In this document: in pieces, positions 1-41,509 of the stretch | Position numbering within the stretch: position 1 is the first letter of the stretch | Layout of the letters: every line of letters starts with the position of its first letter | IMG/VR virus record: IMGVR_UViG_3300010885_022071 | Coordinates: 1-41,509 of that record | DNA: 41,509 nt | Reading direction: 5' to 3' (one strand) | Source of the DNA: a virus | Translations under genes and position numbers: made by a program | The notes under the pieces: generated by a model | Seen by the model: the letters and a program-made list of their open reading frames with translations, nothing else | The model's database searches: none | Told to the model about the DNA's origin: nothing

Positions 1-267
1 CGCGCAACCGCTGGCAAGGCTGTTATCACTAAGTACGACGATAAAGTCGATACCATGTGGTCGCTATGGCGAGGCCCTACCCAGTTGGGTATCAAGGGTA
101 CGGGTTGGGGTGCTATGAACGCGTTAACCGAACGTGTCGATTACTACCGACTAGGGCGCAAGGGTACCAACGCTGGTATTCTCGCAAGTGCTAGTGGGTT
201 CGACGTGCAAGTCAATGCGGAAAAGGCTCGTATCCGCAAGGCTGTGCTGGAAACCGCTGGTATCTAG
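1..267 (+). CDS. DUF932 family protein, C-terminal part (5' end outside window)
   Basis: The reading frame is open from the first base and stops at 265-267, so only the last 88 residues are present and the start lies upstream. The segment GTGWGAMNALTERVDYY resembles the conserved C-terminal block of DUF932 phage/plasmid proteins (typically G-T-x-W-A-x-x-N-A-x-T-E-Y-x-D-H). DUF932 proteins are common in phages and plasmids and have no established biochemical role. A stable hairpin follows directly, so this probably ends a rightward transcript. The family call rests on this one motif. Confidence 0.6.
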   Translation, partial: RATAGKAVITKYDDKVDTMWSLWRGPTQLGIKGTGWGAMNALTERVDYYRLGRKGTNAGILASASGFDVQVNAEKARIRKAVLETAGI

Positions 268-272
268 CGAAT

Positions 273-298
273 AGTGGGGCAGGGCAACCTGCCCCACT
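273..298 (+). terminator. Hairpin with GCAA tetraloop after the DUF932 gene
   Basis: An 11-bp perfect stem (AGTGGGGCAGG / CCTGCCCCACT) closes a GCAA tetraloop six bases after the stop codon. There is no U tract, so it may act as a weak terminator or as a 3'-end stabiliser. Its last base is also the first base of the DnaA-box cluster. Confidence 0.55.
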
Positions 299-362
299 TA
301 TCCACACCATGTGGATAACTTGTGGATAAGTTATACACAGGTTATCCACAGCCTGTGGAAAA
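298..362. promoter_or_regulatory. Cluster of six DnaA-type boxes, candidate replication origin
   Basis: Within 65 bases there are five exact TTATNCACA boxes: TTATCCACA at 298-306 (+), 310-318 (-), 321-329 (-), TTATACACA at 331-339 (+) and TTATCCACA at 342-350 (+). A sixth, TTTTCCACA, lies at 354-362 (-). Spacing is 1-4 bases and orientation alternates. TTATCCACA is the established bacterial DnaA box and fits actinobacterial oriC boxes. The cluster sits in an intergenic region beside a T-rich stretch and a structured repeat, as expected of an origin. It could also titrate host DnaA. The boxes are seen; the origin role is inferred. Confidence 0.7.
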
Positions 363-367
363 CTTTT

Positions 368-456
368 TTGTTTGTGTTGACCGACATGATGACAGCCTTT
401 AAAGGCTGTTCTATTGGTTCTTATATTTAGGCCCCTTTAGGGGCCGACACAAACAA
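368..456 (+). repeat. Structured repeat, copy A (three-way-junction cassette)
   Basis: An outer 12-bp helix (TTGTTTGTGTTG at 368-379 with CGACACAAACAA at 445-456, one G.U) encloses a perfect 18-base palindrome centred on TTTAAA (392-409) and a second hairpin GGCCCC-TTTA-GGGGCC (430-445). Copies B (1636-1705) and C (3001-3099) keep the outer stem sequence and the TTTAAA centre but change the inner stems in a compensatory way. Each copy starts in a T run and is followed by a TGTGA-N6 palindrome. It could be RNA, a cruciform or a protein-binding dyad. Confidence 0.7.
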
Positions 457-485
457 TCCCGCATACCCAGCCAGTTATGAGAGAG

Positions 486-501
486 TGTGACGTGAGTCAC
501 A
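486..501. promoter_or_regulatory. Crp/GlxR-type operator, site 1
   Basis: TGTGA-CGTGAG-TCACA is an exact match to the TGTGA-N6-TCACA consensus of the Crp/Fnr family, which actinobacterial GlxR/Crp proteins share. It lies about 35 bases upstream of the -10-like element at 536-541, a usual activator distance. No Crp-like gene is seen in the window, so a host regulator is the likely ligand. Confidence 0.65.
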
Positions 502-512
502 TAAAAAGTAAA

Positions 513-542
513 TTAGAGAGTTACAACTACGGGTGTAGGATT
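513..542 (+). promoter_or_regulatory. Putative promoter for the 616 gene
   Basis: A -10-like TAGGAT at 536-541 sits in the string GTGTAGGATT, which recurs exactly at 1761-1770 at the same place downstream of another Crp-type site. A weak -35 candidate TTAGAG (513-518) is 17 bases upstream, as expected if an activator helps. The call depends on the conservation between the two modules. Confidence 0.45.
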
Positions 543-615
543 GAGACATCAAGCCAACGAGAGGTACTACCCACAGGGCGTGGGATGTATGTTGGAATGA
601 GAGGAAGTGGTAGCC

Positions 616-1194
616 ATGAGTAATGGCAACCCAGAGCAAGACCAAGCAGTGCAAGAGAGACTGCAAATCCTCACCGAACTAATGCGTAACTGCATTAAGG
701 ATTTCAAGTCCATAGAGGAATCCAATGGTGAGTCTCAAGGTGACTTAACAATACAGGTATCTGTATGTGAAGCACTATCGGATAAGCGTATTCGTGACGC
801 TTTTCTTGCCCAGTTCACAGATAAGTTCATCATTAATGTTTTTAATGAGCATGAAGTTGATGGCGATAATTTAGATTATCTTGAGCATTGTTCACATTCG
901 CGTAAGGCTATGGCTCTTTACCTAATGGTTGCCTCGCAAAACGTAGCAGAGTCTATCAAGGCTGATAACATCATGCCTCACATGATTTCTACGCTTGCAA
1001 CAATCATGATTCTTGACGGACAATGGGAAATTGCCCAAGCGTTCGTTGAGGACATAATAGAAGTTGATAGTCTTGCTAGGTTGATTAGCATGATGTGTGA
1101 AGTCATGGGTGAGAATGTTGTTACCCAAGTCAATGATTCCTTTGATGAAGCAACTTTAGAGCAGTTGCTTGCAGGGTCATCCTCTCCCCAGTAA
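616..1194 (+). CDS. Conserved phage protein, possibly DUF4192-like C-terminus
   Basis: Predicted acidic, mostly helical protein of 192 residues, no membrane segment. I chose ATG 616 because GAGAGGAAG (599-607) is a good ribosome site for it; a GTG at 607 in the same frame lies inside that site. The C-terminal run LATIMILDGQWEIAQAFVED with LARLI loosely resembles the end of actinobacterial/phage DUF4192 proteins (L-A-x-x-A-x-L-x-G-D-G-A-x-A-x-V-A-L), but this is a weak pattern match. It is the first gene of a module driven by the site-1 promoter and ends before a 9-bp hairpin. Confidence 0.7.
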   Translation: MSNGNPEQDQAVQERLQILTELMRNCIKDFKSIEESNGESQGDLTIQVSVCEALSDKRIRDAFLAQFTDKFIINVFNEHEVDGDNLDYLEHCSHSRKAMALYLMVASQNVAESIKADNIMPHMISTLATIMILDGQWEIAQAFVEDIIEVDSLARLISMMCEVMGENVVTQVNDSFDEATLEQLLAGSSSPQ

Positions 1195-1201
1195 GTAATC
1201 A

Positions 1202-1229
1202 GGTGGGTAGTCATTCGTGGCTACCCACC
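1202..1229 (+). terminator. Hairpin between the 616 and 1267 genes
   Basis: A 9-bp perfect stem GGTGGGTAG / CTACCCACC with a 10-base loop lies 7 bases after the stop codon. It lacks a U tract and may be an attenuator or mRNA end rather than a full terminator. Confidence 0.4.
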
Positions 1230-1266
1230 ACCCACTACCAAACCTATTATGAAAGGATGTGGTCGC

Positions 1267-1587
1267 ATGACAAACGCGACCTCAAGCACGACCGAGTTTC
1301 TATCCGAACTACCCCCGCACTTTGCTAAGTCGCGTGGTAAAAAGGCTGATAAGTTCAAGCCTTTGTACGAATCATTGGTTGCAAACCCGAACCAATGGAC
1401 ACTACTCCGTACCTATCCTGATACTTTCAAGGGTAGTGCGAGCGCACGAACCTACGTTCAGAACTGTAAACAAGGTCGTACAGCCTTGTTGAGCCCAGCA
1501 GTCGGGGTGGAAGTCGTGTGGATTAAGTCAGTAACCGAGTACGAAGTGTACGTTCGCTACGTTGGTGCTGATAACATAACAGAATAA
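1267..1587 (+). CDS. Small conserved actinophage protein of unknown function
   Basis: Predicted 106-residue basic protein. ATG 1267 is preferred over ATG 1249, because GAAAGGA (1251-1257) overlaps the latter and is well spaced for 1267. The middle and end (W-T-L-L-R-T-Y-P ... A-R-T-Y-V-Q-N-C-K-Q-G-R ... V-Y-V-R-Y-V-G) follow the pattern of a widespread small actinophage family with a W-x-x-L-R start, an A-x-x-x-x-x-x-I/C-R/K-x-G-K/R centre and a V-Y-V-R-Y end. No function is known to me. A rho-independent terminator follows directly. Confidence 0.75.
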   Translation: MTNATSSTTEFLSELPPHFAKSRGKKADKFKPLYESLVANPNQWTLLRTYPDTFKGSASARTYVQNCKQGRTALLSPAVGVEVVWIKSVTEYEVYVRYVGADNITE

Positions 1588-1597
1588 GCAAGTACGG

Positions 1598-1635
1598 CGA
1601 GGTTGGTTAACTAAATAGTTAGCCAGCCTCGTTTT
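1598..1635 (+). terminator. Rho-independent terminator after the 1267 gene
   Basis: A 14-bp stem with two G.U pairs (CGAGGTTGGTTAAC / GTTAGCCAGCCTCG) and a six-base loop is followed by TTTTG. The T run leads straight into the outer stem of structured repeat copy B. Confidence 0.75.
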
Positions 1636-1705
1636 GTTTGTGTTGGCTGCTGGCTGGCTTTAAAGCCAGAAACGCAGCTTGAGCCCTTAAAGGCTCAACA
1701 CAAAC
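1636..1705 (+). repeat. Structured repeat, copy B
   Basis: Outer perfect 10-bp helix GTTTGTGTTG (1636-1645) / CAACACAAAC (1696-1705). Inside are the perfect 16-base palindrome CTGGCTTTAAAGCCAG (1654-1669) and a hairpin GAGCC-CTTAAA-GGCTC (1681-1696). The outer stem matches copies A and C while the inner stem sequences differ yet still pair. A Crp-type box starts nine bases downstream. Confidence 0.7.
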
Positions 1706-1713
1706 TTTTGCGG

Positions 1714-1729
1714 TGTGACCTACCTCACA
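1714..1729. promoter_or_regulatory. Crp/GlxR-type operator, site 2
   Basis: TGTGA-CCTACC-TCACA is an exact TGTGA-N6-TCACA palindrome. It stands 34 bases upstream of the -10-like TAGGAT at 1764, the same geometry as site 1, so the two modules are paralogous control regions. Confidence 0.65.
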
Positions 1730-1760
1730 AAAAGAGTAAAAGTGATAGTTAGGAAATGGG

Positions 1761-1770
1761 GTGTAGGATT
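1761..1770 (+). promoter_or_regulatory. -10-like element of the 1825 gene promoter
   Basis: GTGTAGGATT is identical to 533-542. No good -35 hexamer is visible 17 bases upstream (AGTGAT), which would fit an activator-dependent promoter using the Crp-type site at 1714-1729. Confidence 0.45.
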
Positions 1771-1824
1771 ATGGCATGAGGTTGAGAGAGGCTCAACCCC
1801 TAATCAAGAGAGGTGGTGGTCGGC

Positions 1825-2337
1825 GTGGAACTTACGCCAACCCCAGTCCCAATGTCAGCAGACGTGGAAGCAGAACTTGCTATCCAGTCTCGTATCAACG
1901 AAGCAGTAACTCGTAATGAGTCTGTTATTCGTGCTATGGCTAGAGGAGAGGTTTTTACCGCTGTCCTAGCAAGTGTTACCAACGCTATTACGTTAGAAGT
2001 AGCAGATGATGAAATGGATAAAGACATGGCAAAACGTCTTTTCTGTAACATTCGTGACGGTCTCAATCAGTCATGGACTAACCCATTCGTTACTACCTAT
2101 TCTGTTAGTGTCTGTCTCGACCGCAACGTGTTGCTTGAAATCGAGGTTGAGGCTGATGATGAGTCAGAAGCAGAGGATGAAGTCCAAACCAACCTCTCGT
2201 TTGACGATTTGGTCATTCATGGCACTATCCGCTACGATAATGGTAATGGTGAACAATCCGATTTCGAGTACGAAATTAGCGATTACGACTATGACGTAAG
2301 CGAACACCTTACGTTCCGAGTGTCCGAGGCTGATTAA
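1825..2337 (+). CDS. Acidic protein of unknown function
   Basis: Predicted 170-residue, strongly acidic protein. GTG 1825 is chosen because GAGAGG at 1808-1813 is then spaced as in the 616 and 1267 genes; ATG 1852 is an alternative. The N-terminal half is predicted helical and the C-terminal half holds beta-like segments (VLLEIEVEADDESEAED, then IHGTIRYDN and EYEISDYDYDVSEHLTF). The acidic C-terminal half might mimic DNA, as some phage anti-host proteins do, but there is no specific motif to support this. It belongs to the second Crp-box module and is followed by a 12-bp inverted repeat. Confidence 0.65.
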   Translation: MELTPTPVPMSADVEAELAIQSRINEAVTRNESVIRAMARGEVFTAVLASVTNAITLEVADDEMDKDMAKRLFCNIRDGLNQSWTNPFVTTYSVSVCLDRNVLLEIEVEADDESEAEDEVQTNLSFDDLVIHGTIRYDNGNGEQSDFEYEISDYDYDVSEHLTFRVSEAD

Positions 2338-2383
2338 CCTCTCTCGTCTCGGAATGTCCTGAACATGACATAAAACTGTTCAC

Positions 2384-2426
2384 ATTTAAGCCAAGTTTTT
2401 TGTTGATTTGTTTTCTTGGCTTAAAT
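2384..2426 (+). repeat. 12-bp inverted repeat with T-rich loop
   Basis: ATTTAAGCCAAG (2384-2395) pairs perfectly with CTTGGCTTAAAT (2415-2426) across a 19-base, T-rich loop. It lies 46 bases after the 1825 gene and just before the structured region at 2429. It may be a terminator or processing hairpin, or a dyad-binding site. Confidence 0.5.
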
Positions 2427-2428
2427 GA

Positions 2429-2742
2429 CCCGCCAGCCGTAGTTGGATACGGATTTTGGAAGTAGGCTCATTACCTACTGGCGGGGCTTAGTGAGGCTGT
2501 CGCTAGATGGCCAATAGGTACATAGAGTAGGACAAGGGAGTTGAATGGCGAGCGTACCAATGGGCGTAGACCTAGTAAAGCCCCCCTACCTAGTCTCCAG
2601 CCTCACTATCCCTTTGACTAGGGGTAACACCGTAATACTAGGCGCGAAATGCCGTCACTGCCCAGTCGCGTACTGGGTACATCCGCTAGTAGGCTTGGTA
2701 CTCACTTGCCCAGAGGGGCTAAGGCAGTCTCTACCCCTAGTC
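2429..2742 (+). ncRNA. Candidate structured RNA, about 315 nt, three domains
   Basis: Domain 1 is a three-way junction: CCCGCCAG/CTGGCGGG (2429-2436/2478-2485) encloses CCGTA/TACGG and AGTAGG/CCTACT hairpins. Domain 2 is closed by an 11-bp perfect helix (TAGTGAGGCTG 2489-2499 / CAGCCTCACTA 2598-2608). Domain 3 is closed by another 11-bp perfect helix (GACTAGGGGTA 2616-2626 / TACCCCTAGTC 2732-2742) and contains CCCAGT(CGCGT)ACTGGG, GCCC(AGAG)GGGC and TACTAG/CTAGTA. A 76-codon frame at 2545-2775 overlaps and shares ATGA with the next gene, so coding is a real alternative. I know of no RNA family with this layout. Confidence 0.5.
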
Positions 2743-2771
2743 AATACCAATACACATAGAGAGGAAATACA

Positions 2772-2936
2772 ATGACAGAACCAAACTGGGTACCAGATAC
2801 CCTAGAGTGGAAAGCAAGTGACCTTTTTGCAATGGGGTTCATCCGTACCTTAGAGGAATGGGAAGACTTTATTGAGGAAATGTGCGAAGCATCCCAGTTA
2901 TACTTTGAAGAACGAGACGAAATCAACGAGCGTTAG
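2772..2936 (+). CDS. Small acidic protein of unknown function
   Basis: Predicted 54-residue, acidic, helical peptide (starts MTEPNWVPDTLEWKASDLFA). The site GAGAGGAAA at 2759-2767 is well spaced for ATG 2772. It lies directly downstream of the structured region 2429-2742 and 37 bases before a strong terminator, so that region may be its leader. No recognised family. Confidence 0.65.
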   Translation: MTEPNWVPDTLEWKASDLFAMGFIRTLEEWEDFIEEMCEASQLYFEERDEINER

Positions 2937-2973
2937 ATAAATAAGCAAGTTTGATACTCTCAATAACCAACTG

Positions 2974-3006
2974 AATAGCCAGCCTACGGGCTGGCTATTT
3001 TTGTTT
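2974..3006 (+). terminator. Rho-independent terminator after the 2772 gene
   Basis: An 11-bp perfect stem AATAGCCAGCC / GGCTGGCTATT with a TACG tetraloop runs into TTTTTGTTT. The T run again forms the start of structured repeat copy C. Confidence 0.85.
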
Positions 3007-3099
3007 GTGTTGACCCACCCACCCACGGCTTTAAAGCCTCCCATTGTCAAGTCCAAAGGACTGAAACGGATTGAATTGGCCGAAGGCCAACACAAACAA
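3001..3099 (+). repeat. Structured repeat, copy C
   Basis: Outer 12-bp perfect helix TTGTTTGTGTTG (3001-3012) / CAACACAAACAA (3088-3099). Inside are the palindrome GGCTTTAAAGCC (3027-3038), hairpin AGTCC-AAA-GGACT (3050-3062) and hairpin TTGGCC-GAA-GGCCAA (3076-3090), whose 3' arm overlaps the outer stem. It keeps the outer stem and TTTAAA centre of copies A and B, and abuts a Crp-like palindrome with no gap. Confidence 0.7.
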
Positions 3100-3115
3100 T
3101 GTGATTTTGACCACA
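3100..3115. promoter_or_regulatory. Crp/GlxR-type operator, site 3 (one mismatch)
   Basis: TGTGA-TTTTGA-CCACA differs from the palindrome by one base. It directly follows structured repeat C and stands 26 bases upstream of the -35 hexamer at 3141. Confidence 0.5.
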
Positions 3116-3140
3116 TTTTTGAGAGATACGGCGTGTCGGT

Positions 3141-3169
3141 TTGACAATGAGAGAGAGAATTGGTATGCG
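3141..3169 (+). promoter_or_regulatory. Promoter P1: TTGACA-N17-TATGCG
   Basis: A perfect -35 TTGACA (3141-3146) stands 17 bases from TATGCG (3164-3169). It is followed by P2, which has the same start (TTGACAAT), as if the promoter was duplicated. Confidence 0.55.
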
Positions 3170-3180
3170 CCCCCCCCGAT

Positions 3181-3209
3181 TTGACAATAGGCTACTGCTG
3201 TGCTATGGG
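3181..3209 (+). promoter_or_regulatory. Promoter P2: TTGACA-N17-TATGGG, extended -10
   Basis: TTGACA (3181-3186), a 17-base spacer and TATGGG (3204-3209) preceded by TGC, which makes an extended -10. A third promoter with the same TATGGGG form is at 3534-3562. These probably drive the AAA+/VWA operon. Confidence 0.65.
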
Positions 3210-3533
3210 GTAAGCGTGACCGCTTGCATGACCAGATTGGTAGGCTATCTAGCAAGTCTGTTATGTGATAAGAGAGAGTGAGAGAGAGAGAGTAAGAGTC
3301 CTATTACTAAAGTTGTTCATAGGTGGTTCAAGTGACCTGAAGTGTACTCAATCCTCTCTCTATATCTCTATTAGTATTTGATAGCCAATCTAGAAACCCC
3401 CCAGTATTTCTTATAGTGGCTCGTAAAGCGTATCCTGCGACCAGTTGGAAGCACGTTGATTACTTCCCTCTCTATGTACCTATCTTGTTAAGAGATGAAA
3501 TAAGCACCCCCCAAAAATAGTTTCTAATCGCTA
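3210..3533 (+). other. Long untranslated leader with GA-rich tract and pairing segments
   Basis: I see no gene here. The stretch holds a hairpin AAGCG-TGAC-CGCTT (3212-3225), a long-range pair GGCTATC (3243-3249) / GATAGCC (3380-3386) extended by GATT/AATC, a GA-repeat tract (about 3271-3297) and a GGAAG/CTTCC hairpin near 3449-3470. It would be the 5' leader of transcripts from P1 and P2. No riboswitch class is recognised. Confidence 0.35.
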
Positions 3534-3562
3534 TTGACTTCTAAGAGAAAGTGTGGTATGGG
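3534..3562 (+). promoter_or_regulatory. Promoter P3: TTGACT-N17-TATGGG
   Basis: TTGACT (3534-3539), a 17-base spacer and TATGGG (3557-3562) match P2 in form. The inferred start lies about 130 bases upstream of the ATPase gene, and the Crp-type palindrome at 3593-3608 falls downstream of that start, a position that would repress. Confidence 0.6.
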
Positions 3563-3592
3563 GTCTGTTCATAACTATTTAGATAACAAGTA

Positions 3593-3608
3593 TGTGAAGT
3601 GCGTCACA
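3593..3608. promoter_or_regulatory. Crp/GlxR-type operator, site 4
   Basis: TGTGA-AGTGCG-TCACA is an exact palindrome match. Unlike sites 1-3 it does not follow a structured repeat. It lies about 25 bases downstream of the P3 start, so it could block transcription instead of activating it. Confidence 0.6.
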
Positions 3609-3700
3609 TTTTCTGAAATGGGGTCTAAAAATTATCATTATGTCGCTGTTTCTGATACGCTCTGGGAATAGGCAAAATCATTGAAAGGAAGTTGCCCCTT

Positions 3701-5116
3701 ATGTCAATCGCTCTCTATGTAGAAAGCACATCCGAAATCACAGGTGACAATGGCGAGACTGGTCTTGACCAGACTCTTATTGTTCCTAACTACACCATTG
3801 GTACAATTCAGTTGTTCCACCGCACATCAACTGGTAAGCGTGGTCGTTCCGAGGCTTGGACACTAACAGACTTGGAACATCTACCATTCACGCCAGTTGT
3901 TAAGAATACTGTTGCTATCCGTCTCACCGATAATGACCACTATGCAATCGCTGGTGGCAAGGTAACTACTTTGGGATACAAGGCAACTAACGCTTCTGAC
4001 CAGACTGATAACAGGTCTGATACTGTCTCTCATGGTGTTCTTGTTGAGGCTCTGCTTCACCGCTTCGAGTCTGCTGACCAGACTCTTTCCGAGTACCTAA
4101 CTGACGGTCGCTACAAGGATACTCATGTTGAGTTTCCACCTCTTGTACCTAATCGTGCTTACTCTGGCTCACCAGTAACAAGCCCAGTATCCTCTGTGCA
4201 AGTCGTGGAACGTACTCATGCTGTTACTGCTTCTGCTCAAATGGAATTGGCTTCTGTGCCTGACATCAAGTGGGCAAAGTCGTACATCAACCGCAAGGTC
4301 GTAGGTGATGTTACTGATTTTGATATCTTTGATGTTGCTATGCGTAATAATGAAAACGTGCTTATTACTGGTCATGCTGGTTCTGGTAAGACTTCATCCG
4401 TAATGGCTTACGCTTCTGCTCGCGGATACCGTTACTACAACTTCTCATGCTCTGCTGGTACTGATACCAAGAAACTCTTTGGCGGATACAACCCAAGCGA
4501 GAATGGTCACTTCCATTGGCAAGACGGTGCAATAACAGACTTGGTACGCAACGGTGGTGTTCTGCTTATTGGTGAAATTACATTCATGCCTGAACGTACT
4601 GCTTCCGAGTTGTACTCCCTGCTTGATTACAGGCGCGAAATCCAACTAACCGATAAAGACGGTGAAGTAGTCAAGGCTCATCCTGACCTGCTCATTGTTG
4701 CTGACGGTAACATTGGCTATCGTGGTACGCGCGAGTTGTCTCAAGCGTTTAACGACAGGTTCACTCACCACCTTGATTTTCCTTATGACCCAGAGATTGA
4801 GGGTAAACTAATCAAGAATGAGGCAATATTGGAAATGGCTAACGCATTACGCGACCGTTTCGAGGATGAGGAAATCCAAACGCCAATTTCGACTCGCTCA
4901 CTTGTCGCTCTCATGGGCAACATTAACAGTCTGGGTATTGAGTATGGTATCTACGCTTACCTCAACCTATTCCCAATGCGCGAACAACCTGCTGTTAAGT
5001 TAGTTATTGAAACTTACCGCTACAACATTGAGGAAGCACTAGGCTTGGTAACAACTCCTATTGCCGAACCAGTCAATGAAGTTGTTAATGATACTGTTAA
5101 GATTGAGGTTATCTAA
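3701..5116 (+). CDS. MoxR/CobS-like AAA+ ATPase
   Basis: Predicted 471-residue ATPase; ATG 3701 follows GAAAGGAAG, while a TTG nine bases upstream overlaps that site. The first 180 or so residues are unrecognised. The AAA+ domain begins near residue 190: Walker A GHAGSGKT near residue 224, Walker B LLIGEI near 289 (with GE in place of the usual DE), then a TELSRAFxDRF-like arm (RELSQAFNDRFTHHLDF). This is the MoxR/CbbQ/CobS pattern of ATP-driven chaperones or chelatase subunits, which work with VWA partners. The next gene, three bases away, encodes such a partner, so the two are very probably one complex. Confidence 0.88.
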   Translation: MSIALYVESTSEITGDNGETGLDQTLIVPNYTIGTIQLFHRTSTGKRGRSEAWTLTDLEHLPFTPVVKNTVAIRLTDNDHYAIAGGKVTTLGYKATNASDQTDNRSDTVSHGVLVEALLHRFESADQTLSEYLTDGRYKDTHVEFPPLVPNRAYSGSPVTSPVSSVQVVERTHAVTASAQMELASVPDIKWAKSYINRKVVGDVTDFDIFDVAMRNNENVLITGHAGSGKTSSVMAYASARGYRYYNFSCSAGTDTKKLFGGYNPSENGHFHWQDGAITDLVRNGGVLLIGEITFMPERTASELYSLLDYRREIQLTDKDGEVVKAHPDLLIVADGNIGYRGTRELSQAFNDRFTHHLDFPYDPEIEGKLIKNEAILEMANALRDRFEDEEIQTPISTRSLVALMGNINSLGIEYGIYAYLNLFPMREQPAVKLVIETYRYNIEEALGLVTTPIAEPVNEVVNDTVKIEVI

Positions 5117-5119
5117 GTC

Positions 5120-6961
5120 ATGGGTATCAAACCAAAGGAAGTCCAACGTGACTTGCGACAACCATTCTGGAACAGGGATGATTTACATACATTCTCACCA
5201 GAGGAACGCGAACTCATACTTGCCGACACTATGGCGCATGAGGCTAAGAAACTTGCTCGCTTTCAAGCAATCGCTGGTGTGTACCAGACTGCGGATAGTG
5301 TGCTTACCAAGTCTAGTATCTCGGTAACTGCTGGTGACTTTAGCCAAATGGATTTAGGTGACTCACCTGCTTTCAATGACGGTAAGACTATTTATCTTAA
5401 TAGCAACATCCTCAAGGAAGTTGATGATAGTAGTTTGATTAGTCTCAATGGTGTGAACTACCATGAGGTTGCTCATATTCTCTGGTCACCGCGAGGTAAC
5501 TCCGAGTTTGGTCGCAACGTGGCTAGTAATGGGTACTTCCGAGCCTTTAACATTCTTGAGGATATGCGTATCGAGACTTTGCTAGTGGCTCGCTTCCCAA
5601 GCACTACCCAGTCTCTTATCAAGTCCACTCTTGATTACATTATGGAAAAGCCCGAGGGTTCGTATCCACTAATACGAGGTCGCAAGTACCTGCCACTTGA
5701 GATACGCCAGTTGTCTGCTGACCTATTCATTACTCAAAAGGGTGTTGTCTTTGTTAATAAGATGAATAACATCATTGACGAATACAGACTGCTTACTTAC
5801 CCAAGCGATTATGCGCGAGGCTTGCACCTTATCAAAGAGTTTCACGACCTACTTGATTTAGAGTCTGGTAAGCAGACTGGTGGTCAATGTGGGGATAGAC
5901 AACTACTCAAGTCGGGCAGACCAGAGGGTAATGAAAAGCAAAACAAAATTGCTAGTCGTGCTAAGGCTATGTCCAACACGAACGAGGAAATCAAGGACAA
6001 GTCTGGTGAGGATAACCAGTCTGGTGCTGGCTCACAGAAGCCTAACAATCCTGTTGAGTATGACCCTGCCAATCAGCGCAAGGAACAGTCTGATGAACTT
6101 GTCAATGCTGTACGCGAGGCTATTGACAAGTTGATGAAGTCTAAGCAACTCAAGGTTGAGGCTCGTCAGTTACGCTCTGCTATTCGTGAGTCTGACCGCG
6201 CTAGTCGCAAGGATGTCAAGAATGATTACACGCAACAAGAACCTGACGGTGCTTACCGAGTCGCAAGCAAGGCTTTCGGTGAGGAACTTAGCAGACTGCG
6301 TATTGACAATGACCCTCATTGGCAGATTGAAAAGCCAGTAGGCAGACTCAATATCAACCGCGTTATGAACATGAATGTCAATGACATTACAACAGTCTTT
6401 GACCAATGGAATGAGGGCAGGGATGATTACAATATCGAGGCAGTTATTATGTGCGATACATCTGGGTCTATGGGTAGCATTATCAACGAAACTATGCAAT
6501 CCATGTGGGCAATCAAACGTGCGCTAGAACAGATTGAGGCTAAGGTAACAGTCTTATCTTTTAGCGACCAAATCAAAACTATCTATTCTAGTAATGATTT
6601 AGCCACGAATAGGTATCGGCTTGCCTATGACGGTGGTGGAACTTCACCGCTTGAGGGTTTGCTGGATGTCGAGTCTATCCTTGAGTCCTCAAGGCGTAAA
6701 ACTAAACTATTATTCATTATCACAGACGGTGAATGGTCTAATAATACAGACTGCGACCGAACTATTGCCCGTATCAACGAGATTGACGGGGTAGTATCCC
6801 AAGTTGTTTATATTAGTAGTTACGCTTCGGTTGATGTAAATGACCCTGATGTGCGCGTAAAAATACTAAGTCAATACCGCCATAACGCTCACGCGATTGA
6901 GTTAGTATCCAAGCCTAGAGAACTTGTGAACGTGGCTCGTAGTATTCTACGGAGTCTGTAA
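5120..6961 (+). CDS. VWA-domain protein with HExxH motif, CobT-like partner of the ATPase
   Basis: Predicted 613 residues. Near residue 115 is YHEVAHILW, an HExxH zinc-metallopeptidase signature. The middle (about 270-340) is charged and low in complexity. The C-terminal third is a VWA domain with a complete MIDAS metal site: DTSGSMG at about 446-452, the GGGTSPLEGL threonine, and IITDGEW. VWA proteins of this type pair with MoxR/CobS ATPases; CobT of aerobic cobaltochelatase has the same VWA end, and VWA/HExxH proteins also occur alone in phages. Whether the HExxH is catalytic is not known. The stop overlaps a TAATG and a large structured region follows. Confidence 0.85.
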   Translation: MGIKPKEVQRDLRQPFWNRDDLHTFSPEERELILADTMAHEAKKLARFQAIAGVYQTADSVLTKSSISVTAGDFSQMDLGDSPAFNDGKTIYLNSNILKEVDDSSLISLNGVNYHEVAHILWSPRGNSEFGRNVASNGYFRAFNILEDMRIETLLVARFPSTTQSLIKSTLDYIMEKPEGSYPLIRGRKYLPLEIRQLSADLFITQKGVVFVNKMNNIIDEYRLLTYPSDYARGLHLIKEFHDLLDLESGKQTGGQCGDRQLLKSGRPEGNEKQNKIASRAKAMSNTNEEIKDKSGEDNQSGAGSQKPNNPVEYDPANQRKEQSDELVNAVREAIDKLMKSKQLKVEARQLRSAIRESDRASRKDVKNDYTQQEPDGAYRVASKAFGEELSRLRIDNDPHWQIEKPVGRLNINRVMNMNVNDITTVFDQWNEGRDDYNIEAVIMCDTSGSMGSIINETMQSMWAIKRALEQIEAKVTVLSFSDQIKTIYSSNDLATNRYRLAYDGGGTSPLEGLLDVESILESSRRKTKLLFIITDGEWSNNTDCDRTIARINEIDGVVSQVVYISSYASVDVNDPDVRVKILSQYRHNAHAIELVSKPRELVNVARSILRSL

Positions 6962-6966
6962 TGACC

Positions 6967-7578
6967 TGTGGTATGAGCGTACTTGACGAGGATAGCATTG
7001 TGGGGTCTTACTTCCTTTCATCTCTGCAATCGCTGTGCGCTCATACCACACCTAACAAACTTGGTACGCTCAACGAACGGAGTAGTGAACATAGTCTTAC
7101 GAGACATGAAGTAGCGAAATCGTTTCCTCTGGGCGTACCAACTAGATTTAGCCACAAACGTCATGGGGCAATATTGCCTGTGTCTGGCATACAAGGGTCA
7201 TGGTATATGTTCCGCCTTGTGTGTCTATGGGGTACTCCCCCCAAATTGGGAGTCGCGTTGGATGAAGCGAGCATAGAAGGAGTCCCTACTTGCGAACTTG
7301 ACCTCTTGTGGCTAAAAACCTTTAGCAATATTAACAATAATGTTGCTATTCAATTTAATATCTATGACGGCTTACTGTCCAAACCATGTAGCACTACAAA
7401 ATTGTAGTCAAGATTGGTAGTGAAGTAATGCTCTCCGTAGATATTAACCCTGTTAGTGAGAGGCAACGGCTAGTATGCAATACCGCGAAAGACCTAACGT
7501 ACTGCAAGTCTCGCAAGAGCGCGTTGTACGTTGTTCCGAGTAGCCGTTCCACAGAACACCCTCTGCCTCTCACTAACA
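6967..7578 (+). ncRNA. Candidate large ornate RNA, about 610 nt, multi-domain
   Basis: Four domains in series are closed by helices: 13 bp (6967-6979/7038-7050), 9 bp plus two extending pairs, one a U.G wobble (7061-7071/7131-7141), 11 bp perfect (TTTAGCCACAA 7147-7157 / TTGTGGCTAAA 7306-7316) and 15 bp perfect (7451-7465/7564-7578). Inside are GTCT(TACG)AGAC, GGCAATATTGCC, ACAAGG/CCTTGT, ACTCCC/GGGAGT, AACGGCTA/TAGCCGTT, AACGTAC/GTACGTT and CTC(GCAA)GAG with a GNRA loop. Hairpins at 7323-7348 and 7393-7408 link domains III and IV. The size, phage setting and architecture recall the GOLLD and ROOL ornate phage RNAs, but I cannot match either by sequence. A 148-codon frame (6961-7407) overlaps it and is judged less likely. 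Confidence 0.6.
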
Positions 7579-7606
7579 TTATTAACTAGATTAACTAGGA
7601 GTAACC

Positions 7607-7849
7607 ATGAATAACGTCTCAACACAAACTTACGCGCCAGATACTCTTTGCTCGGATTGTGACATTCGAGTCTGGGATGTCTGGGGATGTATTAACAATG
7701 ATGAACATAATAAACTGTGTTTGATGTGCTGTGGATGTCCTGAACATAAGGACTACTGGGGTACTAAATGCTGTGGCGAGGACTACTACAACAAAGAATG
7801 TGACTGTTGCATGAATGTATGCGAAGTCTGTTATGAAAGCGAGGACTAA
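7607..7849 (+). CDS. Cysteine-rich zinc-binding small protein
   Basis: Predicted 80 residues with 15 cysteines in several CxxC/CC groups (CSDC, CLMCCGC, KCC, CDCC, CEVC), which suggests two or more zinc knuckles. TAGGAGT upstream is a good ribosome site. It opens a run of small overlapping genes after the structured RNA. No family is recognised; protein-protein or nucleic-acid binding is likely from the motif type alone. Confidence 0.75.
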   Translation: MNNVSTQTYAPDTLCSDCDIRVWDVWGCINNDEHNKLCLMCCGCPEHKDYWGTKCCGEDYYNKECDCCMNVCEVCYESED

Positions 7850-8113
7850 ATGAAAATAGTAAGTGAGTTAATATCAAAAGTAGTCTATAAAACTTATTAT
7901 TTATTTCCTGATGAACTTTGGGAACAATTTAAGGATACAATACGAGACGAACATGACATTGAGGATGATGAGGAAATACGATACGAGTTTAATTATGACT
8001 TTATGTGCTGGCTAGAGGAACAATTAGCCTCTGGTGATAATAGGATTACTACCGAGGAGTCTGAGGAAATGATAAACGGCGATTACAAATATGTAAAGTG
8101 GGATAACGAATGA
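7850..8113 (+). CDS. Small acidic protein of unknown function
   Basis: Predicted 87 residues, rich in Glu and Asp, starting on the base after the previous stop and overlapping the next gene by ATGA. It is mostly helical by composition, without membrane segment or known motif. The tight coupling supports that it is translated. Confidence 0.7.
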   Translation: MKIVSELISKVVYKTYYLFPDELWEQFKDTIRDEHDIEDDEEIRYEFNYDFMCWLEEQLASGDNRITTEESEEMINGDYKYVKWDNE

Positions 8114-8334
8114 GTGAAATAGCGACAGAAATAAAACCACCAGTTGAAAAATACGAGGTGACTATCAAGGGCAAGCAAGATAACAATACTATTTCTTATG
8201 AAATGAGAATAGTTGCTGACGACCCTGCCCATGCTACCGAAATAGGTATGGAGTGGGCAAAGCACCATACTGATAACTGGGTTACTTGTACCTACTATGT
8301 GTATCCAATAAACATTCATCTATGGGAGTCGTAA
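8110..8334 (+). CDS. Small beta-rich protein of unknown function
   Basis: Predicted 74 residues. The pattern KYEVTIKGK...ISYEMRIVADDPAHATEIGMEWAKHH looks like a two-strand plus helix fold, in which a strand and an A-D-D/N-x-x-x-A-x-x-x-A helix alternate. A comparable acidic strand is present in the 1825 gene product. Start and stop overlap both neighbours (ATGA, TAATG). Confidence 0.7.
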   Translation: MSEIATEIKPPVEKYEVTIKGKQDNNTISYEMRIVADDPAHATEIGMEWAKHHTDNWVTCTYYVYPINIHLWES

Positions 8335-8459
8335 TGAGTAATCTTGATTTGATTGAGAAGTTAATATCCATTTCATACCTGTTGGGTGATGATAAGGACT
8401 ATGACGTTTGGATTGCAGATGCGCTTACCGAAGCCATTGAGAAATTAAGGGAGTCATAA
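8334..8459 (+). CDS. Very small protein (41 aa) of unknown function
   Basis: Encodes MSNLDLIEKLISISYLLGDD, then 21 more residues ending EKLRES. It overlaps the previous stop (TAATG) and the next start (TAATG), and GGGAGT eight bases before its start is a good ribosome site. It is helical and acidic with no known motif. Confidence 0.6.
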   Translation: MSNLDLIEKLISISYLLGDDKDYDVWIADALTEAIEKLRES

Positions 8460-8698
8460 TGTTGTACCGAACCGCACTAGGGATAGTGCTTAGAGACTTA
8501 CGAATTGAGAGAGATTTGCGTATGCGTGATGTTGCTAACAAGGCTTATATATCATACGGCTATCTATCCGAGGTAGAACGTGGCAAGAAAGAACTAACAA
8601 GTGGCATTATGTTTAAGTTATGTGAGGCTTTAGATACTAATGTGCCTGACGTACTAAACCAAGTATCAAACTTGATGAGAGAGACAATAACAGTATGA
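8459..8698 (+). CDS. XRE-family HTH regulator, ClgR-like
   Basis: Predicted 79 residues that are almost only a helix-turn-helix domain. The stretch VLRDLRIERDLRMRDVANKA, then GYLSEVERGKKELTSG and LCEALD, follows ClgR of actinobacteria closely (LRxxRxxxGxTLREVSxxARVSLGYLSEVERGxKExSSELLxxICxAL). ClgR activates the clp protease genes in actinobacteria. The phage protein lacks the longer tail of host ClgR, so it could copy or block host ClgR. It is co-translated with its neighbours and could also act on phage promoters. Confidence 0.85.
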   Translation: MLYRTALGIVLRDLRIERDLRMRDVANKAYISYGYLSEVERGKKELTSGIMFKLCEALDTNVPDVLNQVSNLMRETITV

Positions 8699-8823
8699 GT
8701 AAGGGTATTTTCTTTGGCTGGTGCGGTAAAGGCGAGGATGCTAACCATACTGATTGTCGAGTATCGTTTACCTCAATCTTGACAGAGAAAACCTACACCT
8801 GCGAATGTGAGTGCCATAAATAA
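8695..8823 (+). CDS. Small Cys/His protein (42 aa), likely zinc-binding
   Basis: Starts within ATGA of the previous gene. It encodes MSKGIFFGWCGKGEDANHTD, then C-R-V ... and ends CECECHK. Five cysteines and two histidines suggest a zinc site. Its form (opening aromatic residues, C-x10-C, closing C-x-C-x-C-H) resembles small zinc peptides common in actinophages. Confidence 0.65.
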   Translation: MSKGIFFGWCGKGEDANHTDCRVSFTSILTEKTYTCECECHK

Positions 8824-8855
8824 TTATGGTAATGTTTACGAAAGAGAGAGAGAGA

Positions 8856-8933
8856 ATGAAACGGCTCATAAATAAGATTAAAAAGAGACGAACTATAAAA
8901 AAGCACGTTGGCAAATCTACATATTGGGATTGA
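8856..8933 (+). CDS. Tiny basic peptide (25 aa)
   Basis: ATG 8856 is preceded by a GA-repeat ribosome site (8844-8855). The peptide MKRLINKIKKRRTIKKHVGK then STYWD has 11 Lys/Arg residues. It may bind nucleic acid, or be a non-functional reading frame. An in-frame ATG at 8832 lacks a ribosome site. Confidence 0.4.
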   Translation: MKRLINKIKKRRTIKKHVGKSTYWD

Positions 8934-8950
8934 GAGAGAGAGAGAATAAA

Positions 8951-9271
8951 ATGGCAACTAGCCCTGAAATGAAACAGTTTGTAACAGATGTAGCAGACAT
9001 TATTACTGAATGTAGTAACTTGCTTATCTCAAAGCAAAACGATTACGGCCCTCTAAACATAGCAAACGCCCCTGGCGGTGCATTAAATGGATTAAGGGTT
9101 CGTATCTACGATAAAGTATCGCGCATTAACAACTTAATAGACGAAAACAAAGACCCAAAGCATGAGTCGCTGCGGGATTCATTCCTTGACCTAGCCAATT
9201 ACGGCATTATTGCTTTAATGGTTATTGACGGAGTATGGCCTAAACTAGAAAACGGAGAGAACAATGGCTAA
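8951..9271 (+). CDS. DUF1599 (Nmad1-type) nucleotide-related protein
   Basis: Predicted 106 residues; ATG 8951 has a GA-repeat ribosome site upstream. The signature K-Q-N-D-Y-G-P-L-N-I, then G-L-R-V-R-I-Y-D-K-V-S-R-I-N-N-L and D-S-F-L-D-L-A-N-Y-G-I-I-A-L, matches DUF1599, called nucleotide modification associated domain 1 in comparative studies of phage base-modification genes. The fold is an all-alpha NTP-pyrophosphatase-like bundle. No clear base-modification partner enzyme is seen nearby, so the role here is open; nucleotide-pool control is possible. Confidence 0.85.
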   Translation: MATSPEMKQFVTDVADIITECSNLLISKQNDYGPLNIANAPGGALNGLRVRIYDKVSRINNLIDENKDPKHESLRDSFLDLANYGIIALMVIDGVWPKLENGENNG

Positions 9272-9509
9272 AAAGAGTAAGAAGAAAGAAAACATCAGCA
9301 TTGAGAAAGTCACTATTGAATTCACACTTAAACTTGATAATGACAAGGATATTGTTAAATACTTTAACACTCTAGACGCTGATATAAAAAGAGCAATCTT
9401 AAAAGGTACTGTTTACACCTCTTTGTTAAACTCCGAGGCTCTTGTAATAGTAAATGAGGGAAACTCTTGGGCAGAACTCAACCTGTCACCATTAGCCGAG
9501 GAATCGTAG
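9264..9509 (+). CDS. Small protein with basic N-terminus, unknown function
   Basis: Predicted 81 residues, overlapping the DUF1599 gene by eight bases, with GGAGA upstream. It starts MAKKSKKKEN, followed by an alternating hydrophobic pattern (KVTIEFTLKLDN) and a helix. No family recognised. Confidence 0.65.
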   Translation: MAKKSKKKENISIEKVTIEFTLKLDNDKDIVKYFNTLDADIKRAILKGTVYTSLLNSEALVIVNEGNSWAELNLSPLAEES

Positions 9510-9664
9510 TGGATGATACCCAACTTATTTGTATATTTTGCATGACGTTTTTAGAACTTGAAGCAAAGTATTGCTCTGGATGTAATGAATACAAAGGCGT
9601 AGTTTCATTTGCAGAGTTAAGAGAATACTACCCAGATACTTACAAGGAGATAGTTTATGGATAA
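9509..9664 (+). CDS. Zinc-ribbon small protein (51 aa)
   Basis: GTG 9509 shares its G with the previous TAG and has GAGGAA seven bases upstream, so it fits better than an earlier in-frame start inside the neighbouring gene. It has two knuckles, CIFC and CSGC, 15 residues apart, typical of a rubredoxin-like zinc ribbon. Function unknown. Confidence 0.65.
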   Translation: MDDTQLICIFCMTFLELEAKYCSGCNEYKGVVSFAELREYYPDTYKEIVYG

Positions 9665-9860
9665 CGTTGATGAGTACCTAGATTGGTACAACATGGGAGT
9701 AGAGAGAAAATGGATTACCCCTGCTTTCTGTATGACACATGACGGAGACCCTTATTTAACTGAACTTGAAGCACAAGACTGGGAGGATGGGGGAGACCCT
9801 TGCGCTTTCGTAGTCAAACTTGCTATGGAGAACGGTTACTATGAGTCACCCTCACGATAA
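9657..9860 (+). CDS. Small conserved actinophage protein
   Basis: Predicted 67 residues, acidic. The pattern Y-L-D-W-Y-N-M-G-V-E-R-K-W-I ... F-C-M-T-H-D-G-D-P ... E-D-G-G-D-P-C-A is typical of a common small actinophage family of unknown role (W-I-x-P-x-F-C-x-T-H-D-G). It overlaps the genes on both sides. Confidence 0.75.
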   Translation: MDNVDEYLDWYNMGVERKWITPAFCMTHDGDPYLTELEAQDWEDGGDPCAFVVKLAMENGYYESPSR

Positions 9861-10191
9861 TTATCCCCCAAAACAATTTGCTAATGAACCAGATTGGTTT
9901 AGGCTTGATGGTCATATGGGTACAAATATGCATAAAGTAACTGAATCTAAAATTAAACAAGTGCCTAAAACTAAAGCAGGTATCTATGAAGATAATATGT
10001 TTAAGAGTGAGTTGCGAAAGACTCAGATAAAGTTAAATAAATTGACAGACTATATGGCTGGTGTTCTTGATTACATTGACTATTTAGAGAGACAAAAGCC
10101 TACCGATAGTAAAGAAAAAGAAATTTACGCAGATATTATTCTTGACCTAAAAGAGATACTAGGAGAGTACCTAAATGAAACGCATAATTAA
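9841..10191 (+). CDS. Hypothetical protein with C-terminal helix
   Basis: Predicted 116 residues. ATG 9841 has GGAGA upstream at 9827-9831; earlier in-frame starts lie inside the previous gene. The N-terminus is Pro/His rich (MSHPHDNYPPKQF) and the last 60 residues form long helices, possibly coiled. Function unknown. It overlaps the next gene by 17 bases. Confidence 0.65.
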   Translation: MSHPHDNYPPKQFANEPDWFRLDGHMGTNMHKVTESKIKQVPKTKAGIYEDNMFKSELRKTQIKLNKLTDYMAGVLDYIDYLERQKPTDSKEKEIYADIILDLKEILGEYLNETHN

Positions 10192-10354
10192 AACTGCTGA
10201 TGAACAAGATGCTTACACATCTTGGCGCAAAGCCTATGTATATCTAACTCGTGCTGGTGCGGTTAAAGCAATAAAAAAACGCACCCATAAACGAGAGAGA
10301 CGAGAAGCAACTAAATGGATTAACGAGCAGTTGGATGGGGGTGGAGAGAAATGA
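10175..10354 (+). CDS. Small basic protein (59 aa)
   Basis: ATG 10175 follows AGGAGAG. The product has a strongly basic central block (KAIKKRTHKRERREATKW) and is likely to bind nucleic acid. It ends in ATGA, shared with the next gene. Confidence 0.6.
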   Translation: MKRIIKTADEQDAYTSWRKAYVYLTRAGAVKAIKKRTHKRERREATKWINEQLDGGGEK

Positions 10355-10476
10355 AATGGACTTATATGTTGGCTGGTGGTTTAATTGGATTTATTGTAGG
10401 TGCGACAGTTCAATTTATTGAAGATTTTGATAAAGATTTATACTACAACGACTGGAATAATGATGATGAATTCTAA
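10351..10476 (+). CDS. Small single-pass membrane protein (41 aa)
   Basis: GGAGAG stands directly upstream. The product MKWTYMLAGGLIGFIVGATV has one likely membrane segment (residues 4-22) followed by an acidic tail rich in Asp and Asn. Small phage membrane proteins of this shape often act in superinfection exclusion or membrane targeting, but nothing specific is visible. Confidence 0.6.
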   Translation: MKWTYMLAGGLIGFIVGATVQFIEDFDKDLYYNDWNNDDEF

Positions 10477-10490
10477 AAGGAGAAACTAAA

Positions 10491-10628
10491 ATGGGTAAGC
10501 ACCACGAAAAAGTATTAGAAGCACTAGAAGTGCGTAAGCGTAATGTACCTAACCGAGGTGGGTATAACACACCTGGCTCTATGAATAAGAAAAAAACAGG
10601 TTATGTTAGCAAGGGTAAGAAGCGATAA
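10491..10628 (+). CDS. Small basic protein (45 aa)
   Basis: It has an AAGGAG ribosome site (10477-10482) and a TAATG overlap with the next gene. The product is Lys/Arg/Gly rich (ending SKGKKR) and probably binds nucleic acid. Unknown family. Confidence 0.6.
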   Translation: MGKHHEKVLEALEVRKRNVPNRGGYNTPGSMNKKKTGYVSKGKKR

Positions 10629-10846
10629 TGGCTAATAAACACATTACTAACCCATGCTATTTTGTAGGGACTGTGGATGAGAGTGACCATCCATTTTGGA
10701 CATATCCAGACTCTAACAAAATGACTACACTTTGCCCTGCCTGTAATAACCCTGTTGCTATTAACAAGAGCAGTAGAACATTACGAAAGCATAACGGAGT
10801 TAGCATCCCTCCCGAACAGAGAGATTTAATTCATAGTTTTGAGTAG
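10628..10846 (+). CDS. Small protein with CPAC knuckle
   Basis: Predicted 72 residues. One CPAC pair (residues 36-39) plus an earlier Cys and His residues may bind zinc. The C-terminal RTLRKHNG recalls short zinc peptides of actinophages. It is the last gene of the rightward string and is followed by two hairpins with T runs. Confidence 0.65.
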   Translation: MANKHITNPCYFVGTVDESDHPFWTYPDSNKMTTLCPACNNPVAINKSSRTLRKHNGVSIPPEQRDLIHSFE

Positions 10847-10871
10847 TGCATAATAAAATAGACCAGAAACT

Positions 10872-10909
10872 ACCGCCCCTCTCCTAATCGGGAACGGGTG
10901 GTTTTTTCT
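10872..10909 (+). terminator. Terminator of the rightward operon
   Basis: The stem ACCGCCC / GGGTGGT (one G.U) with a 17-base loop is followed by TTTTTTC. It lies 25 bases after the last rightward gene. Confidence 0.65.
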
Positions 10910-10931
10910 TGTCCAAAGTATACCCTCTCCT

Positions 10932-10968
10932 CCTTCAGACCCCTAGGCCCAGCTGGGGAGAAGGTTTT
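10932..10968 (+). terminator. Second hairpin with T run
   Basis: The interrupted stem CCTTC...CCCC / GGGG...GAAGG with inner palindrome CCCAGCTGGG is followed by TTTT. It may be a back-up rightward terminator. The next 120 bases are AT-rich and hold no gene I can see. Confidence 0.45.
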
Positions 10969-11090
10969 GTATAAAAAAATCCTATTAGTTTTAATTAAAT
11001 TTTTGTAATCTAATCATTATTACAACTTATGCATCTTTAGCATCTTTGAAAAATAGCTGGCGGCCGTAGGAAAAAGTGGCATAAGAAAAA

Positions 11091-11116
11091 CCCCCTAGTT
11101 TTGATTAACTAGGGGG
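11091..11116. terminator. Bidirectional terminator between converging operons
   Basis: CCCCCTAGTT / AACTAGGGGG form a perfect 10-bp stem. On the minus strand the stem is followed by TTTTTC, so it ends the ribonucleotide reductase transcript; on the plus strand CTTTC follows. Confidence 0.8.
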
Positions 11117-11128
11117 CTTTCTATTTAA

Positions 11129-13150
11129 TTATTGTTTAGGTATTTCACAGAAGTCCGTACTGCAATACTTTTCACCGATAGCATCGGCTGCCATTCCTGC
11201 ATAGACATCAGTGAAGTCAATAGGTAGCAATTTCATTGTGTAGTCTAGATACTCATCAGCAGTTATTTGCGTATACGGCATTTGTGGGTAAGTCTCGTTT
11301 CCCATAGGTAAGAAAGAAACGGTTTTGAGTTGCCCATCAAAAAGGTGAAGGACTGTACCAACATCTTTAGTTTCGGTGTCCTTATTAAAGGATACCGTAA
11401 CTGATACCGAGTTGTCTGACCAATGGCGTTGAGCCATAGAAGCAAGAGCAACTTTTTCATAAATAGAGACATCTTTCTCACTACGAGAGGCATCTGATTC
11501 TACTGGGAAGAAAACTACGCTAGTAGTCTTTGGAGACTCACTAGCAGGTTCAACCCGATATCCTGCAAAAGTAAAGAGAGGAAGCATAGGGTCATCATTA
11601 GCAAAACGAATAGAACGCAAGAAGTGCTTACCACCTGGAGTCCAATGCACACCAGGAGATTCTCCAGCAAGAATAGATACTGTTCCTGATGGCTTTACTG
11701 TTGTAGTCTTGATTGACTCACGAATACCTAACCATTCCGAATAGATACCGTCATAACGAGTAACGGTGTCGTACCCACTATCCATCCAGTTACGCAAGGC
11801 AGGTAAGCCGTTCTTATCAGCAAAGTTAGCAATACCAGACATTGACGTACCAATACGGCGGTTACGTTGCATAATAGCGTTGGTTTCTTCCCAGTGAGTT
11901 GGGAGAAGCGTAACAGTCTTAGCGTATAGGTAGGCAAACTTAAGAGTTCGCTTGTAATCCTCTAATGATTCATGGCGGTTAAGGTAAGTTTCAACCAAAG
12001 TACAGCACTCAAATGACTCAAGGCTTTGTTCAGCACATGGGTTATACCCAGATGCTCTCCAGTCTTTGTTGTTTGGTGGGTCAATGAGGCGACCATACTG
12101 CCTAGTGACATCCATCCAAATAACTCCTGGCTCACCGTTTAGAGCAATTCCCTCAATGATGTTTGACAAGTCATCCCCAACAGAGATGCCAACAGAGTTG
12201 TTAGACATCCATCCCCAGCCTGGTGCTTTAGGGTCATAGGAGTTTCTTTCTGGGAATACATCACTATTCTTTAGATTGAGGAAGTTTTCATCATCCAAAC
12301 GACCCATTAGCAACTCAGCAGAACGGCGAACGTTACCACTAACTACACACACGCCAATAAGGTTACCAATGTCAGCAATATCTACTCTAGTTAATAGAGA
12401 ACCTTCTCTATCTTTAAACATTCTGATAATGTACTGATGCAGAGCCTTCAATGGATCAGGGCCCGCTGCCGTACCACCAAACGTTTTAATAGGTTCTCCC
12501 GCTTCACGAATCTCACTATAGTCAAAACTAAGGGTTGGCTGGTCGTGGCGTAGGTATGAGTTAATCAAAGCCGAGGTAGATTCAACCCAGCCCTCACGAG
12601 TATCAGGGATTACATACTCGGTGATAGTTTGTGTTGGCGCGTAAATGGTGAACTCTTTGTCTGCACCCTTGTCGTCAAAGCCCACACCTACACCTAGCAT
12701 TGAGGCTTCCATTAGGAATGCAAATGGCTTGGCTGGGTTGTGCTTAGTCATTGACTCGGTAGACACGAATGAGCAGTTTTGGAGAGCAGCCGAGTTCTTT
12801 TGCTCGGTTACGATAGGTGTACCCATGACCCAAAGTCCACGACCTGGGGGTGTCCATTTAAGTTCAAACAAACGTTCGAACGCTTCCTTTGCTGAAGCCT
12901 GTGCTTTGTTCTCATTCCAAGGCAAACGGTTAGTCTTGCAATGGTCTTTTTGAATAGAATACATACCCTCGATTACACGACGGCAAACCTCTACCCAAGT
13001 CTCTTTTGTGCCATCAGGTTTCTTACGAGAATATGTCCTAAGAAACGTAATTTCACCCACAGCGTTACCGCCAGCGTCTTGATATCCCCAAGGGACTTTC
13101 TTACCTTCATACGTTGAAATGAAATCTTCCGTCAATTTAAATGACAGCAT
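11129..13150 (-). CDS. nrdJ: Adenosylcobalamin-dependent (class II) ribonucleotide reductase
   Basis: Predicted 673 residues, a little shorter than monomeric class II enzymes of the Lactobacillus type (about 740). It matches that family throughout: R-T-Y-S-R near the start, NCSFV (Cys126, first redox cysteine), G-V-G-V-G-F, LPDTREGW-like PDTREGWV, the substrate site NPCAE (Cys372, thiyl cysteine), Cys383 eleven residues later, TTVKPSGTVSILAG, and the C-terminal pair CSTDFC that reduces the active site. All five catalytic cysteines are present. It makes deoxynucleotides without oxygen dependence but needs B12 coenzyme. AAGGATAGGT precedes the ATG. Confidence 0.95.
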   Translation of the reverse strand: MLSFKLTEDFISTYEGKKVPWGYQDAGGNAVGEITFLRTYSRKKPDGTKETWVEVCRRVIEGMYSIQKDHCKTNRLPWNENKAQASAKEAFERLFELKWTPPGRGLWVMGTPIVTEQKNSAALQNCSFVSTESMTKHNPAKPFAFLMEASMLGVGVGFDDKGADKEFTIYAPTQTITEYVIPDTREGWVESTSALINSYLRHDQPTLSFDYSEIREAGEPIKTFGGTAAGPDPLKALHQYIIRMFKDREGSLLTRVDIADIGNLIGVCVVSGNVRRSAELLMGRLDDENFLNLKNSDVFPERNSYDPKAPGWGWMSNNSVGISVGDDLSNIIEGIALNGEPGVIWMDVTRQYGRLIDPPNNKDWRASGYNPCAEQSLESFECCTLVETYLNRHESLEDYKRTLKFAYLYAKTVTLLPTHWEETNAIMQRNRRIGTSMSGIANFADKNGLPALRNWMDSGYDTVTRYDGIYSEWLGIRESIKTTTVKPSGTVSILAGESPGVHWTPGGKHFLRSIRFANDDPMLPLFTFAGYRVEPASESPKTTSVVFFPVESDASRSEKDVSIYEKVALASMAQRHWSDNSVSVTVSFNKDTETKDVGTVLHLFDGQLKTVSFLPMGNETYPQMPYTQITADEYLDYTMKLLPIDFTDVYAGMAADAIGEKYCSTDFCEIPKQ

Positions 13151-13186
13151 ACCTATCCTTATTTGTGAGTGATTTACTAAAGTGGT

Positions 13187-13224
13187 GTTCCATAGTGGAA
13201 CGGGAGTCTCTTATATTATAAGAG
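13187..13224 (-). promoter_or_regulatory. Two dyads and a -10-like box upstream of the reductase gene
   Basis: CTCTTATA/TATAAGAG (13208-13224) contains TATAAT read leftward (13220-13215), and GTTCCA/TGGAAC (13187-13201) follows in the leader. The first dyad would overlap a -10 box and could be an operator; the second would be a leader hairpin. No clear -35, NrdR box or cobalamin riboswitch is visible. Confidence 0.4.
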
Positions 13225-14775
13225 TTAGTCCTCGATAGACCTTCGAATAACATTTGTAGTGTCATCTTCAGACAACCCATTATTTGGTAATTGGGTTAAA
13301 TCGCGAGCCTTTTCTCCAAAAATTTGACTAAGAACTCCGCCTCCATTTTTGGCTTCAACAGTCATCTTAATAAATGATGAAGTGTCCTGCAAGTCCTTAG
13401 CGTTTTTAACTAACTTAAGCAGTCTATCCATTTCTTGACCTGTGTTAGGGTCAGGATATCCGCCGTTTAATTCTTCAGAAAACCTTGCAAATGCTACACG
13501 TTGTGCCTGCATTTCAATAATAGCATTAAGCAGTGCAACTAACTGGTCTTTTGTTTTTACTTCTACTGGAAGATTAAATGCACAGTTATTTTGAGGTTTA
13601 AACGCAGGGCAATTTGATGCCACAAAACACGTATCACACATACGCAAACTGGTTGCATTTGACCGCATAAGTGGAACATCTTTAATAACATCATATCCAC
13701 TTTCATCTTGCTCTACGATAGTTTTAATCTCTGTTGCAAACACAGGTAAGGTGACCATTTCGTTACTATCCCTATGTTCAAGTTTCCGCATGTTACCCCC
13801 CCTCTTATCATGTACAACGGGGGTAGTTTCCGCGTTTCCTGCACTATGCATTTCAGCACTGTTATAATATAACTGGCTTATGTCAAGTTCTGGGGTTTTA
13901 CCTGTTATAAAGTCTTTAATTTCAGAAGTAAACTCATCATCGTCATCATCTTGTTCGGACATGAATGGATTATTTACCATATTAAATCTCTCCTCAAATT
14001 GGTCATAAGACCACAAGGCGAGTTTAGCCACCTCAACTGGGTCGTCTTGTACAATTTTATCAAAGTCCAAGCCTGCTTTCTCGTACACTGCTTTATATCT
14101 TGGGCGGGCTTGTTCTTTCATCTTTTTTGGGTATCTAACTAATTTATTACCATCCCATACAATGGTCTCTCCACGCATCATAGGGGATAACCAAGACTGT
14201 GTAGTTGCTGACGCTACTTTAATTTGTCGCAAATTATCTGGCTTGGCACAGGCTAACGCATGAAACGTAGTTCCGTATTGATTAGATAATGACCTAGTTT
14301 TTGCTGATAATGACACATCAGACTCAATAAGGTCATAAGGAATTGCTACGTTTGTGTATTGTTGGCATAAATCCACAATTTCAGAGTAAGAACTATCGTC
14401 TCTAATAGTGGCCCAAAACTTTTCCTCTTCTGACCAAGCAGCTTCTCGCTGCGTGTAAAGAGCCCGCTTGGCTATCATTGGATGCGTTATTTCTGTAAAT
14501 GAGGCAATCCTGTCCATATTATGGGCTAGAAAGTCTTCGTAGGCTACAGCAAACTCTTCCATTTCTACCTCAGTGAGAAACGTGCCATCTGGAATACCAG
14601 GATGTATGTGAATACTCATATAGGAAGGAAAATAGTTTTCTAGCATATACCGTTTATTTTTAGGCAATCCGCGTTTAGTAAGTCTCCAAAAAGATACACC
14701 TACGTGTTTAACACCCATTGTTTCCATAATTACACGATTACTAGGTACATCTGCACCCAGATAAATTAGTCTCAC
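13225..14775 (-). CDS. Large protein of unknown function with Cys-rich knuckle
   Basis: Predicted 516 residues. The N-terminus (MRLIYLGADVPSNRVIMETM) looks like a Rossmann or TIM-type beta-alpha start, perhaps an enzyme. Around residues 370-390 is CDTCFVASNCPAF followed by a further Cys, a likely zinc site, and the last 120 residues are helical. An acidic patch QDDDDDEF is in the middle. I do not recognise the family. It overlaps the preceding gene by four bases, so the two are translated together. Confidence 0.75.
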   Translation of the reverse strand: MRLIYLGADVPSNRVIMETMGVKHVGVSFWRLTKRGLPKNKRYMLENYFPSYMSIHIHPGIPDGTFLTEVEMEEFAVAYEDFLAHNMDRIASFTEITHPMIAKRALYTQREAAWSEEEKFWATIRDDSSYSEIVDLCQQYTNVAIPYDLIESDVSLSAKTRSLSNQYGTTFHALACAKPDNLRQIKVASATTQSWLSPMMRGETIVWDGNKLVRYPKKMKEQARPRYKAVYEKAGLDFDKIVQDDPVEVAKLALWSYDQFEERFNMVNNPFMSEQDDDDDEFTSEIKDFITGKTPELDISQLYYNSAEMHSAGNAETTPVVHDKRGGNMRKLEHRDSNEMVTLPVFATEIKTIVEQDESGYDVIKDVPLMRSNATSLRMCDTCFVASNCPAFKPQNNCAFNLPVEVKTKDQLVALLNAIIEMQAQRVAFARFSEELNGGYPDPNTGQEMDRLLKLVKNAKDLQDTSSFIKMTVEAKNGGGVLSQIFGEKARDLTQLPNNGLSEDDTTNVIRRSIED

Positions 14776-15230
14776 AACCTAGGGTCCTCATCATATATCC
14801 CCTGTTGACGGTCTAATTCTTCGTTAATTAAAGCCCAACTTTTAATACCTTCTCGACCATCTGGTCTAAATTCTGATCGAGTATATCTTGGATTAAGAAA
14901 TACTAAAGTAGTAATGCCACGTTCAATTAATTGTTTAGCCAATTCTGTGTCTTCTGTAACCACGTAATCAATTTTGCCTTTGCTACGCAAAGTTTCAATA
15001 GTTAATAGCCGTGGGTTATCTAAAGGAGTATCAATAATTGCAACAATATCATCTAATTTTTTGCCTAAATTATTAGTTTTAAGCCAAATATCAGTACGTT
15101 CTGCGTCGTCGCAAATAAGAATGACACGGTTAGTCTCATTTAAAGATTTGTAAAGGGCTGCGCCTTCCATAATAATGGATTGATCGCGGTCTCTACGCAT
15201 AATGCCGTCTACAAAAATTAAGACCGACAT
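14772..15230 (-). CDS. HAD-like Rossmann-fold protein, probably degenerate
   Basis: Predicted 152 residues. The start VLIFVDGIMRR resembles HAD motif I, but the DxD nucleophile pair is replaced by DG, so phosphatase activity is doubtful. ILICDDAERTD and later VVTEDTELAKQLIERGITTL look like further beta-alpha units. Polynucleotide kinase-phosphatase or nucleotide metabolism would be plausible, but this is inference. Confidence 0.6.
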   Translation of the reverse strand: MSVLIFVDGIMRRDRDQSIIMEGAALYKSLNETNRVILICDDAERTDIWLKTNNLGKKLDDIVAIIDTPLDNPRLLTIETLRSKGKIDYVVTEDTELAKQLIERGITTLVFLNPRYTRSEFRPDGREGIKSWALINEELDRQQGIYDEDPRL

Positions 15231-15343
15231 GAATCACACGAGTTTCCTGAGCCAGGGGAATACGTCACAGTGGGTAAAAGGGTATGGCATTTTTCACATA
15301 ATTGCCATACTTCTTCATATTCATCTTCATATTGACCTGTCAT
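15218..15343 (-). CDS. Zinc-ribbon small protein (41 aa)
   Basis: Encodes MTGQYEDEYEEVWQLCEKCH, then 21 residues ending CDSCRS. CEKC and CDSC form a zinc ribbon. The start is in ATGA with the glycosyltransferase stop, and the end overlaps the next gene by 13 bases, so it is clearly part of the operon. Confidence 0.7.
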   Translation of the reverse strand: MTGQYEDEYEEVWQLCEKCHTLLPTVTYSPGSGNSCDSCRS

Positions 15344-16056
15344 TTTAATTGATCCAGCCCTGTCCCAGCCTCATTGTTGGCTAACCAACCACGGTGGTGC
15401 GCTTCATCTACCCAAATACGTTTGTGATGTTGCAGGATAGCCCCTGTATGTGCAAACATAGGTATTTCATTGCTATGCAATTTTGAACAAAATGTTAAAT
15501 CTTCTGATAGCCATTTATTGCCACCAATAGGTCCATCTAAGAACCATGCCCAGTCACGCTGCTCTTCCCCAACCTCGTCACGAAGCTTCTGTAGGGCTGT
15601 ACGGTGCATTAAAAGACAACCTGTACCTGCGGCAGCAATTTGAATTATTGAGTTCTCTGGGTAGTCATCCCAAGGCTGTAACCCTGTTTCAGCGTCCGCT
15701 TTAAAAATCAATGGGACTGGGCGTAAGCTTGGACCTTCCCACAAGGCTGCAAAATATAGACCTGCAACAACTGGTCGAACATATTGATCTGCAGTTTCAA
15801 CTAATAATCTAAACGTATGTGGGGAAATACGTTCGTCTGCATCTAGCATAAGTAGCCAGTCATCCTTAGTATTATCAAGGAAATGCTTGACCATAATATT
15901 ACGACTTTTAGCCAGTAATCCTAAGCCTTCAACGCAGAAAAAATCGCCTACACGTTTAGGCTCATCTCTAATAATCTGCATAATACTAAGGCCGAATTCG
16001 GTGTCAATTTCACCAGCGTGGCACCAGCCAATAGCTACAGTATCTTTCTGTTTCAT
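15340..16056 (-). CDS. Family 2-like glycosyltransferase (GT-A fold)
   Basis: Predicted 238 residues. ATG 16056 follows GGAGAAC; a TTG twelve bases upstream overlaps it. R-N-I-M-V-K-H-F-L ... DDWLLMLDADERI is the GT-A donor site with the DAD metal motif near residue 73, and W-L-S-E-D-L-T-F-C is a typical acceptor-side ED motif. It would transfer a sugar from a nucleotide sugar to DNA bases, phage protein or host surface glycan; the target cannot be told from sequence. Phage enzymes of this kind often protect DNA or alter receptors. Confidence 0.8.
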   Translation of the reverse strand: MKQKDTVAIGWCHAGEIDTEFGLSIMQIIRDEPKRVGDFFCVEGLGLLAKSRNIMVKHFLDNTKDDWLLMLDADERISPHTFRLLVETADQYVRPVVAGLYFAALWEGPSLRPVPLIFKADAETGLQPWDDYPENSIIQIAAAGTGCLLMHRTALQKLRDEVGEEQRDWAWFLDGPIGGNKWLSEDLTFCSKLHSNEIPMFAHTGAILQHHKRIWVDEAHHRGWLANNEAGTGLDQLK

Positions 16057-16099
16057 TTTGTTCTCCAAGTAGTATCTGTTGTTGATCTAACCTATCACA

Positions 16100-17026
16100 C
16101 TATGGTCGATAAGCCCGTCTAATAAGTGTGCTTGTATCAGGTAACTCTACACCATAAGTAGTAGTTGCAAAACGTGAGGCTGCTTCACTTGACATGTCGT
16201 GCAGAACTTTTAATGCAGGAACAACCCCGCTTTGTTTTCCTGCTTGCCAACGGTAATTTGAAAAATCCGCAAATCCTTGACCTGCTGGGCTAAATGCTGT
16301 ATTTCGTGAAGTATGAATATCCTCAAACATAGCCGAGCCTTGTTGCACTGCAACAGCTAGCGCAGCTTCAGCATTGATTCGCATGGCATCATTGGCTGCA
16401 TTCTTGATTTGATTATGCGCTGTTGTATATCTATTAACAATTTCAGCAGCTTTTACTTTGTCACGCTCTATTGCTGATGACCATTCTGGGTCAGTTGGGG
16501 GTTCCATAACGCTAGGTGGAACTACCCACGAGTTGTCAAGAACTGAATATGCTGCATATGGTTTTATTGCAGTAATGTCCGAATTGGTATTAACATAAAA
16601 CGTAAGTTCGTATTCGCCTAAAAAATTATTAGTACGGGGGTGAAGTTCGTTTCTAAATCCTTGGTTAATCTCTGCTGAAATCTCTGAATCAGACCAACCT
16701 TTGTATTCTTGGTTAGATTGTCTAAATTGTGGATAATCTACAGATACTAAGCAATCAAGATCGGCTGGAGTTCTGTGAGCAGCCCAATTATACGAAACAC
16801 CTGAACCTGCTAAATATACCTTTAACCATGCTGACGCTTCATTGTAACCAAGGGCTAAATGGTTATATAACAATGTAAGGATAGCGTCACGAACTGAAGG
16901 TAGTAGCACACCTTCACGAAATATTCGTGGGTCTAAATTACTTTTAGAATCACTGAAATAGGATGTTTCGCCTGGTTCAATATTAATTTCTTCGGCTTGG
17001 CTAGCAAGTGTCTCGTAATAATTCAC
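16100..17026 (-). CDS. Nucleotidyltransferase-like protein
   Basis: Predicted 308 residues. KVYLAGSGVSYNWAAHRTPA followed by DLDCLVSVDY resembles a pol-beta-type nucleotidyltransferase site (hG-S/G...DxD). The spacing between GSG and DLD is longer than usual, so activity is uncertain. The C-terminal half is helical (a long Ala/Glu helix around residues 190-240). Related proteins occur in many actinophages without known substrate. It overlaps the preceding small gene by ATGA. Confidence 0.65.
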   Translation of the reverse strand: MNYYETLASQAEEINIEPGETSYFSDSKSNLDPRIFREGVLLPSVRDAILTLLYNHLALGYNEASAWLKVYLAGSGVSYNWAAHRTPADLDCLVSVDYPQFRQSNQEYKGWSDSEISAEINQGFRNELHPRTNNFLGEYELTFYVNTNSDITAIKPYAAYSVLDNSWVVPPSVMEPPTDPEWSSAIERDKVKAAEIVNRYTTAHNQIKNAANDAMRINAEAALAVAVQQGSAMFEDIHTSRNTAFSPAGQGFADFSNYRWQAGKQSGVVPALKVLHDMSSEAASRFATTTYGVELPDTSTLIRRAYRP

Positions 17027-17226
17027 AGACTATCCTGCTCTGGTTTTGCATTAATGTTAAATATTTTAGTTGGCTTTTCTTTTTGCTCAAGAAGCGGGCT
17101 TACTAATCCACATACTACATGTGCAGCAGAAAATCTACCAACAAGTAACCAACCAGCATCTTCACGACCTTTATCAAGCTCAACGCTAATTGACGCCATG
17201 CAGGAGCAAACTAGTTCTATGTACAT
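17023..17226 (-). CDS. Small protein of unknown function (67 aa)
   Basis: ATG 17226 follows AGGGGTGA. The product has two early cysteines (CSC) and a hydrophobic centre (GWLLVGRFSAAHVVCGLV) that is too broken for a sure membrane helix. It overlaps the nucleotidyltransferase-like gene by ATGA. Confidence 0.6.
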   Translation of the reverse strand: MYIELVCSCMASISVELDKGREDAGWLLVGRFSAAHVVCGLVSPLLEQKEKPTKIFNINAKPEQDSL

Positions 17227-17280
17227 GTGGTAATCACCCCTGTAATTTGGATTGTGTACTACTAGTCTACTACTTTAAGG

Positions 17281-17826
17281 CTATTTATATAGCCCCTTCT
17301 CAGCGTTAGACTTCTGCATATTAAAGGATTTTACTGGGCAAAAGTCACATAAATAGACTTTAGGGCCAGTTTTGCCCGCTTTTTCAAGACCTGCCTCTTT
17401 ACGGTCAGCGTCAGTATCAGGTTTAAGTAGTTTTTTATCAGATTTATAGTCTGGGCACTGTCCTTTTGGGCGCAAATGTTCTGAAAAGCAAGACATAGCG
17501 TCTTCTGCAAATTGATTTTTAGTGGCATAAAAATTAGTTTGAAAGGCATCTAGGCCTTCAGAACCACCTTTAATCTGTTTAACAATTTCAGCTTGAATTT
17601 TTGGCACAGCCCAATATTTAAACGGAAACTTCATAAGAATACCAATGTGTTCAACAGGCTTTTGATGCTTAGATACTAGGATGTTTAGCAACGTATCGGT
17701 TGCTGGATCACCATCATAATCTGGCAATTCTTCAATTGTTTTGCAATTACGACATACCAATACACGAATCATAGGTTCGTCTTGATTAACTTTTGCACCT
17801 AAATCTATAGCGTTATTAAAGTCCAT
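17281..17826 (-). CDS. Conserved actinophage protein with two zinc knuckles
   Basis: Predicted 181 residues. An N-terminal CRNC and C-terminal CDFCPVKSFNMQK flank a helical middle with extra cysteines (AMSCFSEHLRPKGQCPDY). The four-part Cys layout recalls a conserved actinophage hypothetical family. A TATGCTA box lies eleven bases upstream of the start, so this may be the head of a transcript. Confidence 0.75.
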   Translation of the reverse strand: MDFNNAIDLGAKVNQDEPMIRVLVCRNCKTIEELPDYDGDPATDTLLNILVSKHQKPVEHIGILMKFPFKYWAVPKIQAEIVKQIKGGSEGLDAFQTNFYATKNQFAEDAMSCFSEHLRPKGQCPDYKSDKKLLKPDTDADRKEAGLEKAGKTGPKVYLCDFCPVKSFNMQKSNAEKGLYK

Positions 17827-17852
17827 AACACTATTTTAGCATAAAGGTTTAA

Positions 17853-18932
17853 TTATCCTCTTGTGGTGCGGGAGACGTTAAACTTTTCAGCCAGTTTATT
17901 TGCGCCTTCTGCTGTTACTGTTTGGCTCATAGGAGTACATTCTGCACATAAAGTGTCATCACGCGGTTTAAATATACCCCTGTCATGTCCTTTATTTGAT
18001 TCAGCAAATACTGCAATCATATGTCCTGTTGAACTCCTACGTTGTCCTACAGGAGTTGCTGCTTGAACACCTGGAATAGGCTTGTCACAATTAATGCAAA
18101 AACCACCAACGTCTTTGCCAGCTTCGTTTTTTACACCTAAGTCACTAACAGCACCTTGTGGAGCTACATCATATTTACGTTGAGGACCAGTAGTTGTTCG
18201 TCCAGTTGTTTCTGATGCTTCTTTTGGTTTACTTTCTTTACCAATAGTACTTAACCAGTAATCGGATGCACTACCCTTTTCAAGAGCTGCTTTTTGAGTT
18301 GATTCAGCTTTGGAAGGTTTAAATTTTGCTCTACCTTTGGTTGGTTCATTAACAGTAGCAGTTCTAGTACGCTCTGGCTCTGGGTCAGGTATGTCCATAT
18401 CACTTACAAATGTACCTGCTTCTGGGTCATCTGGACCAGTTCCTTTAAATTTAAGTTCTTTGGTAACCATTTTTTTAGGTTTAGATTTTTCAGATGGTGC
18501 ACCTGTAATTTTTTGTTCTCTAGCAAGTCTTTCTGCGTTTTTTTGCGCAATTTCTGCTGTACGAGCTTTATGTCTTTCAAGATGGCTCATTCCTGCTTGA
18601 GGGTCTACGCTTTCAATAGTCTCTACAAGTTGAGATGCTTCTGCACGAGGTTTTGGGGTAGTTATTTTAGGGTCACCAGATACAGATGCTCTAGAAGCTG
18701 GCCTATCAGGACCAACAACAGGGGTAGGATTAGCTGTTACAGTTCTTTCACGAGCTGGATTCTCTGGAACATACTTTTTACCTTGTGGTGTGTAATACAC
18801 CATAGCGCCTGTTTCAGAGTCTTTACGGTGTGACCATTGCGCACCAACATCAGGATCATCATACGTTGATCCTGCGCTATCCCAGGCTTCGCGAGAATCC
18901 CTAAGTGTGCGGGATAGTTTTCTACTACCCAT
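17853..18932 (-). CDS. Disordered, low-complexity protein with C-terminal zinc knuckles
   Basis: Predicted 359 residues. The first 260 are rich in Pro, Thr, Ser, Lys and Glu with a basic KSKPKKMVTKE segment and are likely disordered. The end carries CINC and, about 50 residues on, CAEC, a probable zinc domain. It heads a block of similar disordered proteins that share gene order and close packing. Function unknown; a virion-associated or DNA-binding role is possible. Confidence 0.7.
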   Translation of the reverse strand: MGSRKLSRTLRDSREAWDSAGSTYDDPDVGAQWSHRKDSETGAMVYYTPQGKKYVPENPARERTVTANPTPVVGPDRPASRASVSGDPKITTPKPRAEASQLVETIESVDPQAGMSHLERHKARTAEIAQKNAERLAREQKITGAPSEKSKPKKMVTKELKFKGTGPDDPEAGTFVSDMDIPDPEPERTRTATVNEPTKGRAKFKPSKAESTQKAALEKGSASDYWLSTIGKESKPKEASETTGRTTTGPQRKYDVAPQGAVSDLGVKNEAGKDVGGFCINCDKPIPGVQAATPVGQRRSSTGHMIAVFAESNKGHDRGIFKPRDDTLCAECTPMSQTVTAEGANKLAEKFNVSRTTRG

Positions 18933-18934
18933 TT

Positions 18935-19141
18935 TTATTTACCTGGGTTAACCTTTTGTGGGTCTTCAGAGTTAATAAATCCGTAATTCATGTATGGATG
19001 CAAACCAGCGCGGTTGGCTACAACAGACTGGTCACCCATGCCAGCAGCGACTGTTGTATTTGGGCGACGCTTTCGGTATTTTCCATCGGTTGATCCTTCA
19101 TTTAGCTCTGCATTAGGCGAGCGGCGATATGGTACGGTCAT
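18935..19141 (-). CDS. Small basic protein (68 aa)
   Basis: Basic, disordered start (MTVPYRRSPNAEL) and KYRKRRPNTT, then a short aromatic tail (PYMNYGFINSEDP). No family recognised. It shares a base with the preceding gene, so translation is coupled. Confidence 0.65.
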   Translation of the reverse strand: MTVPYRRSPNAELNEGSTDGKYRKRRPNTTVAAGMGDQSVVANRAGLHPYMNYGFINSEDPQKVNPGK

Positions 19142-19374
19142 TAGGACACCATTCCGTTCTTTACGTGTTTGTAAAACTTGCGATTACTACAATTTGCACA
19201 ATATTGATTATGCAATGCATGGTACGGGTCTAAATTAAGACCGCACTCAATACAAGGCTTACTATTATTGTAGTACGTATTTTTCAATCTTTCTTGGGTA
19301 AATACGCCAACATCTGTACCACCAGCCATGCCGCTACCTGTAGAATCTGTCATTAAACCTGGGTCAATTGCCAT
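19141..19374 (-). CDS. Zinc-ribbon small protein (77 aa)
   Basis: Gly/Thr-rich start followed by CIEC and CANC 18 residues apart, with His residues between (DPYHALHNQYC). The pattern is a small zinc ribbon. Function unknown. Confidence 0.7.
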   Translation of the reverse strand: MAIDPGLMTDSTGSGMAGGTDVGVFTQERLKNTYYNNSKPCIECGLNLDPYHALHNQYCANCSNRKFYKHVKNGMVS

Positions 19375-19375
19375 G

Positions 19376-19972
19376 TTAAGCCATTAGTGATGTAACGCGA
19401 TTTTCGCGCGTATTTGCGTTAGGTGCTGGAGTATTTAATGGTTTAGTAGGTATGTTAACTCCTGGAAAACGAGAAGTAGCGCTAGGCGTAGGTGCTGGGG
19501 TAGTTGGTCCTGGAGTTATACTTGCTGTAGGTGGAACACGCACTGTTGGTGGAGGAGGTAACACTGCTGGACCAACTGCTGGAGGCACGTACGGGGTAAT
19601 GCCACGCACTGGTGGAACACGGTTTGGATTTGGCCCACGGTCTTGGGGAACTGTAGGACCGCGATCTTCGCGAGCGTTTGGTCGTTGACTTTCAGGCTCG
19701 TCTGCTCTGTTTTCTCGGTTATTTGGACTGTCTGGGTCACCACCACGTCCAGGTGTCATAGTAGTAGGTGTTGCGTCACCAAAGACACCTTTAACACGGT
19801 CTACTCCGTAAAAACGGTTCATAGCCTCACGACTTACTGGGTCAAGGCCAGATTTTTTGTAATGGGCTACGTTACCCTCAAACGTTTGGTTTGAGTTAAG
19901 CGTATCAATGTTAGATTGAGGAACATTAATACTAAGGTCGTAATTATTTTTTTTCCAGTCTGGGGTACTCAT
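19376..19972 (-). CDS. Proline/threonine-rich disordered protein
   Basis: Predicted 198 residues. A structured 60-residue start is followed by about 120 residues of Pro/Thr/Arg repeats (PRGGDPDSPNN, then VPPVRGITPYVPPAVGP and TPGPTTPAPTP). The tail is ENRVTSLMA. Likely a linker or virion-surface protein; no family recognised. Confidence 0.65.
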   Translation of the reverse strand: MSTPDWKKNNYDLSINVPQSNIDTLNSNQTFEGNVAHYKKSGLDPVSREAMNRFYGVDRVKGVFGDATPTTMTPGRGGDPDSPNNRENRADEPESQRPNAREDRGPTVPQDRGPNPNRVPPVRGITPYVPPAVGPAVLPPPPTVRVPPTASITPGPTTPAPTPSATSRFPGVNIPTKPLNTPAPNANTRENRVTSLMA

Positions 19973-20319
19973 TAAATACCATATCCTAACGTGTTGCGGG
20001 ATGAACTTTCGGCCTGTGCTGCTGGGTTAGGGGTGTCAACCCGCTCAGTAACAGGAACATTAAGGTTAACCATGTCATCAATACTGTATTCATGGTCTTC
20101 GTACCCAAACCTTGGTGGGAATAGCTGAATCTGTGGAAGATTGGGACGTACGTATTGTTGAATATCTTCACTTGACATAGTCAATACTGCCATAGCCTGG
20201 CTTAGATTCTGCTCTTGATTACTAGCAAAAGGGCCAATATAAGCTTGTGGAGGATACGCAGCTTCTGGTGGGGCAATCCAAGGACGATTGGAATATACGC
20301 CATTTGTTAAATTTGGCAT
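19972..20319 (-). CDS. Small protein of unknown function (115 aa)
   Basis: Pro/Tyr-rich start (NRPWIAPPEAAYPPQAYIG), a helical centre and the tail SSSRNTLGYGI. It shares TAATG-type overlaps with both neighbours. Similar tails in nearby genes are listed under findings. Confidence 0.65.
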   Translation of the reverse strand: MPNLTNGVYSNRPWIAPPEAAYPPQAYIGPFASNQEQNLSQAMAVLTMSSEDIQQYVRPNLPQIQLFPPRFGYEDHEYSIDDMVNLNVPVTERVDTPNPAAQAESSSRNTLGYGI

Positions 20320-21200
20320 TAAATATTCCTTCCTGAAAATCCTGTAATAAACCCACTGTTACGTGAAGGCTTATCCACATCAGTTGAGTCACCGTCTGGG
20401 CTAGGTGATGCTGTAACTGATTGTCGTGCAGGCATAGACGGCATTCCTAGGTCTACTGTGCTGTCACGCTCTGCATGGCGGACATCCCTAATACGTTGCT
20501 CATTAATTTTGTTGCTTGTGCCATGAATTTGAAACTCAACTACGACGTTTTCATTACGGCACATGCTGCAGTTAGCACACCCAACTTTTTCTGGATGAGT
20601 TTGAGCAGGGCATTGACGAACAGGTTTTCCTGCAATACGCTCGCCTCGTGAGGACAACATGTCATTTGCTGGGGACTCAATGACTGTATTCCAACCCTTA
20701 GCAGAGGCAGCCTCAGCCTGATCGCGAGTTTCAGTAGATGCACGTAACATCCAACCTTCTACTGAATTTGGGTCAAGATTAGGGTGGTTATGGGTAAACC
20801 CGTAACCTTTAGTCTTAGGCATGTCAGCATGGAACTTATTAGCCTGCTCAATGTAATCATCGCCCTCTTCAGGAGTTTTAATGTCCCCTGCTTCAAGATG
20901 ACGAACCGTTGCTTCGGCAGGAGTATTACGTGCAAGAATTTTAAAAGCCCGAGCAGTATCGCTTTCGCCTTTATTCTCTGCAATTTGGAATAAGTTAGGA
21001 CCGCCACCAGGCTTGTTAACCGCATAGCATGAGGTTCCGCCTTCGCTAGGCTTATGGTCAATACCTAAACCTTTAAATAGACAACCTTCTGCACAAGTAT
21101 CTGCGGGGCGAGAAGTAGAAACAATAGGCTTGTCCATAGGACCTTTGCCTCTAGTTTTTGAGTTTCCACCAATTTTAATTTGCGTTTTAAATTTACCCAT
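20319..21200 (-). CDS. Cysteine-rich phage protein, gp88/DUF7227-like
   Basis: Predicted 293 residues. The order of motifs is C-x3-C-L (TCAEGCLFKG), SCYA, RHLEAGDI, K-G-Y-G-F-T-H-N-H, R-A-S-T-E-T, G-W-N-T-V-I, QCPAQ, CANCSMC and F-Q-I-H-G-T. It matches the phage gp88-type family, whose members look like radical-SAM-derived barrels with a C-terminal Cys cluster (C-P-A ... C-x2-C-x2-C). No substrate is known. The last 45 residues are a disordered tail with PARQSVTA. Confidence 0.6.
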   Translation of the reverse strand: MGKFKTQIKIGGNSKTRGKGPMDKPIVSTSRPADTCAEGCLFKGLGIDHKPSEGGTSCYAVNKPGGGPNLFQIAENKGESDTARAFKILARNTPAEATVRHLEAGDIKTPEEGDDYIEQANKFHADMPKTKGYGFTHNHPNLDPNSVEGWMLRASTETRDQAEAASAKGWNTVIESPANDMLSSRGERIAGKPVRQCPAQTHPEKVGCANCSMCRNENVVVEFQIHGTSNKINEQRIRDVRHAERDSTVDLGMPSMPARQSVTASPSPDGDSTDVDKPSRNSGFITGFSGRNI

Positions 21201-21202
21201 GA

Positions 21203-21742
21203 TTATCTCCAGCTTGGACGCATATTTGACAGCTGAGAAACACGCTTTTCGTTTACATTGTATGGAGAATCACTACGTACATTAGGACCAGCTTTACCGT
21301 CATTTGGTAAATGTGGTGCTGGAACTAGTGTTTGATTTTCTACATAACGTGTTGTCATCCAAGTATTACCGTCAAACTTGGCTTTCATCTGGCGTTTAAT
21401 ACCACGCTCAGGGGACAACTCAGTTGGATAATAATAATCACTTGGGTCAATACGTTCACCACGATGAACGCCACGCTGATAACCGCGTTGACCAAGGCGA
21501 ACCTTCATTTGGTTCAGAACTGTGTCTGAAGTACTAGAAGGTCGGCCTCGGTCATCACGACGGGAACGAATAGTCCCTAAATAGCCATCGGGGTACTCTG
21601 CAGATGGTACACGGCCCACTCCAAGACGCAGAAAATCTAGGTCACCACGAGCAACTGGCACACCGCCACCACCATAGGTGGTATTAGTGCCGTATAAACC
21701 GTTGGCGCCTAAGTTTTGGATATTTTGATGGGCTTGAGGCAT
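21203..21742 (-). CDS. Conserved hypothetical basic protein (179 aa)
   Basis: Rich in Gly, Arg and Tyr and likely partly disordered, with repeated RGE/RGV/RGD-like turns (SRRDDRGRPSS, then QRGYQRGVHRGERI). No catalytic motif. The close two-base spacing to the gp88-like gene suggests co-translation. Confidence 0.65.
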   Translation of the reverse strand: MPQAHQNIQNLGANGLYGTNTTYGGGGVPVARGDLDFLRLGVGRVPSAEYPDGYLGTIRSRRDDRGRPSSTSDTVLNQMKVRLGQRGYQRGVHRGERIDPSDYYYPTELSPERGIKRQMKAKFDGNTWMTTRYVENQTLVPAPHLPNDGKAGPNVRSDSPYNVNEKRVSQLSNMRPSWR

Positions 21743-21762
21743 ATCCCAATTTTACAGGCGTA

Positions 21763-22791
21763 TTACTTAATTGTTGACCTAAACTCATTACCAGCATAAA
21801 CAGCCCAACCATCCATGATGTGAATGTTTTCAATAGTAAAATCGTTGGCTCCACTAAAGTCGCCTGCTTCTTTGTACCACAATAAACCTACACCCTGTTG
21901 CCAATTTTCATACTGTTCTACAGGACGTTCATCTGCTTTGATACCGCCAGCCACAGATGGAACTGCACCGTCTACACGACATAAGCTTCCTGGGCTGTAT
22001 GCCACATTTTGAACCATTCCCTTGCGGGTGTCATGAGTTTTGTACATAAGTTCTTGGCGATGGCTGTGACCGTAAATAACGCTTTCCAAATGATTAGCAT
22101 TTAAATAACGCGTAGCAGTAGCCCCATTAGAATTAGCTTTTGTACCGTGACGAGCAATTAAACGGTCATTAATATAAAACTTGTCTGCTGGGTATCCATC
22201 AATCATTTCTACCCGTAAATCTTCAAAACGAAGTAAGTGTTGAAGGCTATTTACTGCATCCTCTGAACCTACTTGCTTCATACGGGAAGCCGCCATAGCT
22301 TGAAAGTTCATGTATTTATTAATACGGCAATCGTGATTACCCTCAATAAAAATAACACGAGAATGAGGGGCTAATGCACGTTGAGATGCTAGGAAAGAGT
22401 GTCCTGCTGTCAATGTTTCGTTAATAGTGTTGTAAAAAGAATTTTCTTGGGCATACTTACCAAACATTGGAAGGTCAATAGTATCTCCCAAGTTAATAAC
22501 CATATCTACGCCATGCTCTTCTTCAGCCATAGCAAGCACTTGCATAGCAATATCAATAGCATGGACATCGTGAAATGGGTCTAAAGTTCCGTCTTCATAA
22601 CGGCGAAATCCAATTTGTGCGTCTGGAAGAACAACGGCTAATTTCCAACCAGTTGGTTTCTTTTTTACTTTTGCTTTAGTTGTTTTAGGTAATGTAGCAA
22701 GAGTGGCTTGCGTTAAATTTGTTGATTCTCCAATTTCTGGTTCAAGTAAGGCAGCTTGTATAATTTCTAAAAAAGTTAATTTGTTTGACAT
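21763..22791 (-). CDS. Calcineurin-like metallophosphoesterase
   Basis: Predicted 342 residues. After a basic linker the full set of motifs is present: LPDAQIG (D57), NLGDTIDLP (102-106), EGNHDCR (GNHD 151-154), ARHGT and YGHSHRQE. The family uses two metals to cut phosphodiester or phosphomonoester bonds. D-x-Q instead of D-x-H in the first motif is common in phage members. Substrates could be cyclic nucleotides or nucleic acids; the sequence does not say which. Confidence 0.9.
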   Translation of the reverse strand: MSNKLTFLEIIQAALLEPEIGESTNLTQATLATLPKTTKAKVKKKPTGWKLAVVLPDAQIGFRRYEDGTLDPFHDVHAIDIAMQVLAMAEEEHGVDMVINLGDTIDLPMFGKYAQENSFYNTINETLTAGHSFLASQRALAPHSRVIFIEGNHDCRINKYMNFQAMAASRMKQVGSEDAVNSLQHLLRFEDLRVEMIDGYPADKFYINDRLIARHGTKANSNGATATRYLNANHLESVIYGHSHRQELMYKTHDTRKGMVQNVAYSPGSLCRVDGAVPSVAGGIKADERPVEQYENWQQGVGLLWYKEAGDFSGANDFTIENIHIMDGWAVYAGNEFRSTIK

Positions 22792-23015
22792 TTGCAGTCT
22801 CCTCGCATATGCGACTTAAATGTAGTGGATTTAAAAGGTAAGTCTTCTACTTCAATAGTTAAAGAACGATAAATACTAGCAACATTTACGGGTTTCTTTT
22901 TCATAAGAAGTTCAAACCCGTCTTGTTCTGCTTTTCCTTGCTGCGCTAACCACGCTCCAAATGAACATTTAGAGTCTGCAGCGTTTAGGTGTTTATTAAT
23001 AATATCAATAAGCAT
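22776..23015 (-). CDS. Small helical protein with C-terminal CKC
   Basis: AAGGAGACGTT before ATG 23015 makes this start clear. The 79-residue product has the pattern IYRSLTIEVEDLPFKSTTFK then SHMRGDCKC, like small helix-turn-helix phage proteins that end in H-x-x-G-x-C-x-C. It could be a DNA-binding protein. It overlaps the phosphoesterase gene by 16 bases. Confidence 0.6.
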   Translation of the reverse strand: MLIDIINKHLNAADSKCSFGAWLAQQGKAEQDGFELLMKKKPVNVASIYRSLTIEVEDLPFKSTTFKSHMRGDCKCQTN

Positions 23016-23080
23016 AACGTCTCCTTGTCGTATGTTTGATTCTTTAGCATAACATACCACAAGTTTTAGAAACGACAAAA

Positions 23081-23102
23081 CCCCGACTAAATTTAGTCGG
23101 GG
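23081..23102 (-). terminator. Terminator of the 23139-23456 gene
   Basis: CCCCGACTAA / TTAGTCGGGG gives a 10-bp stem on a two-base centre, and read leftward it is followed by TTTTGTCG. It isolates the upstream small gene. Confidence 0.8.
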
Positions 23103-23138
23103 CTTGTCTAAAGTCCGCCATAGTGCATGGAAGTGTAT

Positions 23139-23456
23139 TTAAGCGTGGTCAGACATTCCTGCAAGGAAATTAGGAGCGCTGCGATTTGTTGCTGCACTGA
23201 ACAATCTGCCATTAGCTAATGTAGGACCAGCTTCTGGAGCAACGTGTGCTTCAAAGCCAACCTGTACACCATAAGTTGCTCCACCACGTTCTCTTGGAGC
23301 ATATCTGCGAATGCCAATTGGCTGTGCGTACGGGTCACCTGAAGCGGTGTTTTTACGAGGCATACCTTTGGTATTTTTTGAAGGAGCCGCGGAAGCATTT
23401 ACAGGGGTAGCGCTGCTTGGTGCTGAACCAGGCATAGGAGCTAAAGTTTTAGCCAT
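23139..23456 (-). CDS. Small monocistronic protein (105 aa), unknown
   Basis: ATG 23456 has AAAGAGG upstream. The first 45 residues are Ala/Pro/Ser rich, followed by IRRYAPRERGGATYGVQVGF and the tail NRSAPNFLAGMSDHA. It stands alone between its own promoter/dyad and a strong terminator, as abundant small phage proteins often do. A structural or decoration role is possible but unproven. Confidence 0.65.
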   Translation of the reverse strand: MAKTLAPMPGSAPSSATPVNASAAPSKNTKGMPRKNTASGDPYAQPIGIRRYAPRERGGATYGVQVGFEAHVAPEAGPTLANGRLFSAATNRSAPNFLAGMSDHA

Positions 23457-23472
23457 TAAAACCTCTTTAGAG

Positions 23473-23523
23473 TTGAATAGGAATTCCTTATTCAAGTTTA
23501 GATACGAAACCTTGTATTGTCAG
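23473..23523 (-). promoter_or_regulatory. Promoter with dyad operator for the 23139-23456 gene
   Basis: Read leftward: CTGACA (23523-23518), 17-base spacer, TAAACT (23500-23495). An almost perfect dyad with arms TTGAATA / TATTCAA around GGAATTCC (23473-23495) begins at the edge of the -10 box and covers the expected start site, as expected of a repressor site. Confidence 0.5.
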
Positions 23524-23798
23524 TCTGAAGTAATTACAAAAACAATGGCTGAAATAGTGCCATCATGGGACTCAATACTGGCAAAACCTGGGATGCACTT
23601 TAGGTCTAAACCTCTTGGTGCTGTATATCCACGGGCAATAGCAATTGCCTTAACAGCTTGATTTACGGCTCCAGCGCCTACGGCACGAAGTTTACAGGTG
23701 TGATTTTCATAAATACTGTGGGCAATGGCTGCAGCCACAGATTGTGGGTTAGACCCAGCGCTAACCTTAAGAACTTGCTCTTCTGGTGTTTCTGACAT
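23520..23798 (-). CDS. SpoVS family protein
   Basis: Predicted 92 residues, about the usual family length. LKVSAGSNPQSVAAAIAHSI, then VGAGAVNQAVKAIAIARGY and L-x-C-I-P-G-F-A-S-I-E follows SpoVS (LKVSAxSxPNSVAGAxA ... AIGAGAVNQAVKAIAIARGY). SpoVS is an Alba-like protein needed for late sporulation in Bacillus and present in several non-sporulating lineages; nucleic-acid binding is assumed. Its presence in a phage is unusual, see findings. Confidence 0.9.
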   Translation of the reverse strand: MSETPEEQVLKVSAGSNPQSVAAAIAHSIYENHTCKLRAVGAGAVNQAVKAIAIARGYTAPRGLDLKCIPGFASIESHDGTISAIVFVITSD

Positions 23799-23858
23799 TT
23801 TATACCTCGTATAGTAGAACGGTTATTTTATCTATTATGAGGCATAATATATACAAAA

Positions 23859-24404
23859 TCAGGGTGAAGTTACCTTGTCATAAACTTCTTTTTCGTATTC
23901 AAAATCATGCTTATTACGAGCAATACGGGCTAATCCGTAAGAATCAGCAGCGTTATCGTTGTTAAATTCCACATTCCATTTTTTGTATACTTGAAGAAGA
24001 ATTTGGTTTTTATCTACTCGGCCTTTGCCAGTAATGTATTTCTTTAAACTAGTGGGTGGGACGATTAATGGATACCGAGCTTCTGGAAATTGAGGGCTGT
24101 AAATCTCTCTGAGGGCTAGCTTAACAGCGCCTCCCAATTCACCTAACATGTTAGCCATTTGACTACCAAACGCATAGCCTTCTATAGCCGTAGCAGTTAC
24201 TTTAAAATGATTAGTAAAACTGTGAACAATAAACTGAGCTTGAGCCAGCCTTTCCACCCCTGTACCATCTAGCTTCCATACTTCTGTGTAGTAATTATCT
24301 TCATTGTCAATAGCAGTTAATGCAAAACCAGAATAAGACTGGTCAATACCAACGGCTACTGCACTTTTTAAATTGGAGTTTCCCCAAATTTTTGGATTAG
24401 GCAT
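23859..24404 (-). CDS. RuvC-like Holliday junction resolvase
   Basis: Predicted 181 residues. RNase H-fold acidic residues are seen in AVGIDQSYSGF (D21), TAIEGYAFG (Glu near 74), and the end motif NDNAADSYGLARIA (Asp pair). K-Y-I-T-G-K-G-R-V-D-K is a typical RuvC DNA-binding segment. It would resolve branched DNA before packaging. It is co-translated with the small zinc-finger gene upstream. Confidence 0.85.
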   Translation of the reverse strand: MPNPKIWGNSNLKSAVAVGIDQSYSGFALTAIDNEDNYYTEVWKLDGTGVERLAQAQFIVHSFTNHFKVTATAIEGYAFGSQMANMLGELGGAVKLALREIYSPQFPEARYPLIVPPTSLKKYITGKGRVDKNQILLQVYKKWNVEFNNDNAADSYGLARIARNKHDFEYEKEVYDKVTSP

Positions 24405-24496
24405 TATTTTTTATGAACTTCTTTAATATGTGCAATAAGGTCAATAACTTCAACAAAATGACTATCACAATAAGCACATTGATGATTTATTGTCAT
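24404..24496 (-). CDS. Tiny single C2H2 zinc finger protein (30 aa)
   Basis: Encodes MTINHQCAYCDSHFVEVIDL then IAHIKEVHKK. The spacing C-x2-C-x12-H-x4-H is a classical C2H2 finger. It is linked by ATGA to the gene before and TAATG to the resolvase gene after, which supports translation. A single finger could give DNA contact or serve as a protein adaptor. Confidence 0.65.
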   Translation of the reverse strand: MTINHQCAYCDSHFVEVIDLIAHIKEVHKK

Positions 24497-24981
24497 GTTG
24501 TAAACTTACTGGCTCTGTTAGTAAAACCTGAAGATGTACGACGAGTTATCTCACGGCTAAGAAACGCACAATCACGCTCTACGTTAGTATGCATCATTTC
24601 AATACCTTTACGATAATCATGTGCTTGTGTATGGGCTTGCATAAGTTTAGAAATGTTAGGGTCAGCCATAATTTTAGCTTTAATTGCAGACACTGTCATT
24701 TTAGGCTGTGCATGCTCTTCCATTGCTGCTGCCTCTGCGTAATCTAATCGTTTTTTAGCGTTACTTTCATCAATTTGAGCGCAAGCTTGTTGAGCGGCTA
24801 CAAATGATAAAAACGCATTGTACTCTTGAAACAATCGCATGACACCTAAGTCATCTAAGTCTGTAATATCGTGTGGCATTATTGGATTAATACCTTTAAA
24901 CTCGGATTCCATAGTAAATCCTTGAGCAACTAAAGTATCAATAGTACGCTGGCTTTCCTCAGCACGTAATTTAATTGACAT
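24493..24981 (-). CDS. Conserved helical phage protein (162 aa)
   Basis: Mostly helical with a likely coiled-coil centre (L-F-Q-E-Y-N-A-F-L-S-F-V-A-A-Q-Q-A ... A-K-K-R-L-D-Y-A-E-A-A). Proteins of this shape with a D-I-x-D-L-x-x-x-G/E-L-M-x-L-F start are found beside recombination genes in actinophages. It lies between the Cas4-like nuclease and the resolvase. No activity known. Confidence 0.65.
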   Translation of the reverse strand: MSIKLRAEESQRTIDTLVAQGFTMESEFKGINPIMPHDITDLDDLGVMRLFQEYNAFLSFVAAQQACAQIDESNAKKRLDYAEAAAMEEHAQPKMTVSAIKAKIMADPNISKLMQAHTQAHDYRKGIEMMHTNVERDCAFLSREITRRTSSGFTNRASKFTT

Positions 24982-25851
24982 TTAAAATCCTTCGCATTTT
25001 TGGCAAGTACCTGATGGACTTATGTTACATGTTGGTGGTGTCTGGTTCTTAATTGACTCCATAATCATAGCAGCAGCTTCAAATAAAGGTGCGATACCAA
25101 AATCACTTTTTGGAACTACAAATTCTTTAATTTGCTGATCTACCTTAGATTCGTAAATAAATACGGCTTCAGTAGGAAAATTATTTGAGTCCATAAGTTC
25201 AAGCAACTTCATGTATACCTGAGCCTGTAAAAGATGTGTATGAAATGGTGATTTAAGGGCTTTCCAAACTGATTTAAAGTTTTCCCCATGCTCTTGCCAC
25301 ATAACGCGGTCTTCCCAAGCAACAGTACCTTCTCCAACAGATTTAATCTCAAGAAGTAAATCGTTACCAAACCCTTTAAGCCAACCATCTGCGTGACCTG
25401 ACATTCCGTATTGGCTACTGTAAACAGATACTTCTCTGTACTTTAATTTTTTAACAGAGGCATTACAAGATTCGCATTCAGTAGGGCTTACTGCATAAAA
25501 TGTGTGTTGGCAATTAAAACATGACCATTTACCATATAAATGCCCCATATTCCAAAACCATGTTTGCCAACGGTCATGAATACGGTGACCTTCATCAAAA
25601 GTTAAATACTGCTTCATAGAAGCGCGATATTTAGGTGGTGCTGGGATAGCACCTTGTAAATGAAAATACTCAGCACGATGACACCAATCAAATTTAACCA
25701 TAGCTGACGGATGAATAACATCAGTAGCACGACTAGCATCACGAGGCTGTGCTAATAACCAGCGTTCAACAGAACCCAGTACTCGTGTTTCTTTTTTACC
25801 AATGTCTACTAATTTTTTAAGTGTTCCGCTAGGAATAGGCTGGTGGGTCAT
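24982..25851 (-). CDS. PD-(D/E)XK nuclease, Cas4/RecB-like
   Basis: Predicted 289 residues from ATG 25851. The nuclease core is SGHADGWL (Asp) and LLLEIKSV (ExK) near residues 160-180. An inserted CFNC...CESC ribbon and a final CNISPSGTCQKC give Cys groups, as in Cas4-like phage exonucleases, where four cysteines can hold an iron-sulfur or zinc site. It probably processes DNA ends for recombination. The start overlaps the preceding zinc-ribbon gene by 23 bases. Confidence 0.85.
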   Translation of the reverse strand: MTHQPIPSGTLKKLVDIGKKETRVLGSVERWLLAQPRDASRATDVIHPSAMVKFDWCHRAEYFHLQGAIPAPPKYRASMKQYLTFDEGHRIHDRWQTWFWNMGHLYGKWSCFNCQHTFYAVSPTECESCNASVKKLKYREVSVYSSQYGMSGHADGWLKGFGNDLLLEIKSVGEGTVAWEDRVMWQEHGENFKSVWKALKSPFHTHLLQAQVYMKLLELMDSNNFPTEAVFIYESKVDQQIKEFVVPKSDFGIAPLFEAAAMIMESIKNQTPPTCNISPSGTCQKCEGF

Positions 25852-26062
25852 TATGTTTTCGGTTTCCCTTTTCTTTACGCCAATCAGGATAATGACTGCA
25901 TGAATGCCAGTCATATTTAGTAACATTTTTACTACATTTTGGACACATAAGCCAACCCTTTGTAGGAATTAACCTTTCTTTAGTAGGTACACTAGCACAC
26001 TTGTGTGTCTCTCCACGCCACCACACACTACAGTCAGGACATTTAAACGGCTCGTATGTCAT
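25829..26062 (-). CDS. Zinc-ribbon protein (77 aa)
   Basis: Knuckles CPDC and HKC are followed by CPKC and DWHSCSH, enough for two zinc sites. ATG 26062 overlaps the WhiB stop by one base (TAATG). It lies between WhiB and the Cas4-like nuclease. Function unknown. Confidence 0.7.
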   Translation of the reverse strand: MTYEPFKCPDCSVWWRGETHKCASVPTKERLIPTKGWLMCPKCSKNVTKYDWHSCSHYPDWRKEKGNRKHNDPPAYS

Positions 26063-26370
26063 TAGTTTTTTTTAACCCATTCTTCTAAAGTTTTGCCATG
26101 ACGTTCAGCTTTACGCCGTAACGCATTACGTTCTCTGTGGCTTAACCCACCCCAAATACCATACTGTTCGTTCATATTTTCAGAGTACATTAAACACTCT
26201 TTACGAACAGGACATTCAGGTTTGCCATCTCTACCGAAACACACGCCTTTTGATTTGTCCGCAATAGTTTTGTAAAGTTCTTTCTCGCGTGGAGGAAACC
26301 ACAATTCTGTGTTCATTCCCTTGCACTTGGCATCCGCTCGCCAGTTCTCTACATCTAATGGGTCTCGCAC
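26062..26370 (-). CDS. WhiB-family iron-sulfur transcription factor
   Basis: Predicted 102 residues from GTG 26370, with GGAG eight bases upstream. Four conserved cysteines (16, 44, 53, 59) hold the cluster; ECPVRKECL and YGIWGGLSHRERNALRR are the family hallmarks. The spacing between the second and third cysteine is eight residues instead of the usual two, because of an inserted GRDGKP loop. WhiB proteins bind the housekeeping sigma factor and occur only in actinobacteria and their phages. Confidence 0.93.
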   Translation of the reverse strand: MRDPLDVENWRADAKCKGMNTELWFPPREKELYKTIADKSKGVCFGRDGKPECPVRKECLMYSENMNEQYGIWGGLSHRERNALRRKAERHGKTLEEWVKKN

Positions 26371-26687
26371 TTACACTCCTGGAGCTTTTGGCGTAGCTCC
26401 AGGAAATCGTTTTCATCTAGCATGACGTAATTTTCGCCATTAACATGAAATCCAAGGACAGGCATCCGACCATCAAGAATTGCTTCTTTAACAATCTTTT
26501 CTAGAACTACTGCTTTGACAGTAACCTGTTGTTTGCCTGTCCACTTATGTTCAATAAGTAGGTCTTGAGAACGAACATCACCTTTACGGCTCCAAAAGGC
26601 TCCGCTAGCAGCAACGGTAGAACCATTGACAACTTTGGCTAGTCTGTTCTCATGCTTCTTAGACTGAATTTGGCCTTCAGACCGCAT
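26355..26687 (-). CDS. Hjc-like PD-(D/E)XK endonuclease
   Basis: Predicted 110 residues. ATG 26687 has GAGGTGG upstream and overlaps the RecA stop by 11 bases. The order H-E-N-R-L-A-K, G-A-F-W-S-R-K-G-D-V-R, LLIEHKWT, then a KIVKEAILDG helix and Y-V-M-L follows archaeal Hjc-type Holliday junction resolvases (E ... GD ... ExK). Its place between RecA-like and WhiB genes fits a recombination role. It would give the phage two different resolvases. Confidence 0.75.
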   Translation of the reverse strand: MRSEGQIQSKKHENRLAKVVNGSTVAASGAFWSRKGDVRSQDLLIEHKWTGKQQVTVKAVVLEKIVKEAILDGRMPVLGFHVNGENYVMLDENDFLELRQKLQECKCETH

Positions 26688-27732
26688 CAGCCACCTCATA
26701 AGTAGCGCCTTCTTCTGGGCGTACGACACGTCGTACATCCTTATCAAGCGCCTCTCTGAGGTCAACCTCTTCCCTAATAGATTTTACCACAGCATCTCCA
26801 CCTTGCCACTTTCGGTCACCATACGAATAGTATGCACCAGCACGGGTAATAATTTTGTAAATAATACCTAGGGCTACAATTTCTTTAGCAAAGTCAAACT
26901 CTCCAGCAAAACATTCACCATCAGCAAAGTAAAAATCTACGTAGGCTACTTGTGCAGGTGGGGCTGATTTGTTTTTCATAGTACGTACCTTGATAGTTTG
27001 ACCTACCTTATGCTTTTCTTGGCCTACGCCAGATTCAATCCATTCATCGCGTTTGACCTCAAGACGAGTAAAGAATGCGTAGTTCTTAGCCTCTCCACCT
27101 GGCGTAGTACGAGGGTCACCATACATAACGCCAATCTTCATGCGGTACTGATTAATAATTAAACCAATGAAAGGTCGCTCGTATTCTACTAAGGAACGAC
27201 GTGAGGCTTTACCTACCTTGCGGAAAAACTTACCTGTTAGTAATGCTCCACGACCAACAGTTGCTTCATCCATGTTTTTATCATCTTCAGCCATAGGAAC
27301 TAAGGCTGGTAGAGAATCAATAACAACGCAGTCAATAGCCTTAGACTCTACAAGTTCAATTACTGCTTCATAGGCTTCTTCCATAACGTTAGTAGCTACT
27401 ACATATACTCGGTTAAGGTCTACACCACACATCTCTGCGTACTGCGGTACCCAAGTTTCTGCGGCTACCCATACGGTGGTGAACTCTGGGTCTCGTTCTT
27501 GATTAGCAGCAACAGTCTTAAGCGCAAGTGCTGTCTTGCCATTAGAAGCTTCGCCTACAATTTCATGCCATTGGTTGACAGGGAAGCCTCCACCGAGAAT
27601 CATGTCTACTGCAAGTGAGCCTGTAGTCATACGACCTAATACGTTGTCTTTAATGTCTGCTCCGAGAACAATCATCTCTGAGCCAAATTTTTTATTAAGT
27701 TTTGCAATTGCTTTAGCGAGGTCTGCATCCAT
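26677..27732 (-). CDS. recA: RecA-like recombinase
   Basis: Predicted 351 residues. Walker A is GEASNGKT, in place of the usual GPESSGKT. Walker B is CVVIDSLPAL. TPGGEAKNYAFFTRLEV matches the RecA PGGxALKFYxSxRL block, and LIINQYR the Q-loop. The C-terminal part is short. It would drive homologous pairing during replication or repair. TAATG links it to the upstream zinc-ribbon gene. Confidence 0.92.
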   Translation of the reverse strand: MDADLAKAIAKLNKKFGSEMIVLGADIKDNVLGRMTTGSLAVDMILGGGFPVNQWHEIVGEASNGKTALALKTVAANQERDPEFTTVWVAAETWVPQYAEMCGVDLNRVYVVATNVMEEAYEAVIELVESKAIDCVVIDSLPALVPMAEDDKNMDEATVGRGALLTGKFFRKVGKASRRSLVEYERPFIGLIINQYRMKIGVMYGDPRTTPGGEAKNYAFFTRLEVKRDEWIESGVGQEKHKVGQTIKVRTMKNKSAPPAQVAYVDFYFADGECFAGEFDFAKEIVALGIIYKIITRAGAYYSYGDRKWQGGDAVVKSIREEVDLREALDKDVRRVVRPEEGATYEVADAV

Positions 27733-28115
27733 TAGATATGTCCTATAATTCCTTGTGGGTTAAAATTGTTAGCCGTAGTTGATTGACGTGCGGGTATAGC
27801 TGGTCCTGAAGCAGCAGCCCCTTGAACACCTGTTCCTAGTCCACTACCTGATTGTATTATGGGATAGCCACAATCATAGCAACGAGCCTTAGCTTCAGGG
27901 GCTAAGGCACTGGAACCGTAGTTACCGCTACCACAACCTGGGCAACGTGACGCTGAAGCGCTCTGAGGGGGCCTCTGAGCCTGTTGTGGGGGCATCTGAG
28001 GTTGGGGTACAGGGTTGTATGGTCCAGGCATGTTAGGGGTGCTAGGGGGCGTAGGTGAGGGTCTTCCAGAAGGCGCTGGAGTGCTTAATTTATCTGCCCA
28101 CCAATTGTTACTCAT
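27732..28115 (-). CDS. Proline-rich zinc-ribbon protein, conserved in actinophages
   Basis: Predicted 127 residues from ATG 28115, overlapping the previous gene by eight bases. A 45-residue Pro/Gln linker (PSPTPPSTPNMPGPYNP) leads to CPGCGSGNYG and CYDCGYPIIQSGSG, a two-knuckle ribbon common beside recA in actinophages. The tail PARQSTTANNFNPQG shares PARQS-x-TA with the gp88-like protein. Confidence 0.75.
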   Translation of the reverse strand: MSNNWWADKLSTPAPSGRPSPTPPSTPNMPGPYNPVPQPQMPPQQAQRPPQSASASRCPGCGSGNYGSSALAPEAKARCYDCGYPIIQSGSGLGTGVQGAAASGPAIPARQSTTANNFNPQGIIGHI

Positions 28116-28566
28116 AAAAATCTCCATCTGTATACATTCCTGGGTTAACAAGAATACCAAGTTCCAAAGCGGCAGCAAACGCTGGGACAAGTACAGAAGC
28201 CGATACCTTGGTATACAACTCAGCCATTGTATGCATGTCACTTTCTAAAGAAAATTCATCATCTACTAAATCATTATCTCTAAGAATATTAGTAAGAGTC
28301 TTAGATAAAATTTCACCATTAAAAGCAGCCATCATTTCAATAAATGGTTTATAAGGAATAACCTGTAGTAAACGCTCAAGGCTTTCACGACGTTCAAACT
28401 CGTCACCTTCTGGACTTACAGGGGAAAACCCTGCTGAGTCAGCATATTTGTTGGGATTTTCAATTCCAAGATCATATAAAAACCAACGGTACAACGTAGT
28501 GGCAGGTATGTCCTGTGTCTCAACGTAGTACTCAGGCTCATTTTTTTTCCAAAACTTCCAACTCAC
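28108..28566 (-). CDS. Conserved hypothetical helical protein (152 aa)
   Basis: GTG 28566 lies in GTGA with the polymerase stop. The protein is acidic and helical (TLYRWFLYDLGIENPNKYAD ... LELGILVNPG). It sits between DNA polymerase and the RecA cluster, so a replication accessory role is possible. No motif recognised. Confidence 0.65.
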   Translation of the reverse strand: MSWKFWKKNEPEYYVETQDIPATTLYRWFLYDLGIENPNKYADSAGFSPVSPEGDEFERRESLERLLQVIPYKPFIEMMAAFNGEILSKTLTNILRDNDLVDDEFSLESDMHTMAELYTKVSASVLVPAFAAALELGILVNPGMYTDGDFYE

Positions 28567-30542
28567 TTAGCTTCACCCCACCTATCTACAACTGTAATGT
28601 CTGCTACCAAAGGTACTTTTAATAAATTAATACCTTCCATTGCTGTACGAATTGCTTCTACAGTCTCCTCAACTTTATCAATAGGAGTTAATGTAACCAA
28701 TTCGTCATGCACTGTGAGAAGAAGTTTAGCACCCTTTGGCAATAATTTGTATGCCCGAACCATAGCAAGCTTAATAATGTCAGCAGCAGAACCTTGAATG
28801 CGTGTGTTAAAGGCTTGACGTTCTGCAGCAGACCGTGAATATGGATCACGAGATACAATTTCTGGTAAGTAACGCTTACGACCCAAAATAGTAGTTACAA
28901 ATGGGGGAGTGTTAATCTTAGTAGCACCAATAACTTTAATTCTGTATGAACTAACTGCTGAAAACTCAGCACCAAATCTAGATAATAAATCACGGGCTTC
29001 AGGTACTGAACACCCAATAGACCTAGCAATTTTATCTGCGCCTACACCATATGCCATAGCAAGTACAAGAGTCTTGCCAGCCTTACGGTCTACACCCATA
29101 GTATTACCTACAGTTGTATAAATGTCGGAGCCATCAAGATAATTTTGAGTCATAATTGGGTCTTCTGACAATGAAGCAATGACACGAGGTTCAATCTGAG
29201 AGTAATCAGCAACTACGAGTTTGTATCCTTCGGGGGCAAAGAAAAGGTTTCTGATTGCCTTTCCGTGTACTGTATGAGGTGCAGGGACATTTTGAAGATT
29301 GGGGTTACGACTGCTAAAACGACCAGTCTCAGCGCCGTGTTGTACAAAGTCACAATGGATGCGACCGTTGATAAGAAGTGATTCTTTATGTTCACGTTTT
29401 TCTTTACCTCCTGTAGTTCGCACTACTTCTCCACCTAAATATGGAACTACGTAAGTGGTGCTTAATTTATTAAGATCAGAGTATGTAAGCAAGGCATCTA
29501 CCAATGGGTCTTCTAAACGGTATGCCTCAAGAGTTTCAGCAGATACTGAATAGTCTGTGTACTCGGGGTTGTTACCTTGATCTACACGTTTTTGTCCTGC
29601 TGTAGTCAACGTCTTAGCTTTAAGCCCACGACACCCTTCGGATTTAGGGCCGTACAATAGAAACTGCTTCTCTTGATTAGAGTTAATATTAAAAGGCTTA
29701 CCAGCAATAGCAAAGATGTTAGCGCGAGCTGTTTCAATGTCCTCACGCAGTTGAGCATCTAACATCTGAAGTGACTCTACGTCAATAGGTGCGCCCTCAA
29801 GTTTCATAGCGCACAATACCCCTAGCACTTCCATCTCAAGGCTCATAATTTTTTCTAACCCATTGTCTGAAATACGTGGGGCAAGTGCTTTCCACAATAG
29901 AAACGTGTATTTAGCATCAAGATATGCATACTTAGCCACTTCGGCAAAAGAATATTTTTCTACTTCTTTACCTACACCTTTGACCATCTCATAGCCAAAC
30001 TCACGCTTAAGACAAGCGTCAAGGCCACACTTATTCTTATTGCGATTGTCAGTAATAAATGATGCAATCATGGTGTCAAAATAAGGACCAGTAGGAACTT
30101 CACCACCGTAGTACTTAGCAATAGAAGTCAGATCAAAAATTAAGTTGTGACCTATAGTTAAAATGTCTGAGTTAAACATTAAAGGGCGTAAAGCCTCAAA
30201 AACTTGAGCAGGGTATAGCTGTGCAGGCGGTGTGCCAAACTTTTTAGAAGCTTTTTTCTTGTCGCGAGAATAATCACTAGGGCGAGCAGTAAGCCCAGCC
30301 TCTACACGCTTCTCGCCTTGACCTGTAAGTGGAAATATTTCTTCTAAGAAATCTCCATTAGGGTGACCCATAGGGATAACATCACAACGACCATGTGTTG
30401 CCAGAGTAATCCACAACACTTCGTTAATAGGAGTAAGTCCACGAAAGTCTCCTACGGTTTCAACGTCGTAGGCAAAAGCATCTTGCTTTAAGTAATGTGC
30501 GACCGTTTCATTCAGTTGGTCAACTGTAGTAATGATATTCAT
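28563..30542 (-). CDS. polA: Family A DNA polymerase with 3'-5' exonuclease
   Basis: Predicted 659 residues. Exonuclease motifs: AYDVETV (Exo I), GHNLIFDLTS (Exo II), YAYLDAKYT (Exo III). Polymerase motifs: A = DYSQIEPRV, B = KTLVLAMAYGVG, C = TVHDEL. The position equal to E. coli Phe762 (four after the motif B Lys) is Leu. It lacks the 5' nuclease domain, as in phage replicases. AAGGGG precedes the ATG, with a strong 15-bp hairpin just upstream. Confidence 0.95.
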   Translation of the reverse strand: MNIITTVDQLNETVAHYLKQDAFAYDVETVGDFRGLTPINEVLWITLATHGRCDVIPMGHPNGDFLEEIFPLTGQGEKRVEAGLTARPSDYSRDKKKASKKFGTPPAQLYPAQVFEALRPLMFNSDILTIGHNLIFDLTSIAKYYGGEVPTGPYFDTMIASFITDNRNKNKCGLDACLKREFGYEMVKGVGKEVEKYSFAEVAKYAYLDAKYTFLLWKALAPRISDNGLEKIMSLEMEVLGVLCAMKLEGAPIDVESLQMLDAQLREDIETARANIFAIAGKPFNINSNQEKQFLLYGPKSEGCRGLKAKTLTTAGQKRVDQGNNPEYTDYSVSAETLEAYRLEDPLVDALLTYSDLNKLSTTYVVPYLGGEVVRTTGGKEKREHKESLLINGRIHCDFVQHGAETGRFSSRNPNLQNVPAPHTVHGKAIRNLFFAPEGYKLVVADYSQIEPRVIASLSEDPIMTQNYLDGSDIYTTVGNTMGVDRKAGKTLVLAMAYGVGADKIARSIGCSVPEARDLLSRFGAEFSAVSSYRIKVIGATKINTPPFVTTILGRKRYLPEIVSRDPYSRSAAERQAFNTRIQGSAADIIKLAMVRAYKLLPKGAKLLLTVHDELVTLTPIDKVEETVEAIRTAMEGINLLKVPLVADITVVDRWGEAK

Positions 30543-30559
30543 TTCAGGCCCCTTAAAGA

Positions 30560-30600
30560 GCTACCAGCGGTGAGCAAGGGGGGTTCTCACCGCTGGTAGC
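30560..30600 (-). promoter_or_regulatory. 15-bp hairpin before the polymerase ribosome site
   Basis: GCTACCAGCGGTGAG / CTCACCGCTGGTAGC form a perfect 15-bp stem with an 11-base loop. Read leftward, CTCTTTAAGGGG follows, so it may be a partial terminator or attenuator that lowers polymerase synthesis relative to the upstream genes, or an RNase III site. Confidence 0.6.
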
Positions 30601-30612
30601 AGTCTGTGTTAT

Positions 30613-31296
30613 TTAGGAATTGCGAAGGCTTTCAGCAATTTCAAGCATCTCTGCATACGGTGTCTCACGAATAACTTCTTGAGTGTATACCTCAGTGCTT
30701 GAAGCAATTGCTTCTGCATCTTCCTGATTAATTCCCCAGTCCTCATCAAGATCACGAGTCTTAATAACGTTTAGGTGATAAGTAGTACCAGCTTTTTCGC
30801 CTGTACGACTCAACGCCCAATAGTTTTTAGTAAGTGGACCTTGCGGTGAACTGTTTGCTGCAAGCAAAGTACGGAATAACGGTGGGGTTGCAGTAAGGAT
30901 TTGACGCTGTGGTCCACCCTCTGCACTAAAGTTGACAATAGTAAACCCGCGCTTATCATCTGGCTTGTGCTGTAAAACTGTGCACAATGGGCAATCCTGA
31001 CCGCTTGGCTTTAGGCAAATGTATGATTTTTTGCCTGGCTTGTTGGTAAGGAAGTGCTGCTTGTATGTAGCAAACGGTCCGTTTTCATCAACGAACTTAA
31101 TGACCTGCAAAACTTCTGAAGCTTTGAAATCAATTGGAAACATACCCGATGGGGTAGTCATTTTTTCAGCGGCATCCCAGCCTGACTGAACTGCACCGCT
31201 GGTTGCTTGAGCAGGGCGGGCGTTTACATCGAAGTCTGCACCGAAATTATCGGCAACTGAATACTTCTCATCTTCTAACGAACGATTAACTGGCAT
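30613..31296 (-). CDS. Putative single-stranded-DNA-binding protein of actinophage type
   Basis: Predicted 227 residues. The core (EVLQVIKFVDENGPFATYKQ, then GKKSYICL, DCPLC, FTIVNF, LLAANSSPQGPL, YWALSRTG, DWGI) is a conserved actinophage family next to polA. A Cys group (CLKPSGQDCPLC) and the setting suggest a zinc-containing ssDNA-binding protein like T4 gp32 in role. The exact function is inferred from position. Confidence 0.65.
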   Translation of the reverse strand: MPVNRSLEDEKYSVADNFGADFDVNARPAQATSGAVQSGWDAAEKMTTPSGMFPIDFKASEVLQVIKFVDENGPFATYKQHFLTNKPGKKSYICLKPSGQDCPLCTVLQHKPDDKRGFTIVNFSAEGGPQRQILTATPPLFRTLLAANSSPQGPLTKNYWALSRTGEKAGTTYHLNVIKTRDLDEDWGINQEDAEAIASSTEVYTQEVIRETPYAEMLEIAESLRNS

Positions 31297-31298
31297 TG

Positions 31299-31793
31299 TT
31301 ATTTCTCTTTTTCTGTGTTATTGGCATTAATGGAATTTTCTTGCTTTTTTATTTCTTCCCACATCGTAGCAAGTTCTTGAGGAACTTGCAAGTGGTCGGA
31401 CCACTCTATTCTATCGAGTTCAAGTAGTCCATGCTGAGTGAATAACTCTACAGCAGCCTCAACCATAGCACGGCTGTATAACTTTCTCCCCTTTCGGGTA
31501 TCTCCGTTTTTATCTACCACATCGGCTAACCGATACGGAGGTGTTGGTAAATACCCTAACATACCCCAAGTTCGGACCGTAACAATAGGCCGACCTAGAG
31601 CCTGTGCTAATGCGCCAAGTGTAAACATTTCTACATCTTGACCGTTTGGCAAAGTTTTTACGTAAGGACGAGCATCCCAAGTTTTTTCAACAACAACTTT
31701 TGGTTTTTCTTCCTTAACTATTTTTCGTTTACGTTTACTGCCTGGATAATACTCATCTATAGCAGAAAACATTTCGTCAATCAAATCACTCAT
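31299..31793 (-). CDS. MerR-like winged-helix DNA-binding protein
   Basis: Predicted 164 residues. After a basic linker, FTLGALAQALGRPIVTVRTW then GYLPTPPYRL and GRKLYSRAMVEAAV is the MerR/excisionase helix-turn-helix plus wing. The rest is helical. It could regulate the replication genes or help initiation at an origin. It is closely packed with its neighbours (2-3 bases). Confidence 0.75.
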   Translation of the reverse strand: MSDLIDEMFSAIDEYYPGSKRKRKIVKEEKPKVVVEKTWDARPYVKTLPNGQDVEMFTLGALAQALGRPIVTVRTWGMLGYLPTPPYRLADVVDKNGDTRKGRKLYSRAMVEAAVELFTQHGLLELDRIEWSDHLQVPQELATMWEEIKKQENSINANNTEKEK

Positions 31794-31795
31794 GA

Positions 31796-32203
31796 TTAAC
31801 TCTTTGACATTACTAAAGCCCAGCCTATTTTTGCTGGAAACATTTTGTCAATATCTTCTTCAGTAACTGTACCTTCATAGTATGCAGCCATGATTGCTTC
31901 TTCATCAAGTACAGGAACCATAGTAACGCAGGATTCGTACAACCCTTTTTCTCTAAGTATATCTTCAGCAATACTCATGTCTAAAGATTTAGATACTTTG
32001 CGTTGTTGCATGACCCTACGAATGCCAGTAACTTCGTCATTAATTTCTATAACAATATGGCCTTGGTCATCTTCTTCACCAAGTTCTTTAATGCCATCAC
32101 GTAATTTGTTTTTAATTTCATTTTGAATAGACGTAGTGCTATCCACACGATCTTTAAGCACAGCATTCTGGCGTACTAATTCTACAATATCAGCGATTTC
32201 CAT
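31796..32203 (-). CDS. Hypothetical protein (135 aa), unknown
   Basis: Acidic protein with an N-terminal coiled-coil-like helix (EIADIVELVRQNAVLKDRVD) and a beta-like centre (GHIVIEINDEVTGIRRVM). A TATGCTA box lies 28 bases upstream of the start, within the end of the RHH gene. No family recognised. Confidence 0.65.
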   Translation of the reverse strand: MEIADIVELVRQNAVLKDRVDSTTSIQNEIKNKLRDGIKELGEEDDQGHIVIEINDEVTGIRRVMQQRKVSKSLDMSIAEDILREKGLYESCVTMVPVLDEEAIMAAYYEGTVTEEDIDKMFPAKIGWALVMSKS

Positions 32204-32224
32204 GCTGCCCCTTTCTAGGTAGTA

Positions 32225-32398
32225 TTACCCTAGCATATCCGACTGACGTTCCCGTGCATTCTTTAGATATGAGTATAAAGCATCAATGATGATGCTAGTA
32301 ACAGTGACTCCGTCAATGCGGGCTTGTTCTTGGACAGCAGTCCAGAGTTCATCATCCACTCGTAGAGTGCGTGTAGGTGTTTTAGGTGCATTAGGCAT
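32225..32398 (-). CDS. Ribbon-helix-helix regulator (57 aa)
   Basis: The product starts MPNAPKTPTRTLRVDDELW and continues TAVQEQARIDGVTVTSIIID, then ALYSYLK. A basic strand (TRTLRV), helix and second helix with V-T-x-T-S-I-I form a CopG/Arc-type RHH fold that binds DNA as a dimer. The -10 box TATAAT ends six bases upstream of the ATG and no ribosome site is present, so the mRNA is probably leaderless. It is likely to be made early and to regulate nearby promoters. Confidence 0.8.
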   Translation of the reverse strand: MPNAPKTPTRTLRVDDELWTAVQEQARIDGVTVTSIIIDALYSYLKNARERQSDMLG

Positions 32399-32404
32399 AT
32401 TTAT

Positions 32405-32435
32405 ATTATACCTGCCTGTACTGACAAATTTACAA
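32405..32435 (-). promoter_or_regulatory. Promoter of the RHH gene, predicted leaderless start
   Basis: Read leftward, a perfect TATAAT (32410-32405) stands six bases before the ATG at 32398, so the expected +1 is the A of the ATG. A -35 candidate TTGTAA sits at 19-base spacing. Leaderless mRNAs are common in actinobacteria. Confidence 0.6.
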
Positions 32436-32460
32436 GAAAACAGGTTTTAATTAAAAAGTT

Positions 32461-32524
32461 AGGTGCTCCTCAACGAGGCTTACCCATAGGGCAATCGCCC
32501 AGGTTTGCGTGTTGAGGAGCACCT
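32461..32524 (-). terminator. Large bidirectional terminator-like hairpin
   Basis: AGGTGCTCCTCAAC (32461-32474) pairs perfectly with GTTGAGGAGCACCT (32511-32524). The 36-base interior holds GGGC-AATC-GCCC. T runs flank it on both strands (TTTTAA rightward, TAACTTTTT leftward). It separates the lysis-type genes from the RHH gene. Confidence 0.7.
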
Positions 32525-32539
32525 TTTAACTTATCACAA

Positions 32540-32722
32540 TTATTCTTGGTCACGCAAGCCAATAGTTATGAGCCACATTAATAATGTTAATAAAATGGCA
32601 TATCCCACAACAGTTTTGGCTGAACCATCAAGCACACACCACGCTACAAACATGCCAAGCAATGTCCATAATTGGTTTAGTGTTTCAATAAATGCGTTAG
32701 CGAACCACTTAAGTAGTTTCAT
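32540..32722 (-). CDS. Two-segment small membrane protein, holin candidate
   Basis: Predicted 60 residues with two hydrophobic segments (about 15-31 and 37-55), short ends and a charged tail (LRDQE). It follows the PA14 gene by one-base overlap and lies in the same transcript as the NlpC/P60 gene. Small two-TM proteins beside hydrolases are often holins, but nothing more specific supports it. Confidence 0.6.
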   Translation of the reverse strand: MKLLKWFANAFIETLNQLWTLLGMFVAWCVLDGSAKTVVGYAILLTLLMWLITIGLRDQE

Positions 32723-33996
32723 TATGGTTTCCTTATCAATAGGGAGGCTGTACCAGAGATAATTTGGGTCACAATGACTGCTGGTACGGCAGCCTGCTGT
32801 GCTTTCTTACGGGTAGCAGGTGTCATATCTGCACCTACATTAGAAAGAGCCTTTAAAGCTTTTCCTGGGTTTGTAAATACCGCTGACAATAACTCGGATG
32901 GGTTTTCAAAAAGTTGAAGCGCATCTGCCACTGCAGCGGTAAGCACTACACCATTTTCCAAAGTAATTGGTTGATCTGGAGGTAGCTCACTGTAGTCAAT
33001 ACCCGAAGCCATAAGCACATCAAATGGGATGGCCTCATCAGGGGTATACTGGTTTAACAATTCAGTTACCGTAGTAGGAGGCTCAGGTGTTACGTTTTGA
33101 GTAGGTTCAAGTATTGGTGTAGGCTCTGGCTCCAAAGGTGGTTCAACACTCGCAGTCGGTTCAGGCTCTGGAGTCTGTGTCTCTACTGGCGTTGGTACAA
33201 CAATTTCAGGAGTCGGTTCTGGTGATGGTGTAAGTGTTTCTTCGGGTGTGGGTTCAGGAGTTGGTGATTCGCTTTGAATAGGTTCAGGTATTGGTGTTGG
33301 CTCTGGGTCCAAACTTGGCTCAATGCTTGGTACTGGCTCAGGCGTTGGTTCAAGTGTTGAGGTGTCTGAAGGTTCTGGGGTCGGTTCTACTGTCGGTGTG
33401 TCTGATGGTGACGGCTCTGGTGTTGGTGAGTCTGTCGGTGTGGGCGTTACTATTTCTGTGGGCTGCGGGAACGGCTCCGTAGACAACACTGTTGTAGGTA
33501 CTAATTCCCATGTGTTGTCGTGCATCCACCACAACTGAAGCCATGCGCCCCCACCATTTTCGTAGTACCACAAATCAATAGCCATAGATACGCCAGCTTT
33601 AGCGGGTATGGACTCACTAACTGAACCGCCTCCGCCCTTGTCGTACCAGTCGTTAACAAGAAGTTTTCCGTCAATAGATAAACGTGCACCGTCATCTGCT
33701 TGAGGCATAAACTCTAAGTTTGAGTCAGTTGTTGGGGTTATGTATCCTGTGTAATGGACAATAAAATCCTCTGTTAACCCACATAAAGGAGACTCATCAA
33801 AGGAATGTGTGATGTCCTCTAATATCATGCTGCAAGTAGGTTGAGCGTCTGCGGGTAACTCAGGAGCATTATTTTGCCCTAAGACATCGTACACAGACAC
33901 CAAAACTCCAGGTATAGGGCTGGTATCTGCTTGAACAACACTTAACGGAAAAACAAATGCAAATGCCAAAGCAGCAAAAATTTTAAAAGATTTCAA
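32722..33996 (-). CDS. Secreted PA14-domain protein with Pro/Thr/Glu linker
   Basis: Predicted 424 residues from TTG 33996, seven bases after GGAGAGA. Residues 1-24 are a signal peptide (KIFAALAFAFVFPLSVVQADT). A PA14 domain spans about 50-165, with YTGYITPTTDSNLEF, ADDGARLSIDGKLLVNDW and GVSMAIDLWYYENGGGAWLQ. PA14 domains usually bind glycans. About 140 residues of TPEP/PTPEPSP repeats follow, then a 110-residue C-terminal domain. It looks like a cell-surface or virion glycan-binding protein. Confidence 0.85.
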   Translation of the reverse strand: MKSFKIFAALAFAFVFPLSVVQADTSPIPGVLVSVYDVLGQNNAPELPADAQPTCSMILEDITHSFDESPLCGLTEDFIVHYTGYITPTTDSNLEFMPQADDGARLSIDGKLLVNDWYDKGGGGSVSESIPAKAGVSMAIDLWYYENGGGAWLQLWWMHDNTWELVPTTVLSTEPFPQPTEIVTPTPTDSPTPEPSPSDTPTVEPTPEPSDTSTLEPTPEPVPSIEPSLDPEPTPIPEPIQSESPTPEPTPEETLTPSPEPTPEIVVPTPVETQTPEPEPTASVEPPLEPEPTPILEPTQNVTPEPPTTVTELLNQYTPDEAIPFDVLMASGIDYSELPPDQPITLENGVVLTAAVADALQLFENPSELLSAVFTNPGKALKALSNVGADMTPATRKKAQQAAVPAVIVTQIISGTASLLIRKP

Positions 33997-34061
33997 TGCC
34001 AGTTCTCTCCTAAGGGCAATACATAAAGTTTACCCGAAGAAAGAATAATAATCTTGGCTTG

Positions 34062-34133
34062 CTCCCCGCCGTGGACTCGAACCACGAACATTTCGATTAA
34101 CAGTCGAACGCTCTGCCATTGAGCTAGCAGGGA
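34062..34133 (-). tRNA. tRNA-Asn (anticodon GUU)
   Basis: Acceptor TCCCTGC / GCGGGGA, D arm GCTC...GAGC, anticodon stem TTCGA/TCGAA with loop CTGTTAA, T arm CGTGG-TTCGAGT-CCACG. Seventy-two bases, no encoded CCA. It is the last of the three tRNAs in transcription order. Confidence 0.93.
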
Positions 34134-34137
34134 TTAG

Positions 34138-34216
34138 TGCTAGACCTTGGAATCGAACCAAGCATGCTTGCGCGACGGATTTACAGTCCGCTGCCCCACC
34201 TTAGGGCATGTCTAGC
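34138..34216 (-). tRNA. tRNA-Tyr (anticodon GUA)
   Basis: Acceptor GCTAGAC / GTCTAGC, anticodon loop CTGTAAA, a longer variable region as in class II tRNAs, T arm CTTGG-TTCGATT-CCAAG. Seventy-nine bases, no encoded CCA, four bases from tRNA-Asn. Confidence 0.93.
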
Positions 34217-34222
34217 CTTACG

Positions 34223-34294
34223 AGCCCCCTATCCGATTTGAACGGATGACATTCGCTTTACAAGAGCGACGCTCTACCACTGAGCTAAGGAGGC
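34223..34294 (-). tRNA. tRNA-Thr (anticodon UGU)
   Basis: Acceptor GCCTCCT / AGGGGGC, anticodon stem TCGCT/AGCGA with loop CTTGTAA, T arm ATCCG-TTCAAAT-CGGAT. Seventy-two bases. It begins only seven bases after the NlpC/P60 stop codon, so the tRNAs must be cut out of that transcript. Confidence 0.93.
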
Positions 34295-34301
34295 TGGTAG
34301 T

Positions 34302-34775
34302 TTAAATCCTACCATAGCGGACGTTAGACGTCCAGATACTTTCTATTCGTACACGGTGTCCGTGCTTAGGCGAATGAATAACCTTTCCATTACCTACATA
34401 AATTGCAACGTGGTAAACGTAACCATGCTTAGTAATAAAAAATACTAAGTCTCCTGGTTTTGCTTTTGAGGTAGCAACTCTTGTGGCAATACGGTATTGA
34501 CCTTGTGCGGTTGATGGCAACTTAATGCCCTGTTGGTTATATACGTATTTTGTAAATCCAGAGCAATCAAAGCATCTGGGGTTATTTCCACCCCGACAGT
34601 ACGGGGTTCCGATATATTGTTTAGCAATAGATACAGTTGATTTAACCGTAACTATTGTTTCGATTTTTGTCTGCATTTCATTAGCATTAGCCTGACCCTG
34701 GGCTGTGGGTAGCGATACAAGTAAACTTGTAAGAAGCGCCACGGCGGTGGTCAGACGTTTGGTTCTGTCTAACAT
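34302..34775 (-). CDS. Secreted NlpC/P60 peptidoglycan peptidase
   Basis: Predicted 157 residues. An N-terminal signal peptide (VALLTSLLVSLPTAQGQAN) is followed by an NlpC/P60 domain: FDCSGFTKYVY (catalytic Cys71), YHVAIYVG (His122) and a third polar residue in IHSPKHGH. It should cut peptide cross-bridges of the wall from outside the membrane, without holin help, either for lysis or for another use of the wall. It is co-transcribed with three tRNAs and the PA14 gene. Confidence 0.9.
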   Translation of the reverse strand: MLDRTKRLTTAVALLTSLLVSLPTAQGQANANEMQTKIETIVTVKSTVSIAKQYIGTPYCRGGNNPRCFDCSGFTKYVYNQQGIKLPSTAQGQYRIATRVATSKAKPGDLVFFITKHGYVYHVAIYVGNGKVIHSPKHGHRVRIESIWTSNVRYGRI

Positions 34776-34830
34776 ACACTTCTACCCTAGCATAAAAAAA
34801 AGTAGGGTTCAAATAGACAAGGTGTATTAC

Positions 34831-36417
34831 TTAAACTGAAGTTCCTTGAATAAATGACTTTAAAGAACCTAATGTAAGGTCTACTCCGCCTTTATCATCA
34901 ATGCCTTTACCATCCATAACAGCATCAGCAATGGAGTTTTTTTGTTGTAAGGCCTCGTGTTGACGTACTTCAATAGAACCTGAAACCAAAAAATCTTGGA
35001 TTACAATGGTTTCCCATGTTGATGAGGCTCTTTTGATACGCCCATTACGCTGAGTAGCAAGTCCAGACGACCAAGGCATGTCGTAATTAATAAGTAAATT
35101 GGCAGCAGGCAAGTCAACACCATAACCACCAGCGTCACTACTGATAAGAATACGCACATCAGGATTAGTGTTAAATTCAAGTTTATTATGTTCTTTAGTT
35201 TTAGCATCCAACTGCCCTGTGTAAGTACGAGAACGTTCTAGTCCTAGTCTATCTTGAATCATATCTACCATATCTACATAAGTAGCAAAAATTACTACTT
35301 TGTTGTCTGGATTGATATCTAAAAAGTCAGTAACGTAAGTAATAAGCGCTTCTAATTTAGGTGAAGACGTGACGCCATCTAGTAATCCTTCTAGCAATAG
35401 CATGTTGGCATATTGAGAACCCGAGCCTCCAAGTTGTTCATACCTTTCACCGCTTAACTTAATTAATTCTGGGTGTGAGCAAAGCATTTTAAGGCACGTT
35501 ACTTTAGACATAATTTTACCTCTTAACTCATCAGCTTGGTTTCCGCCTTGAGAGTTATATCCATAGTGAGACAATATGTTAAACGACCCACCAAACAAAG
35601 TTTGCGCATTGTCAAGCTCAAGAAGTAAATCGTCTACAATTTTTCTATATAGTTTTGCTGACTTACGATCAAAGTAAACTAGAATAGGGTCTTTATGAAT
35701 TGAGTCTGGTAGATATGGTGCTACGTCTGGGTCTTTTTGTGACTTCCTAACGGAAGCTTCTTTCATTTTCGTATGTAACGTAGGTATGTTTCTATACCTA
35801 TCAACACCGCCCCAAGTATTACGAACGATAAATGTTGAATCAAAAATATCAAAACGACCTAACACTCCTTGATCTACAAACTGCATAATTGAATACAGTT
35901 CTTCTGGTTTTCCATTTTCAATAGGTGTTCCTGTAAGAGCAAATTTATATGGCGCATTGCCAAGTCTCTTTACTTGCTTAGAACGTTTAGATTTAAAAGA
36001 TTTAATAGCGGTGGCTTCATCTAATACAACAAATCCGCGAGGTAACTTACTAACTTGTGCCCAGTCATTAACTACTTGTTCGTAGTTCATGATTATGTAA
36101 TCAACGCCAGAATTTACCCAGTCTTCCGCCTCTGCATATTGAGAAGCGCGTTGCTTAGGAGTGCCATCAATTACAAGTGCTTTAGATGTACCACCTGTAA
36201 ATTTTTCAATAGCCCCAGCCCATTGATATTTAAGACTAGATAAACATACAACAATTCCTGGTTCATCAATTTCATTTTCCCCCATTAACCGTTCTATAGC
36301 AGCAATTGTAAGAACCGTTTTGCCGAGGCCGAGATCGTATGCAACAAGCATATTTCTACGCTCGCACATACGATCTACGGCTTCAACTTGATAGGGCAGT
36401 AGAGTCCCCGTAAACAT
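34831..36417 (-). CDS. SNF2-type DEAD/DEAH helicase
   Basis: Predicted 528 residues. Motif I DLGLGKT, motif II VLDEATA (DEAT), motif III ALTGTP, motif V SSDAGGYGVDLPAANLLINY, motif VI QRNGRIKR. It is a compact SNF2 ATPase of the phage type that moves along duplex DNA and may help replication or displace proteins. Its ATG is joined with the stop of the small membrane protein gene (TAATG). Confidence 0.93.
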   Translation of the reverse strand: MFTGTLLPYQVEAVDRMCERRNMLVAYDLGLGKTVLTIAAIERLMGENEIDEPGIVVCLSSLKYQWAGAIEKFTGGTSKALVIDGTPKQRASQYAEAEDWVNSGVDYIIMNYEQVVNDWAQVSKLPRGFVVLDEATAIKSFKSKRSKQVKRLGNAPYKFALTGTPIENGKPEELYSIMQFVDQGVLGRFDIFDSTFIVRNTWGGVDRYRNIPTLHTKMKEASVRKSQKDPDVAPYLPDSIHKDPILVYFDRKSAKLYRKIVDDLLLELDNAQTLFGGSFNILSHYGYNSQGGNQADELRGKIMSKVTCLKMLCSHPELIKLSGERYEQLGGSGSQYANMLLLEGLLDGVTSSPKLEALITYVTDFLDINPDNKVVIFATYVDMVDMIQDRLGLERSRTYTGQLDAKTKEHNKLEFNTNPDVRILISSDAGGYGVDLPAANLLINYDMPWSSGLATQRNGRIKRASSTWETIVIQDFLVSGSIEVRQHEALQQKNSIADAVMDGKGIDDKGGVDLTLGSLKSFIQGTSV

Positions 36418-36638
36418 TACTTTTTCTTAGTAACTTTGTTTACTTTTTCTTCTACTACAGAAGTTGCCTTAGAGATGGCTTCTTGTTCAATCTTTTTTTC
36501 AAAAGCTTGAACATCTGGATTAGCCTGTATATCTTTGGCTGCTTGAACAAGAGCATGCTGTAACTTCTTGTTACGTGATACAACTACGCCTGCAATAACA
36601 AGTACAAGTACTGCAAGAATGCTTAGTGCGATTACCAT
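36417..36638 (-). CDS. Small N-terminal membrane protein (73 aa)
   Basis: One hydrophobic segment (residues 3-20: ALSILAVLVLVIAGVVVS), then a 50-residue Lys/Glu/Ala helix ending in VNKVTKKK. It looks like a membrane-anchored coiled protein. It lies after the M23 gene, with a good AAGGAGA site. Spanin or holin-like function is possible but not shown. Confidence 0.65.
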   Translation of the reverse strand: MVIALSILAVLVLVIAGVVVSRNKKLQHALVQAAKDIQANPDVQAFEKKIEQEAISKATSVVEEKVNKVTKKK

Positions 36639-36677
36639 TTAGTTCTCCTTAATGAATGGATAAAGATACTCTAGCAT

Positions 36678-36703
36678 AAAAAAAACCCAGGCTGCAACCT
36701 GGG
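36678..36703 (-). terminator. Terminator after the M23 endolysin gene
   Basis: CCCAGG / CCTGGG with a six-base loop; read leftward, eight T residues follow and then ATGCTAGAGTA. So a terminator runs straight into a TATGCTA promoter-like box for the next gene. Confidence 0.85.
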
Positions 36704-36721
36704 CTTTTCTTATGTGTTTAA

Positions 36722-37138
36722 TTATACAGCAAGGATTGCAGCAGGGTCTTGACCGCCACCGCGAACCCAACCTGGACCTTTTTGTAGTTCAAAATGTAAA
36801 TGAGGACCAGTTACGTTTCCGTCTTCTGCGTGGCCTGGACGTCCTCCTGAAAGACCAATCTGTTGGCCTTTAGTTACTTTGTCACCAGCTTTAACGGTAT
36901 TAGACATCAAGTGTGCATAAATGCACATTGTGCTTCTACCGTGATTGATAATTACAGAATGCTTGCCAAAAGCTGCACCCCAAGTACCAATTCCAGCAAC
37001 AGTTCCGTCAGCAACAGCATGAACAGGTGTTCCTGCTGGTACAGCAAAATCTACTCCTTCGTGGCGTCCAGAGGACCACATAGCCCCAGGCTTACCAAAG
37101 GGGCAAGTTATCTTACCATTTATAATGGGTAATGCCAT
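36722..37138 (-). CDS. M23 metallopeptidase endolysin
   Basis: Predicted 138 residues, which is just the catalytic domain. The zinc ligands are H26 and D30 in GRHEGVDFAVP, and HLH at about 113-115 in GPHLHFEL. There is no signal peptide, so it needs a holin or is a virion enzyme. GGAGAGATA precedes the ATG. It would cut interpeptide bridges in the wall. Confidence 0.92.
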   Translation of the reverse strand: MALPIINGKITCPFGKPGAMWSSGRHEGVDFAVPAGTPVHAVADGTVAGIGTWGAAFGKHSVIINHGRSTMCIYAHLMSNTVKAGDKVTKGQQIGLSGGRPGHAEDGNVTGPHLHFELQKGPGWVRGGGQDPAAILAV

Positions 37139-37146
37139 TATCTCTC

Positions 37147-38073
37147 CTATAGTTTAGTAGCGTAACGAATTGAATGTCGCGCAGATTCAAGACCTGCTAG
37201 TACTTCTGCCTTACTCATACCACCTATGTCTTTCATAGAAGTACCTGAGTAATCAAAGAACCAAGCCTCAAAGTTATGAGTCTTAGTCATTTGTACTAAT
37301 TTAAGAGAGGACGTTTGCCCTGCCTCATCAGCATCCAAAGCAAGTATAAGTCTATCAGCGGAACGTATGTATTTCAGTTGAATGTCTGAAATTAATGCAC
37401 CATATACAGCAATTCCCCCAGAAATTCCAATAGAAGCAAGGCGTACTACGTCTAATGGAGACTCAACAACTATCATATCTCCACCTGTGTACTGGTTAAA
37501 TCCAAACAATCCGTTTGATTTCTTTACACCTACAGGATAATTGCGGAAGTGTCTACCGTTGAACGATTTAATTTGCCAACCCTGTAACTTATTGTTCTCT
37601 GGGTCACGGATAGGAATAATCCAACTCTCGCTTTGAGGTTCCCACTTAAGTCCGTATTGTTGTACGGCTTCTAATGTTAATCCTCTAGCCTGTAAAGCTT
37701 CAATAGGTGGGTCTGTAAAACCTGCAAGGGATGCTTCTGATATGTAAACCAACTCTTCAAATACTTCTTTAGGTTTGCTTATAGCCCGCTCAAAAGCTTC
37801 CATAAGATCGCCGCCTGTGTTTAACCAATCTTTAGCATCATCATAAGATGTACCTCGAAGATCAGCTGTAAGAGTTACAACGTTACCTTTATACTCGCAT
37901 GAAAAACAAATGAAAGCACCACTATCAGCATTAATAAACCAAGAAGGATTACGGTCTTTCTTACCTGTTCGTTGTTCATGCATTGGGCAATACCCACGAA
38001 CTTCGTTTCCAGTACTACCTGCGTGTTCTATACCTAAGTCTTCTAGTACACGTTCCATTTCATCTACGGTCAC
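37147..38073 (-). CDS. DnaG-like primase (CHC2 and TOPRIM)
   Basis: Predicted 308 residues from GTG 38073. A zinc-binding CHC2 site is seen in YCPMH and ICFSCEYKG, and a TOPRIM fold in MIVVESPLDVVRL (Glu) and LALDADEAGQ (DxD). It lacks the helicase-interacting tail of bacterial DnaG. It overlaps the DnaB gene by GTGA, which fits one replisome operon. Confidence 0.9.
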   Translation of the reverse strand: MTVDEMERVLEDLGIEHAGSTGNEVRGYCPMHEQRTGKKDRNPSWFINADSGAFICFSCEYKGNVVTLTADLRGTSYDDAKDWLNTGGDLMEAFERAISKPKEVFEELVYISEASLAGFTDPPIEALQARGLTLEAVQQYGLKWEPQSESWIIPIRDPENNKLQGWQIKSFNGRHFRNYPVGVKKSNGLFGFNQYTGGDMIVVESPLDVVRLASIGISGGIAVYGALISDIQLKYIRSADRLILALDADEAGQTSSLKLVQMTKTHNFEAWFFDYSGTSMKDIGGMSKAEVLAGLESARHSIRYATKL

Positions 38074-39299
38074 ATGTCATCACCACTAATCTCGCGGAAC
38101 TCTCCTGTGTCCCAAGCCCATACAAGAGAAACCTCAAGTGGTCCTGAATTACGACTTGCAAGAACCTTAAGCAAACGAGTGTCGTCTACGTTTTCATCTT
38201 CTTGTTGTAAACCAAAAACAACATCGGCATCCTGCAAAAATGATGATGAGTAACCAATAGAGTCAACAGTTACGTTACCCTTGTGCATCTTCCAACGCAA
38301 AGTCTGAGTAGTGATAACAATAGGAATCTGAAACTTTTGTGCAAGACGTTTCATGCTACGTGTGATGTTAGTCAAAGCCAACGCAGTGTTAGCCTCACCT
38401 GATTGCTCATCCAGCATTAAGTAAACACCGTCAATGAAAAGTACATCTGGTTGAAGTTGTTGAATCTTGTTGGCAATACCTGAGATAACAGATGCTGCTG
38501 AGGAATCAGTAAGCCAAAACTTATGCTGTAGCATTGCCATGCCACGCAACTTACCTTGGTAACGTGTTTCTTCTTCTGTAGTAAGAGTACCTGTGGTTAA
38601 ACGATGATGTGAAATACGTGAGCGCATTGCATCGTAACGAGTTAACTGTTCTTGATTGCTCATTTCAAATGACTGAAACACAGGTACCTTGCCACTGCTA
38701 TGTACGTTGTGTGCCATTTGCAGGGCAAGTGTTGACTTACCTGTTTTAGGTGGAGCAACAATAACAACTAACTGACCTGGTTGTAGACCACTAGTTGCTT
38801 GGTCAATAGTTGGAAAACCTGTAGGTATGCCACGAAGTCCGTTAGGTAAATTTTTACGCTCAAGATATTCTTCCCAACGAACCTCAGTGTTTTGCGTAAT
38901 GTCAATATCACTGATTGCACTAAATCCGTTGTCGTCTAAATGCGAGAATCCTTTCTGCAAAATAGAAACAGCATTCTCATGATTACCAAACTTTTCAATT
39001 TCTTCAATAGCGTTACGAATAGCAGTGTTGATAATACCTGTACGTTGTGTCTTTACGACTTCGTCAACTAAAAAATCAAGTGAGTCAGCAACAGTGGCTA
39101 CTACATATGTAGGAAAGTTAGCTTTAATTACATCAAGACTAGGAACCTCACCGTAGTTAGTAAGATGACTTTTAGCAAAAGTCCAAACGCGCTTGTCGTC
39201 TTCATTAGAAAACCATTGGTCTGATACCCCACGCTCAAGTAAATAACTTAAACTTCGTTCAGATAATGCTCGGCTTATTAATAGATGTTCATAATTCAT
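38070..39299 (-). CDS. dnaB: DnaB-like replicative helicase
   Basis: Predicted 409 residues. The N-terminal part is helical and resembles DnaB-N. In the RecA-like core Walker A is APPKTGKS, Walker B VLFIDGVYL, and P-I-V-I-T-T-Q follows as motif H3. The Arg finger region is near the end. It unwinds DNA ahead of PolA. It stands with primase and the loader gene. Confidence 0.9.
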   Translation of the reverse strand: MNYEHLLISRALSERSLSYLLERGVSDQWFSNEDDKRVWTFAKSHLTNYGEVPSLDVIKANFPTYVVATVADSLDFLVDEVVKTQRTGIINTAIRNAIEEIEKFGNHENAVSILQKGFSHLDDNGFSAISDIDITQNTEVRWEEYLERKNLPNGLRGIPTGFPTIDQATSGLQPGQLVVIVAPPKTGKSTLALQMAHNVHSSGKVPVFQSFEMSNQEQLTRYDAMRSRISHHRLTTGTLTTEEETRYQGKLRGMAMLQHKFWLTDSSAASVISGIANKIQQLQPDVLFIDGVYLMLDEQSGEANTALALTNITRSMKRLAQKFQIPIVITTQTLRWKMHKGNVTVDSIGYSSSFLQDADVVFGLQQEDENVDDTRLLKVLASRNSGPLEVSLVWAWDTGEFREISGDDM

Positions 39300-39307
39300 A
39301 TGTTGTC

Positions 39308-39703
39308 CTAAAAGTCTAATCCCCAGCGACCATACATTAATTGATGCTCTGGGTCAATTACACCTAGAACTTCTGGTCGATAAGGAAGGTCAGATACTAA
39401 CTTCTTGGGAGAAGGATAATACATAAATGCTCTGAATGGGTTGAGACCTGCACGGTCTAAGTCGTTATATATTACTTCTAATTCATTAGGTTTGTACTCA
39501 AACGAAACTAACTCTAAAGTTAAACTCATACGAGTAGCGTATTGAAAAAATTTGTTAAGCAAAAACCTATCAAAAACAAGATGATGCGATTTAACTTTAA
39601 AAATTTTAAATTTCTTTTTGGTAGTAGGCATCTTCACAATAAGTATGTCAGCGTTTACAAGTACACGCTTTGGCATGCTATTACTGATGTCCCCTTTATA
39701 CAT
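39308..39703 (-). CDS. Conserved hypothetical protein (131 aa)
   Basis: Basic N-terminal half, with V-L-V-N-A-D-I-L-I-V-K and K-K-K-F-K-I-F-K-V-K, and an aromatic second half ending QLMYGRWGLDF. The start at 39703 lacks a good ribosome site; M10 is an alternative. It lies between SWIM and DnaB genes and may be a replication accessory. No family recognised. Confidence 0.6.
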   Translation of the reverse strand: MYKGDISNSMPKRVLVNADILIVKMPTTKKKFKIFKVKSHHLVFDRFLLNKFFQYATRMSLTLELVSFEYKPNELEVIYNDLDRAGLNPFRAFMYYPSPKKLVSDLPYRPEVLGVIDPEHQLMYGRWGLDF

Positions 39704-39706
39704 GAT

Positions 39707-40018
39707 TTAACAGACTTCTATTTTTCCGAATTTAATAATAAACCTACGAAACTCTTCTGGAGATTCTTGAGCTTTGTTTGCATCATCATCAGTTACGCGG
39801 GTAGAAATCTCTAAAGGGTAAGTGCCATTATTTTGCTTAACTCGTGAAGATACAAACCTAGTATGTTTGCATATGGAACGTCCCATATAACCTGGGCATG
39901 TACAAATAAAGTCTTTATCTTTTGTAATGCTTACTTCAAATATGCCTGGACCTGGTGTACCCGCTCCACCTAAAAAAATCTGGACTAACTTTGTGTCTTC
40001 CATGACTTCCTCGCTCAT
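39707..40018 (-). CDS. SWIM zinc finger protein (103 aa)
   Basis: ICTCPGYMGRSICKHTRFV is a SWIM finger (C-x-C-x8-C-x-H). SWIM domains bind DNA or protein and often accompany SNF2 helicases, one of which lies elsewhere in this arm. It overlaps the helicase-loader gene by ATGA. Confidence 0.8.
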   Translation of the reverse strand: MSEEVMEDTKLVQIFLGGAGTPGPGIFEVSITKDKDFICTCPGYMGRSICKHTRFVSSRVKQNNGTYPLEISTRVTDDDANKAQESPEEFRRFIIKFGKIEVC

Positions 40019-40707
40019 TTGCGTAAATCTCCCTTAATTGATTCTAGTTGAATTGTCACAAAAGCTTCATGTATAAACGAGCCAGTTGCTTCTCCATAAG
40101 CTGCTGACCACGATTCAACGGGCAAATTTGTAGTAATTATAGTAGGAAGTCCAAGATTAAATCTGGTACGTAGTATGTGATGAAGTAAGTTTTTATTCCA
40201 ACCACTGCCAGAAACATGTTCCTTACCAACATCATCAATAACTAATACTCGAACATTGTAAGCATCATCATCACACTCACCATGCATACCTAAAAACAAA
40301 CGCTCTTGCTCATCAGTATGATCCTTGCTTATCAATTTACCTTTAAGTTCAATAATGTCATTGTAAGTAGCAAAATAACAAGGCTTAACTAAAACCCTAC
40401 CATCACCAACTACAAACTCATCCATTGAAAACGTGCGAAGCATAGTCTGCAAAATAGTTAACGCCAATGTAGTTTTACCATGACCTGGCTCACCTACAAG
40501 TAATAGTCCTACACCACACTTAGGTTTACCTTCAGCACGAATTACTTCCCCAGATTTAACTTTGTTAACCCAAGTAGAAATACGTTTGATATCAGTGCTA
40601 GTTACTTCTTTGCAATCAGACAATTCCCAACCACGTCGGTTTGCTGGAATGTTAGCAATTGCTAACCATGATTTACGACGTACAGGAAGTTCACTTACGT
40701 TAATCAT
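40015..40707 (-). CDS. DnaC-like helicase loader ATPase
   Basis: Predicted 230 residues from ATG 40707 (GGGGAA upstream). Walker A is GEPGHGKTTLAL, Walker B VLVIDDVGKEH, and P-T-I-I-T-T-N is sensor 1. The layout is that of DnaC/IstB AAA+ loaders. It would place the DnaB-like helicase on DNA. Confidence 0.85.
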   Translation of the reverse strand: MINVSELPVRRKSWLAIANIPANRRGWELSDCKEVTSTDIKRISTWVNKVKSGEVIRAEGKPKCGVGLLLVGEPGHGKTTLALTILQTMLRTFSMDEFVVGDGRVLVKPCYFATYNDIIELKGKLISKDHTDEQERLFLGMHGECDDDAYNVRVLVIDDVGKEHVSGSGWNKNLLHHILRTRFNLGLPTIITTNLPVESWSAAYGEATGSFIHEAFVTIQLESIKGDLRK

Positions 40708-40846
40708 TTGATTCCCCGCAGCCACCACAGTCACAGTCACAAGTTTTTTCTTCACTTGCTGTTTGAATCCACTGTGTAATACGAGCAACTGTGCTTTCAG
40801 TTAAACCAGCTTCACGATAATTACGTTCAATATCTTCATTTTTCAT
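40700..40846 (-). CDS. Small helical protein with Cys tail (48 aa)
   Basis: Encodes MKNEDIERNYREAGLTESTV, then ARITQWIQTA, and ends TCDCDCGGCGESND. The helix-turn-helix-like first half and CDCDCGGC tail suggest a zinc-binding DNA-associated protein. It overlaps the loader start by eight bases and begins one base after the previous stop. Confidence 0.65.
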   Translation of the reverse strand: MKNEDIERNYREAGLTESTVARITQWIQTASEEKTCDCDCGGCGESND

Positions 40847-40847
40847 C

Positions 40848-41509
40848 TTACCCATCTAACCACTCCTGTGACTTAGCAGCTTGAACTGAAGCTGACTCTT
40901 TCTGATCTGAACTTTGTACCATACGTTTGGCTTGCACCGCAAGTTCTGATGCACGATATATAAATAACTTCCACATATGTTCACCGTCATCGTACTTCTC
41001 AAACTTTGTTGTAGCAAAAAACAAGTCTAACATTTTAATTTCTTCAAGCGCTGTAGTTTTTTGCGCTTTACGCATCGTAGCAAACGCACCTGTAATAAGC
41101 CTAATCGTAATATTGTTTTTGATATGGAAATGTTGAGTTAACCGTTCCATAAACTCAAAGGCAACCTCGTTGCTTCCCCACAGTTCTTGAGCAAGGTTAT
41201 GCCGTGTCCGCATTGTGGTACTTTTTCTAGACTCAAAAGTGGTTTTACCTTCTTCCATTTTTGCAGCGCGGTATTTAAGGTTTTCTTCTTTACCGTCCCT
41301 GACGTAATCATCTTCCGCTGGATTGCCCTTAAAGAAATCGTATGGCAAGTTACCCTCCACTGGCATATTGACTGTTTTATATTCGTTCGCGAGGTTTTCC
41401 TCGCGAACTTCTTTACTAGCTTTATAAGTTTTATTATTAGTATTAATAAGCTGGTTCTCACTTATAAGAACGACGGGTTTGCCGACGACGGCTAATCCGT
41501 CTGCGGCTC
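40848..41509 (-). CDS. Helical protein of unknown function, 5' end outside window
   Basis: The frame stays open to the window edge (47 codons upstream of the Met at 41366, starting AADGLAVVGKPVVLISENQL). No ribosome site precedes that Met, so the gene probably begins beyond 41509. The visible 219 residues are polar at first and then helical (T-R-H-N-L-A-Q-E-L-W-G-S, later A-L-E-E-I-K-M-L-D-L-F-F). A replication-initiation role is possible from position only. Confidence 0.6.
   Translation of the reverse strand, partial: AADGLAVVGKPVVLISENQLINTNNKTYKASKEVREENLANEYKTVNMPVEGNLPYDFFKGNPAEDDYVRDGKEENLKYRAAKMEEGKTTFESRKSTTMRTRHNLAQELWGSNEVAFEFMERLTQHFHIKNNITIRLITGAFATMRKAQKTTALEEIKMLDLFFATTKFEKYDDGEHMWKLFIYRASELAVQAKRMVQSSDQKESASVQAAKSQEWLDG
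41385..41408. repeat. 10-bp inverted repeat with TTTT loop inside a coding frame
   Basis: GTTCGCGAGG (41385-41394) / CCTCGCGAAC (41399-41408) is a perfect 10-bp dyad, GC-rich unlike its surroundings, with a four-T centre. It lies within the open frame of the truncated gene, encoding EVREENLANE. Confidence 0.5.

Follow-up and report, generated by a model that had tools for sequence, protein, structure and literature searches.

The 41.5-kb phage genome fragment analysed here (an IMG/VR record, hereafter the window) encodes, at positions 6961-7606 of the plus strand, a folded RNA of a new, uncatalogued family found in four phage contigs. That this is a real structured plus-strand RNA is almost certain, and very likely it works as an RNA, not as a gene for a protein. 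The overall view that we favour, and consider probable, is of a new plus-strand structured RNA that lies within an operon, is probably crossed by ribosomes and acts as RNA, with a function that we infer from its conserved elements. The features to which the text refers are as follows.

3692-5116: MoxR-type AAA ATPase gene, upstream of the VWA gene
5120-6961 (+): VWA (CoxE/CobT-like) protein gene, 613 aa, immediately 5' of the structured RNA; the anchor for finding relatives
6961-7606 (+): whole structured RNA region, from VWA stop to next start codon (folding)
6967-7050 (+): domain I, 13-bp closing helix 6967-6979/7038-7050, 16 bp in the MFE
7007-7020 (+): domain I apical loop CUUACUUCCUUUCA, 14 nt, invariant, on a covarying 4-bp stem; anti-Shine-Dalgarno-like
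7061-7141 (+): domain II, 12-bp helix 7061-7072/7130-7141 with one U.G; AC/CUC loop 7073-7074/7127-7129
7147-7316 (+): domain III, multibranched, 11-bp closing helix 7147-7157/7306-7316 and AC/CUC; compensatory change
7323-7348 (+): domain IV, plain 11-bp hairpin (folding); missing in relatives
7355-7447 (+): domain V, 12-bp helix and AC/CUC; none seen in relatives
7451-7578 (+): domain VI, 15-bp helix 7451-7465/7564-7578 and AC/CUC
6961-7407 (+): stop-free frame, 148 codons, ATG coupled to the VWA stop with GGAG upstream; unconserved as protein
7405-7588 (+): -1 frame, open (0 stops vs 5 and 8 in the other frames), TAG at 7586-7588

Fold, relatives and covariation

The RNA is roughly 620 bases long and is organised as six successive domains between 6967 and 7578. 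The region folded at -224 kcal/mol where its shuffles averaged -178 (z -5.8), and when 6961-7606 was taken by itself the z-score against shuffles was -7.7. A preliminary description of this DNA had proposed a large structured RNA of four domains. All four of the closing helices that it named were located (13 bp, 12 bp with one U.G, 11 bp and 15 bp), as were its TACG and GCAA tetraloops (in GTCT-TACG-AGAC and CTC-GCAA-GAG respectively), but the layout was incomplete in that the hairpin at 7323-7348 and the domain at 7355-7447 had been overlooked. Its argument that such helices are hard to obtain by chance is borne out by the z-scores and by covariation in relatives, which excludes chance, and the proposal of a large multi-domain RNA is upheld by the maintenance of the helices through compensatory changes in three relatives.

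These relatives came from a profile search of IMG/VR with the VWA protein, which recovered 80 phage loci. Three of them (L006, L018 and L083; VWA proteins approximately 65% identical) share both the RNA and its location. In the relatives the region from VWA stop to next start codon is 737-740 nt long and folds in the same multi-domain manner (z -6.4 and -3.9). The number of arms varies among the phages: domains I, III and VI are common to all, the type-II arm occurs three times in the relatives and once in the window, and the window has IV and V in addition. The family therefore consists of four phage contigs, two of which are near-identical, and covariation rests on three distinct sequences. 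A homologue search of 50,697 phage records with the window DNA, the 148-aa frame and the 245-aa frame of the relatives returned nothing, as did a single-sequence search of IMG/VR with the VWA protein; it was the alignment-based search that recovered the relatives. A second VWA search recovered these three again as close relatives, all other VWA proteins that it returned having 43% identity or less. DNA patterns made from the conserved RNA blocks led back to the same three contigs; elsewhere they matched sequence in which the helices, or the fold of domain III, were missing. A model of domain III searched against 50 VWA phages found strong matches in the three relatives only; a fourth, weak match (E 0.002) was rejected, as long open frames are present there and most of the closing helix is missing.

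In domain III, 15 of the 52 pairs show two-sided compensatory change among the three distinct sequences, and 97.4% of cells are paired. None of 500 shuffles did as well, and slid-strand controls gave 0-2 two-sided pairs; RNAalifold was consistent with this covariation. G.U pairs number 15 and A.C pairs one, which indicates an RNA of the plus strand. The domain also contains invariant loops around CAAAUUGG and GAAGCGAGCAU. In domain I the closing helix has three two-sided changes among 12 aligned pairs, and every pair of the apical 4-bp stem differs among the window, L006 and L018 with pairing always kept. The 14-nt loop on this stem, CUUACUUCCUUUCA, is identical in all four phages. Conserved loops on covarying stems are a hallmark of functional RNA.

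The AC/CUC arm and other structured elements

All domains except I and IV share a common build, in which a base helix of 10-15 bp leads to an internal loop, with 5' AC opposite 5' CUC, and then to an inner helix whose first pair is usually G-C. Four such arms are present in the window and five in the relatives. The AC/CUC loop is invariant in all 13 distinct copies, and across these copies the base helices, despite widely differing sequences, have standard pairs, of many types, in 130 of 130 cells. In arm IIa of L018 the inner pair is U-A in place of G-C, a compensated change, and the AC/CUC loop is unchanged. Among the loci scanned, chains of AC/CUC arms were confined to the four contigs, and eight control trinucleotide pairs produced no arm chains in the same loci. 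Pairing between GAG and CUC within the arms was considered and dropped, several arms having no GAG. Arms IIa-IIc have common linkers and the appearance of duplications. The RNA is thus of modular design, with arms gained or lost and each bearing the same AC/CUC loop.

A C-loop with a CUC bulge has been described in T-box stem I, and C-loops can tune helical phase (PMC4919913). The AC/CUC loop, which is internal and asymmetric, is flanked by a helix on either side and has CUC as one of its strands, appears to fit this description. The likeness to C-loops of the RNA 3D Motif Atlas (PMC3854523) and of T-box stem I (PMC4919913) extends to the position of CUC on the long strand, although here the motif is repeated four or five times per RNA, at the same place in each arm. 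Since C-loops change helical twist, it is plausible that a C-loop-like AC/CUC, together with the base helix below it, would set the direction of each arm.

The same AC/CUC loop was also seen outside the array. In the window a 14-bp perfect hairpin at 32461-32524 (minus strand) carries it, with a T-rich tail, 3' of a small ORF, and is terminator-like. A 13-bp helix capped by AC/CUC lies several kb from the array in two genomes of the relatives, L134 (14112-14236, minus) and L139 (7466-7589, plus).

The VWA loci were screened for structure on the plus strand. Further elements were noted in the window and in other VWA phages. A dispersed intergenic element occurs in the window at 268-606 and in two genomes of the relatives, G001 (L134; 13199-14044, 15960-16292 and 18102-18532) and G002 (L139; 5342-5688, 6608-7038 and 7674-8534). 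Its parts are ordered as a terminator, TTTGTTTGTGTTGGC ... GGCTTTAAAGCC hairpins ... GACACAAACA and a GTGTGA..TCACA palindrome, and its fold z-scores reach about -10. In the window two terminator-like hairpins, at 1596-1633 and 2973-3000, precede copies of TTGTTTGTGT, the sequence with which this element begins. L044 (700-1120), L045 (1600-2100) and L055 (560-1100) have hairpins between genes, of the type TTGTTGTGTTGGAAGCC...GGCTTCCAACACAACAA, whose perfect stems measure approximately 25-30 bp and which look akin to the dispersed element. Other VWA phages have intergenic regions with very strong structure and no Rfam match, namely L043 (557-1040 and 1438-1660), L059 (2740-3395), L060 (400-900) and L062 (260-760), and those of L043 and L059 include an AC/CUC-capped long helix. 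These findings suggest that many structured RNAs still to be described are to be had from phages carrying VWA and MoxR genes.

Operon setting and the stop-free frame

The fragment carries phage genes for ribonucleotide reductase, DNA polymerase, a UvsX-like recombinase and a helicase/primase. Among named phages, those of Gordonia and Brevibacterium have the VWA proteins nearest to this one (25-29% identity), and an actinobacterial host is therefore likely, judging from these sequences. The VWA stop overlaps the ATG at 6961 (TAATG). Directly 3' of the RNA, at 7607-7849, lies a gene for a small cysteine-rich protein with no Pfam or PHROG match. Simple scans of the structured region detected no promoter-like excess and no terminator, and for this reason the RNA probably belongs to the transcript of the operon. 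On the reading that we favour, it would be transcribed within the operon and be either free or processed; its invariant unpaired loops, chiefly that of domain I, would make functional contacts; and ribosomes leaving the VWA gene would cross the region, where translation may compete with folding.

It is possible, rather than probable, that the region is instead a cis-acting intercistronic element of the operon mRNA, which would tune stability, processing or coupled translation of the VWA and small genes and would never exist as a free RNA. All four phages have it exactly in the interval from the VWA stop codon to the next start, which is in agreement with this, as are the linking of both genes through TAATG overlaps by the open frame of the relatives, the lack of a promoter or terminator of its own in the scans, and the abundance of structured intergenic elements in the relatives and other VWA phages. 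However, the size of the RNA and its invariant loops go beyond the needs of a simple processing site or spacer, and arm number varies with no evident effect on the neighbouring genes.

The open frame at 6961-7407 noted in the preliminary description does exist, with 148 codons open where nine stops would be expected. In the relatives the corresponding frame is open for 245 codons, where 13 stops would be expected, and terminates at a TAATG in which the next gene starts. Stops by frame number 0/15/23 in L006 and 0/5/17 in the window; the open frames of the relatives share ancestry and are not three independent events. In the window the open stretch would carry on into the -1 frame if the frame slipped, or the assembly had an indel, near CTACAAAATTGTAG; inspection by eye of the sequence near 7395-7407 found no canonical -1 slippery heptamer. 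Since the frame is stop-free, ribosomes should be able to cross the region. A purely untranslated RNA does not explain open stretches of this length, which counts against it.

Could the region then be a real protein gene (148 aa, or approximately 214 aa across the frameshift; 245 aa in the relatives) whose mRNA is incidentally structured? The coupled ATG with GGAG and the absence of stops speak for this, the latter having a probability of (2/3)^38 = 2e-7 if stops are independent, but it is unlikely on several grounds. Between L006 and L018 the frame has 18/18/28 changes at codon positions 1/2/3, with 34 nonsynonymous and 15 synonymous codons, against 30 and 56 in the VWA genes. Domain III, the region of greatest DNA likeness between the window and L006, is read in different phase by the two (shifts of 0/1/2/0, from indels), and in each it is open only in the frame entering from its own ATG. 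Compared with the relatives, the 148-codon frame shows neither conserved amino acids nor visible purifying selection; the best BLASTP E-value was 0.86. The 245-aa product of the relatives has no Pfam or PHROG family match, codon usage of the open frame is not gene-like, and AlphaFold2 gave the 245-aa product a pLDDT of 28, weak evidence given the shallow three-row alignment. The frame thus has a start signal and no stops but neither amino-acid conservation nor third-position bias. The preliminary description had named conservation of the 148-codon frame by synonymous changes, without the helices, as one outcome that would speak against an RNA; the opposite is seen, helices being kept and amino acids not.

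Read most simply, these observations mean that ribosomes which have translated the VWA gene go on across the RNA, that stops are harmful and that the peptide itself is unselected. This would be an unusual conflict between RNA structure and open reading frame. We tentatively propose that the RNA must both fold and be crossed by ribosomes, selection having removed stops from the frame that enters from the gene upstream, in whatever phase, with no protein conserved. If so, translation would act on the RNA by unfolding it, by protecting it from termination or by gating the anti-Shine-Dalgarno-like loop, with the peptide as a by-product. Candidate reasons for the avoidance of stops are coupled expression of the next gene, prevention of transcription termination and gating of the fold.

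The domain I loop and comparison with known RNAs

The domain I loop is pyrimidine-rich and is the most conserved exposed element of the RNA. The usual anti-Shine-Dalgarno tail of 16S rRNA is ACCUCCUUUCU, from which the loop differs at two of 11 positions. The duplex predicted between 7007-7020 and a full consensus Shine-Dalgarno sequence has an energy of -16.9 kcal/mol; for the start regions within the window itself the values lie between 2.0 and -10.2, which carries no weight as proof. Our best guess at function is that this loop pairs with ribosome binding sites, be they in the same operon or on other mRNAs, on the pattern of multi-hairpin regulatory RNAs such as RNAIII, although an anti-Shine-Dalgarno mechanism, proposed from complementarity, must be regarded as rather doubtful. 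Alternatively, the Shine-Dalgarno-like AGGAG in the P7 loop of domain III could be the partner, which would give an internal tertiary contact. The RNA thus offers an exposed invariant loop whose proposed target is immediately testable.

Rfam 15 gave no credible match in the window even at E 10, its hits there and in the relatives being tRNAs or sub-threshold chance matches; membership of ROOL, GOLLD, OLE or any other described family is therefore unsupported. This agrees with the lack of a sequence match in the preliminary description, whose comparison with ROOL and GOLLD finds no support as kinship: besides the Rfam result, the tRNA genes (34061-34294, minus strand) lie approximately 26 kb away on the other strand. 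To our knowledge very few phage RNAs of this size have real covariation support, and the known ones (ROOL and GOLLD) have no assigned function. A homo-oligomeric cage or scaffold like those of the ornate RNAs ROOL, GOLLD or OLE is improbable, a variable number of arms fitting a closed symmetric shell poorly and both an Rfam match and a tRNA neighbourhood being absent, in spite of the similar size, the phage setting, the many arms with conserved loops and the capacity of C-loops to tune helical phase (PMC4919913). Inverted repeats acting at the level of DNA (palindromic mobile elements or DNA hairpins), which the duplication-like arms IIa-IIc and their common linkers might recall, are very improbable given the 15 G.U pairs against one A.C in domain III, the complex multibranch covariation and the conserved loops.

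ROOL and GOLLD resemble the present RNA in being phage-borne, 600-800 nt long and elaborately folded into multiple domains, with no known protein partner (PMC12286853). They differ in that the RNA described here has no covariance-model match, lies in an operon behind a VWA gene, and is a modular array with a variable number of arms that runs through a stop-free frame; they are also often near tRNA islands, whereas this RNA has none nearby. A functional parallel may be RNAIII of Staphylococcus aureus, which attaches to ribosome binding sites through C-rich hairpin loops and contains a reading frame as well (PMC2837412). Both RNAs have many hairpins, an internal reading frame and an exposed pyrimidine-rich loop that pairs, here by prediction, with Shine-Dalgarno sequences. 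There is no sequence kinship between them, however, and the RNA of the window is set in a phage operon, its domain I loop is rich in U and C rather than being UCCC, and the product of its frame is unconserved.
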